Of a stretch of 64,000 nt of DNA, positions 1 through 64,000 are shown in pieces; positions within the stretch are counted from its first letter, which is position 1, and each line of letters starts with the position of its first letter. Source of the stretch: Pezizomycotina sp. ARF18 (taxonomy: Eukaryota; Ascomycota); assembly GCA_002224055.1 (NCBI GenBank), contig AZLU01000124.1:1-64000 (forward strand), read 5' to 3'. The notes beneath the pieces are model-generated. The model ran no database searches and had not been told where the DNA came from. It was given only the letters and a program-made list of their open reading frames with translations. The position numbers and the translations under genes were made by a program.

Positions 1-761
1 GCTTTGTACTCCACCGAGTACCTACGATCTAGAAGTTAGCGTCGATTCCATTGTCCCGGCACGAGCAGCTGATTCCCAGATCGTTTTTACATTATTCTAG
101 TTACAATGATACAATTGTGTATCTGGTGTGCCTGTACAGGTCATCTCATGTTCGCAGTCGCAGTCCGTGTTCCAAGAGTAACTCCAGTGTTTATCTTCAA
201 CTGGTTCAACAGGATCTTCAGACATTCCGGTACCCCAAGCCTTTTCCACTGAAGCCAGAGTAGTTTATTTGAGATTTGGCATATAAAATATCCACTTGCT
301 TCACTTGGGCCACCAACGGATCCACCCGGCTGGTGTTCGACTTCATGCGAGTTCCTGATTTCTCAGATTGTTTGGGCAGCTGGATACAATTTCATCTTAA
401 GCCTGGCAGGAAATGAAAGATGCATCCACAAAGTAGATGCAGTAGGCTACGGCAATTCTCTCGAGATCCGTTGAGAAGTTGACCCGGAGTTGAAGAATGT
501 CAGGAATCACTTGAGGGCTATCCTCTCGAGGCACAAACCGCCATGTTCGAATCCAGAGACTTCACATATAAATAACTGTTAATTCTCCTCAATGGTAGTA
601 TCATCCTCATCATCATCATCATCATCAATACATCATTCAAGCACAGCTTAAAAGTAACCCTCACCTCGAATACATTCAATTTCTACTTCTAAACAGTATA
701 TCCTTAAGCTTTTCATATTTCTTCCTCTAGTAGTATAACAACCCTCTTCAGATACATCAAC
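1..761. other. Unassigned left edge and upstream region
   Basis: No gene can be called firmly. On the minus strand from about 545 down to 1 there are adjoining open stretches with protein-like composition (for example one containing DCDCEHEMTC near 150-180), starting near an ATG at about 545, but I do not recognise a family. A short ATC/CAT trinucleotide run lies at about 601-627. The last 150 bases are pyrimidine-rich and lead into the small secreted gene that starts at 762, so they probably hold its promoter and 5' leader. Confidence 0.3.
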
Positions 762-1187
762 ATGCAGTCACTTTTCACCATCTTCTCCCTCATCGCCTTC
801 GCCACTGCCAGCCCGCCGCCTCCAGCGGATGGCCCTCACCACCTCGCGAGCGAGCGCCGCCCCTTCGGACGACGTGCCAGGCCAACGACGCCATAGGTTG
901 GTTCGGCGGCGCCATCGAGAACGCCCTTAGCAGATCCCCGACACACCGCCGCATCACCGACATCGACCCCGCGAGGCAGCGTCGGTGGTGGCGGTAGTTA
1001 CCTCCGGCGGCCACGTCGTCCCGGGCTACGACCACGGCGGCAGGCGTGCATCATCATCACGACCAGTGCGAGAAGTGCCGCTGGGTCGCGTTCCGATGAG
1101 GCGAAGATCATGGCGAGGGACGTTGCTGACAAGTGCAGGAGGGGGGGCAACGGTGGAGCTCCATTGGGGTGGGCGGAGAACGATTGA
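762..1187 (+). CDS. Small secreted protein, frame-disrupted
   Basis: The start codon opens a textbook secretion signal (MQSLFTIFSLIAFATA, then a proline-rich start of the mature chain). The rest is spread over more than one frame. Protein-like pieces in order are ANDAIGWFGGAIENAL, a basic stretch, an HHHHDQCEKCRW segment, and a tail containing KIMARDVADKC that ends at WAEND and a stop. Together they would give about 140 residues with three cysteines near the C-terminus. The size and signal suggest a secreted effector-like or cell-surface protein; no family is recognised. A run of eight G residues near 1140 is a likely place for a length error. The function is unknown. Confidence 0.5.
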
Positions 1188-1924
1188 TTAAGGTCAGCGC
1201 TAACACCTGCGGAGCTTAAAACGTGTACCGGAAGTGCTAGCCCAGGAGCTTTCTGTACTGCGTCGTCTTTTGTACTTCATGATTTGCTTTGTAATCTAGA
1301 CTGGTCGTGTTTGTTTTCATAGATTTCCTTTCTCGGTTGGTTGATAGTTCTGTATATAAGTAGCTTATATATTCCTTTACTTCAAGTTCGTCTTTATGAT
1401 GGGGATTATCTTTCATCTGGCAGCTATAACTGCTTGTTTACGTGCTTCAAAAGAGGCGCTTGGAATGTCCAGTGGGTCAAAGGATTGCGGATGTGCCGCA
1501 TATGTATACTTTCGTATCTGAAATGAATTGTTCGAAACAATCCGCGGGTATCGGACTTTGCTCCTGTGGCCTCAACAATCCTACCTGCAAATACCTTGCA
1601 ACTTTCTCAACGATCCTCACCGTTCACTGCACCTCTTCAAAAGCAGACATTTCGTCGTTACCCCACTCCTAGTGCCGGCCATTTCTCTTCTTCAAGTTAG
1701 GTACCTTCCATTGCTGAGATAACATCGAGACGATGAGGACGAAGCGATTGACGATTGACGACTGACGAACTCATTCAAGTACGTATATATTTCGACGTTC
1801 AGCCGACAATAGATCCAAGGTGAAGAGGCATTCGAGTTTCCATCATTGTTCTGATCTTGTCCTCGCCTCGGTTCTCAGCCGTCCCATCAATCCCTTTATA
1901 CGCTCATCCTATCTTTCTTTCGGC
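1188..1924. other. Intergenic, nothing recognised
   Basis: Short open frames occur on both strands, but none has a signal, motif or neighbour logic that supports a gene. The right end carries the promoter and leader of the viperin-like gene. The stretch is slightly AT-rich and pyrimidine-rich before 1925. Confidence 0.4.
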
Positions 1925-3077
1925 ATGGCTAACAATTGCTATTGCTCCTACTGGCTATCTTACTCGCTGTCTTCGCTCTCTTCAAGAAGCGTCTTACCAC
2001 TCCAGGGTTACCTATCACCGTTTAACTATGGCAGGAAACAGATCGTTCCGGTTTCTGTGAACTATCACTTCACCCGCAAATGCAATTATTGAATTGTGGC
2101 TTTTGCTTCCACACGGCAAAACATCTAATATTGTACGCTCGACGACGCAAACATGCACTCCTCCTTCTCCAAATGCCGGTATGAAAAATAACTCGCTGGC
2201 GGTGAACCCTTCCTCTACGCCAAATATCTTGGAGAACTAGTGACATTCTGCAAAGAACGCCTCCACTGGACTCTGTCTCAATCGTGAGTAACGGCTGCCA
2301 AGATCCGCGAGGATTGGATCCGAAAGTATGGCCGCATTTGGATATCCTCGCCATATCTTGTGTTCCTTCGACGAAGGAGTCAACCGTCACATCGGCGCGC
2401 GAACTGGAACGAATCGCAGCGAGCACTTGGGCAAAGTTAAACAAATCCACACTGTGTTGCAAGATATAGCATCAAGTTAAAATCAACACCGTCGTCAACA
2501 AGTACAATTTCGAGAATATGAACGCTGAGATTCAAACCCTTGCCCCCTTCCGGTGGAAATGCTTCCAGGTTTTGTCGTGGAAGGGAGAATGACTCCAAAG
2601 ATACGCTACCGATGCGACGAGTTTTTGATCACGGACGAGAGTTCAACACGTTCCGTACTAAACACGAGCACAATGCCTGTTTCGTACCGAAGCGAACAAT
2701 CTGATGAAAAATTCTTACTTGATCGTTAGATGAGAACTTTGTGCTTTTTGAACCACAGCGGCGAGAGAAACGACGAACACCAACCGATCACCGAGGTCGG
2801 AGTTCAACGCGCTTTTGGAGATGCAGGCTGGATGAACACAGTCGTGAAAAGAGGCGGGGTATATGACTGGACCAACAAGAAGGAAGCAACAGATGGGGGT
2901 TGGTTGTCCCTGACTGGTGGGGTGGTGACGGGAAAGTCCAGCACTAATCCTATTGAGTGTAGCCATAGCGTTTCCATCGTACACAAATTTTATCCCCACG
3001 TTCTTTCTCTATTTACTTTGGCAATCAATGTAAATATGTTCGAGACAATGTCTCATCGCTGTGAAACAAGGCATTAG
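1925..3077 (+). CDS. Viperin-like radical SAM enzyme (RSAD2 family)
   Basis: Family blocks appear in the right order across three frames. First comes an N-terminal hydrophobic helix (LLLLAILLAVFALFKKRL) like the membrane anchor of viperins. Next is PVSVNYHFTRKCNY followed by CGFCFHTAK, giving the CxxxCxxC iron-sulfur triad with Cys codons at 2081, 2095 and 2104. Then follow AGGEPFLYAKYLGEL (the GGEP motif), SIVSNG, LDILAISC (about 2340), FDEGVNRHIG, FKINTVVNKYNFE, FRWKCFQVL, MKNSYLIV, EVGVQRAFGDAGW and KRGGVYDW (about 2855-2870). Viperins convert CTP or other NTPs to 3'-deoxy-3',4'-didehydro nucleotides; animal viperin is interferon-induced and antiviral, and fungal members exist. The coding is intronless but broken by several 1-2 base length changes, so the exact C-terminus is unclear; the final open frame runs to 3077. 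No nucleotide kinase partner lies next to it. Confidence 0.9.
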
Positions 3078-3790
3078 GATAGTCGTTTGCGATTATTGTC
3101 AATCGTCGCTCATCTCACAAATGCGCAGTACAGAAGTGCTTCAGGAAGAGCTATGGTTATCATTCAAGTTTGCTCAACACTCTTATTATCGCCCGTAGCG
3201 CTCCACGCGCTCGTTTTGAACATGTTCCGATGCATCCTACAACTTGATGTAGTTTAGAAAGGTCAGCGCCATGAATGCAATCTTTATCTAAGCGCCGGCA
3301 TGCATCTTCAAGAGTCCTCTCTGGTGCATGGGAGTGTGGATTCAAAAGCTATTCCCCAGCACACACAAGCGTTCGACCACCTTGGCCACGAGTCATAAGT
3401 GGATCCATGGGAGAACTCCGAGTAAATAGTGACGCAACCGCCAACGCCGCGCGGGTCTGTACATCAAAAAACACCACAAGCCGTTCATAAGAACCGAGAA
3501 CCAATGAGAATTGAACTTCTTGATTGCTTGCCACCGCGCATGGCGGGAAGCGCGGGGTGAACATGTAATAGATATAATTCGCTTTCAGCTTTTTTGGCTT
3601 TTCAAGTTTACAAAACTTGCATGGCATTAATTCCGTGTAGCCGGATTAATGCATGATGGTTGAAACGTTATGAAGAGCCCCACCACCTTCCCTCACTCTA
3701 TAAGCCAAAAGTAATTTCGCACTCTAGAAATACTCTTATTTTGACTCCAATCTTGATTTTCATCCCTTGTTGTACGAACGATTCTACACA
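3078..3790. other. Intergenic, nothing recognised
   Basis: Overlapping short open frames on both strands (for example 3349-3627 minus) have no recognisable motif. The right end contains the promoter of the methyltransferase gene starting at 3791. Nothing else can be supported. Confidence 0.4.
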
Positions 3791-5116
3791 ATGACCACTG
3801 CCGTTCAGAAACCTTGTTCCTGTTGTGAGGCCTCGAGTGAGGACATATATCCCTTGCAAGAGATAATGATGAGGCAAGAAGGTAGACATTGCCTCCCTTT
3901 CTTCTTAATTCTATGCTCCTCTCCATTCCTTTTCTTCTTCCGCTTTCTCTCCTAGTTTTCAGAAAAAGCTTTATTGCCGCCTAATTTATAACTCTCGGTT
4001 TTCTAGACTCAACGAACAGCATAATGCCCTATTACATTTCACACGCGGAGAGCTACTCCATCCAGAGATAGTCGATCAGTTGCGGAGGATGTCGGCGATG
4101 AGAAGCGACTGCTTTTGATGCAGATATAGCAACTGGAACAGCGTCAGCTCCCTTCCCCACCTTCTAGGCCTTCGATCCTTCGCGGGTTCCTATTCCCACT
4201 GACCTCTCACTAAACAAATCTGGCCGAGACACTTGCTCGAAGCGTTGCGACCGAAAATATCACAGCAAGATTCACGGCTTCGACATCACGCGTGCGTTAT
4301 TCCCGTCCGCAAAAACACTTCCTGGCAACATCCATCTGCACGTCAAGAGTATTCTAGAGCCACCCGAGGATCGCTGGAAGGGAAAGTTCGACTATGTCCA
4401 CGTTCGCTTGCTCATCGGCGCGCTGAAGGCGGAAGATGGAGGCCTGCTATTCAGAACTGCGCGGAGATGCTAAGTGCGCATTCATCGTCTTCATTTTAGT
4501 GTCTCCGCTGACAACTTTTTAGAACCTGGAGGAATTCTCGCTGGGAAGAGATGAACATGGGCGCAGTGGTATCCGACCCGTACAACGAAGCGATAGAAGA
4601 GATTGTCGTTATACACGGATATTCTTCAAGAAAGCGGAAGAAATCACCTGTATGAATCCATGTGGTCCAGCTACTCATTCCATCAGGTCCCCTATGCTGA
4701 CATATCTTTAGTCCGTGCAACCGGTTTCCCGCCCACTTCGAGTCCGCAGGCCTGAAATTAACGCCGGAATCGCCGTACACATACGACGTTAGGGTCGTCG
4801 ATAAATCCGTGCGCGACGTGTTCACCGGAGGCTCTATCTCAGCCCTTAAAAGGATCGCCGAACAAGGGGCCGTACTACTCGATGAGGATACAGGGTACAA
4901 GTCAGCGGAACAAGTACTCGCCATGGGTGCCCGGCGGAAGAAGCGTTTGCCAAGGGTGGTGTGCAGATCACTTGGCCCTTGCATAGGTTCGTGGGGCAAA
5001 AAGTAACTACCAAAGATGCGACGAGGCTCGCCTTTATCCAGAACAACAACAAGGCTGCCTTGGGCAAAGAAAATGTTTCAGGCTCTAAGCTGGCGAAAAT
5101 AACAGCTATCGTGTAA
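3791..5116 (+). CDS. SAM-dependent methyltransferase, LaeA/UMTA-like
   Basis: The N-terminus MTTAVQKPCSCCEASSEDIY and RLNEQHNALLHF are typical of a large fungal family of class I methyltransferases. A degenerate motif I (ADIATGTAS, about 4112) is followed by GFDITRALFP, LPGNIHLHVKSILEPPE, FDYVHVRLLIGALKAEDW, an NCAEML..PGGILA block (motif III/post-III region) and EMNMGAVVSDPYNEAIEE. After an apparent intron at about 4652-4702 (GTATGA..TTTAG) come AGLKLTPESPYTYDVRV and KGGVQITWPLHRFVGQK. An intron of roughly 125 bp is also likely near 3883-4007. Such enzymes methylate small molecules or, like LaeA, act as regulators of secondary metabolism; the substrate cannot be told. Several frame changes occur, as in the neighbours. 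It sits between the viperin-like gene and a rhodopsin-domain gene, and a shared pathway is only a guess. Confidence 0.85.
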
Positions 5117-5528
5117 ATAGTCGTGGTACTACAGTAAATTTTTAAGCCTATATCAGAACCATGTTTCTTTTGGGAAACACAATCCAGAACGCCGTCCAGA
5201 GATTATTGTAATCGGCCCCTATGAGTCAAAAGCATCGTGAACGTGGCTCATATATTATAATTCGTTTGATTTGGTGCTTCAAGGTAAGCAAGGCTCCGCT
5301 AGTTCCAGGATAACCCTCGAGCAGGAAGATTTTCCGTTCGGAGACACATGATCGTTGTTGGACTATCTCATCATTCTTCGTTATCATATCGAACGCCAGC
5401 GTTCCTTCTTCTTTAAGGATCAAAACTTAAAAATGGGTCTGCAGGGTTACTAGTTCCTAGTAAGTCGCGGCACTGTTTCTGACATTCGGTTTGGACGACG
5501 TCCAAGTTTCGTACTGCTCACGTGTGTT
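5117..5528. other. Intergenic between methyltransferase and membrane protein
   Basis: This is the 3' flank of the methyltransferase and the 5' flank of the rhodopsin-domain gene. A small minus-strand open frame (5226-5423) has no features that support a gene. Nothing else is seen. Confidence 0.4.
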
Positions 5529-6413
5529 ATGGCTAATCCCGGAGTTCCGTGGCAGGCAATAGAATGGATATTCATCCCAGTAACTTTTATCTTCCTTGTC
5601 TTAAGGATATACATTCGAGTCCATGTCCCGGGTGGAATCTTTCATCGGAATTCGTGGGCCTAGAGCGATTCATTCGTCGCGGTAGCGTGTTTAGCTTCGT
5701 CTCAGGATGTATCGACCGCTGGATCACGGATCGCAACTGGTATAACCAGGATCCCTCGATGTCCATGTTCGTCGCGCGATACGTAGTGTTCTTGGCTCGC
5801 GCGCTGTTCTACTGGCTATGCATGTACTCCATCAAGGCTTCGATGGTCAGCTTTTGTTTCGAGATTATTCCGAGGGACGTGATGCCCAAGAGGCGGCGGT
5901 TGTTGAACGTGATTGTGTGCGTTTCTGTCTTTGCAGGAGCGGTTACGACGGTGTGTTCGATATTGTTCTCTTGTCATCCGATCTCGAGATTCTGGTAACG
6001 TATTCCCTCCAACTACCTAAAGCATCTTTCCTATATGCTCGCTAATTCCTTTCTTTCTTCCAGCAGGAACGTCGCTGGCAGCGAATGGTATTATTATCGC
6101 CTTAGATACCGGCAGCCGGGTAAATGACCGTGTGTCTGACCTTCGCAGGGTATCCGTTTGCATCGCGCAAGGATATGGTATAATAGCCGCATGCCTTCTA
6201 GGCTTTGAGGGATTTGTTTGCAAGGTGCTAGCTATTTCAGCGTGATTGAATTCGAGACTTAGAGGCCGCCAACATAGCAGCAAAGACAGCCAAACTATCT
6301 CCGCATCCAACATATCTAGAACCACTACTGAGTCAGATATTGCCGAAGCTTTAGTCGTGGTGGCCGGTTTCAAGGATCAAGAGGGCAGAGTGGATTGGCA
6401 ACGATGTTTGTAG
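5529..6413 (+). CDS. Fungal rhodopsin-domain integral membrane protein
   Basis: The start gives MANPGVPWQAIEWIFIPVTF and a first membrane helix ending in LRIYIRV, the usual opening of fungal 'rhodopsin domain-containing' proteins (related to the 7-TM part of PTH11-like receptors). It continues with SDSFVAVACLA, then RALFYWLCMYSIKASMV, the helix LLNVIVCVSVFAGAVTTVC, and the diagnostic CHPISRFW at about 5972-5995. A GT..AG intron likely runs from about 5995 to 6062. After it come NGIIIALDT, a helix in GYGIIAACLLGF, and a hydrophilic tail with TESDIAEALVV ending at about 6413. At least two small length changes break the frame. The ligand and role are unknown. This gene and the next one converge, tail to tail, and belong to the same superfamily but are clearly different in sequence. 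Confidence 0.75.
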
Positions 6414-6755
6414 TTCCAGATATGCAAACCGATGCTTGAAGCGCCGTTGTTTAAGGTCTATGCGGTAAAGCTCTTTCCTCAGCGTTGAACTATCCACATT
6501 TCCACTACCCTAATTTGAAGATTCATTTAGCCTAGAAAAATCTGGATTCTATCCGGTAATAAAGTAATTCTGTGTTTAAGCAATATTTTTATATGAATGA
6601 TTCACAGTTATTCCAAAAATACTTCAATGTTCTCTAAATGTAACCCGAAGATACAATGATAAGACGCCTATGTACATGATCGCAGATTAATCAGCAAGAG
6701 AACAAATGTCTTTTGCTATGTCGCATATATGTATACATCGGTCAAGTTTGCATCC
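6414..6755. other. Short intergenic between converging genes
   Basis: An AT-rich stretch between two converging rhodopsin-domain genes. It probably holds both 3' untranslated regions. No gene or repeat is seen. Confidence 0.4.
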
Positions 6756-7964
6756 TCACCCAAATTTTTTCTCCCGTTTCGGTTGCTTATTAAAATCACT
6801 ACTACGGGGCGCAATCTCCGACAGGAGCGCTTTCCTCATCGCGAGATCGAGAAAGCCGCGATCCGTGGTGACTATCTGCTTTGACTGTAGCCTCCGCCCG
6901 TTTTTTAAGCTACCGTAGTAATCGAGCTCAAAGATACCGTCGTCAAATGTTCCCTTTCTCACGTTCTCATCTTCCTCGCTAAAAAGCTTAGATGAGCGGG
7001 TTGCCCCTCGATGACCTCCTGCGAAGACGTCCCACCTGCGCTTCCCGGTAGACCGCTCCACCACGCCACCATCCGTTTCCTGAAAGAATTCAAACTAGCT
7101 CTCATCGCTATCAAGCTCGTTACGATAATACAAAATATCATCTCCACGTATCCCCAGGTGAGGATCAACAGCAGGTCCCTGTTCTTGAACATAACAGATT
7201 GTGCTCGCAACGATTGTAAGTCCGGACAGCGCGAACATGGCGAACGCAGTCATCTTTTCGCTACGACTGAGCCCCACCCGCCGCAGTAACGGCACCGCGA
7301 GCGCGATAAAGAAAATGTCCGAAACGAGCGAGACAACGTAGTGCCCGTTGAGCATGTAAAAGTTACACACCGTGCACTTGACCTGTTTCGCAACCCGATC
7401 AGGCGCCATCGACGTGTCCCAATCGGCCTTCTCACCTTCGAAGACGCAGCAGAAAATTTCCACAGGACGAGTCCGATAGCGGAAAGGACGAGGAAAACCA
7501 AGTTTGCGAGGGCGTACCACCACAACCGCCCGGGAACGTCGCGCAGGAGATTCCAATACAACATCCCAGCGAGACCTTACACATTGCCATAGCCGCGATG
7601 CTAAAGGGCCTGCAACGAAGACGAATTTAAGTATCAACTCTTCGACCGAGCCGTAGTGTTCCGGTAAGCCGTGGCCGTAGCCAAGGTGAAATACCCAACC
7701 TGCAAGGCCGACGAGACCGACGGTAATCAGCCATGAAAATAGGAGGACGTAGTCGTCGCTCCGGAGGCCTCTGGCAAAGCCTGTACACATTCTGGCGTAT
7801 ATATGGAGAGCAACCGCGGCAGCTGCAAGGACAAAGGCCAAGTAGTAAACTACCTGCATGCCGCTACCAGACTTGTTCCGAAATTCGTAAGTTACCATAG
7901 CCTTCCATTCTTCAGTACTGTTCTTGTAGTTTCCTGCCGGAGCTGGCACTAATCTTCGTTCCAT
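6756..7964 (-). CDS. Fungal rhodopsin-domain integral membrane protein
   Basis: From the ATG at 7964 (MERRLVPAPAGN) the protein begins with an extracellular N-terminus. Helix 1 is YYLAFVLAAAAVALHIYARM, then RSDDYVLLFSWLITVG, the next helix, and a glycine-rich loop HLGYGHGLPEHYG, all usual for the family. In other frames follow IAAMAMCKVSLG, MLYWNLLRDVP, YALANLVFLVLSAIGLVL, then HYVVSLVSDIFFIALAVPLL and MTAFAMFALSGLTIVAS. The seventh helix is LTWGYVEMIFCIIVTSLI, and a charged cytosolic tail runs to the stop near 6756. At least four small length changes fall between 7400 and 7620 and near 7150. The domain order and length (about 400 residues) are normal once frames are ignored. The signal it senses, if any, is unknown. 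Confidence 0.8.
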
Positions 7965-8903
7965 TTTCTGCCCGGCTATCGGTGCAACAGATATTCTGAG
8001 AAGCGAAAAAGCGATAAGTAAGGTTTCACTATCGATAATACTTCGACGACGCAAATTCCTAGATCCTCAGCTCTCATCCAAAATAACAAGTGAAAATTGC
8101 CAACCGTAGTCCAGTTCCGATACCCGCTGCGATTCGCCCGAGCTTTGAATTCGTAGCGGTAACCTGAGGAAATCGCGTGAGATATGGATGAAGAGAGACG
8201 TAGTGAAAATCGAGCGCGGGCAATACTTATTAAAAGGAATCGAGAGAAATATTTGAAGGATGCAGAGGAGCCTTTTATTTGCACACCTGGTATAAGAAAT
8301 GTATGCAATGCCATATGGCAATCTTGTCCCGCGCAGACATCTTCGATGTGATCCTGCCACTGAAACCTTAATTATCTTCCCTTACTATGTATCAGCTCGA
8401 GGGCGAGGGCGTAACCGGCAAAGCTTGCGGACTCTAGCCTATTTTTGGGGGCGAGAAACCCGGTATTCGTCAAGCCATCCATCCACAGTCTGGAGGCCCA
8501 TGGAGCGCCACCTCTCGCTATGATTGGCGGCTACCCAGCCAAGCGGGCCTGATAGGCTGATACCCTTCTCTTTACCGTGAGTGGGCCAACGCTAACCGAA
8601 AGCGTCAAGGCACCAGGAGCAAGACTTACGATACTAAGCTTGGATGACAGGTTTAAGTCGTCGTTGTTCAAAGGGTTCAGGTCTAGATTCACTTCATCCG
8701 AATATTAACTCGATTCTCATATATAATGCCGTTCTCGAAAGAACGTACAAAAGTACACCGTCGACTAAGAGCCCTCAATAAATATCTAAATAGGGGCTTA
8801 AGGGTTTGGGCAACACTTCCGAAGTATATAGTATGCCTCGAATATTATATGAAACCTTACTTGCATAGACTCTCAATTCAATATTCCTCCGCCTTCGTTA
8901 GAC
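7965..8903. other. Intergenic, nothing recognised
   Basis: This region lies between the start of the rhodopsin-domain gene (transcribed leftwards) and the 3' end of the IgE-binding-like gene. Open frames at 7976-8360 (minus) and 8299-8523 (plus) overlap each other and show no motif. The part next to 7964 should hold a promoter, but I see no clear TATA element. Confidence 0.4.
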
Positions 8904-9540
8904 CTATTGCCTCGCGCCTACATTATCTGTCGGTGTAGCGATAATGTCAAAAATAGCAGATCCTTCACTTCTAACGTCTTGAATATTTGCATATACCTTC
9001 CAGCTTTTTGAATTCTCAGAGCTTGTTGGGTTTACGGACATGGGGCCAATCGCCTCCGGCTCCATTTCCCTCATATGTGAGCCTCCCATGAGCGCCATCC
9101 GGTGTAACCGATGCCAGCCTGAAGTCAGTCAACGAAGCCCCCGTAGGGATAATGGCGATATGTGCTTCGCTAAAACCAAGAGATCGATCGGAGTTCATGA
9201 AGACACGCTGGCTGGCCGGAACTGCAATATCTGTACGGGCAGCCGTTAACGGAACGTAAACAGGTTATCAAGAAGGATTTAAACAGATTTACAAGAGAAG
9301 CAGCGTCATTTGAAACTTCAAGAACAGTAGATGTGCCCGCGGGCAATGGATATTCGATTGCTCGGGACAGAACGTCTGTGGATTCGCAAGGCCAATGTAG
9401 AATCGCTGGCTCGATACCTGTATCTCTTTGCCATCGATCTCGCTTCCACTTGGAAGCAGTAGCTATGAATGGCCCATTCGAGGTTGTGGCTGCCACGATA
9501 CCAAGCGGATATAAGCTGAAAGAACGGTGGAGATAAGCAT
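8904..9540 (-). CDS. Secreted 'IgE-binding protein'-like protein
   Basis: Pieces in three frames match, in order, the small secreted family often annotated as IgE-binding protein in Aspergillus and relatives. A hydrophobic start MLISTVLSAY at 9540 is followed by GKEIQVSSQRFYIG, FCPEQSNIHCPR, STVLEVSNDAASL, VPASQRVFMNSD, LGFSEAHIAIIPTGAS, FRLASVTPDG, LTYEGNG, and a C-terminal part SWKVYANIQDVR...FDIIATPTDNVGA ending near 8904. The usual length of the family (about 190-210 residues) fits. These proteins are secreted or wall-associated with no known enzyme activity. The start codon is only about 35 bp from the left end of the transposon at 9575, so the gene has probably lost its native promoter. 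The frame is broken several times; whether this is decay after the insertion or assembly error cannot be told here. Confidence 0.72.
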
Positions 9541-9574
9541 TCTGGGGAACCGTAAATAAATGCTATAAAGAGTA

Positions 9575-9652
9575 CAGGTGGTGACCAACGTATAGTACAC
9601 AAACTTTAACTCTAAGTTAGGATATCGTCAGAACCCCTAAAATTCTTAAAAT
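9575..9652 (+). repeat. Left terminal inverted repeat of the DNA transposon
   Basis: About 78 bases match, in reverse complement, the stretch at 14471-14548 with only a few differences. It starts CAGGTGGTGACCAACG and is preceded by the dinucleotide TA. Confidence 0.9.
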
Positions 9653-10123
9653 TATAATAAAATAATAGCCTACCATTATATAATTAACAAATAATTAAAT
9701 ATATTATTTTTTATTATATAAAGCCCTAAAATTTAATATTTTATAGAGTATCTACATTAATAAATAATAGCTATTAACCGACTTTATATCGACCTAATAA
9801 AAGAATTAAAGTCTTTAGCTTTAAGCTTATCTTATAGCTACTACACCTAGCTCCTAAGCTTCTCTTTACTAGTCGCCTTACGCGGTAATATATTAAGACG
9901 TTTTTTATTAAGGCCTAGACGTTTTCTATATAGTTTAAATTAGGTAAGCAAACGGGGTAGTTTTACTATTTTATACTAAAATTAGCCCTTAATTTTACTA
10001 GCTTTTTTTATTATAAACCGCTATATTATTTTTAATGATAAACTAATTTTAATTAGAGTAGTAACGCTTTAATTTATAATAAACTTTTTAAGCTACCCCT
10101 TAAAATTTCTTACTTATAGATAA

Positions 10124-10325
10124 TGTAAGGGACTTGCTAAAGACTCGGTTAGAGTCGGTAGGCCTCTTACTAATAATATAGGGATCATTAGGTAAAAGGT
10201 ATATATTAAGTATTACTTAGAATAACTAGTAGTAAACTAGTAATAATTAGACTATAGTATTAATATACTATTAGATTAGTAACCTTAGTAGTATATATTA
10301 TACCGAGCCTACCCGATATCTAATA
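10124..10325. repeat. Left long terminal repeat
   Basis: Direct repeat partner of 13448-13639. It contains the shared blocks AGACTCGGTTAGAGTCGG-like, TATTACTTAGAATAA and CCGAGCCTACCCGAT-like. It is preceded by GATAA. Confidence 0.85.
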
Positions 10326-13300
10326 TCCTCTCCCCTAGAATCTATAATTCTATATATATACGGTATTCTAAAGGAACTACCTATAATCCTATACGTACGT
10401 AGTATTTTAAAGCGAAATACTAATAAGTAAAATAAAAATTAAAAAAAAAATAAATCTACGTATAAAGGAAATTTTTTATATGCGAAACGTCTTATAATAG
10501 CTTAAGTAGTATATCTTAGAATATATTAGCGTTATTATATTAAAATAGAGGTAGCTAATTCTTTATCTAGGAATACTTTATTTATCTAATATATAATATA
10601 CCTATAAACTTACTATTACTACTTTTTTCTAGCGCGGTAGTACGTACTTTAATAAGGGATATTATTTAATATACTTTATTAATTAACTTTATAGAAAGAC
10701 GTTTTATAACGCGTTATAACGCGTTTTATAGAGTTCTTATAGAGAAGGCGTTTAGCTTAACGGGTAGCGATTTATATTATATTGTACCGCGCTCTATAGA
10801 GTTTTTTACCGGAAGGCGTTTTTTATATTTCTATTTTAGGAGCGTATATATATATAGTTATAAGCTATAGCTATTTACTTAGGAGATATTAAGCTAAGAC
10901 ATAATATTATAATATAGTAATATTTTTTAATATTATAGAGTCTTATTTAAAGTAGAAAAAAATTTTTTATAAAACTCCTTTTCCTTCTCTTTTTTAAGAA
11001 GGTTCTCTTTCTTCTATATACGATATATCTTATACTAGTTTACCTCTTCCTTTAAATTAACCTTTAGCTTTAGTTTTTAGAGTTCCCTAAAAAAAATTTC
11101 CTATATTTTTTTTTTTTTTAAACTGCTATGCTTCCGCTTTTTCTAGTAATATAGCGACCTTTTATAACTATATTATTAATTTTATTAAGACGGCTATTAT
11201 TAGTACTAATAGCCTTTTCTAGTATTAATATAAAGTTTATATTACTATTGGTTATGTTTATTATTATAATAGTAACGCTAAGTATACTCGCTATACCGCG
11301 CGTTAATATAATTATACTTAGAATAGCGTTAACTATATCGCTATAATTCTTTAGGCTAAGCCCTAGCTTACCGATAATAATTCTCTAATATAGTAGTCTA
11401 TACTAATAATACGCGTCTTATCCGGCGTTATAGTAACGCGCCCTCTTTATAACTATAGTTATTTTAAGGTAGTTTTATAGCCCGCCGGTATTACTTTAGG
11501 TAAAGTTTAGATCCTTACCGCGTAGGCGTATACCGGTAGCTACGCGAACCACGTCTAGGCGCTAGAAACTACCTCCGCTATCTATACCGTATTAATCGTC
11601 GCTTTTAATATTTTTCTCGCTACTACTCCTAACGCTATAGTCTTTAATACCCTCGCTACCGACGTTATATAGCTCTAATAAGCTATTACTAGGATTAACT
11701 CCTATAATTATATTACGCCTCCTATCGCCTATCCTCTATATACCGCGTATATCTTTGCCGCCGGCTATACCGGACTTTATAATAATCCTTTACTTTTTTT
11801 ACCGGCCTAGTGCCCGTAGTACGCTACGTATATACTTAGCGCTAGCTACGCTAGCGCCTATAATAATTCTACGCCTCCTACCTACGCGTAGGCGTAATAT
11901 AACCTCGTTATAGAATATAATAGCGTATATCTTAACGCGAATAGCCGCGAGAGGTATAGTTATAGGTACTAAAAGGTAATCTATTATAGAAGGTATTTTT
12001 AAAATAAATAAATATTACGTAGTTATCTAAGGGAAGAGGAGAATAAGTATAGCGAGGTAGCTTATATTAATTCGCGTTTCTATATTTTTTTTTATATAGT
12101 CAGGATATCTAACGGTTAAAAAAAGATATATATAGTTTTAGAAAAGACTAAACTTATCTATTATTTTAAGCTCGCGTAATTACTTCTTTTTTTATAACGC
12201 GTTCCGCGTTAACTAGCCTAACTAGCGAAATAATATTTTATAAGCTCTATTATATATTTTTCTCTTCTACTATTAAGTTCTAAACTTATTATAAAATAAT
12301 AATGACTTATTTTAAAGCGAGGAGCTTTAAAACGCGCTAACCTATATTATATTAATTTATTAACTATTAGGTTTTATACTTATAACGATTTTTTTATTTT
12401 TTAAGCTATTAACTCCGCGACCGGTATCGCTACGTATTTACGTTAAAGAGACTTAAATTACCGCGGCTAGCTACCTAGAGTATAATAATAAAGAGGTAGC
12501 TTATCTTTTTTTTAATTTCTTAGTTAAGACGCTATAATAGGACGCCGACTATTACTTTAAATTATTTAGCGTAGAATAGATCTATTTATCTAGTATACCT
12601 ACTTTTAATTTATCTTTTATATAAACTAGTTTTTTATAATCGTTATAGACTACTAAATTATATATTCTTATACTATACCGACCTATCTTAAGGCAATTTA
12701 GTAATAACGATATCTCTTAGTTATATAAGAGTAGCGTATTCTCGCTAAAATTACTTTAATAGATTATTTCTTTTAGTTATTAATAACACCTTTATTATTA
12801 TCGTCGCGTATCGCCTATCTTTAGATAGACGCGATAAACCGAGGAATTTTAGTTCGATCTATCGGTTTATATATACGCGTAATTTCTACTCTAAATTTAC
12901 GCGATATACCTTATATCCGCTCGATATACTTTTTTCTATTATAATCGACTATATAGTATTATACCCCTTCTTATAAGGTAATATATATTAATACTATTAA
13001 TAAGGTTTAGGACTACTTACCGCGTACCCTAAATAAGTCTCTTTTTCCCTCTATCCCCTAACTAGATTACTAATTAACTAGTATAGTACTATACTTCTTT
13101 TTTATTAGATATAGGAATCTACGTTTTAGCGAGGAGGTATATATTAATAGTAGTACTATCGATAGGGTTTTTAGGGGTAATAATTATCTTAGTTAACTTA
13201 TTAGCTTATACCTAATTAAGTCTCTTTATCTTCTTTATTCTCTAAATTTTTATTAATTAAATTATAGATAGATCGACCGTTCTCGTTCTTATAACGAAGC

Positions 13301-13447
13301 TAAAAAAAAAATTTATACCGTTATAATATAATAAGGCTCGTATTAACTCGAGAAACGTTACTTTTTCTAAGTATCGGTCGGACCTTAATTAGTTTCACTA
13401 TAATATAACTATCTAATAGCTAACGAATTATAAATAACTAGTTATAA

Positions 13448-13639
13448 TATAAGGGACTTACTAAGGACTCGGTTAAAGTCGGTAGGCCTTTTACTAATAA
13501 TATAGGGTAAAAGGTATATATTAAGTATTACTTAGAATAATTAGTAGTAAACTAGTAATAGTTAGGCTATAGTGTTAATACTATTAGGGTTAGCAACCCT
13601 AGTAGTACGTGCCGTGCCGAGCCTGCCCGATGCCTAATA
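13448..13639. repeat. Right long terminal repeat
   Basis: Direct repeat partner of 10124-10325. Its right half is less TA-rich (GTACGTGCCGTGCCGAGCC) than the left copy, so the two repeats have been hit unevenly by C-to-T type change. It is followed by GATAA. Confidence 0.85.
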
Positions 13640-14470
13640 GATAACGCTTATAATTTTACCTTTAAAAAAGATAACTAACTTACTTTTATTATTAATTATA
13701 ATCCTACCCTATATTATTAAACTAAAGCGGCTACTTCTAAAAGTAGTAAATATATTTCTAGCTTATAGGCTATCCCTAGATAATACTAGATACGGCGTAC
13801 TTTATTACTTAAAGTAGAATAAAATAAAGCTTTATTAATATAAATTCCGTTATTAAAGTCTATATTTTTATTATTTTAAGTATATTAATTCTTTTATTAT
13901 GGTAATTTTACTTAGTAAAGACGCTATAACGAGCTCAATATTAAGAGATTTCTATTTTACGAAGTTCTTATTAAATTATTAATTTAGACGTATAAGATTA
14001 GGTAGGATCTTAATTATTAAAATAAGTAATTTCGTTAAGAGTAATAAAGCGATATTAAAGAGCGATAGCGCGGAGTTAAGTCCGGCTTACTTAAGTTAAG
14101 AATTATATTACTCCGGTACGACCTAATTAAAGGTTAATTAGTTCTTTAAAAATTATAGATAGATCTAATAGAGGTACGTTCTTAAAATAAAATAAAGGGA
14201 ACTAGATAACTAGTACGCGATAAAGCTTATATAGAGGCTCTCTTATAAGTAGTATAATATTATCTTTAATATTAGCCTACTATATCGATTAGGAGAAAGT
14301 ATCTAAGAAGCTAAGTCGAGCTTTATATTAAAGACTAAAGCTATCGATATTACGAATTTAATATATTTTATTTTTATATTATTTTTAAATCGTAATATTA
14401 ACAATAAAGGGACGTATTATATTTTAAAATATTATATTTAATTATTTATATTAATATCTATTATTTACTA

Positions 14471-14548
14471 TATTTTAAGAATTTTAGGGGTTCTAACGAT
14501 ATCCTAACTTAGAGTTAAAGTTATGTACTATACGTTGGTCACCACCTG
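14471..14548 (-). repeat. Right terminal inverted repeat of the DNA transposon
   Basis: Reverse-complement partner of 9575-9652. It ends CGTTGGTCACCACCTG and is followed by TA at 14549-14550. Confidence 0.9.
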
Positions 14549-14550
14549 TA

Positions 14551-15230
14551 CCTAGCGAATACGAACTCTTTTGTGCTTTATACCCATGCTTCGATTGAAA
14601 AACGTAAGATGAGCTCATTAGAGGGGTTCGTGCGACGGATCACACATCCTATCAAGAATTGAATGGCCTTCGCCGTCTTCAATTTCCGAGAGTCTAGAAA
14701 AGGGTTACGATAACTATATATCGCTTGTACTCCAAGCAAGCCCAATAACTAGCTCAATCGATAGATCTAACAAAGAGTTTCGTACTCGAGACAACTTAGC
14801 TATCAAACAAACATTTCGAGATTGCAGGTTGCGATTACGGCAGCGAGATGGAGTCGTATCGGGAAATTTTTTTTTTACGCGTCGCTGATCGGGTCAAGCC
14901 GACGGCTCCAAACGGTTAGCGTGCTTCTTCGAGTATAATCTCAGAGGGCGGTGCGGTCGGCTACGGGTACGGCATCCAATATTTCTGAATTATAATATAA
15001 TAGACTCTCATATCAAACAACTCGTCGTTTGATCTACTCTCTCCTGACACATATTCGTTCTTCGTCTCGATACATATCACCAAGAGACACGTTGAGGAAA
15101 ATGAAAACCAACGCCCCCAGACCTATATTCATGTATTTAAGCGCTCTCAAGTGCCCCACCGGACCTCCGTGGACGGTTTCTGGTTTTGTTTCCCAGTTCC
15201 GAAATCGGTATTTTTGCTTATCTGCTCGTA
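14551..15230. other. Displaced upstream region of the IgE-binding-like gene, otherwise unassigned
   Basis: Before the transposon arrived, this sequence was joined directly to the 5' side of the leftward gene now starting at 9540, so it should contain that gene's original promoter. No gene is recognised. Composition returns abruptly to normal at 14550, which marks the boundary of RIP damage. The right end may carry the promoter and first codons of the next gene. Confidence 0.45.
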
Positions 15231-15453
15231 ACGGAGGCTCAAATCCCTCGCAATCATTGGCGGGGCAAAGCCTTGTGGGGGAAATGAACCAGTCTGCCTG
15301 CAGTATTGCTCAGCCTCGCTAGCTGCGGAGGATTGCCATCGCGCAGTTGATCCAGAAACAGATTTATCATCCCTCGTCAACAACTTGCTGGTGAAGCAGT
15401 TTCTCCAACCGCCCCTCGCTATTCTCACGGACCTCGAACCTGGCTACTTAACG

Positions 15454-17347
15454 ATGGATGCCCTTGCCGGAGAGACCCATATCCCGAGTCCTGGTTCTGA
15501 GAAGAGCGACACCGAAGCTGTCGAAGCGTCGGAAAACGAAACGGTTACCAAGGCTGAATTGCCGGAGCAAGAATCATCGGACAAGGAGTTCCAGGGGATA
15601 TGAGACCACAACCACGACGATCTACTACGAGACTCAAGCCCGGAGGATTTACAGTTGAGATTCGATAAGAAGAATAGAATAACAAGTTCTGTACGGGCAG
15701 GGGAGACAGCGAAGCATCGACGGTGGAAATCCAAAGGCTCGGAGAAATCACCAATGCTAAATCTCTTCCCCTCGAGGCCTGGAGGAGCAAAGAGCCCCTC
15801 AGAAGGCAGCATGAGGAGTCCCAGGTCTCCAAAGAACCCGAATCCCATCTTCGGAGAATGCCGAGTCCTCCTGCCACGCCTACTTCCCCTCTCTTCGCCG
15901 ACCAGGGGCTCGAAATCAAAACCTTCGGCGAAGCAGGTTAAAAATGCTGGCCGGCGATATCGTTGTTCTCTTCGACAGTCTGGCGCCGGAGGAAAGTCTT
16001 GAGGTGAACGATCTCGACATGAACATAACAGAGTTCTTCCGCGGTAAGGTTTACAAAGCAATAGCAGCGAAAGATTGGTTCGGAGCAGAGACCGTCCTGA
16101 AAGAATTCATCATCAAACTCAAAACCGTCTTGCCTAGCACGGACCCAACCAACCCGCAGAAAACCCTAGGGCTGTCTTCAAGTGGACCATAATGCTTGCC
16201 GGTGCCAAATACCAGCAATGCGATTTCGACGGGCACTTAGAACCCTTACGTCTCTAGAGAGTGACGACGGCCATCTTCAGGACTGAGGAACTATCTTCAC
16301 GCTCGTCTTCTTCTACAAATTTGAAGAGAGTTAGAACAGGCTAGGGGCTTATGCTTGCAAGTGATCACGAAGGACAATAGGAACGGACTAGTATGGCAGA
16401 GTGCACGCGGTTGATGGCCAATATATTGGACGCTATGGGCAGGAAGATTGAAGCCGAATTCTACCGCTCGAAATTAGCCTCGCAACAAACGAATCCTCTA
16501 ATACTTCCACCAAGGCTTGAAAGGAATCGGGCTCCGGCTTCGCCTCGGAAGCCCTGTTTAAGGAGACAGAGCTTTCCCCTGACAGTCCCACTCCCCAGCC
16601 TATTGTAGAGATAAACCAAGAAGCGGCTACCAGGAGCAGCGTTCCTGAGGAGATCGCTCTCATCAAAGGTCGGCCGACGATAAGCTTTCGAACACATCTA
16701 CGCCCCTACCGATCGGAACCAAGTTGTACGATAGGTGGTCACCATCTTATCCTGCCTTCCCATCCGAAAAGACTATCAGTGACCTCCTCCGCCCGTTCAG
16801 CCTTCGAATCCAGCACTTCTTATGCCTTGACGGAAGCATCATTAAGGTTTTAGGGTCCGAAAGAGACGTGGAAAACGCTTGCAACGCGGCCTCAAGAAGG
16901 ACGGAAACGAGATGCTGGGACTTCTATTGCTTCTTGGTAAGTGAGATCTACGGCCTATCACAGTCCGTTGAAGAAGCGGTAGTTGACATCGTGATAATAT
17001 TCAGACATTCGGTCCAAGAGACTTTCAAAGGAGACGGTAACAGAAACGCTCTGATCACCGCCGTCAGAAATGGCCACACCAACATAGTTCAGATGCTTTT
17101 GCACGACAACAGGCTCGACATCGACGAGATGGATGGTTACGGTTGGACGGCCCTAATGTATGCCGCACACTACGGTAATATGATGTTGGTTAAGATGTTA
17201 ATCGAGTCTGGGTCCAACGTAACTTACGGCGTGGGAAACCTAGCGGCGGGATCACTCGACTCACCCTTTATGCTAGCGATCAAGTCTAATCGCAGCGAAG
17301 TCGCGGATCTTCTTAAGAATGGTTCTAAGGTGGAATCTAGAGTATAA
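15454..17347 (+). CDS. TPR- and ankyrin-repeat protein, frame-disrupted
   Basis: The open frame around 15454 (MDALAGETHIPSPGSE) is acidic and disordered. It can be followed upstream without a stop to about 15238, through a cysteine-bearing stretch (CGGNEPVCLQYC), so the true start may lie there. TPR-like helices follow: VYKAIAAKDWFGAETVLKEF (about 16050), AKYQQCDFDG (about 16208), and ECTRLMANILDAMGRKIEAE (about 16400). The C-terminal part has ankyrin repeats: NALITAVRNGHTNIVQMLL, GYGWTALMYAAHYGNMMLV, and SPFMLAIKSNRSEVADLL, ending KVESRV at 17347. Such proteins are common in Pezizomycotina and act in protein-protein contact; a precise function cannot be given. It changes frame several times and includes a poorly conserved middle. 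It could be a decayed relative of the NLR-type repeat proteins. Confidence 0.6.
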
Positions 17348-18049
17348 AGAGCACAATGGGCATTGTCAGGCCCCGCACGAAGTTTCGCATGGCGCAAGTT
17401 CTCTCGAAACATCCGGTGCCTTTTGATCCAGAGGCCGGTGATGAATCGTTATCAGACTAATCCTTTCGAACCCCTCTATCCTATCCTATTTTCTTGTAAA
17501 CCCGTTTAATTGAGGTTTTTGTAATAGTAATTTCATAACTGTTATATCATGTCAACAACCCTAGCTATATATATAGTAATATAAATATACCTAAACCAAC
17601 CCCCTCTCTTCAAGGATGTATGCGCAGATTCCTCGTGAGTGCGAGGTCGTTCGGAAACGCCGGCGCAAGCCTTGCTGCAACATTCCCACATCCCAGCCCA
17701 ATCATGGAAGGGGATCCAGGTGTGGCCGTTCGTCATTGGTCAGCAGTGGCGAACTTGCAGGTTGAGCCGCTGTTGGAGGCTCAAGAGCGTCATGCTCTCT
17801 TGTTCAGGGTACAACGGCAAGCCCCGCCAATTCAAACTCAATTCTCTTAAGGATTGACCGAGGCTCTGTGTCGACGAAAGCGAGAAGGCAGGAAAGCGCG
17901 GAAGGCTGTGGTTTTGCTGCAGACTTTCCCCCTCATTTCGTCAATTGATTGAGTTCAGTGAGTGGTGCGCGGTGTTCTCGAGATCATTTCATCACTTTCA
18001 TCATTTTCTTTGATGGCGTTTCTTAATCTCCGCTTCTCTATAAGATAAG
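17348..18049. other. Intergenic, nothing recognised
   Basis: This is the 3' flank of the TPR/ankyrin gene and the leader of the large gene at 18050. Short overlapping open frames (17542-17857) show no motif. The last 150 bases are pyrimidine-rich, as expected for a leader. Confidence 0.4.
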
Positions 18050-21000
18050 ATGCCTATAAATATCGTGGTTGATCATACGGAGAGCGTCCTTGGCTCAGAC
18101 TTATCGTCTCGCGCGGCATCGTTCGTCAACATCGAGAACGCACCGAACAGCAGCTTTGCAATCAGCGACAGCGACGAGGAGAGGCTGGCCGAGGAGGATT
18201 ACGGCACCGACTATTACGACGAGAGACCGAGGGGCGACGCTGTTCAAGTTGATAATCCTAATCAGGGCCACCAAGCGCTTCTCCACCATCGGACACCACG
18301 ATCGAGGACCGCGTGAGAGAAGTAGACTCTGACTTTGACGAGGCTGCGTTTTCTCGCCGGCAACGTGAAGGGTAATGACACAATGACGGTGTCTGAACAC
18401 CAGCCTATAGTTGCAGAAGAAAATCGTGGCAGAATCGAAGAAAATGAGCCTTATACTCCGGTGGAGCAGAAGTTTGTCCCCGAGCCTAGTCACGCGCACC
18501 CGCCGAGGCCGTGACCTTGGAAGATGTGGAAGATGAAGTTTTCAAGCGCCTCTCACCGCAAATGAAGACCAAGCGAGCGCATCTAAATCTTCCGAACAAC
18601 CTTTGCTCCAGGCCCCAGAACAGACTTGTTTCCCCCAGTGGAACGACGGATGAATGAGTCCCCAAAGCTTATCTCCACCAAACAAACCCCACGCCTTGCT
18701 CCAGCGTCGCATGGCGCGCGCCGCTAGCGCCAATGCCACCGACGTGACAGACTTCGACAGTCCCCCACCAAGGACATCGCATCCGATGAAGACGAACGGT
18801 TCGTCGGGTTCTCTTATCCGCTCCGCACCTCGTAAGCGCGATCGACCCAAAACGCCGAAGTCTAGCCGTCGCCATCCTAAACACACAGACAGCGCAAGTC
18901 CGACGCGACTGTATGCTATGTATGGGGATCCAACGGTTTTCCAAGTGCCGAACGACTCCGAGCGATCATTACCTCAACAGGTGCAAAGGATCGACGAATC
19001 CCCAAAGGGAACAAGCGGTGTAGGCTCGTCTCCCATCCGTTCAGCTACCTTCAACTTGAAAGAAAAATCGAAAAAGCATGAGAGTTCTCGACTTCGGCAC
19101 AGCGAGTCTGCGGGAGAAGATTTTAGTCCACAGAGGAGAAATAGCCGCGCTATGACGAAAGTGGTTGCTCGAAGTCCGAGTCCGAGTCCTGTGCGACCAG
19201 CGACTCCGAAGCCCAGAGAAATACATAAAACCAAGTCTTCGTACATGCACGAGTTAGGACTCCAGAACCTCTAATAGACCTTGAGGAATCTCCATTGAGC
19301 AAGCCTCTGCAACGAAATCCTGGCAGTTTTTTCTTCCCGAGAGCGAGAACAAGGAGAGTGAGCACACTGGCAAAGTTCTGCCTTACGTGCCGCCGAAATC
19401 TCACCGAGAAGCGTTATACAGGTGGGCGGGAGACAATTATCCTCGCCTACCTGGTGAACCGCCCGTACTGGTGGCTTCGAAGGTAGATGCAAGTTCGCAA
19501 TCTCGACCGCCGCGTCGAAGGTCAACAGAGAAGGTTGTTAGCGTTGATGCCCAACCTGTAAATGATCGCAGCAACGTTCGAATGGCCCCTACGCAAATCC
19601 GCCCCCTCTTCCTCCGACGGCGTCTTTGAACCCAGGAAACTATTATGATTTAGAAATAGAGATGGTTCAGCAATTGCTGGGGAAAGTTCGAAATGAAGAT
19701 GTAACTTTGGAAGACGACAAATCGAGGGGAGAACGGATTCTTATACTGGAAGAACGATTACGGGATTTACATTCCCAGCGCGCTGCGAATATCCGAGCCT
19801 CCGCGATCCATAACGCTGGAGGTCAATGGGGCCAGCCTTCATGGCCACGGTCACACCCTCCCCCAGTGCAATTGCACCCTCAGGCTCCCTTCTATCCTCA
19901 GAATCCCACTTATGGCCGGGCTCACGGCCCCCGTTCTACTATGGACCTCCGAACCCCTCCGTTGCTCCCGCCAGTTATAACGGGTACTTTCCAACCCCTC
20001 CCGGCTACAGGGGCGTTGCTCCGATTCCACGCAACCGTGGAATATGCCTCCTGCTACTGGCATCGTGCTAGTACCGACCCGGCATACCCCGTAATACCTC
20101 CCGAGGTTGGTTATGGTAGTGGCACGGGCTTTCCACCACCACCGGCATATCGAGGCCTCCACTGGGATGCCACCACCACACCCGGTCAGCCTGACGTGCA
20201 CATAGAAGCGGAATTACACCGACGGAGAACGGCGGCCCAGGCGGCCAAGCGCAGAGCATAGAGCGCGCCAAGAGCAACTGTGGCGCCAACACCAGATGCG
20301 AATGGAAGAAGCACGCCGCGGAAATGGCCGAACCCGGGCCCCCCAAGCGCAAAGGTATCAATATCGTGCACGTGATAGACCACGAGGATTCATATGCATC
20401 ATCAACTGACTCGGAGAGCGACGACCTTTATACCCCGCACGCCCTGCACCGAGTTCCACAGTTCCAGTGAGGACGAAGCAACACAGCTTCTTAAGCTCCC
20501 TGCCAAACAGCGCCCAGGGAGGAAAGTTGAACCCGCAGACAGCTTCAGGAAGAATCCACCATCGACTCAGCCAGTAACTCCAAGAAGACGAAAAAAGAAG
20601 GAAAACCCGCCTCAGTCCGGGCGCCAGAGCTGGCGCAAACCTTCGATCCGCCATCCGCCGTTCCACAATCCGCCCCGAAAGTAGCGCCAGCAATAAAAAG
20701 TTTGTGGTTACTGCACCGGTTGCAAGTTCCAGCTCCAATTCAAAGCCTCATCCCAGAAATCGAAACCGGTCTCAAGAGGCTGGAGCCCATCGATCCGTCG
20801 GATCAGCCCATAGTTAGGTTTAAATCGCCGGTTCTGGAGTCCACGCCGGAGATTCTCTCAGCGCCACTACGTCACAGTATTAATAAGGACAGCGCGCAAT
20901 CATACATCACAGGCAAATCGAACAATGCAACCAAGTCATCGCTGAAGCCTGCCCCATCTCAGGAACCCATTATCACTCTTGAGCCTGAACCCGAGGCAGA

Positions 21001-22551
21001 TACCGTCGAGCTAACTGAAGAAAAGCCTGTCGGACTAGGGCTGGGTAAAGGCGATAAATTCTCCGCCTCAAAGACGAATGTATCCAGTGCACAACACACC
21101 CTGCCAACGCCGAGCCGGAATTGAAGAAGCTCTCAAAGAGGCCAACATGGATGTCCATGGACGGAGTGGGCTAGTGCTCTCGTGAAGCCCAGTAAAACTA
21201 CTTCATCGGCTGGACCCTCCGATAGTCAATCATCTATGTCCAGATATTCAGCCGCAGACCAGATTGGAAAATAAGCCAAGAGATGCGCAAAGCAGTAAGG
21301 AAGTTAATATGGGAAAACCTGCCTGATGGTGAGAAAGAGCGGAATATCGACGGTTATTGCCGTTACGTTCAGGATGAGCTCGAGGGCTTGGGGGTCAAAG
21401 TCACACACCCCCACGACCTCCATCATAATCAAGGCCGGGGCATGTTCCACTTGGACGGGTTGACCTCGCTGTTCTGCGTGACTTACGCGACGTGCTGCGG
21501 CATTGGAGCGCGGGTAGACCGGTCGACTATGGTCACCTTCCAGACATGGCCGACGAATCGTCCATGCCGCTCTATCAGCATCTCAGCTACGAGAATCCAG
21601 GGCTCTGCGTGACCGCCATGCGACAACGTTTCATTGCCATCGCTTTCTGCTGGCAAAAGCTGCAGGGCTATCTTGACCCGATCCTGCCCCTCAAAATACC
21701 AAAACAAGACCTTGAGCTGCGGATGACTCCGCTGACTGACAGGCAACGCTACCCTCATGGGTATCTGCTGCGTTCATCCCTACTCCCTAGTCAGAGCGAC
21801 TTTAAGCATCCCGACTGTCGCTCCCAAAGGATTTCGTGTTCCGGCCGAAGACGTATAATATAGGAAGCATAATGAATCTTTCCGGCTTGAAGTTACGCTG
21901 GACTGACCGCATCGAAGAGCATTGGTCCTTGACGACCGGATGGGCACGGTATCTCTCTTCCGGTTTGCTTGCCTCTGCGTTGTAAACAAGCATATCCAGG
22001 CGTCAGTGCGGCTTCCGCCCACCTCTACTACAATTCCAAGTTCCCATGGTAAGTTGAGGTCCTCCTTAACAACGCTCTAATCCCGTTCAGCAGCGATGTC
22101 CTAGGGAGCTCAAGCCCCAAAGCCTTCAATCTACAGTATTTCTAACATCCCCCAGCAGCAACACTTCCACACCATATGAGTACACCTGGGAGATACTCCT
22201 CACGTACAACCTCCTTTTCTCTACACCCGCATCCCAGAAGATCTTCCGGGACGAGTACAAAGAGAACGCTTTAGACGATGAGTACCTACTCGAAGCTTGT
22301 ACCCAAAAGACGACGAAGGCGTTTCAACAGACAGGATATCCTATAACCGATTTTCCATTCTTCGCGGAGAGGCTATGCTTGCTTGACAACTTTTTCAAGC
22401 AGGCAAAGCCGGGAACGCTACGTCAACTCTTCTGGACTCACGGGATACCTTGCAGTGGTACACCTTTATCATAGGGATGGCTGTTTTTACGCTGACGATT
22501 GTGGGGCTCATACTCGGCGTACTGCAGACCGTCGCGTCGTATTGGCTTTGA
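18050..22551 (+). CDS. Very large disordered protein with conserved C-terminal domain and one membrane helix
   Basis: The start gives MPINIVVDHTESVLGSDLSS, followed by a long, low-complexity, Ser/Pro/Arg-rich region to about 21280 in changing frames. It includes FKRLSPQMKTKR, a basic nuclear-localisation-like block (PRRRKKKEN, about 20580), a proline/glycine/tyrosine-rich stretch at 19820-20190, and EPEPEADTVELTEEKP. From about 21283 a folded domain appears: REKERNIDGY-like, RPVDYGHLPDMADE, LYQHLSYENPGL, MRQRFIAIAFCWQKLQGYLD, PHGYLLRS, and after an intron near 22049-22160, YTWEILLTYNLLF, KIFRDEYKENALDDEYLLEA and TDFPFFAERLCLLDNFF. The end has SRDTLQWYTFIIGMAVF plus a hydrophobic helix and a stop at 22551. 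This C-terminal layout recurs in uncharacterised Pezizomycotina proteins. It could be two genes, but the linker reads as one protein. Confidence 0.6.
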
Positions 22552-24057
22552 AGCCTCATAACTGAGAATGACAAGATCTGGACAAGACCTGGCTCAGCCA
22601 GATACTAGCACTGGTTGATTTCATTTGCCATGTAAATAACTTAATGATCATTATAACTTCGATACTCAAGCTAGGAGTAAGTCATCGTTCCAAGAAAACG
22701 CTCGCCATCGTGTAAAACTCCGACGACTCGGAGAATTTTGAAAAACAATCATTAGTGCTCCATCAACGAAATCTTATACGACTAGGCTTCTAACCTCAGA
22801 GTCTTGCACTGCGTGCAAGTGTTTAACACCAATTCCGAGTCCTCATAGAGTTCGAGTATTCCTACCGACTCCGCTTCTCTCTCATATACGGACTTGACTA
22901 ATATCATTTGTTTGCATCACGGGCAGGATTCGAGCATCCATTCTTATGTTAGATTGTGTCCTACTCCAATTGCGAGGCTTCATGTATAAGCGTGCTCGGC
23001 CTTCTTCGAAGCATAACAGAGAACCCTTATTCTCCGTCAGCTCTAGATATTTACCTTGTCGTCCATAACCTGAGTTTCAATCATCGATCATCTGAACTTG
23101 AATATCATTATAAAAGACCAGACAGGAGTAGTTAACAGGGGTCTCACGATCAAAGGAGAATAGTTTTCTAACACGAAATGAGGATCTGCAGATCAATTCT
23201 CCCCTCGAAGAAACGATCGCGGAATGTATTTGGAATTTGGCGTCCTGGTGTTTTCCGCAGGATATCTTGCAAGGATGAACCCCGGAAAAACTTGCCGTGT
23301 CTGCATGCTAATTTCAGGAACAATCGAGAAATATTCCTCGCAGATAGTTTTAAAAGCCTCGCGGCAGCCAGGGATAAGACCCACGAAGGCTATGTAGGAT
23401 TCAGTGGCCGCAGGATCGAGCTGGGTGTCGGCCGTGGACCGGTGTCTTCCGAACGTTCGTTTTACACGGCAGTGTTCAGTTAACTACTCACAGTGTACTG
23501 TAACAAATTTTCACAGCGATCAGCAACTATCACCGCCACCATCAAGAGCGATGAGGGAATTCTCAACGACGATGAAGGGACCACGCATCCATTCGTGGTC
23601 CAGGCTTCCTGAAGATGTTTATCCTAGCCTTTATCCTTTTCAAATCCCTGGCGATTTTGGCTCTATTCGCTTCTTTTGCCACGTTCGGGAAGCTGGCCGT
23701 GATCAACCCCTTGATTTTGGGATGAAAATTCTCTTAACAGGATGACTTGTTACCATGAATATACGTGCTGGGCTACCAAACAGCCTCGATCTATCCTTTC
23801 TAGGAACCGCATCGTCATCACAGGAGAAGGTTGTGACCATTGCCAGTGTTAGAACCATGGCCAAAATCGTGTATAAAATGGCTCGCGGACTTCCATCCTC
23901 GATCCATTTATTATCGCAATCAACAATAAGTTCATTCATCCTCGCAACGATCTCATCGCTTTCCTGAAATCTTTCAAACAGCGCTTAGTTAATCATAAAC
24001 AAACCTGCATTTATCAAAACAACGTCTCAATTCGTCGTGAACAAACTTGCAATCAGA
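22552..24057. other. Unassigned region with possible minus-strand gene
   Basis: On the minus strand, coding-like pieces run from about 23960 to 23180: DEIVARMNELIVDCDNKW with a hydrophobic helix (ILYTILAMVLTLAMVTTF), then ASFPNVAKEANRAKIARDL, then AFVGLIPGCREAFKTICEEY. A GT..AG intron with a branch-like TTAACTAA may lie just upstream at about 23965-24010. I do not recognise a family, and stops interrupt the chain, so this is only a candidate. The region 22552-23170 shows nothing else. Confidence 0.25.
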
Positions 24058-24760
24058 ATGAAGACCACGTATTCATCGTCTTCTCCATCTTCGCCGCTTT
24101 CGGCGCCGCTTATCCTACTAAGGAAACCGTTAACTGCCGTTCCGGCCCGGGAACCTCCTACAGCGTCACTAAGAGCATCGCCCAGGGAACCGATGTCAAG
24201 ATCAGTTGCCAGACTACTGGCGAAACCATCAAGGGCAACAACATCTGGGACAAACTCTCCGACGGCTGCTACGTCGCTGACTACTACATCAAGACCGGCG
24301 TTGACGGCTTCGTTACCGATAAGTGCGGCTCTTCCGGCGATGGCGGCTCTTCTGGTCCAATTCCCGGCCCGATGAAGGATGATTACCCATACAAGTCTAC
24401 CTGCGGTGCGTCGACCCCTGAGGTATTACGAGTGCCAGTGCACCTCCTTCGTCGCCTACAGAATCAACAGCAGGCTCGGCATCCACTTCACGAACACGTA
24501 TAAGGGTCACGCGTGGGTAACGCGAACACCTGGGACAGCGCGGCTCAAGCCTCCGGCGTCACGATGAACAAGACTCCAAAACCGGGATGCATCGCGCAGT
24601 CGAATGTCGGAAGCGCGGTCACGTTGCGTGGGTCAGTGCCGTCAATGGCGACATGATCACGGTTGAGGAATACAACTGGAACCCGCGCCTCAAGTACGGC
24701 GTCAGGACTGTTAACAAGAGCGCCTTCGATAACTACATCCACCTCAACTCCAAGGTTTGA
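24058..24760 (+). CDS. Secreted SH3b-CHAP cell-wall hydrolase
   Basis: After a start MKT and a hydrophobic signal (VFIVFSIFAAFGAAYP, in a neighbouring frame) comes a bacterial-type SH3 domain: VNCRSGPGTSYSVTKSIAQG, DVKISCQTTGE, NNIWDKLSDGCYVADYYIKT and GFVTDKC (about 24130-24330). A glycine/serine linker leads to a CHAP domain: YYECQCTSFVAYRINSRLG (catalytic Cys near 24440), ANTWDSAAQASGV, PKPGCIAQ, HVAWVSAVNGDMITVEEYNW (catalytic His near 24625, acidic or Asn partner after it), ending YIHLNSKV at 24760. CHAP enzymes cleave peptidoglycan peptides, as amidase or endopeptidase. Since fungi lack peptidoglycan, the likely target is bacterial walls outside the cell. The chain changes frame a few times, but all catalytic residues are visible. 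SH3b-NlpC/CHAP proteins are known in fungi and are thought to have come from bacteria. Confidence 0.87.
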
Positions 24761-26550
24761 ACGGACATCCTGAGACGACGCGATAGGGGGATACAAAACA
24801 ACAAAACGAAAAATACGGCGATGCGCGAAAACCTAAAAAGGCCGTGTTTTTACCGAGATATAGACAAATACGGTATAGTTCTTTTTACGAAATAGAGTAT
24901 AGATGATAGAGATTTCCCCTATCGTTAACCCAATGTATTACAATTGTTTGTTCGAAACGGATTTGTCAAGATTAAAATTTTATCCTATATAATCCAATCA
25001 ATTTCATTATAGAACCATGAACAAGTCTAAGACTGCAAAGTAACACAAAATACCACCCTGAAGGTACCCTTGACGATATGTGGCGGAGTAGTTGATTATA
25101 AAACGAAGACGTTGCGACCTAAGCAGAAGGAGTCCCGTATTTAGGGCTTTGTAATAAGGGATGATAGGGATTTGATAAGGCCACCGCAGCATCAGTAGAT
25201 ACTAGGTATTGTTTAGAACACTACATATAAGCATTCGCATTTACGGTTCCAAAGCAGGAGGAACAGGCGCAACGCCGGCTTGGAGGTAATTGTCCGGTAC
25301 TTCCTCACAAGTAGTAATATACCTGAAATTAAAAGTACTCTCGCTTAAATCTCTAACGTGTGCTGCGGAAAACCAACGAGTGCGAAGGAGATTGGGACAA
25401 GGAACAACAATAACGGGGAAAATCTACTTAGCAGTAGTCGTCTAAGGACCTAAACTACATCTAGACAATGAAAATATAAAGTTCATACGGAGTTAGTATT
25501 TGCAAGGAGAACGAGGCGAAGGCGATGATTTGTGTTTGCAGCCATTCGTAGATATCAAGCCTTTGACGAACTTTAGCACTTAAGACGATCTTAGCATTGT
25601 GAACGTGTTTTATAATACCCACAGCTCGCAAGGCTCAAGCCCGCTAGCCCGAGGCCTGCCTTACCCCTTTTCGGGCAATGCATCATTCATGGTAATAGCG
25701 ATAAAGACATTAGTGTGGTGCGTAGCATTTTAACTGCGTATATCTATCTCTGCATGCCGCGCTCTGCACCGCTGCATTCATCTGGTATTTCGAAGAACAC
25801 ACCCGTCGTATTCATCCCTGATCCTCACACAAGCCGTCCTCGGAAAGTCCAGACTTACAGGAGGGATAAGATAAAGTACTTCTTTTACTTACACAGCCCC
25901 TATTGCTTTACTGGTAAAGTATACTGTCGAGCGCATTCCAAAACTTTCGACCTCGCGGAGTCGATCCAAGAAACGTTCTAATACCTCAACAGAAGGAGCT
26001 TGTGATAAATACTTTAACATTTCATAATCCTCTGAAGACCCGATTCCATTTCGCAATGTCGTTGTTTTTCCGTCAAGAAAAGATGCTTTCGTCTCTAAAT
26101 ATACCGTTTACTGCGATGAAGACTACAGAGCATAGAAACCCAGCATCACAGACTGCTCTCACGGCTCCTATAATATTTGCTTCAATAACAGCAGTCTCAC
26201 TACTTGTAACAGCTTCGCTATTGAGAGAAGGATCCTTCCGTACGTTTATCGTCCATGTTACTGTTAAAAAGTTTTTGACGATTCCATTTGCTAACTCCTT
26301 ATTGTGCTTGTTCTCACAGATTATCGTAAGATATAAACCGACCTTCTGTTTTATAACTAACCGTAGATATATACAGTTTATTAAAGTTGGATACTGACAT
26401 TCCCTGAAACTAGCCTTAACAATCCTCGCCTTCCAGAACATCGTCCTCTCAAGCGCTATCGCCGTCTACTCATATTTTACCTCATCCTCATCATCACCAT
26501 CGTTATCATCTCCTACCACCAAATCATTTATCTATAGTTTAATAACATTT
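24761..26550. other. Unassigned region
   Basis: No firm gene. A possible small minus-strand gene has its stop at 25241 and a C-terminus reading ITTCEEVPDNYLQAGV after an intron-like TTTTAATTTCAG acceptor at about 25325; its upstream exon near 25535 would start with a hydrophobic stretch. The support is weak. At 26002-26441 both strands are open for more than 120 codons, and neither looks like a protein family. The last 150 bases are pyrimidine-rich, leading into the gene at 26551. Confidence 0.3.
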
Positions 26551-28174
26551 TTGCTCGCCTCTCTGCTTATTTTTATTAAGCAAGCCTGCTTATTCCAGGC
26601 TTTCCTCCACCTCCGCTCTACCTCTTTCATCTTCCTCCTCCTCCAACCGCTGATCGACATCCTCCAGACTCCTCCTGTTTCAGGTAGAGTTATTGGCTTT
26701 TCCTTGGTCCGAGTGTTCGCAGTCGCAATTATAATACTCAACGAGAGACAGCTCGGAGTAAATGGGCTGCTGCTTATCCTGATCTTCGCGGCGGCACACC
26801 TTGGCGAGGTCGTGCTTTACCGTTTCTTTGCGCCGCATAAAGAAACAAACAATGCCAAAACAAAGTTGTTTATGATCACAGCGTTTTGTTTCGCTGCCGT
26901 GTACCTCTTTGAGGACGTACATGGTGCGATCGGCGATGTTTGGAGAGTAGGTATCCTCGGCGGGTTGTTGGTAACCCTACTTCCTGTAGGAGCCTGGCTT
27001 TCCACGGTAGCATCGTCTTGCCCGAGATCATCGGAGGGACATCCGATGACGAACAGAAGACGAAAATCGTCGACATTATTCGGGATGGTACCCTGATTCT
27101 TCTGCCACTGTTGCTCTGGCCCAGCGTTCTTGTTTCTCCGATACAAGTCCTCGCCTACGGCATTGTTGTGTTTCTTACAGTGAAGCTGCTGGTCGGCGAC
27201 TCTCAAGAAAACATGCCTGAGTCACTTGAGATAGACAGTTACCAAAGTATTGGTAGCTTCGCTGCAGGCCGGAGAAGATCCGGCTTCCTTCGAAAAGCGC
27301 CGTGGGCGTTTTCAATTACCTTCCTCTTGTTCGTGGCTACATTATCGTCTCTCAAATTATACGTAACGCCAATGCGCTTCAACATCGCGAGATTGGACCA
27401 AGACTACACACCCGACCGAAAACTGGATATCGTTGTCAGCATGTACCGCGAGGACATACCACAACTGAAATCGCTACTCGATTCGATCAAGAACACACCG
27501 TTCGCATCCTCCCGCCAACCACACGTCACCATTTACACGAAGGACCCTAAAGCAGACATTTCACAGGTTAAAAGCGCCACGGGCGCAAACGAAGTGCAAC
27601 TCCTTAAAAACATCGGAAGAGAAGGTCACACATACCTTCACCACATCGTCACGAACTGGGACACTCTCGCAGCGCAAACGATTTTCATACAAGCGGAGAT
27701 TCACAACCGACCAGAGTTTCTAGCAAGATTGAAGTCGTACTTAATCGAGCATACCGGCATGCTATCGCTCGGCCCTTCAGGGATCATTTGTCGCTGCGAC
27801 TCGTGTACCGACCGTTGGGGTTGGCACGACGAGTTGCAGCTGTTACCGAAAGCCATGGAGGATCGTTGTCTACCTGGCGAAGAAATCCATCTGACACTGA
27901 AAGGGCAGTTCGTAGCTTCTGCGAAGAGAATACGTGGCACGCACAAGGCGGCGTACGAGGAGCAGTTGAAGGCCATAGGCGCTCCCATGGGCGAATGGCC
28001 TCATACTGATCCAAGCTTCAGGGACACAAGGACTCAGAAAACGCCCCCTACTACGGGTACGGGCTAGAGAGAGCGTGGGGAGCTCTCATGCAGTGTGGTG
28101 ACGTTGACGTCGCCCGGCGGTGTCCAACACTACTAGGAGGTCTACTGTTCGGGGGACATGGGGAAGAAGATTAG
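26551..28174 (+). CDS. Multi-pass membrane protein with C-terminal DUF3431 domain
   Basis: The N-terminal half holds several membrane helices: MLASLLIFIKQACLF, FSLVRVFAVAIIIL, GLLLILIFAAAHLGEVVLYRF, FMITAFCFAAVYLFE, GLLVTLLPVGAW, then in a second frame ILLPLLLWPSVLV and AYGIVVFLTVKLL. After another helix at about 27300-27360 comes the DUF3431 domain: KLDIVVSMYREDI, HVTIYTKDPKADIS, GANEVQLLKNIGREGHTYLH, IFIQAEIHNRPEFLARL, and after a third frame change YYGYGLERAWGALMQC and a stop at 28174. DUF3431 proteins are fungal, often secreted or Golgi-linked, with no known activity; the GREGHTYLHH block is its hallmark. A fusion to about seven helices is unusual, since most members have at most one N-terminal helix, so its topology would place the domain at a membrane surface. 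Frame changes fall near 27000 and 28030. Confidence 0.85.
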
Positions 28175-31100
28175 AAGATTGCCAGTGTCTGGACAATCAA
28201 GTCATGGAATTAGAGTAACGTAGGCGTTTTTGTTTTAGATTACGACTTTCTCAAGATAAACTTTTCTTTTGTTTTTTGCATTGCGAGATATTGTAAATAT
28301 TGTAAATAGTTTACGAAATCTGACAGTAGGATAATACTGCTCACAGCGTACTAAGGCACAGCATACTAAGGATAGACAAAATTTAGATTACATCTGGCGG
28401 AATAATGATACTGCATGAACGAGGTTCTACGGGACTCAGGCGTCACTAAGAAAGGAAAATGTCTAGAACTTTTGGGCACTCATACGCTTTCCGGCTCTAC
28501 ACGGTGGATTTAGCGGATCCTCCACATCTACCGCCGGTAATTATACGAATCTTCTTTCCCATACCGGTAACTGGTATGGCTTCTTCCATGCCATGGTATG
28601 CCACTTGGTGCAATGGACAGAAACACAAGCGTAGACTGTTAATTCCTATGTGTATCGAGTTCCGTCGTGTTGAGGTATTGACAAATAAGAAGTTTAATAA
28701 TCAAAAGTGTTAACAGTACCTAGTCGCTCAATGTCTAATGAAAATCTGGCCAGAGGCTTAGCAGATTGTGTCACAGATGTGGAGAAGGGGTCCGAGACAT
28801 ACGAAGCCTATCACCAACGATTTGAGTATGGGATATTCCGTTTGTCTTCCCAAAAGATATGCCTGGAAAAGGCTAGGTTAACAGGTTTTACGGAAATATT
28901 CCACTACTTTGCATCTATGATTTCCTCCTCTTCAACTGTTCCCCAAGTCTCAGGGCAAAAGATATACCGAACCGGCTTGCGATAAAATGGATGTCATAAT
29001 CTTGCGGAGTAAAAAAAAAAAAGAAAAAAGAAAAACAATCTCTCTATTAGCTCCGAGTCTCCGAAGCAAACTGTTGACTTCACGCAGCCGGGTCCATTTG
29101 CGCCGTATAGCCAAAGCTCCTGCTGGTTCAGGAAGGAGCCAATGCCAGAAACATTAGCGGCAGGCGCTGTCACAGGGGCTGCGAGATTTCGTTTGACGTC
29201 GAAGCGAATTTGCCCTCCAAGGGAACATCCACTGCGCCACAACAAGCGACGCGATGGTCGGACAAGGATTTAAGGGGTTAAAAAATCTGCAGCATCTCAA
29301 CTTTAAAGGGTTTTGAAACGTCGCGCATGTATATCGAAAACCCTCCCGCTTGCTTGCGAGAGCAGGGAGACCGCGGCCGCTTATTGTATCCTACAAGGGG
29401 TTAAAATCTTCAGAGTTCCTTTCGATTGCGAATGGAAGCCGAGTTGCGTCTACTGAGTTCAGTTATCAGACAGTAATGGACATCGTGGGATGGAGATTGC
29501 CGGATAAGTATACCAAGATCAGAGTTAAATATCCGGTTCGATTTCCCAGGAAGGTCATATAGTCGCGCTGGGCGATAACTTGAACACGCGTGCGTTGAAC
29601 TAATCCGGTTTTCCTGCAGAAAGATGAGTGAATAAGCGATCTAAGCCAAGTGAACTTGAATGCAAGATATCGTCTCATGTCATGCGCACAACACTCGTCT
29701 CCAAAGCTCGCTAGGGCCAAGAAGCGCATTGAGGTTACATACATATATATCGAAATTGCAGAAACACACATGCCTTTCATTTTCCAGAAAAGCCAGTAAA
29801 AGCGAGCCCCGGCACTTGCTTTCGGGTACTATAGGCTGATCGATTAAATTTCGGCGACGAAGCCGTGGCGCAGCGTAAGGTCCCTGTGGACATGGGCTGG
29901 GGTTTTTGGTAGGAAGCTGGTATCCCGATCCTCCCCTCCTATAGCAGAACAGTTTTGTAGGGTGTTCAGCGTTGAAGGGAATTTCTTTGTCAGTCATATT
30001 GGAAATCGGACATCACTGCAAGGGTCGTTATAAGGTACATTTCGTATTGAGAAAATGGGCCTCCGGCATATTAGCTTATAGAAAATTTTGAAGAATTAAA
30101 GCTGCTATGAACGGAAGAGGTTTATGAACTAGTAGATCAGACCTCTCAGGTTCAATGGAGAAATAAAACGGTCGCCATGATATGTTATGCCCATAACATG
30201 TTATGGGTTGACTATGCCCTGATCATACTTACGTGTTCTGTTGGGATTGGATTATTTTAATGAATTATCTATCGTATCTGTCTTTCTTCCCTACCGTAGC
30301 AAACGAGGCTGGAACAGGTTAGTTTCGTTCGGGTTTAAGGGCGGCAGGTTTTGTTTGCTTGATCACAATGCTTGTAGCAAACTTCTATGGCGTAGACACA
30401 ACCCATTCTAGTTGTTAATTCGTAACACCCTTTTAGTCCCCAGGAGCCTCCTACCCACTGCTCCCATGCAGAGTATCCCGTATCATTTAGAGGATCGTGA
30501 CGCTAGGGCTTCTTTTGACCACTAGTTGAATCCGTGAGTATTTCGTGAGTTATATCAATCTAATCTCAATCGCTCTCTTCTGAGCAGCATGAACTGCCAG
30601 TGGCTATTGAGAAACGAAGTATAGTTGATGATGACCTTCAGTACTTCATCGGCAAAGCCGTCATCGAGAGCACATCACTAACCTAGCAAGATATTATCCC
30701 GAACTCTATTGCTATTAGGACTTGTTCTTATGTATATCAATTTAATGTCTCACCATTCCGTGCTACTGGAAACAGAAGTCTAAAATGCCATGACCCCAGG
30801 AGGAGCAAAGTAATATGCCACTGGTTGGCAAGTATACGTACCATTTACCCCTTGTCAAACAGCTATTGCTAGCGCTAGTGATTTGTTGAAATAACACTCT
30901 CTAGGGGAGAATTTATGTTACTCAAGACACACCGTAACAGGCACTGCGAAGACGCTTCCGTCGAGACCCCTAAACTTGTTTTCTTGCTTTCCTTGTATCC
31001 ATAGCATCAAGAACAGCGAACATCCTTTTTAATAGCGCGATATGCTTGCGACTTTTGGTGATAATATTACCCTGAATTTTCTGCTCTATGGCTGGAGCAA

Positions 31101-31309
31101 TGTTTGGGAGTAAGCATAAGTGCGTCGGACCTTCGTCTAACTAATCTCCTTTCCATTGTTAACGCAGATAGTACACAATTTTCCGAATTTTCGTCCTTCC
31201 AAAGTGAACAAGCACGAGAACGGCAGATACAGATCGTCCTAGACACAAAATTCAACACGGTATTAGCTCGAATCCAACCGATAGTAGTAGTCATTGTCGA
31301 AAGAAAGGG
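28175..31309. other. Three kilobases without a recognisable gene
   Basis: Open frames at 28459-28985 (plus), 28994-29245 (minus) and 29466-29997 (minus) are short, overlap others on the opposite strand and carry no family motif. A minus-strand piece near 30310-30470 (containing YSAWEQWVGGSWG and several Cys and Trp) looks protein-like but stands alone. A 14-bp palindrome CATAACATGTTATG lies near 30195. The right end may hold the last codons of the F-box gene. Confidence 0.35.
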
Positions 31310-32739
31310 AAAGTTATCCATACCACAGCGCAAACACGCCTGTTGCAGCTTTCGCATCTCGCAACGTTCCCATCGGCGCGGTTCTGGCAGTATATCTTCT
31401 CACAAACCTCACACCTATAAGTCCTGGTGCTGTCATTCGGGCACAAAATCTTTCGACAAAGCCTGCATCGGAGCTTTTGGTCATCATGTGTGGGGAGACA
31501 TCTAATCGATAACCGTGGAGTCAGAGGGTCGATTCATAACAATAGCCAAACAACAGTTCGTGACATGTTTGGAACGAAGACGCACCTTGCATGGTAGTAA
31601 TAAGTATTTCCGCTCACCCACAGAGCGCCGTTTCGCATTTTTTCGTGACGACGGCTTCGGCGTTGGGATCCGATGACGATAGCCACCTTGTTAAAGTTCC
31701 GTAGTCATAACGCTCGTATGAATTTGAATCCCGAACCCGCCTCTCCGCGACCATAGATTGCAATTTTCACAGTACCAACTGGAAAGAAGTTAGTAAGATC
31801 TCTCAGGAGTGACATATTTTCAAAATGGCGGGCTACTTGCTCCATGCAGACTTCACAGCTGCTACTTATCACGCAACGCGCGCATTTCCTGATGACCTCC
31901 GAGCTTTTACATTTAGCGCAGGTTCTGCTGATGACCTGAGCTGGACGGTTACACCTCCCTGAGTTCCCTTCCACGGTGGTGCAGAAGTCCGTATCGAGCT
32001 CATATAGCGCCCGAAGTTGATTCAACGCTTTCACATTTTCGTTTATCTCATTCACCGACAGGGTCCTCACATCGGTATATTTCATCGTTCTCACATCAAA
32101 AGTGTTCCATACCTAAGCCGAAATAAGCCAACGTTTAATAAAACCTTTCGCCCTGATAGCAGGCATTGGCTTACGGTTAATCATACTTACGTTCACCTTC
32201 CTTAATCTTTGAGGCTCTGTCCACCTCGTAGCTACAGCGAGCTCCGACAGCGATACGCCGTTGCAATACCGCAGTGATAAAACACGCAGCTGCGGCATCT
32301 TGTCCAAAAAGAATCGTACCGCTCCATCCGTCACCGTGGTAGTATCCAGGCAGGGAATCGTGATTCGCTCCATGCCTAACAACTGAACCTGTCGGAGTAC
32401 TTGATATCAGCCGTGTATCTCTTCCAGTTGAACAACGCGACGCATCGCTCCTCAGGATCGCTAAGTCGCGGTCCGCGTCGCATGTCTGGCATACATCCTT
32501 GGCTCCAAAACATTTCCGGCCCCCAGAGGTCAATTTTAGCGAGACATCGCGGCTAGCGGCCGCGGTGTCGCGTCGAAGTACGAGACATGGAGCTGCGGGC
32601 AGCCAGGTCCTGAGGAGGCGGCTTGCAGCAACTTGGAGCAGTGTTTGAGAGCAACCAGATCCGCTGCTAGGAGATAACTCAGCAGTGTCGGTGTTACAGG
32701 GTAGTAATCCCGGATGATGCGTTCGAGGGTTGACGGCAT
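31310..32739 (-). CDS. F-box/LRR protein with cysteine-rich zinc-binding C-terminus
   Basis: The start at 32739 (MPSTLERIIRDYYPV) leads into an F-box-like helix pair LLSYLLAADLVALKHCSKLL. A leucine-rich segment follows: MERITIPCLDTTTVTDGAV, MPQLRVLSLRYCNGVSLSEL. Then comes QLRALYELDTDFC and a first cysteine cluster, CAKCKSSEVIRKCARC with further CVISSSCEVC (about 31830-31920). A second cluster lies at about 31490-31320: CRLCRKILC, CEVCEKIYC, CESCNRRVC, giving regularly spaced CxxC pairs. This suggests at least two or three zinc sites. F-box proteins bring substrates to SCF ubiquitin ligases; the LRR part would bind the substrate and the cysteine tail may bind protein or nucleic acid. The order is typical of an uncharacterised fungal F-box family. 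The chain changes frame, and the 3' end is uncertain (it may run to 31067). Confidence 0.65.
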
Positions 32740-33641
32740 GGCATCGTCCTCCGCCGTTGATTGTTGCTCAGCTCGTTGCTCAATGCTAACTAACCTTTTG
32801 GATTTTGGTCAAAGGTGGGACCCATGAATGAGGCTCCCTTTTCGCTTATTCTTTCCCTTACTTTTGCGTAATTGCCGAAGAGATAATCGTCATATTTTGA
32901 TTTGTTTTGGTTTATTTATTTTAAATTTTATTTTTATTTTTATTTTTTTTTTTCGATCACGACTTTCCCTTTGGTTTTCAGCCTCATGTTATTGAAGCTT
33001 CATCCTCAATCAAGAACTTGAAAAAAGGAGACGACGGTCAACGGAACCTCTATGGAATATGGGTATATCTCGTGTCATGAGAAGTTATGTATTACATATG
33101 ACATATAAGCCGAGAATTGAGGCCCAAATGTTTGCTATAATTGATCTATATCTATTGATCTACAAATTGTCGTTGAAAGTGTACAGCTTTGGGTACGTTC
33201 GAACGCGCGACCAGTTCTAGCAGCGTTCCAGAGCGTTGATTCTTGTCAAAGAAAAGATAGCAAGTCTTCTATAGTGACGAATACTTCATACCCCATCAAT
33301 GCCAAGGCCATGATTCCCCTGGATAGCCCCCCTGCAGAAAGGAGGCGATAAAAACATCTGGATTTAGGCCGTTTACCAAAATAAATGGTTTAAGCGTCTT
33401 GTTAGTCAACTTTTAATCTTTTCACGTGGAGAAACGCCGAGACATATCGACTTATTCGGCGTTTTGCTCCGCTACAGTTGGCTGCGGGGTTAGCGTTATG
33501 AGCGCGTAAGGGGATGAACTATGCGCACAAGGCTGAGGTCAGATTCTACTTATATCTTCCGCGTTCCTGTCCGTAAATCGCTCGGCGTTGATTGGAAAGC
33601 AGCACCCGAGAACATCAAAACATTCAAACGGGACTTGGAGA
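32740..33641. other. Intergenic with T-rich tract
   Basis: This is the upstream region of the leftward F-box gene and of the rightward NLR gene, so it may hold two divergent promoters. A low-complexity T/A run lies at about 32900-32955. No gene is seen. Confidence 0.4.
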
Positions 33642-36023
33642 TCTCAGGAGACCGCTGAAATTTTGAATTGGCTCCCGCTCGTCGATTATACGACCAACAG
33701 ACAGACTTCTTCCGCCGACGCCAGGAGAGCACCGGACAATGGCTCCTAGCCTCTCCGGAGTATCGATCATAGGGTGGTAGACGCCGGCCCACGTACACTC
33801 TTATGTACAGGTGATCCCGGAACCGGAAGACAATTTGAAATCCTTAGTGATTGATGATCTTTTCAATCGCTTCAATAGGGATGCAGATGTCGGTATTATT
33901 TACATTTACTCAATTACCACGGCATTGACGATCAGATATTGGATAATCTCTTGTCGAGTATGTTTAGGCAACTTTGCGAAGCCTGCTTACAGCGGGGCGG
34001 GCCCTTCCGGGCACGATGTGCGACTTGGCGGACGACATAAAGCGCGAAAAACGAGGCCGACAGCGGGCGAGATCTTAGCGGCAATACATCATGTTATCAT
34101 TGATTTTTTCTAAAGTATTCGTCGTAATTGATGCCTTGGATGAGTGTCAAAGCGTGGACGGATGTAGAACGAAATTTGCCCTGAATGTTTTACAACTTCG
34201 AGACCAATCCCCAACGTTCGGTTATACGTCACCTCGAGACCAATTAACGAGATCGTGGAACATTTCGGGGAAGCCCAAAGGTTGATCATATCAGCTCCTA
34301 ATGGCGACATACGGGAGTATATCAGGAAACGCCTAGAGTACGAGGGTTCAAAAGGCCGCCAGATCACACATGGACAAAATCTGCAATGAATGACCGCAAG
34401 TGTTGATGGAGTGTAGGTGATAAGAGTCCATTTCTCAGCGCTGATTCTGGTTACTCCTCTAGTGGAAATAAAAGCCAAACTAACATTAGCACAGGTTTCT
34501 TCTCGTACAGCTTTACTTTGATGAACTTATACAAGCCACTACTTGGATGGCGATAAAGAACAAGTTAGAGAATAGGACGGAATCCAATTATGACAACACG
34601 CTGAGATCGCCATACGATGCGGCTTACGAAAGCGCTATACAACGAATAACAAATCAAAAACACGACTTTAGCGAACTTGGTATCACTGCCCTCTCATGGA
34701 TAGTTATGCTCGGAGGCCGCTCACATCGAAACGGCTCGTATACGCCTTGGCTGCATCATTGAACAACGTCGGTTCTGAACTGAACTCTGATTATATCCCG
34801 CATATTGATGATGTAATAGCTGCTTGCGCTGGTCTTGTTACCGAAAATAAGGAAAGCAGTGTTGTGAGGTTGGCGCACTTCACCACGAAAGAGTATCTTG
34901 AAGCACGAAAGAGTATCTGAAGGCTATAGGTTCAAATGGCTAAAACTAGAGTCGGTAATTCCTGTAACGGGGTCGAGACCGAGACTGAATGGGCTAGTGA
35001 ACGCACTGATGAGTTTACGGGCGCGACACCTCTGAGTTGGGCAGTTTAGAATGGCCAGCTCCCATGTTGCAAAGTTTATGTTTGAAAATGGCGCGAATAT
35101 CAACTGCGAAGATTGGTACACCTTTGCACGAGGCATTAATCTACCGGTGCGGGCAGAATGAGGAGATCGTCGAATTGCTACTCGAAAACGGCGCCAAGAT
35201 CGGATCCACGGATAAATTTGGAAGAACGCCGTTGCATGAGCAGCCGCACGTGGGCATTATACATTCGTCAAATTGCTGCTCGATAATAGCGCAGATATCG
35301 AATCCACAGATATATATGGAACAACGCCATTACACTGCGCAGTTAGAGATAAACATTATGCAATCGTCAAACTGATGCTCAATAAACTGCTGCTCAATGG
35401 TGGGCCAAGACAGAGATAGCGGACATGGACCAAGAAACACCGCTTCTCAGCGTTGCAAGAATCTGTTACCGCGACTTCGATATTTTTGATGAACTAATCT
35501 CCCAAGGGGCCAGTGTTAACTCCAAGGACGCCGGCTACTTGGCAGTGCGCTGAAATCTAACCAGCACTTGCACTTTATCTATCAAGGGACTCGGACAATA
35601 TAGCGTTAATACGTCAGTAATCAAGCTTCTGATAAAAAAAAAACCCTCAGACTTAAACTCGCGAGATGTCTACGGCCTCACACCCTTCTGCGTCTTATTA
35701 AATGGGGAGCACGAAACTCTCGAACCGACATTGTCGAAATCTTCAAGTTTCTTTCCGCCAAGTGTGACGATTACCAGACTGTTTCGGTCGAAATTGTCTC
35801 TTTTATGTGACTTCGGTCGGTCATGGTGTTGAAAGTCGCTCTTCGGGAAGGGAATTACGAAATTGTTAAGCTATTACTCTCGAGCGGCCATGTTGACAGC
35901 AATCTTAACACTTCGGATCGTTTAGGGCGGGATGTTCTCTGGGGTGCCCGACGAACACCGGACAGGGGTGATCCTGAATCCGTCGTGCAACTTCTCCATC
36001 GATACTGTAAAAGTAAGGAGTAG
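33642..36023 (+). CDS. NACHT-ankyrin NLR-type protein, heavily frame-disrupted
   Basis: The fungal NLR linker is readable in pieces (EILNWLPLVDYTT, FFRRRQESTGQWLLASPEY), then CTGDPGTG followed by LKSLVIDDLFNRFNRDADVG (Walker A region, about 33810-33880) and VFVVIDALDECQ (Walker B, about 34120). Then come FGEAQRLIISAPNGDIREYI, FLLVQLYFDELIQA-like, IQRITNQK, RPLTSKRLVYALA and RLAHFTTKEYLEA. The C-terminus has ankyrin repeats: GTPLHEALIYRCGQNEEIV, LLLENGAKIGSTDKFGRTPL, and VALREGNYEIVKLLLSSGH, ending at 36023. Such STAND proteins sense non-self or other cues and can trigger cell death; the N-terminal effector domain was not found. Several in-frame stops and frame changes occur, more than in neighbouring genes, so this one may be a real pseudogene. 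The ankyrins are less alike than in recently amplified NLRs. Confidence 0.7.
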
Positions 36024-36697
36024 CACTTCACGGTGATTAGTACCGCCGTGCCGGGAACCTGATGCTGGCCTGGACTCGTGAATGTATGTTGCGAGGCGTG
36101 TGGCCTGACCGTGTTCAATCGCGTGGTCTATCTTCACAGTGCGCAACGAAATGGCTTGGACCTTCGTGCTTGAGCGAATTTTGACATCTTGAGGTTCAAG
36201 ATCTTCTCCCGCGACCATTTGTTGTCGTCGGGGGTTAAAAAGTATAATGGAAAAAGTCCTGCTTGCCTTCATTGGCCTTATTATGATTAATAAACCGAGG
36301 ACTTGAAGTTTCTAGCCTTGAATGGCCCCCAAAGGGGTTTAAGAGCATTCGACATCCTTCAGGGGTTTAAGCATACAGAATAAGGATAATTTGGAGTCCG
36401 AATATTATATATGGATAGCGTATTAATACGTATTTATCTGAAAATTATACATTAGAGTCTTTAATATTAAGCTATTATAATGATAAATCATTTTCATGAC
36501 CAGGGGAACCTCATGCAATGTCTGTGAAACATCTCCCATACGGAGTAGCAAAGAGGCGCCCGCTATATGTAGTATACAGACGCCATGATCGAATGAAGCA
36601 GGAAGGATAAACTCTCCGCCAGAACTGCTTAGTCGCGGCTCAATGGTATTTCCGTTTCTTAAACTGACCATAGAAGAAATCATCGCCTCGTCTTCTT
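36024..36697. other. Intergenic between converging genes
   Basis: This is the 3' flank of the NLR gene and of the leftward cutinase gene. Small overlapping open frames have no motif. Nothing else is recognised. Confidence 0.4.
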
Positions 36698-37555
36698 TTA
36701 CGTACTGCCAGATACCGTATAGTCACTATAAACGCTCTGCGGTAGCAGCTTCGCAACCGCAGCAGCAGCCCCATCCGAATCCGCCTCGTACGTATGATGC
36801 GGCGCCAATATAAAATCGCTATGCGCACATATAGCATCCCAGTATGGCAATCCGTAATCACCCTCGCCGAATCAATAACGGGAAAAGCAGTCCCATTATT
36901 CGGATCTCCGAACAGCATGACCGCCGCGACCTGATTCCACGCCTGCTGCGTCTGCGGTATGTATTTCTCCGCCGCCAGGTGCATGATCTGCGCGCCCTGG
37001 GAGAACCCGCTGAGAACAATAGCCGTACTGGGACAATTTTGTTGGCGAACGCCAGCGTCGCCTTTATGTTTCCCGCGCCGGTCGCGCTTCCGCCTTGTAG
37101 GAATTCCTTGACAGTGGCGGGGTAGTTGTTAACGCCTTGGACGGCGATGTTTCCGCTCCTACGATGTTACCCAGCGATTGCAAGAAGCAGGGTCCTACGT
37201 CATTGCCCACGTTTCCGTCGTTGGAGGTGCCCCGGGCGTAGATGACCGTGACGGGTTTACACGTGCTCCCTGGATTTGTCAGCTCATTCCTGATTAGCAG
37301 CGGCGATCCGTCTGGGAGGTTGGGACAGTTCGGGTTTGCTGAAGCGTTGCGGTCCTTATTGCCGTCGCTTGTAAACGAGGAGATGATGCGAGTTTTGGTG
37401 GCGGATTTCAGGTCTTGCCGTACGGTCGGGTCTGTAAGTGAGCCCAAGACGCCGAGTACCGTGCTCGTTATTAACCCCGGCGTAGGAAAAAGAGCTGGAG
37501 CAGCGCAGACGGTCGTCGACAATGAGAGAAGGAGGGATATGGGTAGGAGATGCAT
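36698..37555 (-). CDS. Secreted cutinase-like serine esterase (CE5)
   Basis: The start at 37555 gives a signal peptide (MHLLPISLLLSLSTTVCA). The cutinase fold follows in pieces: CKPVTVIYARGTSNDGNVG and GPCFLQSLGNIVG, then NYPATVKEFLQGG, then the nucleophile elbow GFSQGAQIMHLAAEKY (Ser near 36995), then AAVMLFGDPNNGTAFP, GDAICAHSDFI (catalytic Asp) and HHTYEADSDGAAA (catalytic His), ending at 36698. The cysteines of the usual two disulfides are present. Cutinases and acetylxylan esterases of this family hydrolyse ester bonds in plant cutin or xylan outside the cell. An N-terminal insert of about 70 residues before the first conserved block makes it longer than a classical cutinase. Three frame changes are apparent, but every catalytic residue is in place. 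Confidence 0.88.
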
Positions 37556-40500
37556 GGTGGGTATTTGCTAGAAAAGTAAAAGTTAGGGATGGTACTAAAA
37601 TTCCGTGTGATATCGAAGCGAAGTGTCGATGGGAATATATATCAATGAAAACTAAGAAAAGCCTCAGTATCCGGTACTAAACAAACTCTTTGTCATATAC
37701 ATCGGTAAGCAGAATACGACTGCTAAGATCTAAATTTGAATAACACGATAACATGACACCAGACGAAACAACACGAGGAATTGAGGGGGACGGTCGATCC
37801 GAGTGCGGGGTGTTGGGATCATTCTCATCAAGAGAACGCTATCGATCTGGCGTCTAGTGAGCGATAGGGAAATACGGTTCGGGAAAATGCAAAGAACTTG
37901 GGAAGTTTGAATGTTATATATCGACATGTCCTTAGGCGAACTCCAAGAGTTTCCCCACATTATGCAGCAATCCTTCACGAAAGGAGCTTTTACTAATGAA
38001 CAGTCCTAGAGATCTTGGAACGTCTTGGACAATACATATTATTGTTTCTGCTTACTTTACGTGAAAAGAGGCAAGGAGTTGTTATAATTAGGTATCAAGG
38101 TACATTCAAAGGCTTGCATTGACGATGCGCGGTTATGAGGCGTCTCAGGTATGTAGATCAATCGCTTACCATCGCTGCCAAAAATGTCTCGAAACGTTTC
38201 GCGGAGCTCGTGATTCGGATCCGGGTTTCTGGAAGAGAAACGTTCACGGGTACCTGGCACCTGCTAGATCTTATGTGGATCGTCCCTGGCAACATGCAGG
38301 AACCAATGACCTTTCCATCACGTCGAAGAGGAATATGTGTTCTAACGCCCCTCGAAGAGAAAGAAACCTTATGGTATCGTAGTCAGAATATTGGAAGATC
38401 TAACTCCGACAAGATTCTACAACATTGGTCAGTGTATCTTGAGGACATGTATTTCCTATGTTCAGTTTATCCTTGGCCTTCGAAGGCATCCCCAAGAAAG
38501 CGAGCGCCATGCCATCGTGGTCGGATTTAAAATTACCAAGTAATTTCTCTGAGACTAGTTTTATGGTACTCGTTTTGTTGACTTGGCCTGCCTGATGAAG
38601 CCTGATTTCATAATACGAGGCCCAAATTTCTCATTTGCGCCGCATTAGAGCCAGTCTGGGATATTCCCTTATCTAATTTCTATATCTCAGGTCTTCTCAT
38701 TGGGTTTTCCGCTCCCAGCGAGTGAATCGAGGCTTCGAAGTCTTAGGATAAAATGATCAATAGCGCGGGTTTGCTAGAAAATCTGGAACGATGAAATCAG
38801 ATGCCAATAACGCATCATAGAGAAATCTGCGTGGGAGGAGTGCGGAACTTTCCTGGACTCCCGATCGCGTCCAAAACTTCTCCTCTGACCTCATTACAAC
38901 CACATCCATCCAGCCGCTCTGTAAAAATGTCAAGGATCGGGCCGGTAACTGGCTTCAAGTCTGCTCTAGAGCGGGCTCATGGCAAATCGGAAAGAAGAGC
39001 CGTCAGTGGAACGTTACATACGCCAATAATCTACGATTCACGAGCGAAACTCGGACAATCGCGATTGGGAACGCGACCCAATCTACCAATCTAGCTAGAT
39101 AATATTCCCAACGCGGAGAAACAAACGCCAAGTATATTCTCTCTCTCAATTTTATAAATTGGATATAAATCAGGCACGGCCGTGTATTACTCTGATATGT
39201 AGTTAAAAATAGATGATTGACTCGATTTTGTTAGAGATGTTTGACGCTAGCTTAGAGCAATCTTTCTAATTATCCTTCGCCTAACATGGCGTAAGGCATC
39301 GCTGTATGCGAGACACTAGAACCGTGGGACCGCCGGTGGACCGCCGGTGGCAGACAAGCGATCTCGTATAAGAAATCCAACACTTATGTTACCCCGTGAA
39401 ATAAAGATAGCGTAAGAGATAGATGGGTAAATAGAGACCGGGAGGTAACTGCTATCGCAGCTCCTCTCATTTGTCCTGTTATGATCATATCCGATCTTAT
39501 AGGCCAGCTCTTAGATATGTATTATCCATATATGCAAAATTGGCAACTTGAACAGTTGAACAGCCATTTAGACAGTAGCTTTCTTTACGTATCGCTTATA
39601 GCTGGCTAAATTCACGCTCCGATTATGTATAACCGAATATAAATAGCTATAAGGGCCTCTCCGTCCCAAACCTAGAACCAAGGTTAGACGGGGTTTCAGC
39701 CCTGCGATTCCCCGCGCCGCACCCCGCCGTCGCTACGGTTAACGACTGCTCCGTGACATAAGCCACTCCGTTTATAACTACTAGCAAGAGGCTTGCTACA
39801 TACGTTGATCTCTTATGTTTTGTTTTTACATGAGTTTCGTTCTTTTTGTATTTTTTTTTTTTCTTTTTCTCTCGTTCGCTCGTTTTCCCTTGTAATTTTT
39901 TTTTTCCCCTCTGAAAGAGCTGTTGATATAATAACTACCGATCCTGAAACTTTCCAAGAGCGTGACTGGCGCACGAAGATGGCTTCGGAACAGGACACCG
40001 CGGGACTGGCTGTTGTCCGACCTTGTCGCAAAACCTCTCGTGATTTTATGTACCAAGTGGCTCAAAAGTCTGAGGAGAGGCGGGGCTCACTTCGCTCTGG
40101 ATGTACACTTCCCCTGGTATCGTCCAAGGTAAAGTCTTCCAGAGGTGTATATGGGGTTTTTTTTTTTCATGATCTCTCGCATGAATTGAAACGGGTCTTG
40201 TAGGTTCCGGTTGAAGCCTAAGGCTTCATGTTGCACGTCATACCGTAAAGATTCCAGTCCTTGAGCCGGCGAGGTCTTTCTAGCTAAGTTAATGATGACT
40301 ACAAAGAGAAGCAGGGTAGGTCGAGAATCCGGAACCTTAAATTAGATATATAAAGAAATTAACCGGCCTTCAGTCATCAACAATCAAGAGTCAGAACCAT
40401 ATCTCTAGAACCTAGCAATACTGAACAACACTCAGGATCTAGCTTTCCATACCACGGCTCTACCGCAAATTGCACCTCTTGCATTGTTGAGTTCCTCACC

Positions 40501-40569
40501 TTAGCTTAGTACCATTTCGCACAGATTGAACCCTCTGCTGTTCAACCTCTCTATTCTTCGATTACCTTG
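37556..40569. other. Three kilobases without a firm gene
   Basis: The minus strand between about 38520 and 38057 shows joined coding-like pieces (MALAFLGMPSKAKDKLN, RRDGKVIGSCMLPGTIH, ELRETFRDIFGSDGKR), perhaps an unrecognised gene or a remnant, but I cannot name a family. The plus-strand frames there and at 38801-39094 look like shadows. A direct repeat of GACCGCCGGTG occurs at about 39329-39351. Nothing else is supported. Confidence 0.3.
37635..37642 (-). promoter_or_regulatory. Possible TATA element of the cutinase gene
   Basis: The palindromic run ATATATAT lies about 80 bases upstream of the cutinase start, a plausible position for a fungal TATA element. The call rests on position and composition only. 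Confidence 0.35.
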
Positions 40570-40822
40570 CTTGTCTGACTTAATCCGTTCTTCCCTTCTC
40601 TCAAACCGTCTTCCCATTCCCCTCCGCCCCTCAGCCATTATCTCCCCCCTCCCCCTTCCTCCGCTTCACCTCCCTCCACCTTCCAATCTTTACTTATAAA
40701 TCCCTAAACCCTCCCTCACGTTCGGCCCCGGCCCCGATCACTGTCCTCCCTCACCTTCTGCTCCTTTTCGCATCACCTATAGATTCAAGACCCCTCCCCT
40801 ACATTTTTGCCAGTCAGTCAAA
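40570..40822 (+). promoter_or_regulatory. Pyrimidine-rich leader with TATA box
   Basis: About 250 bases of strongly C/T-rich sequence precede the pseudo-protease gene, with TATAAA at 40695-40700, about 125 bases before the start codon. The start context is GTCAAAATGTT, the same as in the paralogue starting at 52315 on the other strand, which also has a C/T-rich leader. CT-rich leaders are common before highly expressed fungal genes. Confidence 0.5.
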
Positions 40823-43076
40823 ATGTTAGTCACCTCGACCGCTCTCCTCGCCCTCACAAGCTCTTGTGTCATCGTTGGCTCCATGGCACTTCCTCGTCCA
40901 GTCTACGGAAGGACCGCACTCACAGGTCGCTCCCGGATCGTCTCAAGTCCCCAACGCCGGTTCCTTGCTCACAACTGCGGGTCACGGAGGCGGTAGCAAC
41001 GGCAAGCACGCCAGCGTTGCTCTTCAGGCGGGCAGTAGTCAGGGAACGATTGAGATCGAGCTGCATCAATTCAGCGAGAGTAGTGCTCCCGGGCCGAAAG
41101 GCGCTGCTGTCCCGCACCCCAAATCGAAGGAGGCCTCGCAAAAAGAGGTACAACGCATATAGCCATCCTTGAGCCCGGCGACGGAGAGTTCTGGATGAAG
41201 GTGAAATTCGGGAAACAGGATTTCGCGATGGAATTAACTTCGGTCCTGAGACGTGGGTCATGGGTGGCCAACTACCCAAAGCCGTCAAAGATAAATTGCT
41301 CGAGTACAATACGCACCACACGTTCTTCAACGACTATCCTTTACATACTACGCGGTTTCGGCCCCAAGGGACGACGATCAAATCCTACACGGCCCACTAC
41401 CAGCAGCCCGTCTTTCAGGGCTCCGTACTATACCAAGAGCTTTCCATCGGCAGATTCTCTGTTCGGGAGTTCCCCATGGGGTTGGCAACCGAGAGGTAGA
41501 AGCGATACCAAATTCAGAATCAGCTTACAGTTTTATGGTCGACGGATATATAGGCCTGGGTTTATCGCGGATAGGGGCTCCCATTGGCCACCTCACGACC
41601 CAGCGATGAAGAAGGCAAAACGCCCATTTGGGAGGCCCCGCAGGGTTGGTTATCCGAGCAGCCGAACGTCATCGACGAAGCGTTCCGGCAGAAATCGATA
41701 GACAGGCCTGTTTCGACCGTCGACCTCTGGCGGCCGGGAGCGGACCGACTTTCCGACTGAGGCTAGTTCTGGGAAAGTGCCTCTGCGACAACCCGAGTTC
41801 AAAAAGGGCTCAAGGGGAAGGGGAAAGGCGGATTCTCGCCGGCCATGATCACCCCGCCGACAACCAAGGGAGAGAACAGCCTTGGCTGGTGGCGTTTCCC
41901 TCGGGTTCTAGCTCGCACCCCACCGTGATGCTGGACCCCACGGTTCCGTGGATAGAGGTCCCCAGCCCCTTCAAGCAGATCGCCACCGGCTATTACGACA
42001 AACTCAAGGCCGGTGGAGCGGAAATCCAAACAACGCCGCTACCTGGCGGGATTACAGATCGCTACTGGTGGTACTGCTCCACGTACCGTAAGCCTGAGCT
42101 ACCGAACCTGAATATCCAGATCGGCTCGCATCTGGTCAAGGTTCTGGTTCGCAGATTATCGGGTACAGAGGTTTCTCGCACAAGAAACATACCGCCTTTA
42201 AGCAGGAGGAGATCTGCATTGGTTCTATGATATTTTCCAACGCCCAGGAGCTGGTCCTCGGACACCCTTTCTTTACTCCAATACGGTTTGCCTCGACCAG
42301 GGCAAGTGGGACGGGAAGAGGAAAACATACGCCACCAAACCCAAGGCCACGATTTGTAACAAAGCCGCAGACCCCAAGCCATTCCCGCCTCAACTAGAAC
42401 CGCTCGAGGGCGATGGCCTTCAGGGCACGTTGGGTGCACACGCAGAGGCTGAGCTTGCACCGACGCCGCCGCCGCCATTGTCACCGGCTTCCTCCAAGGT
42501 AAATGAAAGGGCGCCAATCTCCCGAGCTGCCCGCGGACCCATCGTCACCGATCGCGGCATCTCCCAAAGGAAAGCAAGCTCACTCGGTCCCATCGAGCCC
42601 GATAGTGGCCTCGACTTCCCCATGGGAAATGGTGCCCAATCACCCGACCATCTTCACCGACCTCCCCCAAAGGAACCGGCGCTCAATCTCCTGAAGCGGC
42701 TGCAGACCCGTCGTCCCCAACTTCCCCCATGGGCAAAGGTGCCCATGCCCCGCCTTCAAGCCCGTCATCGCCTAGTACCAGTTCCACGATCCATCGTCGG
42801 TCTCTACGTACCCTCCGAAGGCGTTGCCCCCAAACCGAAGACTGCCCTTTCACCGGAAGTATGGCGGGGATGGAGGATAGGGCGAACGCCGGTTGTCGCA
42901 GGAAGTCTGCGCCGGCGGTGATCTTATCATAAAAGGGGAAAAATGCCCAGTCACCGCCGCCAAGCTCGTCGTCGCCCACGACTTCGCGCGGCTCCTCCTC
43001 GGGTCTCTACGTGCCTTCCGAAGGCGTCGCGGATAGAACAGAAGATTGGCCGGTAATGGAAATACGGACAGGATGA
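40823..43076 (+). CDS. Secreted aspartyl-protease-fold pseudoenzyme with Ser/Pro repeat tail (copy 1)
   Basis: The signal peptide is MLVTSTALLALTSSCVIVGS. A glycine-rich block (LTTAGHGGGSNGK) and IEIELHQF precede a pepsin-like N-lobe: FWMKVKFGKQDFAME, FGPETWVMGG (in place of DTGS..LWV), YTAHYQQPVFQGSVLYQELS (flap region) and DGYIGLGLSRIG. The C-lobe has MLDPTVPWIEVP at 41928-41963 (in place of a DTGT loop), IATGYYDKLKAGG, YWWYCSTYRKPELPNL, LVLGHPF and SNTVCLDQGKWDG. Both catalytic loops have lost the Gly-Ser/Thr pattern, so hydrolysis is unlikely. A tail of about 200 residues is Ser/Pro-rich with two copies of a module ending GLYVPSEGVA (about 42800 and 43000). The function is unknown; binding or decoy roles are possible. 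Frame changes are many, and the stop could instead be at about 43261. Confidence 0.72.
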
Positions 43077-43797
43077 GGAACGGGCCGCTGGCGGCCGCAG
43101 GGCTCCGTTGGAAAGTAGGCTCAGACGATCCCAACGCCTCGTACCCGCCATGCTTTAGTCTTGCTCTCTTGCTTTGTTCGCTCTTTATGAACACTCGTCT
43201 GTCTAAGCCATTTATGTCTATTTTTATATTGAAAACTTGTTTGTACTACAAGAATATCTAAAATACAGAACACCTGAGAAATGAGTCTTATTGTAGCAGA
43301 TCAAAGAAACGTCGGGGTTATTGGAAATGTTCCAGTGAGGAGTTGTTTGTCAGAATTTATAACTCGCAGCGCACTAACAGATGCGAAGCAACATATGTAT
43401 GCCTGTGAGTAACCTTCAACCAGAAAGCTTGTTTAGCTCCTAGTTTGCTCTTGAATCGTTGATTACAAAATTACCGCATTGCTGTGGTGAAGCCATCACA
43501 ATTGTGTTAGTGCCTACAATACAAGCCTTGATACCTATGTACCACCTTCCGAAGGCCGCCATTGAGAGCATCTTGAAGTTATCGGTCAACGAGCAACTTA
43601 TCGTTCTACTTTGGTCACACAGACTTGTTAGCTGGTACGTTCCCACCGCACAGTTCCTTTGTCTATTTAACTTGAAGTCATCGCCCCCAGTTCCTGCAAT
43701 ATAGTAGACAACGTCCGATCTGATAACCATTGTTTGTGTGCGTTTTTATTGCCTCTTTTTTTGTTTTTACAAACTAGAGACTCCATAAACGACGATA

Positions 43798-44422
43798 TGA
43801 AGTTACTACCCTCAGTCTCATTGCGGCTTGTTGCTTCCCTGGGGTTTCGAACGTTGATGCGCGGCGTTACTAGTAGCGCCGAGGACTTTCCTCTACGACG
43901 CAAAGCACCCGCCGGTGATCTTCCCGCCAGGTAGCACATGCACTTTGAGTCACTACCTCCGGGACGGCGAACCCTTCCAGACTTTCTTTCCCGAGGCCAA
44001 TTTCCTCGGTGTTATCGTGGGGCCGCTGCTAAATTTGCTGTTCGGTGTACAAGCCCCTCACACTCGCTTTTCCAGTGACGTTCAAAGTTGAATGGGCAGA
44101 TGTTTCATTGACGGTTTGGTCTTGATTTTATAATTCTCGCAGCACGACGTGGTCGAGAAATTTGATAAACTGGCGGACGATTACTGCATGTAAGCTCTAA
44201 ATGTCTTCCTCTCTAAATTGGTGTGAATACAGCGCTGAATGGAGGGTTTTCCTATGTAGTAATGCGCAGCAAACGCCGAAAGAAGGTAACGGCGCCTGTG
44301 CAAACGCGGAGCAAGCTATAAAAGACTACGTGAACGCGATACTACCGTCGACCAGAGCGAAGAAGTTTACGTGCTTACTGGAGTTGTTATGCGTGTCAGT
44401 TTATGTCCCTCCCGATTACTAG
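43798..44422 (+). CDS. Small secreted protein with two introns, function unknown
   Basis: A start MKLL joins a hydrophobic signal (TTLSLIAACCFPGVSNVDA, one frame change after the start). The first exon then reads LYDAKHPPVIFPPGSTCTL, SHYLRDGEPFQTFFPEANFL and GVIVGPLLNLLFG. Two clean GT..AG introns follow, 44047-44142 and 44190-44232. Removing them joins HDVVEKFDKLADDYC to AEWRVFLCSNAQQTPKEGN and CANAEQAIKDYVNAIL, with a stop at 44422. The matching phases are good evidence for a real gene of about 180 residues with several cysteines. No family is recognised. The second intron is short (43 bp) but possible for a fungus. The 500 bases before it (43262-43797) show overlapping open frames on both strands and nothing else. 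Confidence 0.5.
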
Positions 44423-47400
44423 TTCATTGTGGACACCGCGATAACTTATGATTTTCGAATGATATTTAGTGCACCCCAAGGAACGGACGATATCGGTTTG
44501 TGCAATGATATCCTTTGCGGGGATAGATTGTATTGCTAATAGGATTATTCGTAAGTTCTCTCTATGGTTTACACGACTTTGGCCTGGGATCGCTTCATGT
44601 TTTGGATACACTAACGAGCTATAAACGTTTTAGAAACCAATAGCAGTGAGTGTCAATTTCATCCATAAATCCCGAACGTAGGAGATCATTGCTTGAGAAG
44701 AAGAGTGAAGAGTCGGTCGTTAGACTGGGAACCAATACGTGTTTAATAGTGAAATTTGTTTGTACATAAAGAAACTTTATCTTCCACCTTTGAGTTGTTG
44801 GACCTAGATGTAGGATCGAGCGGAGGCGGGGAGAATTCATTCTGCTCAAACTTCCTCTTCAAAGACATTTAGGTGCGATCGTGCTGTATGAAGAATAACG
44901 CTTCAGGAAACATAGACTCGGCCGAATTTTTAGAGATTTTTCGTGTAGAGACAGAATCACGATCCATCTTCTATTGGAATTTGAGAATACGGTTCCTTAG
45001 GAGATCTCCGCTATCGGATTCGGATCTATCGGTTCATCGTAGATAATAGCTGATCCATGAGCCTAACTAAACTTTATCTCTATGAGGATCTTTTCGTAAA
45101 CTCCCCTTGGAGAGCAGTCTGGTTGTTGTCGTCAGGAAGACAATCTCGAACTTGAATTCGAGTAAATGCACGGCCTTGCAGGATAAAATACCTTAGTACG
45201 CATCGATCAATAAAACGCGTCAAAAAAGGTCAATCCACCTTCTCTTCATGAACAATATTTCCTGAACTTTACCCCACAAAACATCCATCCAGCTATTTAA
45301 CTTCTCTTCTTACAAGCACAGGGCACATAGTCCAGGGCAAAGCCGAGGGATCAACGTAACAAGCTATTCATGACTGATCGTCGCCTTCCAATAAGCGCAA
45401 CTCGATATTGGGTAACTAGGGAGAGCAAAGTGTGACTGTGGCTATAATTGCTGATTTATAGGCACTAGCGATCTAGTATAGGTCAGGTTAAGCTTTAATT
45501 GACACCGTGAAATGGAGATCGAAACGTCAAATTCTCCTACACCGAAAACGCTTGAGCGTGTTTCTCTATCGAGAATGAAACAAAGGGAACTATGACAAAA
45601 GATTATCCTTGAATTAGACTTTGCAACGCTATAAACGTGTTTACAGTATTTCGGGTTACCCCGTTCGAGTTAAGTCCAGAAGGTCGGGTAGGAAAGAGCT
45701 CCTCGAGTAGTACCTCCCTTAAATATACCTAGGTCTCACTTGTTCAGTAGAAGCCAAAAAAAAGCAAAAATCTTCAATATAAACATCTTTAAACAAGCTT
45801 CATCTCTAGTTCCGCTGTAGATCCGCCTTCCGGATGTTTCAGAAGGAAGCTGTTTAAACCCCGGATTTCACTGATTTTCATTCGATTAAAAAGAACCGAA
45901 TGGATTTTCATATGATCTTCAGAATAACTCGGATGAAGTACGTTTCTTTTCGCCTCTTCGCGATAACTGCTCTAACTTAATTGTCCAATCACATAAAAGG
46001 CATATGATACATATCTACGGTCGTGCAGGCTGTTAGGGTTTTGCTTCTGTGGAAAGTTTGAGTAGCCTTATCGGGCATCTGGGTGATTGTGGAAGACACC
46101 CCACTTGCCTGATATCGTAAACCTGGGAACCTCCGATAGCTACATTAACAGGAACAGAAAAACAAGCATTCGAACAAGCATCATCGTAGTTTCCTATAAG
46201 CTTCTGAGTGGGGTTCCTACCGGCTTGGGAAACAGCATTCCCAGGTTTATAAACGCCACCGACGATGTGCTGACCAGGTATTCTTCCTGAGTTAAGAAGC
46301 TCGGCGCTATGGCCATGGGTGTTCGAATGGTTTGGCGCCATCGGTTGTCTTGGCGAGTCGCAGGGTAGAAGTCGTTATAGACTACTGTCTCAGTCGCCTT
46401 TTCGAGCCAACTTGAAAGAGGCATCGGTTACTGTTTACTTCCAGCGATGGGGGTGGGGCTTGAGATGCTTCTGTAGTGTGAACTGTGAACTCTTTGCCAG
46501 CTCTCTTATCAACGATTTTGCCTGCGTCGCCATTGTCGAAATCGCTCTGATCTCGTTTTTCATTCCTGGTCACTGCAAGTATTTCTTCTAGAAGGAAGTG
46601 AGACATCGTGAACGACGACGTTGTACCTGGCCGGTCACGCAATAACACATACCTGGGGTAGATACTGTATCTGCAAGGTACTGGAGCAGAAATGTGTCAG
46701 AATTAGCATCACGAGGCGAGAGCTCCCCTGAGGGGCAATGATCGCGCGATCTATACGTCTCTTATCTTCTATTCTTTTCGGATCTTTCCTTACCAGAGCG
46801 TATCTGGAGGATTAGAGGCTCGGGTATGTGATCGGACAGTGAGCATCCTTCTAGAAGCGATGAGTAAGGTATAAGCCGGCAATTTCTCTTAATAGATCGA
46901 TATAACTCGACCTACTTGGACCTCATTACCACAAGCCGTTTCGATAAGCCGTTGAACGGTTTGCCTAGAAAAGAACCTGTCCTGAACTGGGCAGGCGCGT
47001 GGAAAAGTCTCCACTTTTTAGAGTCTCGCTGAAATCTGCACACGACCATATCGTAGTAGCTCTTGAGATGTTAGCCCCACCCCGGACAGAGTAGAAAACC
47101 TCGTTTGCTGCCGCGTTTGCAACGGTGTGTAGAAATCCGGGAAAGAGAATAGTCAAAAGCGTACAGCTGTTTTGAAGCTAGCGGGATGGCAAAAGCACCA
47201 GCGGCACTAATGAGGAAGAACGGTGGCGATACCGGAGTCACGATGGTTTAGAGTTGTGGTGTAGTAGCGTTACAGTCGATCTATTTTCGATATCTAACAT
47301 CTAGAAAACACGGCACAGAACCAGCTAGGGGAGGCTGGTGGGGTTCCTGATTTCGGACAGGGAAAGCGGATACCATTCTTCCCCATTCTCTATCTTAACG

Positions 47401-47768
47401 TCTTTTGGGCTTTGTCTCTAGATATTCATGATACTGGGGGAGGTTGACGAAGTCGTCTAGCAATATTGGGCAATATGGAACGAAAATGGGACGAAGTCTA
47501 CGTTCGATCACGACATCGCTCTGAGCCAGACACGGCAGAGTATACAAACACGATACCTTGAAGTTTAAACTTCGGTGTCCATTTTTTGAAGTATTTAATG
47601 AAGCTGCAGATCCATCCTCGATCGAACTTTTTCTTTTCAGCATCCTCATCCTCAGCCTTCAACACTGAACCCGGATCGCCAACTGCAAAAAGCCGCTTCT
47701 TCTCCTGTCAACCATCACTTTCCATTGCTTTTCACAGCACATCTTTTGAAAGTTATTATTATTGCAAC
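44423..47768. other. Long unassigned region with a possible minus-strand secreted gene
   Basis: Between about 47240 and 46960 on the minus strand a hydrophobic start (FFLISAAGAFAIPLASKQL) is followed by VFYSVRGGANISRATTIW and further pieces, and coding-like fragments continue down to about 46190 (YNDFYPATRQDNRW). I cannot assign a family, so this is only a candidate. The stretch 44423-46000 shows nothing. The 150 bases before 47769 are C/T-rich and form the leader of the aspartic protease gene. Confidence 0.3.
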
Positions 47769-49423
47769 ATGAAGGCGGCCACAGTTGCCCTCGCTCTGTC
47801 GCTCGCGTCGAACGCGGCGGCCGTCCCATTCACCAAGCCTAAGATCGGCACCACCCAGGTCATCAGGGTCCCCGCCCTCCGCAACCCCAACGCTGTCCGC
47901 AACGGCCCCGCTGCCTCAGGAAGGCTTACGTCAAGTACGGCCTGTCCGTCCCGAGCTTCCTCGAGGACATCCATCTCAAGAAGCGCCAGGCCACTGTCGG
48001 CGCCTCCCCGCAGACCGATGAGTCGGAGTGGCTGTGCCCCGTAACCGTTGGAAAGACTGAGATGCACCTGGACTTCGACACCGGTAGCGCTGATCTGTAA
48101 GTAATATCAATTTGAAGGCTAGAACAGTTTGATAGTGGGTTACACGAATACTAATATGGTGGTTGTTTAGGTGGGTCTTCTCTGATGAGCTCTCGAACGT
48201 CGGCTCCCACGCTTCCTACCCATGCAAGGCTCGTGCTGGTGGTGGCGGCGGTCCCAGCCCTCCATCCAGCGGCGGTGGCCTGCAGTGCATCATCGGCTGC
48301 GTTGCCTCCGCGAAGGACTTCGAGTCTGGCCTTGAGTGCGTCATCGGCTGTTTCGCTGGTGGCCTCGGAGGTGGCATTCCGGGAATCAGCGGTGGCGACG
48401 GCGGTGATGACGGCGATGACGGTGAAGATGATGGAAACATCAGCGACCCCTTCAGCGACATCCAGCAGGTCAAGCACCTCTCCCAGTCCAAGAAGGACAT
48501 GCTCAGCAAGATCCTTAAGGTTACCGGCGTGAGCACCAAGAGCCTCAAGACTCTAGCCAATGACCCGCCCAAGGCTCCTCCGACAACAGGTTCGCCGGTT
48601 ACACCTGGAGCATCCAGTACGGTGATCAAAGCTCCGCTAGCGGCAACGTTGTTAACGATACCGTCACCGTTGGCGGTGTCTCCTCCCCGACCACGCCGTC
48701 GAGTGCGCCAACAAGGCCTCTGCTGAGTTCATCCAATCCCCCAATGACGGTCTCCTCGGTCTCTCCTTCGGTGCGATCAGCACGGTCATGAACGGCAAGA
48801 CCAAGGCACCTCAGCCCACGTGGTTCGAGGACGCCGTTGCCAAGAAGGTTATCCCCAAGGGTGTCTTCGTTGCCGATCTCAAGCACAAGGAGAAGGGTCT
48901 TACCTCTTCGGCGGCCTCCCCAAAGGAATTCAAGAAGAGGCCGTCACCTGGGTCCCCATCCAGTCCGAGACCGGCTTCTGGCAGTACACCTCAAACGGCG
49001 GTATCAACGTCAATGGCAAGAACTACCTCGACCAAGCCAAGAACGGCGCCATCGCCGACACCGGTACCACCCTCCTCCTCATGGGCAACTCCTCCGCTGC
49101 TGGATACTACTCCCATGTTACAGGTGCCGTCGATGACAAAACCGAGGGAGGTTGGGTCTTCCTTGCACCGCCAAGCTCCCGACCTTGAGGTCAGCATCGG
49201 CGACAAGTGGGTTAAGATCCCCGGAAACCTGATCAACTTCGCTGAGACCAAGCCCGGATCCGGCAAGTGCTTCGGCGGTCTCCAGAGTCTGGAGGACGAG
49301 CTCGGCTGGCAGGCGGCTACGATCCCTTATATCATGGGTGACATCATGCTCAAGGCTATCCAGGCTATCTTCGACAAGGACAACTTGAGGTTCGGATGGG
49401 TCGCGAAGGAGGTGAAGGCTTGA
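47769..49423 (+). CDS. Secreted aspartic protease (aspergillopepsin-like) with a large insertion
   Basis: The signal is [18 protein letters not shown], followed by a propeptide with [11 protein letters not shown] and a KR processing site. The mature enzyme shows [17 protein letters not shown], split by a 74-bp intron (48097-48170), then [20 protein letters not shown] (flap Tyr), [67 protein letters not shown] (second Asp at 49057), [20 protein letters not shown] and [13 protein letters not shown], ending VAKEVKA at 49423. Both catalytic aspartates are intact, so it is an active A1 peptidase by inspection. Between the first active-site loop and the flap is an insert of about 100 extra residues (48210-48590). 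It is Gly/Asp-rich with two similar cysteine units (LQCIIGCVA and LECVIGCFA). Frame changes near 47925, 48690 and 48900 resemble those elsewhere in the window. It lies between two pseudo-protease paralogues. Confidence 0.9.
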
Positions 49424-50295
49424 AGCCGAGAGCTTTGACACTCCGAAAATACTGAACACTACTATCCACTAGTGTTCTTGAGGGCAGTGTCATATTCCTT
49501 TGTCTTTTCTTATTTTTTGTTCGCATAGCATCTTTCTTGGTTGTTCCTTTCTTCCCTTTGTTTTAGCATCATGATCGGTTTCCTTCGTCTCTTTCTATAC
49601 CTCAAATACCTCGATTCCTTTCCATCATTGAACAATATACCCTCGTTAACACAAATGCGCTTTTCTTTTCTCCGTCTTCTTCTTCTTCTGCTTTCTCGAT
49701 ATACATAGAAGCATTTAGATTTCATTGTACAGATTAGCATAGACAACCTTTTTGTCCTCTTGTATCTAGACACATAGGGTCAGTCCCTTCCGGCTAGGCT
49801 ATAGAAAGGCTCCCTCCAATTGTCCTCTTCTTCTGTTCATAGAACTAGAAACTTTTAATAGAAAGCGGCGTAAAGACAGGCCCAACTAAATGGCATACTG
49901 CTATGTGAATATTCTTAAGATTACCACTAAATACTGAGCTTGAGTCTTTGCTGCTGGTAAGCTTAAAGCCACTTAGCTCAAACTGTGATTTCTTCTTTCT
50001 TCTCAACGGATGCATCTATCCGCTTTGTGCCATAGAAAAAGCATGATGGCTCGGGGTTATCGGCTTCGCGACTTCAATTCTCGCATTAGAGAAATATATC
50101 CAAAATTTCAATTGATAGAAACAAATTTCAATTGAATAGAGAGGTGCAAAAGGACGGGGAATGAAAACGAAGCAATAAAATGAAGGTAAATAAACAACGT
50201 ATGATCTAAGCTACAATCGCTAGCGCTAGTATAGAAGTATAGTACAGAGATAAATAGATTAAAAAATACAAAAAGAACGGGTTATAAAGAGTAAA
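49424..50295. other. Intergenic between converging genes
   Basis: This is the 3' flank of the aspartic protease and of the leftward pseudo-protease. It contains C/T-rich and A-rich stretches and a short direct repeat of AAATTTCAATTGA at about 50100-50140. No gene is seen. Confidence 0.45.
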
Positions 50296-52315
50296 TCAAT
50301 TAAAGGAAGACTCAAGCGTGGCGGGTGCGTGGCTTTGAGAGCCATGTGAACCGGCTCTAGAGTCTGATTCTACTACATTCCAACCGAGCCCACCCCCGAG
50401 TCGGATTTCCTGCGGCCGCCTTTTTGCCCTTTCCTTCGCCCTGTCCTCCATCCTGCCCGTGTTTCCCATAAGGGGCCAATCTTCTGTTCTGTCAGCGACG
50501 CCTTCAGAGGGTACGTAGAGACCTGAAGATGGACTGTGAGAACCCGTGGGAGACCTCGCGCTAGGTGAAGATGTGCCTGGCGATTGAGCACCCTTTCCCT
50601 TGGGAGAAGTCGAGGCCCCTACCCGGCCTCTTTTCCTTTGGGAGACGTCGGGATAACGGGTCCGTGGGTGCGCCAGGTGAATGGGCACCGTGACCTTTTC
50701 CTTTGTGAGAAGTCTTGGACAAAGATGGCTCTTCGATCTCAACCTCTCGGTGGACAGCTGTGGGGCTCGCGATCGCCCCGGGTTTGTCGCATATCGTCAT
50801 CTTGGGTGGGTTGCTGGCGGAGTATGCTTGCCCTCCCATTCTCCCTGGTCGAAGCAAACGGTACTTGAGAAAAAGAGCGGGAGGCCGACGATAGCGTGAT
50901 CCAGTTCCTGGTCATCGTGAGGAATAGTTGCAAGAGACCCCTACTGGCGATCATCTACGAACCCAGGATCCTAACCGGTTTCGCGTCGATCTCGAACTCG
51001 AAGTCCGGCAGCCGGGGCCTTTTGTACGTCGAGCAATACCACCAGCGGAAGTGCTCAGGAGCGCCTTGCACTTTCCCCGTCTTAATTTCCGCCCCACCCT
51101 TCTCAAGCTCGCCGTAGTATTCCTCAACCTTCTGGGAGTGTTGTTCGGGGACCATGATGACCGGACTGTCGGTCTCCACCACTATCGCGCCGGGGCTCAA
51201 GCTGGTGGAGGAGAAACGCCATTTACCTTCCGGATTCTCTTCAATAGTTTTCTTCGGGGTAGAACACGTTGGGTGAAGCCTGCGTCGGCTGTCCTTGCGA
51301 CCCTCGCCCCGGCACGGCCCTTAGTCGAAGGCGGACGGTTGTCGCATTGACACGCTCCCAAGACTAGCCTCGGTAAATGGGGTACGTCCTGCTTTCTCCA
51401 AAGATCGAGGGTATAAGGGGCTTGCTTATTGGATGGAATTTGTCTTCGAACGCTTTATCCACGATGGTAGGCTGGCCAGAGGGATCCTGGAGATCACCGT
51501 GATCTTTCTCCGTTTGCAGCTCAGGCTGTTCGGCGTGCAAGTGCGAGCCTCCAATCCGCGACAAGCCAAGTCCCAGCACTCCATCTATCGGCATATCGTA
51601 CGCTGTACCATCCTCCGCCTGAGGGCTATAGATATTAGCACCGCCAATGGGAAATCCCTAACATAGAACCCGCCGATCTCGATTGTGTCTTTAAAGACAT
51701 AGCCCCCCAGTTTAGCACCCCCGTATTCTATGTAGAAATCTTGGTTAGGACTCGCCGGGGATTGTTACTAGTATCGTAGAATGCTTGAGCCGGGTTCTTC
51801 GCGCGCAACCTGTCCTGGATTGATTTAGCTAGCCCGTCGCTCATCAGCCATGTGTCCGCACCGCTTGCGCTGATTTCCATTCTGAACTTCTGCATCCCGA
51901 TCTCCACGTCGGCAAAGAATAACTGGTCCCTTTGCTGAGATGTGAGTCGGGCGCGGTAAGATTTATCCTCGCGCGGCCGCTCTTGGCATGCGGCTGCACG
52001 GCAGCGACTTTTGGCGCGGCGGCGCGGTGACCGATATCAAACTCATGCAGTTCGATTTCAATAGATCCGGAGCTACCAGTCGCTGAGTTTCTAGATCCAG
52101 CTTGGGATAGTGCAGCATCTGCGAGCTTGCCATTGCCACCACCTCCGTGACCTACAGTGGTGACGGAGGAGCCGGTATTGGCAGCGTGAGCAGATCAGAC
52201 ACTGAAACAGCGGTGCCACCATTTTGGTTGCCGGATGTGGATGTGGGAGCGCCATGGATCCGACGATGGCGTAGGAACCGGTGAGGGCAAGGAGAGCAGT
52301 TGTGGTGAACAACAT
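50296..52315 (-). CDS. Secreted aspartyl-protease-fold pseudoenzyme with Ser/Pro repeat tail (copy 2)
   Basis: The signal MLFTTTALLALTGSYAIVGS is nearly the same as in the copy at 40823. Then come TTVGHGGGGNGKLADAAL and SIEIELHEFDIGHRAAAP. The N-lobe has FFADVEIGMQKF, then RMEISASGADTWLMSDGL in one unbroken frame (51844-51889), where the first catalytic aspartate loop should be. The C-lobe has DGVLGLGLSRIGGSH, IVVETDSPVIMVPE in place of the second DTG loop, VEEYYGELEKGG, WWYCSTYKRPRLPDFEFEID and a KGKGAQSPGTSSPSARSP tail with GLYVPSEGVADRTEDWP. It ends at 50296. The DTGS/DTGT motifs are absent in uninterrupted reading, so the loss is not an artefact of the frame changes seen elsewhere in this gene. 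The likely role is binding, decoy or regulation rather than cleavage. Confidence 0.75.
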
Positions 52316-52620
52316 TTTGACCGTATCGCGGAGATGATACCGGCGCGAGTTCGGATATTTGGCTAATGCAAACGCGGAAATTAGACGCAGAGACAGCACA
52401 GAGGTCGCAATAGGTCTATGAGAAGGGTATAGTAGAGAGATGGAGAGACGGAGGAAGGTAGGAGCGGAAGGCAAGATACAAAAGGGAAGTGGCAGGTAAC
52501 CAGGGGCAGGTAGGGAAGGGTAAAGGGTTAAAAGAGAGGAGAGGGGGAAGGGATGAAGGGGACCGGAGGCCTAGGGAATGAAGGGCGCAGAGATTATGGC
52601 AGATGGGTAGACGGACGGGC
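52316..52620 (-). promoter_or_regulatory. Pyrimidine-rich leader of pseudo-protease copy 2
   Basis: On the minus strand this stretch is strongly C/T-rich and ends GGTCAAAATGTT at the start codon, matching the leader of copy 1. A similar G/A-rich (C/T on the other strand) block lies upstream of copy 3 at about 55970-56280. The shared style suggests common regulation or duplication together with the promoter. Confidence 0.4.
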
Positions 52621-53638
52621 GGCGTGCGAGTATAGCTCCAGAAGTGGTTCGGTAGAACTAGAGGTAGTTGGGATATAAGGCAGATAACAGGATAGAGAAC
52701 CTCCGTGATGTCAAAGACTCACGAGAGCTCGGAATGGAGGGCGGTAGATCGAGGGGGAAAGAAGCAGAGAACCTATCAACAATGATAAAAAAAAAAATAA
52801 AAAAAAAATAGGTAATGGAAGTTAAAGTAAAAGAATCGCAATAGAAATATAAAACTTTTGAAAAGCAAATAAATCTTAGAAAAGTAGAGATAACGGCCGA
52901 CGGTACGATGCTAGTCAAGGGAACAAGCGCTCTGGTTCGCGGTGTTGATTGGAAATACAGATTCGTCGGGACGCAACACGCTATATTTATATTATGACCT
53001 GTTCGATGGGTTCACGTTCTCTTTGGGGCTTATATCTCTCTCCTTACGATAATCGAGATGGAAACATTACCTGGCTAAAGTAGATTGGATCTTCACGAGA
53101 GTGAAGTACACCATATACGATAGCCTAGGGCTTCAATCGGACAACGCAAAGGCTTCCTCAAATTCATGCGGAATCTCCTGACCAGAAGCACGAGAATAGC
53201 CACAAGATTCGACCTCGTACGATACATAGCCTTGAAATGGGATGAATACATTAGGGCCAGAGTTACTCAAGCCGGTATTTTGACCTATTAATGATATTGT
53301 ACCCATTTGTGCACGCAAACTGCTAGAAGTCTTTCCAAAAAAGCCGACGATGAAGCAGTGTTCTTCTCTTTAATGTATAAGTCCTGTTCGAGCGATATTT
53401 AAACGCTTCATGGGTCTCGGAAAAGGGCAGACTGCTGCATCAACGAGCTCTGGCCGGTACCTTGATAAGACATGCCTCGCCATATCTACTGCACCGAAAA
53501 ATCGGATAAAACACTAGTGATAATACTGCCTCAAAACCGTACCGCTAGCCTCCTCCTCCTTGTGCTTTGCCATGCTAGCGGCGTCGAGATTAAAAAATTT
53601 TTTTTTTGCAATTTCTGGTTAAAGGGCGTCGTATGATA
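52621..53638. other. Unassigned region
   Basis: A short minus-strand open frame at 53133-53318 (with NTGLSNSGPNVFIPFQGYV) looks somewhat protein-like but has no partner pieces. A T-run sits next to the MITE at about 53595-53608. Nothing else is recognised. Confidence 0.3.
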
Positions 53639-54220
53639 CAGTTCTCTGTCATAAATGTTGGGACACCTGCCCAAGTGGGTCTAGATTTGCCCGGAATGAC
53701 ACGTTCTGCTTATAACACAAAATAGCGCCAAACAATAGGATCTGACAATATCTAATTATTATAAATGTCTAATTATAAGATAGGTATTAACGCTATAGCT
53801 ATAAAATTTATCGAATAAATATTTTATAAAATAATCGGTAAGTCGCTGATGATCTCGTCTATTAAGAATAGAGGTTTAGCCGGGCGACGACGATACTAGT
53901 ATATATTATTTATTTTTTTATATTAAATAACGACTAATGACTGACCGGTAGACTTTTATAGTTAGTTTTAGACTTTTTATAGCCAGTTTTACGCTTAATC
54001 TCTCGGTATAAGTATCCCGTGTATAATATACTAATATCTCTAGCCGTTAGCTATCTGACAGCCGTTTGCCGGGCATTGTAAATAGGGGTTAGTATGTAGA
54101 AAGGGGATGTTATCTCGAGAGTAGAAGGTTGATATTATGTCGCTTAGTAAGTGGTTCGTATTATACCGTGCATTTCTTGACCCCTTGGGCAGGTGTCCCA
54201 ACATTTATAACAGAGAACTG
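53639..54220. mobile_element. MITE with TA target duplication, RIP-affected
   Basis: The two ends are inverted repeats of about 43 bp starting CAGTTCTCTG, with one substitution and one length difference, and TA flanks each end (53637-53638 and 54221-54222). The length of 582 bp is too short for a transposase gene, so it is a non-autonomous element, best placed in the Tc1/mariner/pogo group by its CAGT start and TA duplication. The inside is TA-rich, as expected after RIP. It is distinct in sequence from the larger transposon at 9575. Confidence 0.85.
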
Positions 54221-55148
54221 TATAGGACATAGCCCTCTTACTAGGTTGCATATCTAGTCATGAATTGGCTTAGGCATCTCGTTAAACTCCAGCGACCATT
54301 TAATCGTTTTTAAGCCCCCCACTGTCCCTGAGGTGAGTTTTAGACCCTCACTTTTTTTGTCTTTATACCGCTTATAGGGCCTATAACATGTACTCGCTTG
54401 TTATAATGCTAAGCTGAGTTTTTCCGTAGCGGCTGCGGGTACGGAGGAGCCCGCGAAGGCTGAAACGACTCGCATAACCTTATTTTAGCACGAGGAGGGC
54501 ACCTTTCGTGGCTACTTTGTCAAAATCATGCGCTGACTGCCCCTCCCCCCTCCCGGCGCCCCAATTCCCTTTTCCTAGCAACATTCTATCCTGTGGCTTG
54601 CATATACATGTACCCAAGTTCCATCCGGCTTGGATTTCTCATATATGTGACATAAACTACGCTCTCAATGTTTTTTGCATATAAGGGCCTAGCCATGCCT
54701 AGCCATGCCTTACGCCTTGTTAACTCAGGCGACAGATCTAAAAAAAAAAAAAAAAACATGCTTTAGCGTCGAACATATACTATGACTTAGAGTCAATTGC
54801 CCTGTTCAATCTTATCAAGGATACTATTATCTCCCGGATGACTACATCTATCTATATATCAGCCTGGGATTCTATCCGGTGGACGGAGGAATAGTCGAGT
54901 TCTTCCTTCGACCGCGCGGATTGTTGACCGGAAAACCCGCCACGCGATCGGAAGTGGTTGAAACTCGGAAGTCCCTGCCATTCGTGCGACGCAAAGGGGG
55001 CTACGGTCGTTTGATATCATTCAAGCTTACGTCCTGAATTTTTTTTTTTTTTTTTTTGCAAAACTACACCCGAGGCCGACCGCGTTCCATTACGACAAAA
55101 GAGAGTACTGAAGTGCTCAAATAATATCCCGCGAGGTATAGATGGGAA
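54221..55148. other. Unassigned region
   Basis: No gene is recognised. It includes a short duplicated CTAGCCATGC at about 54691-54708 and A/T homopolymers at 54741-54757 and 55039-55057. It flanks the truncated pseudo-protease copy on its 3' side. Confidence 0.4.
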
Positions 55149-55930
55149 TCACCAATTGTGCACGATTTTGCGCATCCCGATCTCTCCAGAGGTCGAGGCT
55201 GAAAAGGGACTCCGTGATCGGGTTCGAGCGGTCTCCGGCCGCGTGATCCAGGATGCTTGATTCCGCGGGTTGTTGAACCTTAGCCACGTAGGCTTCTGAC
55301 CTCGCTCCTTGCTTACCATGTCAGAGCGGTCGCGCTTATGCGCGATAAACCAAGGCCTATCACGCCATCCCATCCAATATCGTAATCTGAGAGCTCATCC
55401 TGACCGGCCTCGATAGCCAAGCGTCCATGGCCCCAAAACGATATTTCCCTATGGACAATCCGCCTAGCTCAAAGTCGTCTTGCCATACTGCGCCCGCGAG
55501 GTCGGCAGCAGTAAAACTAGTCTCGGCCCTTGGACGGGCTTCGGATAGGGCGGCTTGGGATCGTAGGATTGGCGTCCCGGGACGTGATGCTTCAGTTTCT
55601 CCCGGACGTCTTGTGGCAGACCATCGGTGAATACCCACGTCTCCGGATTGTTTAGGTCGATCAACATCTTGAAGCCGTCTCGTGTCCCCAACTTTGTTTT
55701 CGCCCAAAAGAATCATCCTTCTCGTGTTGTTCTAGATGGGTGGTGAAAGATTCGCCCCTTTTGCTGAGCCTCCCTTGCTGCTCGGCGCCGCAACGCGGTG
55801 ACTGCGGCTGCCTTTGTGAAATTGATGTAGCTCGATTTCAATGGGTCCGGAACTACCCGTCTTCGCAGAGTGTCAGGAGCCCGCTTAGATAGCGCAGCAC
55901 GCGTGCTTGCCGTTCAAGCTACCGCTCCAT
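55149..55930 (-). pseudogene. Truncated aspartyl-protease-fold paralogue (copy 3)
   Basis: On the minus strand the family's N-terminal block is readable (GSSGPIEIELHQFHKG), then DGFKMLIDLNNPETWVFTDG in one frame at about 55628-55680, which aligns with the first active-site loop of the family but has LNNP instead of TGS. Then come LGGLSIGKYRFGAM and DGVIGLGLSRISA. The chain fades at about 55149 and no C-lobe or repeat tail follows, so this copy is only an N-lobe. The signal peptide is not clear; the sequence upstream (to about 56280) is C/T-rich on this strand, like the leaders of the other two copies. It may be a decayed duplicate. Confidence 0.6.
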
Positions 55931-57650
55931 CGTGCCGGCTTGGCCAACATTTCGACTAACAGGCAGAAAGTATCGGGCCAGTTTGACGGTATAGGACAGG
56001 TAGAGAATGGTGGAGGTAAATGCGGAGAAAGGTAGGGAGAGGCAGCGTAGAGACAGGGAGGTAAGAGTTGAGCCGGCGGTGGACTTAGACACGTGAGAAA
56101 GGGTATGGGTCACAAGAATCGGCACGTGGATAAGAGGACGGGAGGAAGTGAGAGGGAAGGGGCAGTAGGAAAGGAGGGGGATAGGAGCGAAGAGGGGTGA
56201 GACAAAGAGCGAGGGGCAGAGGAGCGTAAGGGCAAAGATAGAGGGGTAGAGGGGCAGAAGTGGAAGAACAGCGCGGCACTCGTAACTTCACGAAGTAGGC
56301 AGAAAAGTGGGATTCGGAGATGGAGGAACGGAAAGTGGTAAGAACAGCGAGATCAAATATGGATGAACAAGGGAGTATAAGAAGGAAATTATGGAGTGAA
56401 AGATAAGTTAATGGAAAGGTACTAACATAAGAGACGTAACGAATCTTAGTAGGGCGTTGTGTAGAACGCTAGATCTAGAGTATTGCTTGGGACTAACGAT
56501 ACGATTGTGATCCTTAATCGTGAATGAAGAGAGAACTGGGGGATGCTTGGATACACCATATATGTTTTGAGATTCTTCAATAACTCCAATTCGAAGTTCT
56601 TCCCGTTCTACTACGCTTCTATCGCTGGTCGTGAATGCATCGGATTTCAACTGGACATCACAAGCCCTGTTCTGATTCATTCTTTGAACAGAAAATACAA
56701 AAAAAAACCTGAATCATAACGTGGAAACACCTAGAGCGAAGAAAACTCCGCCGCTACCCAAGACTTTGGCTACTACTGACCGAATACGTATTCATGCGAA
56801 ACTGTAAGAATTCCCTTTGAAATTTGCGGTGAAACAGGTGTTCTATTCATAAGCATCCTCGAGCGTTGTTCACCGTGATCTCTATAAAGGTTCCAGGACG
56901 GCCGATTAACTACCTATGAACGGCTCCGATCACTCTTTTCAGTTGCCGTGGTTCGCATCATGATCGCCGTAATGACAATGTACATGAACTCGATAAATTC
57001 AGATCCAATAACTATAACCACAACCTATCACGACGAAAGATATCCTTATTATTTTCTATTGCATAGAGAGGTGCAAAAAAAACGTAGGACTATAGCACTA
57101 GATGGCTTTCGGGGCAAGTCAAATACTTTAGGTCAACGCTTTTCTGTGGGTTTTAGCAATACTTGATTATCTCTAGCTCTCGCTAGAGCTCTTTAATTGT
57201 GGGAAGAGGAGACGAAATTGAGAAGAAAGGAAAAAGGGGGAGCGGGAAGGGGAGTTCACATCTCAAAATCTAACATCGCATGCATCATGGGGGGCTCGTT
57301 TCGTTTTTGGGGTGGCTCATGTCATCAAGGTCAATCGATAATCTTAGCGGCGCGGTGCGGAGAGAGAGGGTTGAAACATGCCTAACGTTGGGTTCAGGTT
57401 AGGGCGGGGCGTAGAGGTATGGGCATCTGGGGGAGCGCCTGCGGGGATTTAGAGGGCCACTTATATAATTGGATCCTCCATAGCAGTTATAAACCCGACA
57501 CAGCTCGAATTTAACCAGCCCTAATGTCGAAAGAGAAGAGTCTTCATTTATACTGGGTTCCCGGTTCTAAACCTTACGCTTCAAAACATCTCACGGTGCT
57601 CGGCTACAAGACGTGGCAAGGCCGAGTGAGAAGAAGAGAGGGCGATAGCG
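55931..57650. other. Unassigned region with purine-rich leader-like block
   Basis: The stretch 55970-56280 is G/A-rich on the plus strand, resembling the leaders of the pseudo-protease copies on the opposite strand. A minus-strand open frame at 56408-56680 has no motif. A small hairpin (AGCTCTCGCTAGAGCT) lies near 57176-57191. No gene is supported. Confidence 0.35.
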
Positions 57651-57890
57651 TTGCAGCCCCGTTTCTTTGTGCCGCTCCTCATTGTTTCTTTATTTTGCAG
57701 ATCAACTGGCGCCCAACTCTGTACAGATGTTGGATTTCTTACGCGAGATCGCTTCATGTGCCACTTGGCGGGTTCAAATGGTTCTAACATCCCGCATCAG
57801 AGCGCCACGGCCGCGGCCATGCCTTACGGCTTGTTTCTGCGAGCACTTGCGTCAAATAATCTATACAAAATTGAGCCCGGTTGGGCCTAA
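57651..57890 (+). CDS. Possible small secreted protein of 79 residues
   Basis: A single uninterrupted frame starts MQPRFFVPLLIVSLFCRSTG, a good secretion signal with a likely cut before QLCTDV. The mature part has two cysteines, an N-glycosylation site (NGSN) and ends at a normal stop. No family is recognised. Open frames on the other strand and in another frame overlap it, so it could be chance; the signal is the only support. Confidence 0.3.
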   Translation: MQPRFFVPLLIVSLFCRSTGAQLCTDVGFLTRDRFMCHLAGSNGSNIPHQSATAAAMPYGLFLRALASNNLYKIEPGWA

Positions 57891-60021
57891 TGCCCATTTT
57901 TAAATTGTAGATCGGACTTGCGTCATACGCGAACCTTGCCGAATGACGATATATTTTCCTTTGTTTCTTTTAGATAAAATTGAAGGGAATATTAAGCGGT
58001 ACTTAGCTTGGGCGTGTTTGTCCCGCGCAGCCTGAGAAATGTCCGGCAAAGTTTTTCGGGTCGCGTTTAATCGCGTCCGAATGTTACGAATGCTCTCATC
58101 ATATAAAAAAAATTCGGAATCATTAAGACTTATAGCTCCCTGTTTCTAGTGCCCGTGAACTCGAGTTTTCTCTGATCTCGTTTATATTTCCTATTCTACA
58201 CGCAATAAGACTGGGGTTTTAAGACTTCAAGAAGCACGTCCTGTAAACTCAACCTAGCCCCTAGAAGGGGTTCAAAATGATCGCTTATTCTTGTCCGATT
58301 CTCTAATCCACGTCCTCCTAAACGATATCCATTCGATCATCCCTCGGCCATCGCCCAGCGTTAGCGGAACCAGGACATGCCCTAACGACCTACACTTCCT
58401 ACCCTATTCCACCATCTCCCTCGGGCAACCGTACATCTACTAGGCGTGCCGCTTATCAAGGATCGTCACCAGCGGCTACGGACGCATCCGAATCCCCACG
58501 AGCCTCGACGCAGAGCGGCGCGGCACCGGGAAACACGCGACAGTGAGTACCGACGCTACTATGATTTTGCGGAACTGGAATCGGGGCAGTCGGAGATAGC
58601 ACCGAAACTTGAGAGGGAAAAGAAAAATGGTAGGATATTTCATTGTGAATTGAGCTTTTTTTTTTTTTTTTTCGAGAGAGAGAGAGAGGGAAGTTCGTAA
58701 GATCGAGGTCAAAAATTAAGAAACGAAACAAAAAGTTCACCGGTGCATTGCCCGAAGGAAAGCCCAAGTAAACCTTTTTCAAACAATTAGCTTCTCTTCG
58801 CATCAACCGCGTGGGGAATCTTCGACTCGGAGGTTGCTATTTTGCATTTATTACCAGAGACGTTTCAGAGCCTTACTACCGTGAGACCTACTTCGTGACA
58901 AAGAGTGCAGTGGTAGTCCTACGCAAAAGCAACACGATCGCGAGGTTTAGGCCCCCCTTCTTTTCAGTTTCGTGCTTCGGGTGGTTGAACATGCGAGGGG
59001 AACCTGGCTTCGGCTCCTCACCGACCAACAGCGCAAAACCAGCTCATCTCATCTCAAGAGCCCAAAAACATTTCGGCACGAGTATCACCATCTTACCTAT
59101 TAATTTAAAAAAGACAGAAACGTCTCCATAAATGTTTCAAGGCCTATAAAAGCGTTCTCCGTGAACGAGCAGGCAATAGAACCGTATGCCTCTTTTTGTG
59201 AAAAAAAAAAAAAAAAAACAAGAGCATCACAACGTTCCTACGGTTATTAAAGAAATGATGATAAAAACAAGGGCTCAACATTTTGAAGGTCCCCCCGGGC
59301 GTTTAGTCATGTAATCGAGCAGTACAGAAAGATAATCAAGCCTCTTTTGCCTTTGCAAGGAGACAAAACAGTAACGAAACGAGCAGCTCTACGCCAATCT
59401 AACCATACCCCATCCTTCAAAAACTCCATAATAAAAGAAACAATCAAATCAAACAACCCAATCAAGGCAAAAGTCAATCCCTAAAGCCGAGCCTAAACTC
59501 CGAAGCCCATCGATCCTATCATTACAGTTGTAGACTGGAGTTAGCAAGTGTCCAGTTGTTATCCCCGTTTCTAGGTTTAGGGTATCTTACTCACCAAGTA
59601 ACCGATTCGTTATCCGAAAAGTGAAGTTATTCCAAACAAAAGAAAAGGAAAGAATGTTATAATCCAATAGACGCCCGATAGCCATATACGATGCGATGCA
59701 GTGGTGCTAGTAATACCTGTATCGCGAGCCGGAAAGTTAGTAAGAGAGGTGAAGAAAGGTGATGAAGGTGGTTGTGATCGTGATGAGAGAACGACTTACC
59801 AAAAAAAATCCCAATCCCAAACCCCATTCCGTAAAAAAAAAAAAACGAAAAACACCAAAACCGCCTTTACCATTCCAATATGTCAAACAAACCATCTTCT
59901 TTCCAGATGTAATCAAAAAGAGCAAAAAGAACCAGTAAAAAAGAAAACCAAACCCCTCCGCCTTTCAAGCATCCCCACTACCGCCGCTCCTCAAGCTCTC
60001 CCTACTCGTCCAAACCGTCCC
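57891..60021. other. Unassigned region with homopolymers
   Basis: Open frames at 58446-58806 overlap on both strands; one holds a charged stretch (EYRRYYDFAELESGQSEIA) that might be an exon, but nothing joins to it. T and A runs occur at about 58657-58673 and 59201-59218, with an AG dinucleotide run after the first. The stretch 59740-60020 is the probable 3' region of the acidic gene on the minus strand. Confidence 0.3.
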
Positions 60022-60298
60022 CTAACTTTCCCCACAATCTTCCTCCCAACAGCCCTCGTCAAGCTCCCACTGCCCGCGCTCGCTCATCATCGCAACCTCC
60101 ATCTTAACCTTCTCCAAACTCAAGCTTCTCGCGCTGCTACCTCTCGACGACACCTCCTCGCAGATAACACTCAACTGCGACCCACCCCCAAGTTTCCTAG
60201 TACTCTCCCACGCTGAGTACTTCAGGAACCTCTGTCCATCGCGGACGCGCAGGTATCCCATCCGACGAGGACTGTTACTCCGCGGATTTTATCCCTGA

Positions 60299-62725
60299 TC
60301 ATGTCGCGGCACTCGTGATCTCGCCGAGGACGGTGCGGCGAATACTCCCTTTGCTGCTATCATTCGTACCGGTGTGGGAAGAGCTATCGGATGAGGACTC
60401 GGTGTGCTTGACGTCGCCGTAGAAGAGGCGCTTGTTTTCCTTCTCTCTGTAGTCTGAGACCGTGCGTGGGTCTAGGAATGCGGTGGAGACGTGGGAGCGG
60501 AGGGAGTGCAGGCTGCCGCAGACGGATATTTGTTCGAGATCGGTACCGTGCTTCGCGGGTGCAGTCTGGGGCGCATTTTCGCCGGCGGTGAAGGTGCCGT
60601 ACGAGCGCTGAGATGTGTACAGCGCTGTAGAAGAGTCGGAAATGGTGGGGTAGACTTCGTTGAGAACCTCGAGGTCGTGATGCTGGCGCATGGTTTCGGT
60701 GACGGCCGCTAGGGAAAGGTCGGTTTCAGAAAGACTGGAGGCGAGGGGAGGCTGCGGCATCATCGGTATCCCAGACCATATGCGGGCGCGGGAGGGCGAT
60801 GGTGTTCTTGACGACGCGGAGGTAGGAGCCGGTCTCGCAGGTCGATTCGGTGAGGGAGGTGGTGGGGGTGAGCTTAGTGTTCTAGACCGGTTGTTAGTAG
60901 AGAGAAAAAAAAAGCCTCCTCGAAGAATTCTAACAAAAGTGTTGCCTTACCGCATCGTGAATACTCCCTTCCTCGTATTCATCATACTCAATAAAAGCAC
61001 CCTCCTCTTTCACAGTCGGCAGCGCCGGCTTCATCGCGTTCCCGTCCACAACCGAAAGCTTCCCCTTGCAATATCGCTTAAACTTCGCAATAGACGACGG
61101 CTTATTCTCAGCGTTAGCACCACGCTGCCCTTGCTTCGGATACACGAACCGTGCGCTAACTGGTTCACTGCCCCACTTGATCGTATTCTCCTTCTGCTTT
61201 GCCGAAACAGGTTCCTTGCGCGCCGCATGGTCTGCCTTCAAGTTGAACAGGAGCTCCTGCAGCGACATCAAGTTGGATTTCGCTTCCTTGTTAATCGCGG
61301 CAAAGTCCTCCTCAACTAACGACGAATCAGTAGACGCGTTCGAAGGGGTTGGAGAGCGAACGTCATTGATGCCGTCGAGCCAGAGCTTGCGGAGGAGGCC
61401 GGAGATCTCGGAGCGCTCGGGGCTTCCGGAGGTGTAAGGTGCGAGTTCCTCGTCTTCGCTATCGCTGGCTTCGGATGGTGGAGGGGCTGGTTGGAGGAAG
61501 GCGAGTTCTTCGCGGAAGAGCTGCTTGTAGTATTCGTCTTCGACTTCAAAAGGCTCGGGAGGAAGCGAACGGGATTCGTCGTCGGCGTTCTCAGGCTCGG
61601 TGGCGTCTAGTCGCAAAAAGGTGTCTGGGTCTGGGTGGTTGTCCGGATCTGGAGACGATCTTCCCGGAGTGGGCGATGCATCGACGAACAACGGCATTTC
61701 GATGCCTTTGGAGTGATCCTCAGGGATAAAAAGCGGCGGTTCAATATCTCCAAGGTGGTCCTCAGGCACGAAGAGTGGCGATTCGATACTTTCCTGATCA
61801 TCCTCAGATACGAAGAGCGGCGCTTCGTCCCCGGATTCGTCTACCAGTAAAGGGCCCATTTCATTGGTGCTGGTAGGAGCTGGCTCCAGTTCTTCAACGC
61901 GAGAAGGAATTCCTCCGCTGGCTCCTCCTTCTCATTTCCCCGGCGCCTGACGAAGAGGCGGTAATGGCGATTACCGTGGAGGTTCATGAACACGCAAGCC
62001 ATAAACGGGAGCATCCGCATCTGTTCGGCATCCAGCTGCATCTGAGTCGGTTCAGCTTGGTAACTTCCTCGAGCTCTTCCTCTTCAGGCTCCTCCTCTTC
62101 CTTTATGGTCGCCAGTCGTGGCGGCGGCATACGGACCGAATACTCCTCCGGCGAAGGCGCGTACGTCTCCGAATCCAACTCGGATTCCTCAGAGTAGTCC
62201 TGAAGACCCCCATCGTGAACCTCCTCCTCAGAGTTTTCGTCCACAGTTCCATCCTCCTTCTCCTCAACAGCATCAACACCAGATACCGTAGAATCAAACT
62301 CCTCGAGCGTCAGCTCCGCGAAACACGTCTCGATCGTCCAGTCCGGCAGCGCAAACGCCACGCCGCTGACTTCCGCCGCAATGAGCGCCGTGCAGACGTT
62401 ATGCGTGACCAAACAGACCGCGTCGAATAAGCTCCAGAAACCCTCGCGCATCGATAAACCGGTCTGGTGCGTGCGAGGATGAGTTCCCATCGGCGGGAAC
62501 GATTCGAGAACGGAGGGTGGTGTGGTCCAGGAGCATCTGCTCGCGGAGGTCGTCGCGTCGGAGGACGAAGAAGCAGTAGATCTCCAGGAAGCTGAGGAGG
62601 CGTACGTAGCGGAGGAACGCGAAGAGGTATGCAAAGGAAGCTGTTGCGCCGGGGCGATGACTGTAGTTGTTGAAGGCAAAGATGCTCCAGAGCCGACGGA
62701 GGGTGGTGATGAGCGGCGTTGGCAT
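60299..62725 (-). CDS. Large acidic disordered protein with PLFVPEDH-type repeats
   Basis: The start at 62725 gives MPTPLITTLRRLWSIFAFN, and a hydrophobic N-terminal region (SFAYLFAFLRYVRLLSFLEI, YCFFVLRRDDLREQ). An acidic middle follows (TIKEEEEPEEEELEEV, PSPEEYSVRMP). Then comes a tandem repeat of about 15 residues (PLFVSEDD, PLFVPEDH, PLFIPEDH, PLFVDASP) at 61680-61850 and a long Ser/Glu-rich region. A GT..AG intron lies at about 60891-60954 with a branch-like CTACTAAC, joining SIHDA to NTKLTPTTSLTE. The C-terminal part has GSYLRVVKNTIALPRP and a stretch ending TVLGEITSAAT at 60299. Coding may continue in another frame to about 60022 (RDGQRFLKYSAWE). It totals roughly 750-850 residues with no recognised domain. 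It may be a scaffold or regulatory protein. Two or three frame changes are visible. Confidence 0.6.
61680..61850 (-). repeat. Tandem 45-base coding repeat
   Basis: Three to four imperfect units encode PLFV/I followed by acidic residues and about seven others, in phase with the reading frame of the surrounding acidic protein. The units differ at the DNA level, so the repeat is not recent. Confidence 0.7.
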
Positions 62726-62930
62726 CGTGTAGAGGACCTTTCCCACAAGGACCAGGGCGAAGCAGGAAACGCGACGCGGGAAACCAGAAAAGCGTGAGGC
62801 CTGAAGGTCGACGAGGAGAGAGAGAGAGAGGAGAAGTCTTGGATTAATGGGCTCCGGTGATCTCGAAGCTATACTCGTACACGATGAGAAATGGTTGATT
62901 AGTGGGTGGATAAGTAAGTTGAGGCATTAA

Positions 62931-62963
<33 letters not shown>
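62931..62963. repeat. ATG/GAT trinucleotide microsatellite
   Basis: About eleven perfect trinucleotide units lie just upstream of the acidic gene's start on the other strand. On the minus strand it would encode a His run, which is not evidence for a gene. Confidence 0.9.
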
Positions 62964-63085
62964 GTGTTGACGATGGTTTCTTTGTTTGTTTGAAAGAAGG
63001 AGGAAAGAGAAGGAGGAAAGAGAAGGAGGAATAAAAGAGCTCACAGCTTGTCATTAATCGAAAATAGAAGTTGCTGGCGGTGATG

Positions 63086-63223
63086 ATAAAATAAAAAAGA
63101 GAAAATAAAATAAAAATAAAAAATTAAAAAAAAAATAAAAATAAAATAAAATACAAAAAAAATAAAAAATAAAAAAATAAAAAAATAAAAAGAAAAAATA
63201 AAATAATAAAATAATAAAATAAA
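63086..63223. repeat. A-rich low-complexity tract
   Basis: About 140 bases made almost entirely of A with interspersed T (AAAATAAAAATAAAA-like). The complementary Phe/Tyr/Ile-rich open frame is an artefact. It lies upstream of the acidic gene and may be a nucleosome-excluding element. Confidence 0.9.
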
Positions 63224-63342
63224 ATGTGACTCGGCCTTAACTACTACTTTACGTTCAAACATGTTGAAAATTGCTTATACTTATTATTGAAATAGAAGTT
63301 AAGTATCTATTTACAAATAATGTCATAGAGCACAGTTACAAA

Positions 63343-63395
63343 TAACGACAACAACAACAGCAACAACAACAATAATAAATGGTAATAATGAATAA
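63343..63395. repeat. CAA/AAT trinucleotide repeats
   Basis: Imperfect CAA units run into AATAAT and ATGGTAATAATG-like units. It is simple sequence, with no gene. Confidence 0.85.
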
Positions 63396-63568
63396 TAATG
63401 GATAATGTCATATCGTTCTCTCCTCCGAAAAACCGTAAGTATTTAAATCAGTTCTCGCTCCGTATCGGGTGGGTTTACTTAAAGTATTCCCGCCCTAGCC
63501 GCCCCTTTTCTTCCCATGCCCGGCCGGGTCCTCGCCCTCCGAGTCCCCCCTGCTCAGCATCCGCGATG

Positions 63569-63874
63569 TCATTCCGCGGACCCTAGCTTGACGGTCTCCA
63601 GTATATGAGTCTCGTCGGTCCATGGTATCGTGTAGCGGTGGTGGTCACCGAGGGGTACTACCTTAAGTCTACCCTCAACGTCGAGATCTACATCTAGGCA
63701 GAGGTATTCAAATTCGTCGTCGCGGTCGTTTTTTTTCGCTCTACGGTGTTAGATACTCTGGAGTTTGTATAGTAGGGATTGGCTTCCGCGTTATATAGGG
63801 GGCTGCGAATCTCATCCCCCGCTTTCGAGGTGAAAGGGTGTCTGCAAGCCGCCGTTCGTCGCCTGGCTGGGCAT
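63569..63874 (-). CDS. Small acidic protein, about 100 residues, function unknown
   Basis: Three adjoining frames join into one sensible short protein. MPSQATNGGLQTPFHLESGG starts at 63874, then DEIRSPLYNAEANPYYTNSR, then RDDEFEYLCLDVDLDVEGRL, KVVPLGDHHRYTIPWTDETH and a stop at 63569. The two frame changes fall at a run of five G and a run of eight A, exactly where length errors are expected. The acidic, aspartate-rich C-terminus has no family I recognise. Its neighbour on the left is the promoter region of the acidic protein gene, which runs in the same direction. Confidence 0.5.
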
Positions 63875-64000
63875 GTCTAGATCACGGCCCGCCGCAGAGC
63901 TTGCTTCACTGGATTAATATTTCTCCATCAGTACCAGTCTATGAAAACGCCAATACATACGATCAAAAATTTGAACCGTTTTTCACGAATTGTCATTTTC

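Follow-up and report, generated by a model that had tools for sequence, protein, structure and literature searches.

In animals, the gene for viperin (RSAD2) has CMPK2 as its neighbour. The N-terminus of animal viperins forms an amphipathic helix (PMC9279394). Viperin has been reported as an ancient and widely inherited immune enzyme of eukaryotes, and fungal viperins have been described and reported to form a clade with those of animals (PMC10732462). The structure of a fungal viperin has also been solved (PDB 6b4c; PMC8124187), in line with the first-pass annotation of the DNA studied here, which had stated that fungal homologues exist. Table 1 of PMC8124187, together with the chain names, identifies 6b4c as the viperin of Trichoderma virens and 5vsl as that of mouse, and the viperin of Thielavia terrestris (TtRSAD2) is also one of a filamentous fungus (PMC8124187). 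The substrates reported for fungal viperins include UTP and, in vitro, UDP-glucose (PMC8124187; PMC5850085, the latter naming only a fungal orthologue).

The window, i.e., the whole stretch of DNA that was analysed, is the initial 64 kb of the 120,583-base contig C124 in the assembly of Pezizomycotina sp. ARF18, which consists of 46.4 Mb in 408 contigs. Viperin was found once in this genome, with one match by model and one by DNA search, and neither search identified a second copy or an overlapping contig. A viperin gene had been annotated as a single span from 1925 to 3077, but no one open frame covers these positions. Position 3077 is merely the stop of the last frame, the viperin alignment ends near 2894, and the ATG at 1925 is in a frame different from that of the hydrophobic stretch at 1933–2022. 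The locus was read in three frames, and its 10 stop-free pieces were searched individually against models. The viperin motifs listed in the first-pass annotation were present on the + strand and in family order, distributed across the stop-free pieces as follows.

1933–2022, + strand: N-terminal hydrophobic stretch, a possible membrane anchor (stop-free piece, hydropathy)
2054–2089 (in piece 1850–2089), + strand: start of the core to the first cluster cysteine, FTRKCNY (TIGR04278, E = 4e-5, profile positions 53–71; start of the alignment)
2095–2181 (in piece 2026–2181), + strand: second and third cluster cysteines, CGFCFHTAK (TIGR04278, E = 0.0083, profile positions 72–99)
2192–2284, + strand: AGGEP (SAM-binding) segment, LAGGEPFLYAKYLGELVTFCKE (TIGR04278, E = 0.00023, profile positions 109–134)
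2206–2466, + strand: DSVSIVSNG ... LDILAISC segment (TIGR04278, E = 0.0082, profile positions 135–179; five PDB chains listed, weak, E = 0.23 to 0.65)
2470–2589, + strand: KINTVVNKYNFE ... FRWKCFQVL segment, which also holds KINTVVNKYNFENMNAEIQTLAPFRWKCFQVL (NF038283, E = 3.8e-10; TIGR04278, E = 1e-8, profile positions 204–242; nine PDB chains listed, best E = 1e-9)
2662–2730, + strand: NNLMKNSYLIV segment with the conserved SYL tyrosine (stop-free piece, motif kept)
2730–2894 (in piece 2730–3074, which reads VKRGGVYDW), + strand: C-terminal part, FLNHSG ... VGVQRAFGDAGW ... KRGGVYDW (TIGR04278, E = 0.011, profile positions 294–341; best PDB match E = 4.2e-6; end of the alignment)

The model for the antiviral radical SAM protein viperin, TIGR04278, was matched by 6 of the 10 pieces, which advance in order along its 347-position profile from 53 to 341. 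The E-values of these matches ranged from 1e-8 to 0.011; they were mostly weak singly, and each was far below the model cut-off. The other four pieces matched no model in this search, and none of the 10 pieces matched a Pfam model. In the whole-genome search, NF038283 matched the locus, whose frames are broken, with an E-value of 6.5e-19 and 72.2 bits, under its cut-off of 180 bits. For three pieces, PDB searches listed 5, 9, and 8 chains, respectively. Every one of these was a viperin (RSAD2), a viperin-like enzyme or one of 9dfn, 9dfu, 9dfw, and 9dgw. These four are named only 'radical SAM core domain-containing protein' and match an archaeal viperin with E-values of at most 2.4e-38.

The broken frame was bridged with a custom aligner that allows a change of frame at a penalty (10, 14, or 18), with 6b4c (281 residues), 9dfu (270 residues) and two prokaryotic viperins as references. 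Residues 1–281 of the 281 residues of 6b4c were aligned over 2054–2894 of the + strand, of which 278 were matched. The identity was 0.51 at penalty 10 and 0.49 at penalties 14 and 18. The score of this alignment was 538, compared with maxima of 49 among 40 dinucleotide shuffles and 41 among 40 other segments of the window. Similarly, residues 1–270 of the 270 residues of 9dfu were aligned, with an identity of 0.54. The aligned core contains no introns, as 841 bases correspond to the 281 residues of 6b4c. Given that the full-length alignment with 6b4c lies far above both null sets, the predicted membership of the locus in the viperin (RSAD2) family is secure. The matches of the TIGR04278 pieces, the PDB lists and the full-length alignment all agree with the first-pass annotation in pointing to a viperin homologue in a filamentous fungus. 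A gene of another radical SAM family, such as one similar to PFL activases or peptide maturases, that shares only GGEP and the cysteine motifs with viperin is hardly conceivable. The non-viperin models matched were those of HxsC, Rv1681, and PFLA, all weakly (E = 0.058 to 0.09) and by the 31-residue piece with GGEP. However, whenever a piece matched any model, a viperin model was its sole or best match; viperin chains filled the PDB lists and the full-length alignment was far above chance.

Similar to the viperin of T. virens, the ARF18 locus encodes a whole radical SAM core with CxxxCxxC, GGEP, KxNTVV, FRWKCFQVL, SYL and RGGxYDW, at the identity of 0.51 given above. Different from 6b4c, the exact N-terminus and the C-terminal tail of the ARF18 viperin are poorly resolved, with the frame broken in the assembly. 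Mouse 5vsl (RSAD2), of the same family, matched the pieces at 2470–2589 and 2730–3074 with E-values of 2.9e-6 and 0.013, respectively. Chain 6b4c outscored 5vsl in both of these lists, which are the PDB lists containing both chains, and 9dfu and 9dfn scored under 5vsl in the list for the C-terminal piece. The core was also alignable with the archaeal viperin of Methanomethylovorans (identity of 0.38 over 213 residues) and the cyanobacterial viperin of Nostoc (0.40 over 265 residues). Judged by pairwise identities (0.51 to 6b4c and 0.54 to 9dfu versus 0.38 and 0.40) and bit scores, the gene probably belongs to the fungal type of viperin. Algae have been reported to have acquired viperins horizontally from bacteria (PMC10732462), and the ARF18 gene could in principle also be newly acquired from bacteria instead of being a vertically inherited fungal form. 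This origin is very improbable, as the identity to the fungal 6b4c exceeds those to the archaeal and cyanobacterial viperins. The gene adds one more filamentous fungus to the known carriers of viperin and fits the reported view of viperin as an ancient eukaryotic immune enzyme (PMC10732462).

The motifs kept at the locus were the cluster cysteines, AGGEP, KINTVV, FRWKCFQVL, the SYL tyrosine and RGGVYDW. All three cysteines of CxxxCxxC, in the context FTRKCNYxCGFCFHT, were readable, although spread over two frames, and the residue preceding AGGEP was unread. Of the annotated FKINTVV, the KINTVV part was present; its F was not literal, as the frame gives VKINTVV. The position of the IGRG motif reads IGAR. 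The SYL tyrosine is presumably the catalytic tyrosine of viperin; a literature search on the viperin catalytic tyrosine returned no match. At the N-terminal side, the annotated hydrophobic helix corresponds to the stretch at 1933–2022, which is indeed present, albeit not in the frame of the ATG at 1925. A 16-residue run within it, picked by eye, had a mean Kyte-Doolittle value of 3.37 and preceded a KKR. Over 19 residues, the highest value in the stretch was 2.24, which was unexceptional within the 64-kb window. The stretch is a possible membrane anchor. Different from the amphipathic N-terminus of animal viperins, it looks purely hydrophobic.

With 6b4c and 9dfu as references, the viperin region contained 18–19 frame changes at penalty 10, 13 at penalty 14 and 11–13 at penalty 18. 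The same aligner placed 0 and 1 changes in two intact prokaryotic viperin genes at penalty 10 and none in either at penalties 14 and 18. The aligner scores one- and two-base shifts only, so that the sizes it gives are in part assumed; longer changes would appear as codon gaps, of which the 6b4c and 9dfu alignments contained five to eight of 1–4 codons each. As controls, frame changes were counted in ten conserved genes from this assembly by alignment to E. coli reference proteins. At penalty 10, the frame changes per kb in members of the HSP70 family were 8.0 (C70), 4.7 (C49), 5.8 (C303), 4.1 (C208), 11.7 (C3), and 5.3 (C44), while those in the other controls were 8.4 for HSP60, 7.6 for enolase, 17.9 for SAM synthetase, and 3.2 for the alpha subunit of ATP synthase. 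All ten control genes were broken, with a pooled count at penalty 10 of 108 changes in 14,494 coding bases, or 7.5 per kb. At penalty 14, the pool contained 85 changes in 14,227 coding bases. Most changes were scored as lost bases, both in the controls (89 of 108) and in viperin (15 of 19 at penalty 10).

The HSP70 relatives on C208 and C44 were retained in the pool although their identities were low (0.35 and 0.28, respectively). Of the DnaK reference, only residues 1–510 were used, and GroEL was shortened to 520 residues in one count. A chaperonin-family locus on C139 (L032) was not pooled, as it was only 28% identical to GroEL; it had 1 change in 1.6 kb, which speaks against a uniformly error-rich assembly. 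The pool also omits an HSP70-family match on C10 and six further chaperonin-family loci; among the eight chaperonin-family loci, seven had a stop in at least one matched piece. No second locus was reported for HSP60, enolase, SAM synthetase or ATP synthase alpha by the search, which scores the best candidates only. In addition, the PDB match of a cutinase in the window was too short to serve as a reference, and an aspartic protease was also not counted.

All ten conserved genes appear broken, and an organism could not live in this state. Thus, the assembly itself must carry many small length errors, as would be expected of an unpolished consensus. Given that the same frame defect occurred in 10 of 10 controls, the broken frame was not counted against membership in the viperin family. 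The viperin gene is probably intact in the organism, with its broken frame being an artefact of the error-rich assembly.

It seems rather unlikely that viperin was instead recently inactivated and is in early decay, with the enzyme lost in the lineage and assembly errors added on top. Such decay would agree with the density of frame changes in viperin, which exceeded that of all ten controls. At penalty 10, viperin had 22.6 changes per kb and the next gene, SAM synthetase, had 17.9; at penalty 14, the values were 15.5 and, for HSP70 on C3 as the next gene, 10.4. The viperin density was about three times the pooled control rate. The bias toward lost bases, however, matched that of the mostly essential genes in the same assembly. 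At penalty 10, no nonsense codon was found with any of the four references. One nonsense codon was found in 5 of the 12 viperin-region alignments (5 of 8 at the higher penalties), i.e., those with 9dfu and P0001 at penalties 14 and 18 and with P0002 at 18, which speaks for inactivation. In the 6b4c alignment at penalty 10, 59 of 66 readable invariant residues were kept, compared with 23 of 95 at variable positions, where invariance was defined from the four references. Seven readable invariant residues differ, including part of IGRG, a motif that possibly lies between two frame changes; these residues and the poorly resolved ends of the protein would be compatible with decay. Against decay, no signature of RIP was found at 1925–3077, although a nearby AT-rich island has a strong one, and so many neutral length changes would be expected to come with many more substitutions. 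An initial suspicion of a pseudogene, raised by a by-eye count of about 17 changes in viperin versus 3–4 per kb in HSP70, was weakened when one method was applied to ten controls. That the gene is really and recently broken, a natural fungal knock-out of an enzyme dispensable in this lineage, is quite unlikely; if it were true, mycovirus pressure might for instance be low or other defences might suffice. As a warning, a broken frame in this assembly is no evidence of a pseudogene.

The position of genes relative to contig ends was also compared. On 20 other contigs, the coverage by stop-free frames of at least 100 residues was 0.57 in the first 2-kb bin and 0.47 in the second, versus 0.62 to 0.68 in the next three (9–14 bins per distance, with bins of less than 44% G+C left out), which hints at a mild effect of contig ends on frame integrity. 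Two genes near contig ends, however, were not worse than inner ones: the HSP70 gene at 4.5–6.7 kb of C303 had 5.8 changes per kb and the enolase gene at 5.3–7.4 kb of C54 had 7.6. Therefore, the position of viperin near the contig end is not claimed as the cause of its excess.

If the ARF18 viperin functions like other members of its family, its [4Fe-4S] cluster would cleave SAM to generate a 5'-deoxyadenosyl radical. This radical would act on CTP, perhaps UTP as in the reported fungal homologues, to form a 3'-deoxy-3',4'-didehydro nucleotide (ddhCTP in the case of CTP), which in turn would stop viral RNA synthesis. The protein may be held at a membrane by its N-terminal hydrophobic stretch. 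By analogy, the ARF18 viperin may have a role against mycoviruses, and a fungus with a single viperin gene is a possible test case for such a role. Among the literature matches listed for viperin with fungi, mycovirus or Trichoderma virens, none reported a tested antiviral role of viperin in fungi; a paper on the yeast L-A virus contained the word viperin once, in its reference list. No phage record matched a 40-residue piece of the ARF18 viperin.

All 128 stop-free frames of at least 100 residues in the window were scanned with Pfam. As stated in the first-pass annotation, no nucleotide kinase was linked to the viperin gene: none was identified in these 128 frames, although broken frames could hide a weak match. 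In the genome search, matches to Thymidylate_kin were on C155 and those to ADK on C75 and C54, with none on C124. In this respect, the locus differs from animal viperin genes with their CMPK2 neighbour, as no kinase was found nearby. It also differs from the viperin genes on plasmids of Anabaena and Nostoc, which have a deoxynucleoside kinase gene directly upstream. At two loci, these cyanobacterial plasmid viperins (L010, 1420–2833; L011, 1412–2914) are directly downstream of the deoxynucleoside kinase gene, with transposase genes nearby. Downstream of the ARF18 viperin, the following features were identified.

4168–4470: possible methyltransferase, downstream of viperin (E = 0.047, below the cut-off)
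5537–5995, + strand: piece with a fungal rhodopsin domain (E = 2.7e-5, below the cut-off)
7098–8066, - strand: piece with a fungal rhodopsin domain (E = 5.6e-9, above the cut-off)

For 103 frames scanned together, the families listed were cutinase, ankyrin repeats, aspartyl protease, DUF3431, and SH3_3, and two further scans added only three weak matches, below the cut-off. Scans of the 64-kb window for tRNA and Rfam families gave no match. At 37067–37567 (- strand), the window matches a chain of carbohydrate esterase family 5 (cutinase type). At 48656–49420 (+ strand), one frame matches fungal aspartic proteases over two stretches that are separated by an unmatched part. The region 762–896 could encode the beginning of a small secreted protein (MQSLFTIFSLIAFATASPPPP...), after which the frame is lost. 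Finally, an AT-rich island with a G+C content of 0.28 at 9572–14551 is bounded by inverted repeats, whose arms (9572–9602/14521–14551 and 9602–9652/14472–14522) are 97–98% complementary. Its RIP signature is strong, with a TpA/ApT ratio of 1.62 and a ratio of CpA+TpG over ApC+GpT of 0.10. The island is probably a DNA transposon mutated by RIP. Within it, two families of direct repeats (64 and 75 nt; 92–95% identical) are found at 10120–10265 and 13444–13580, about 3.3 kb apart.
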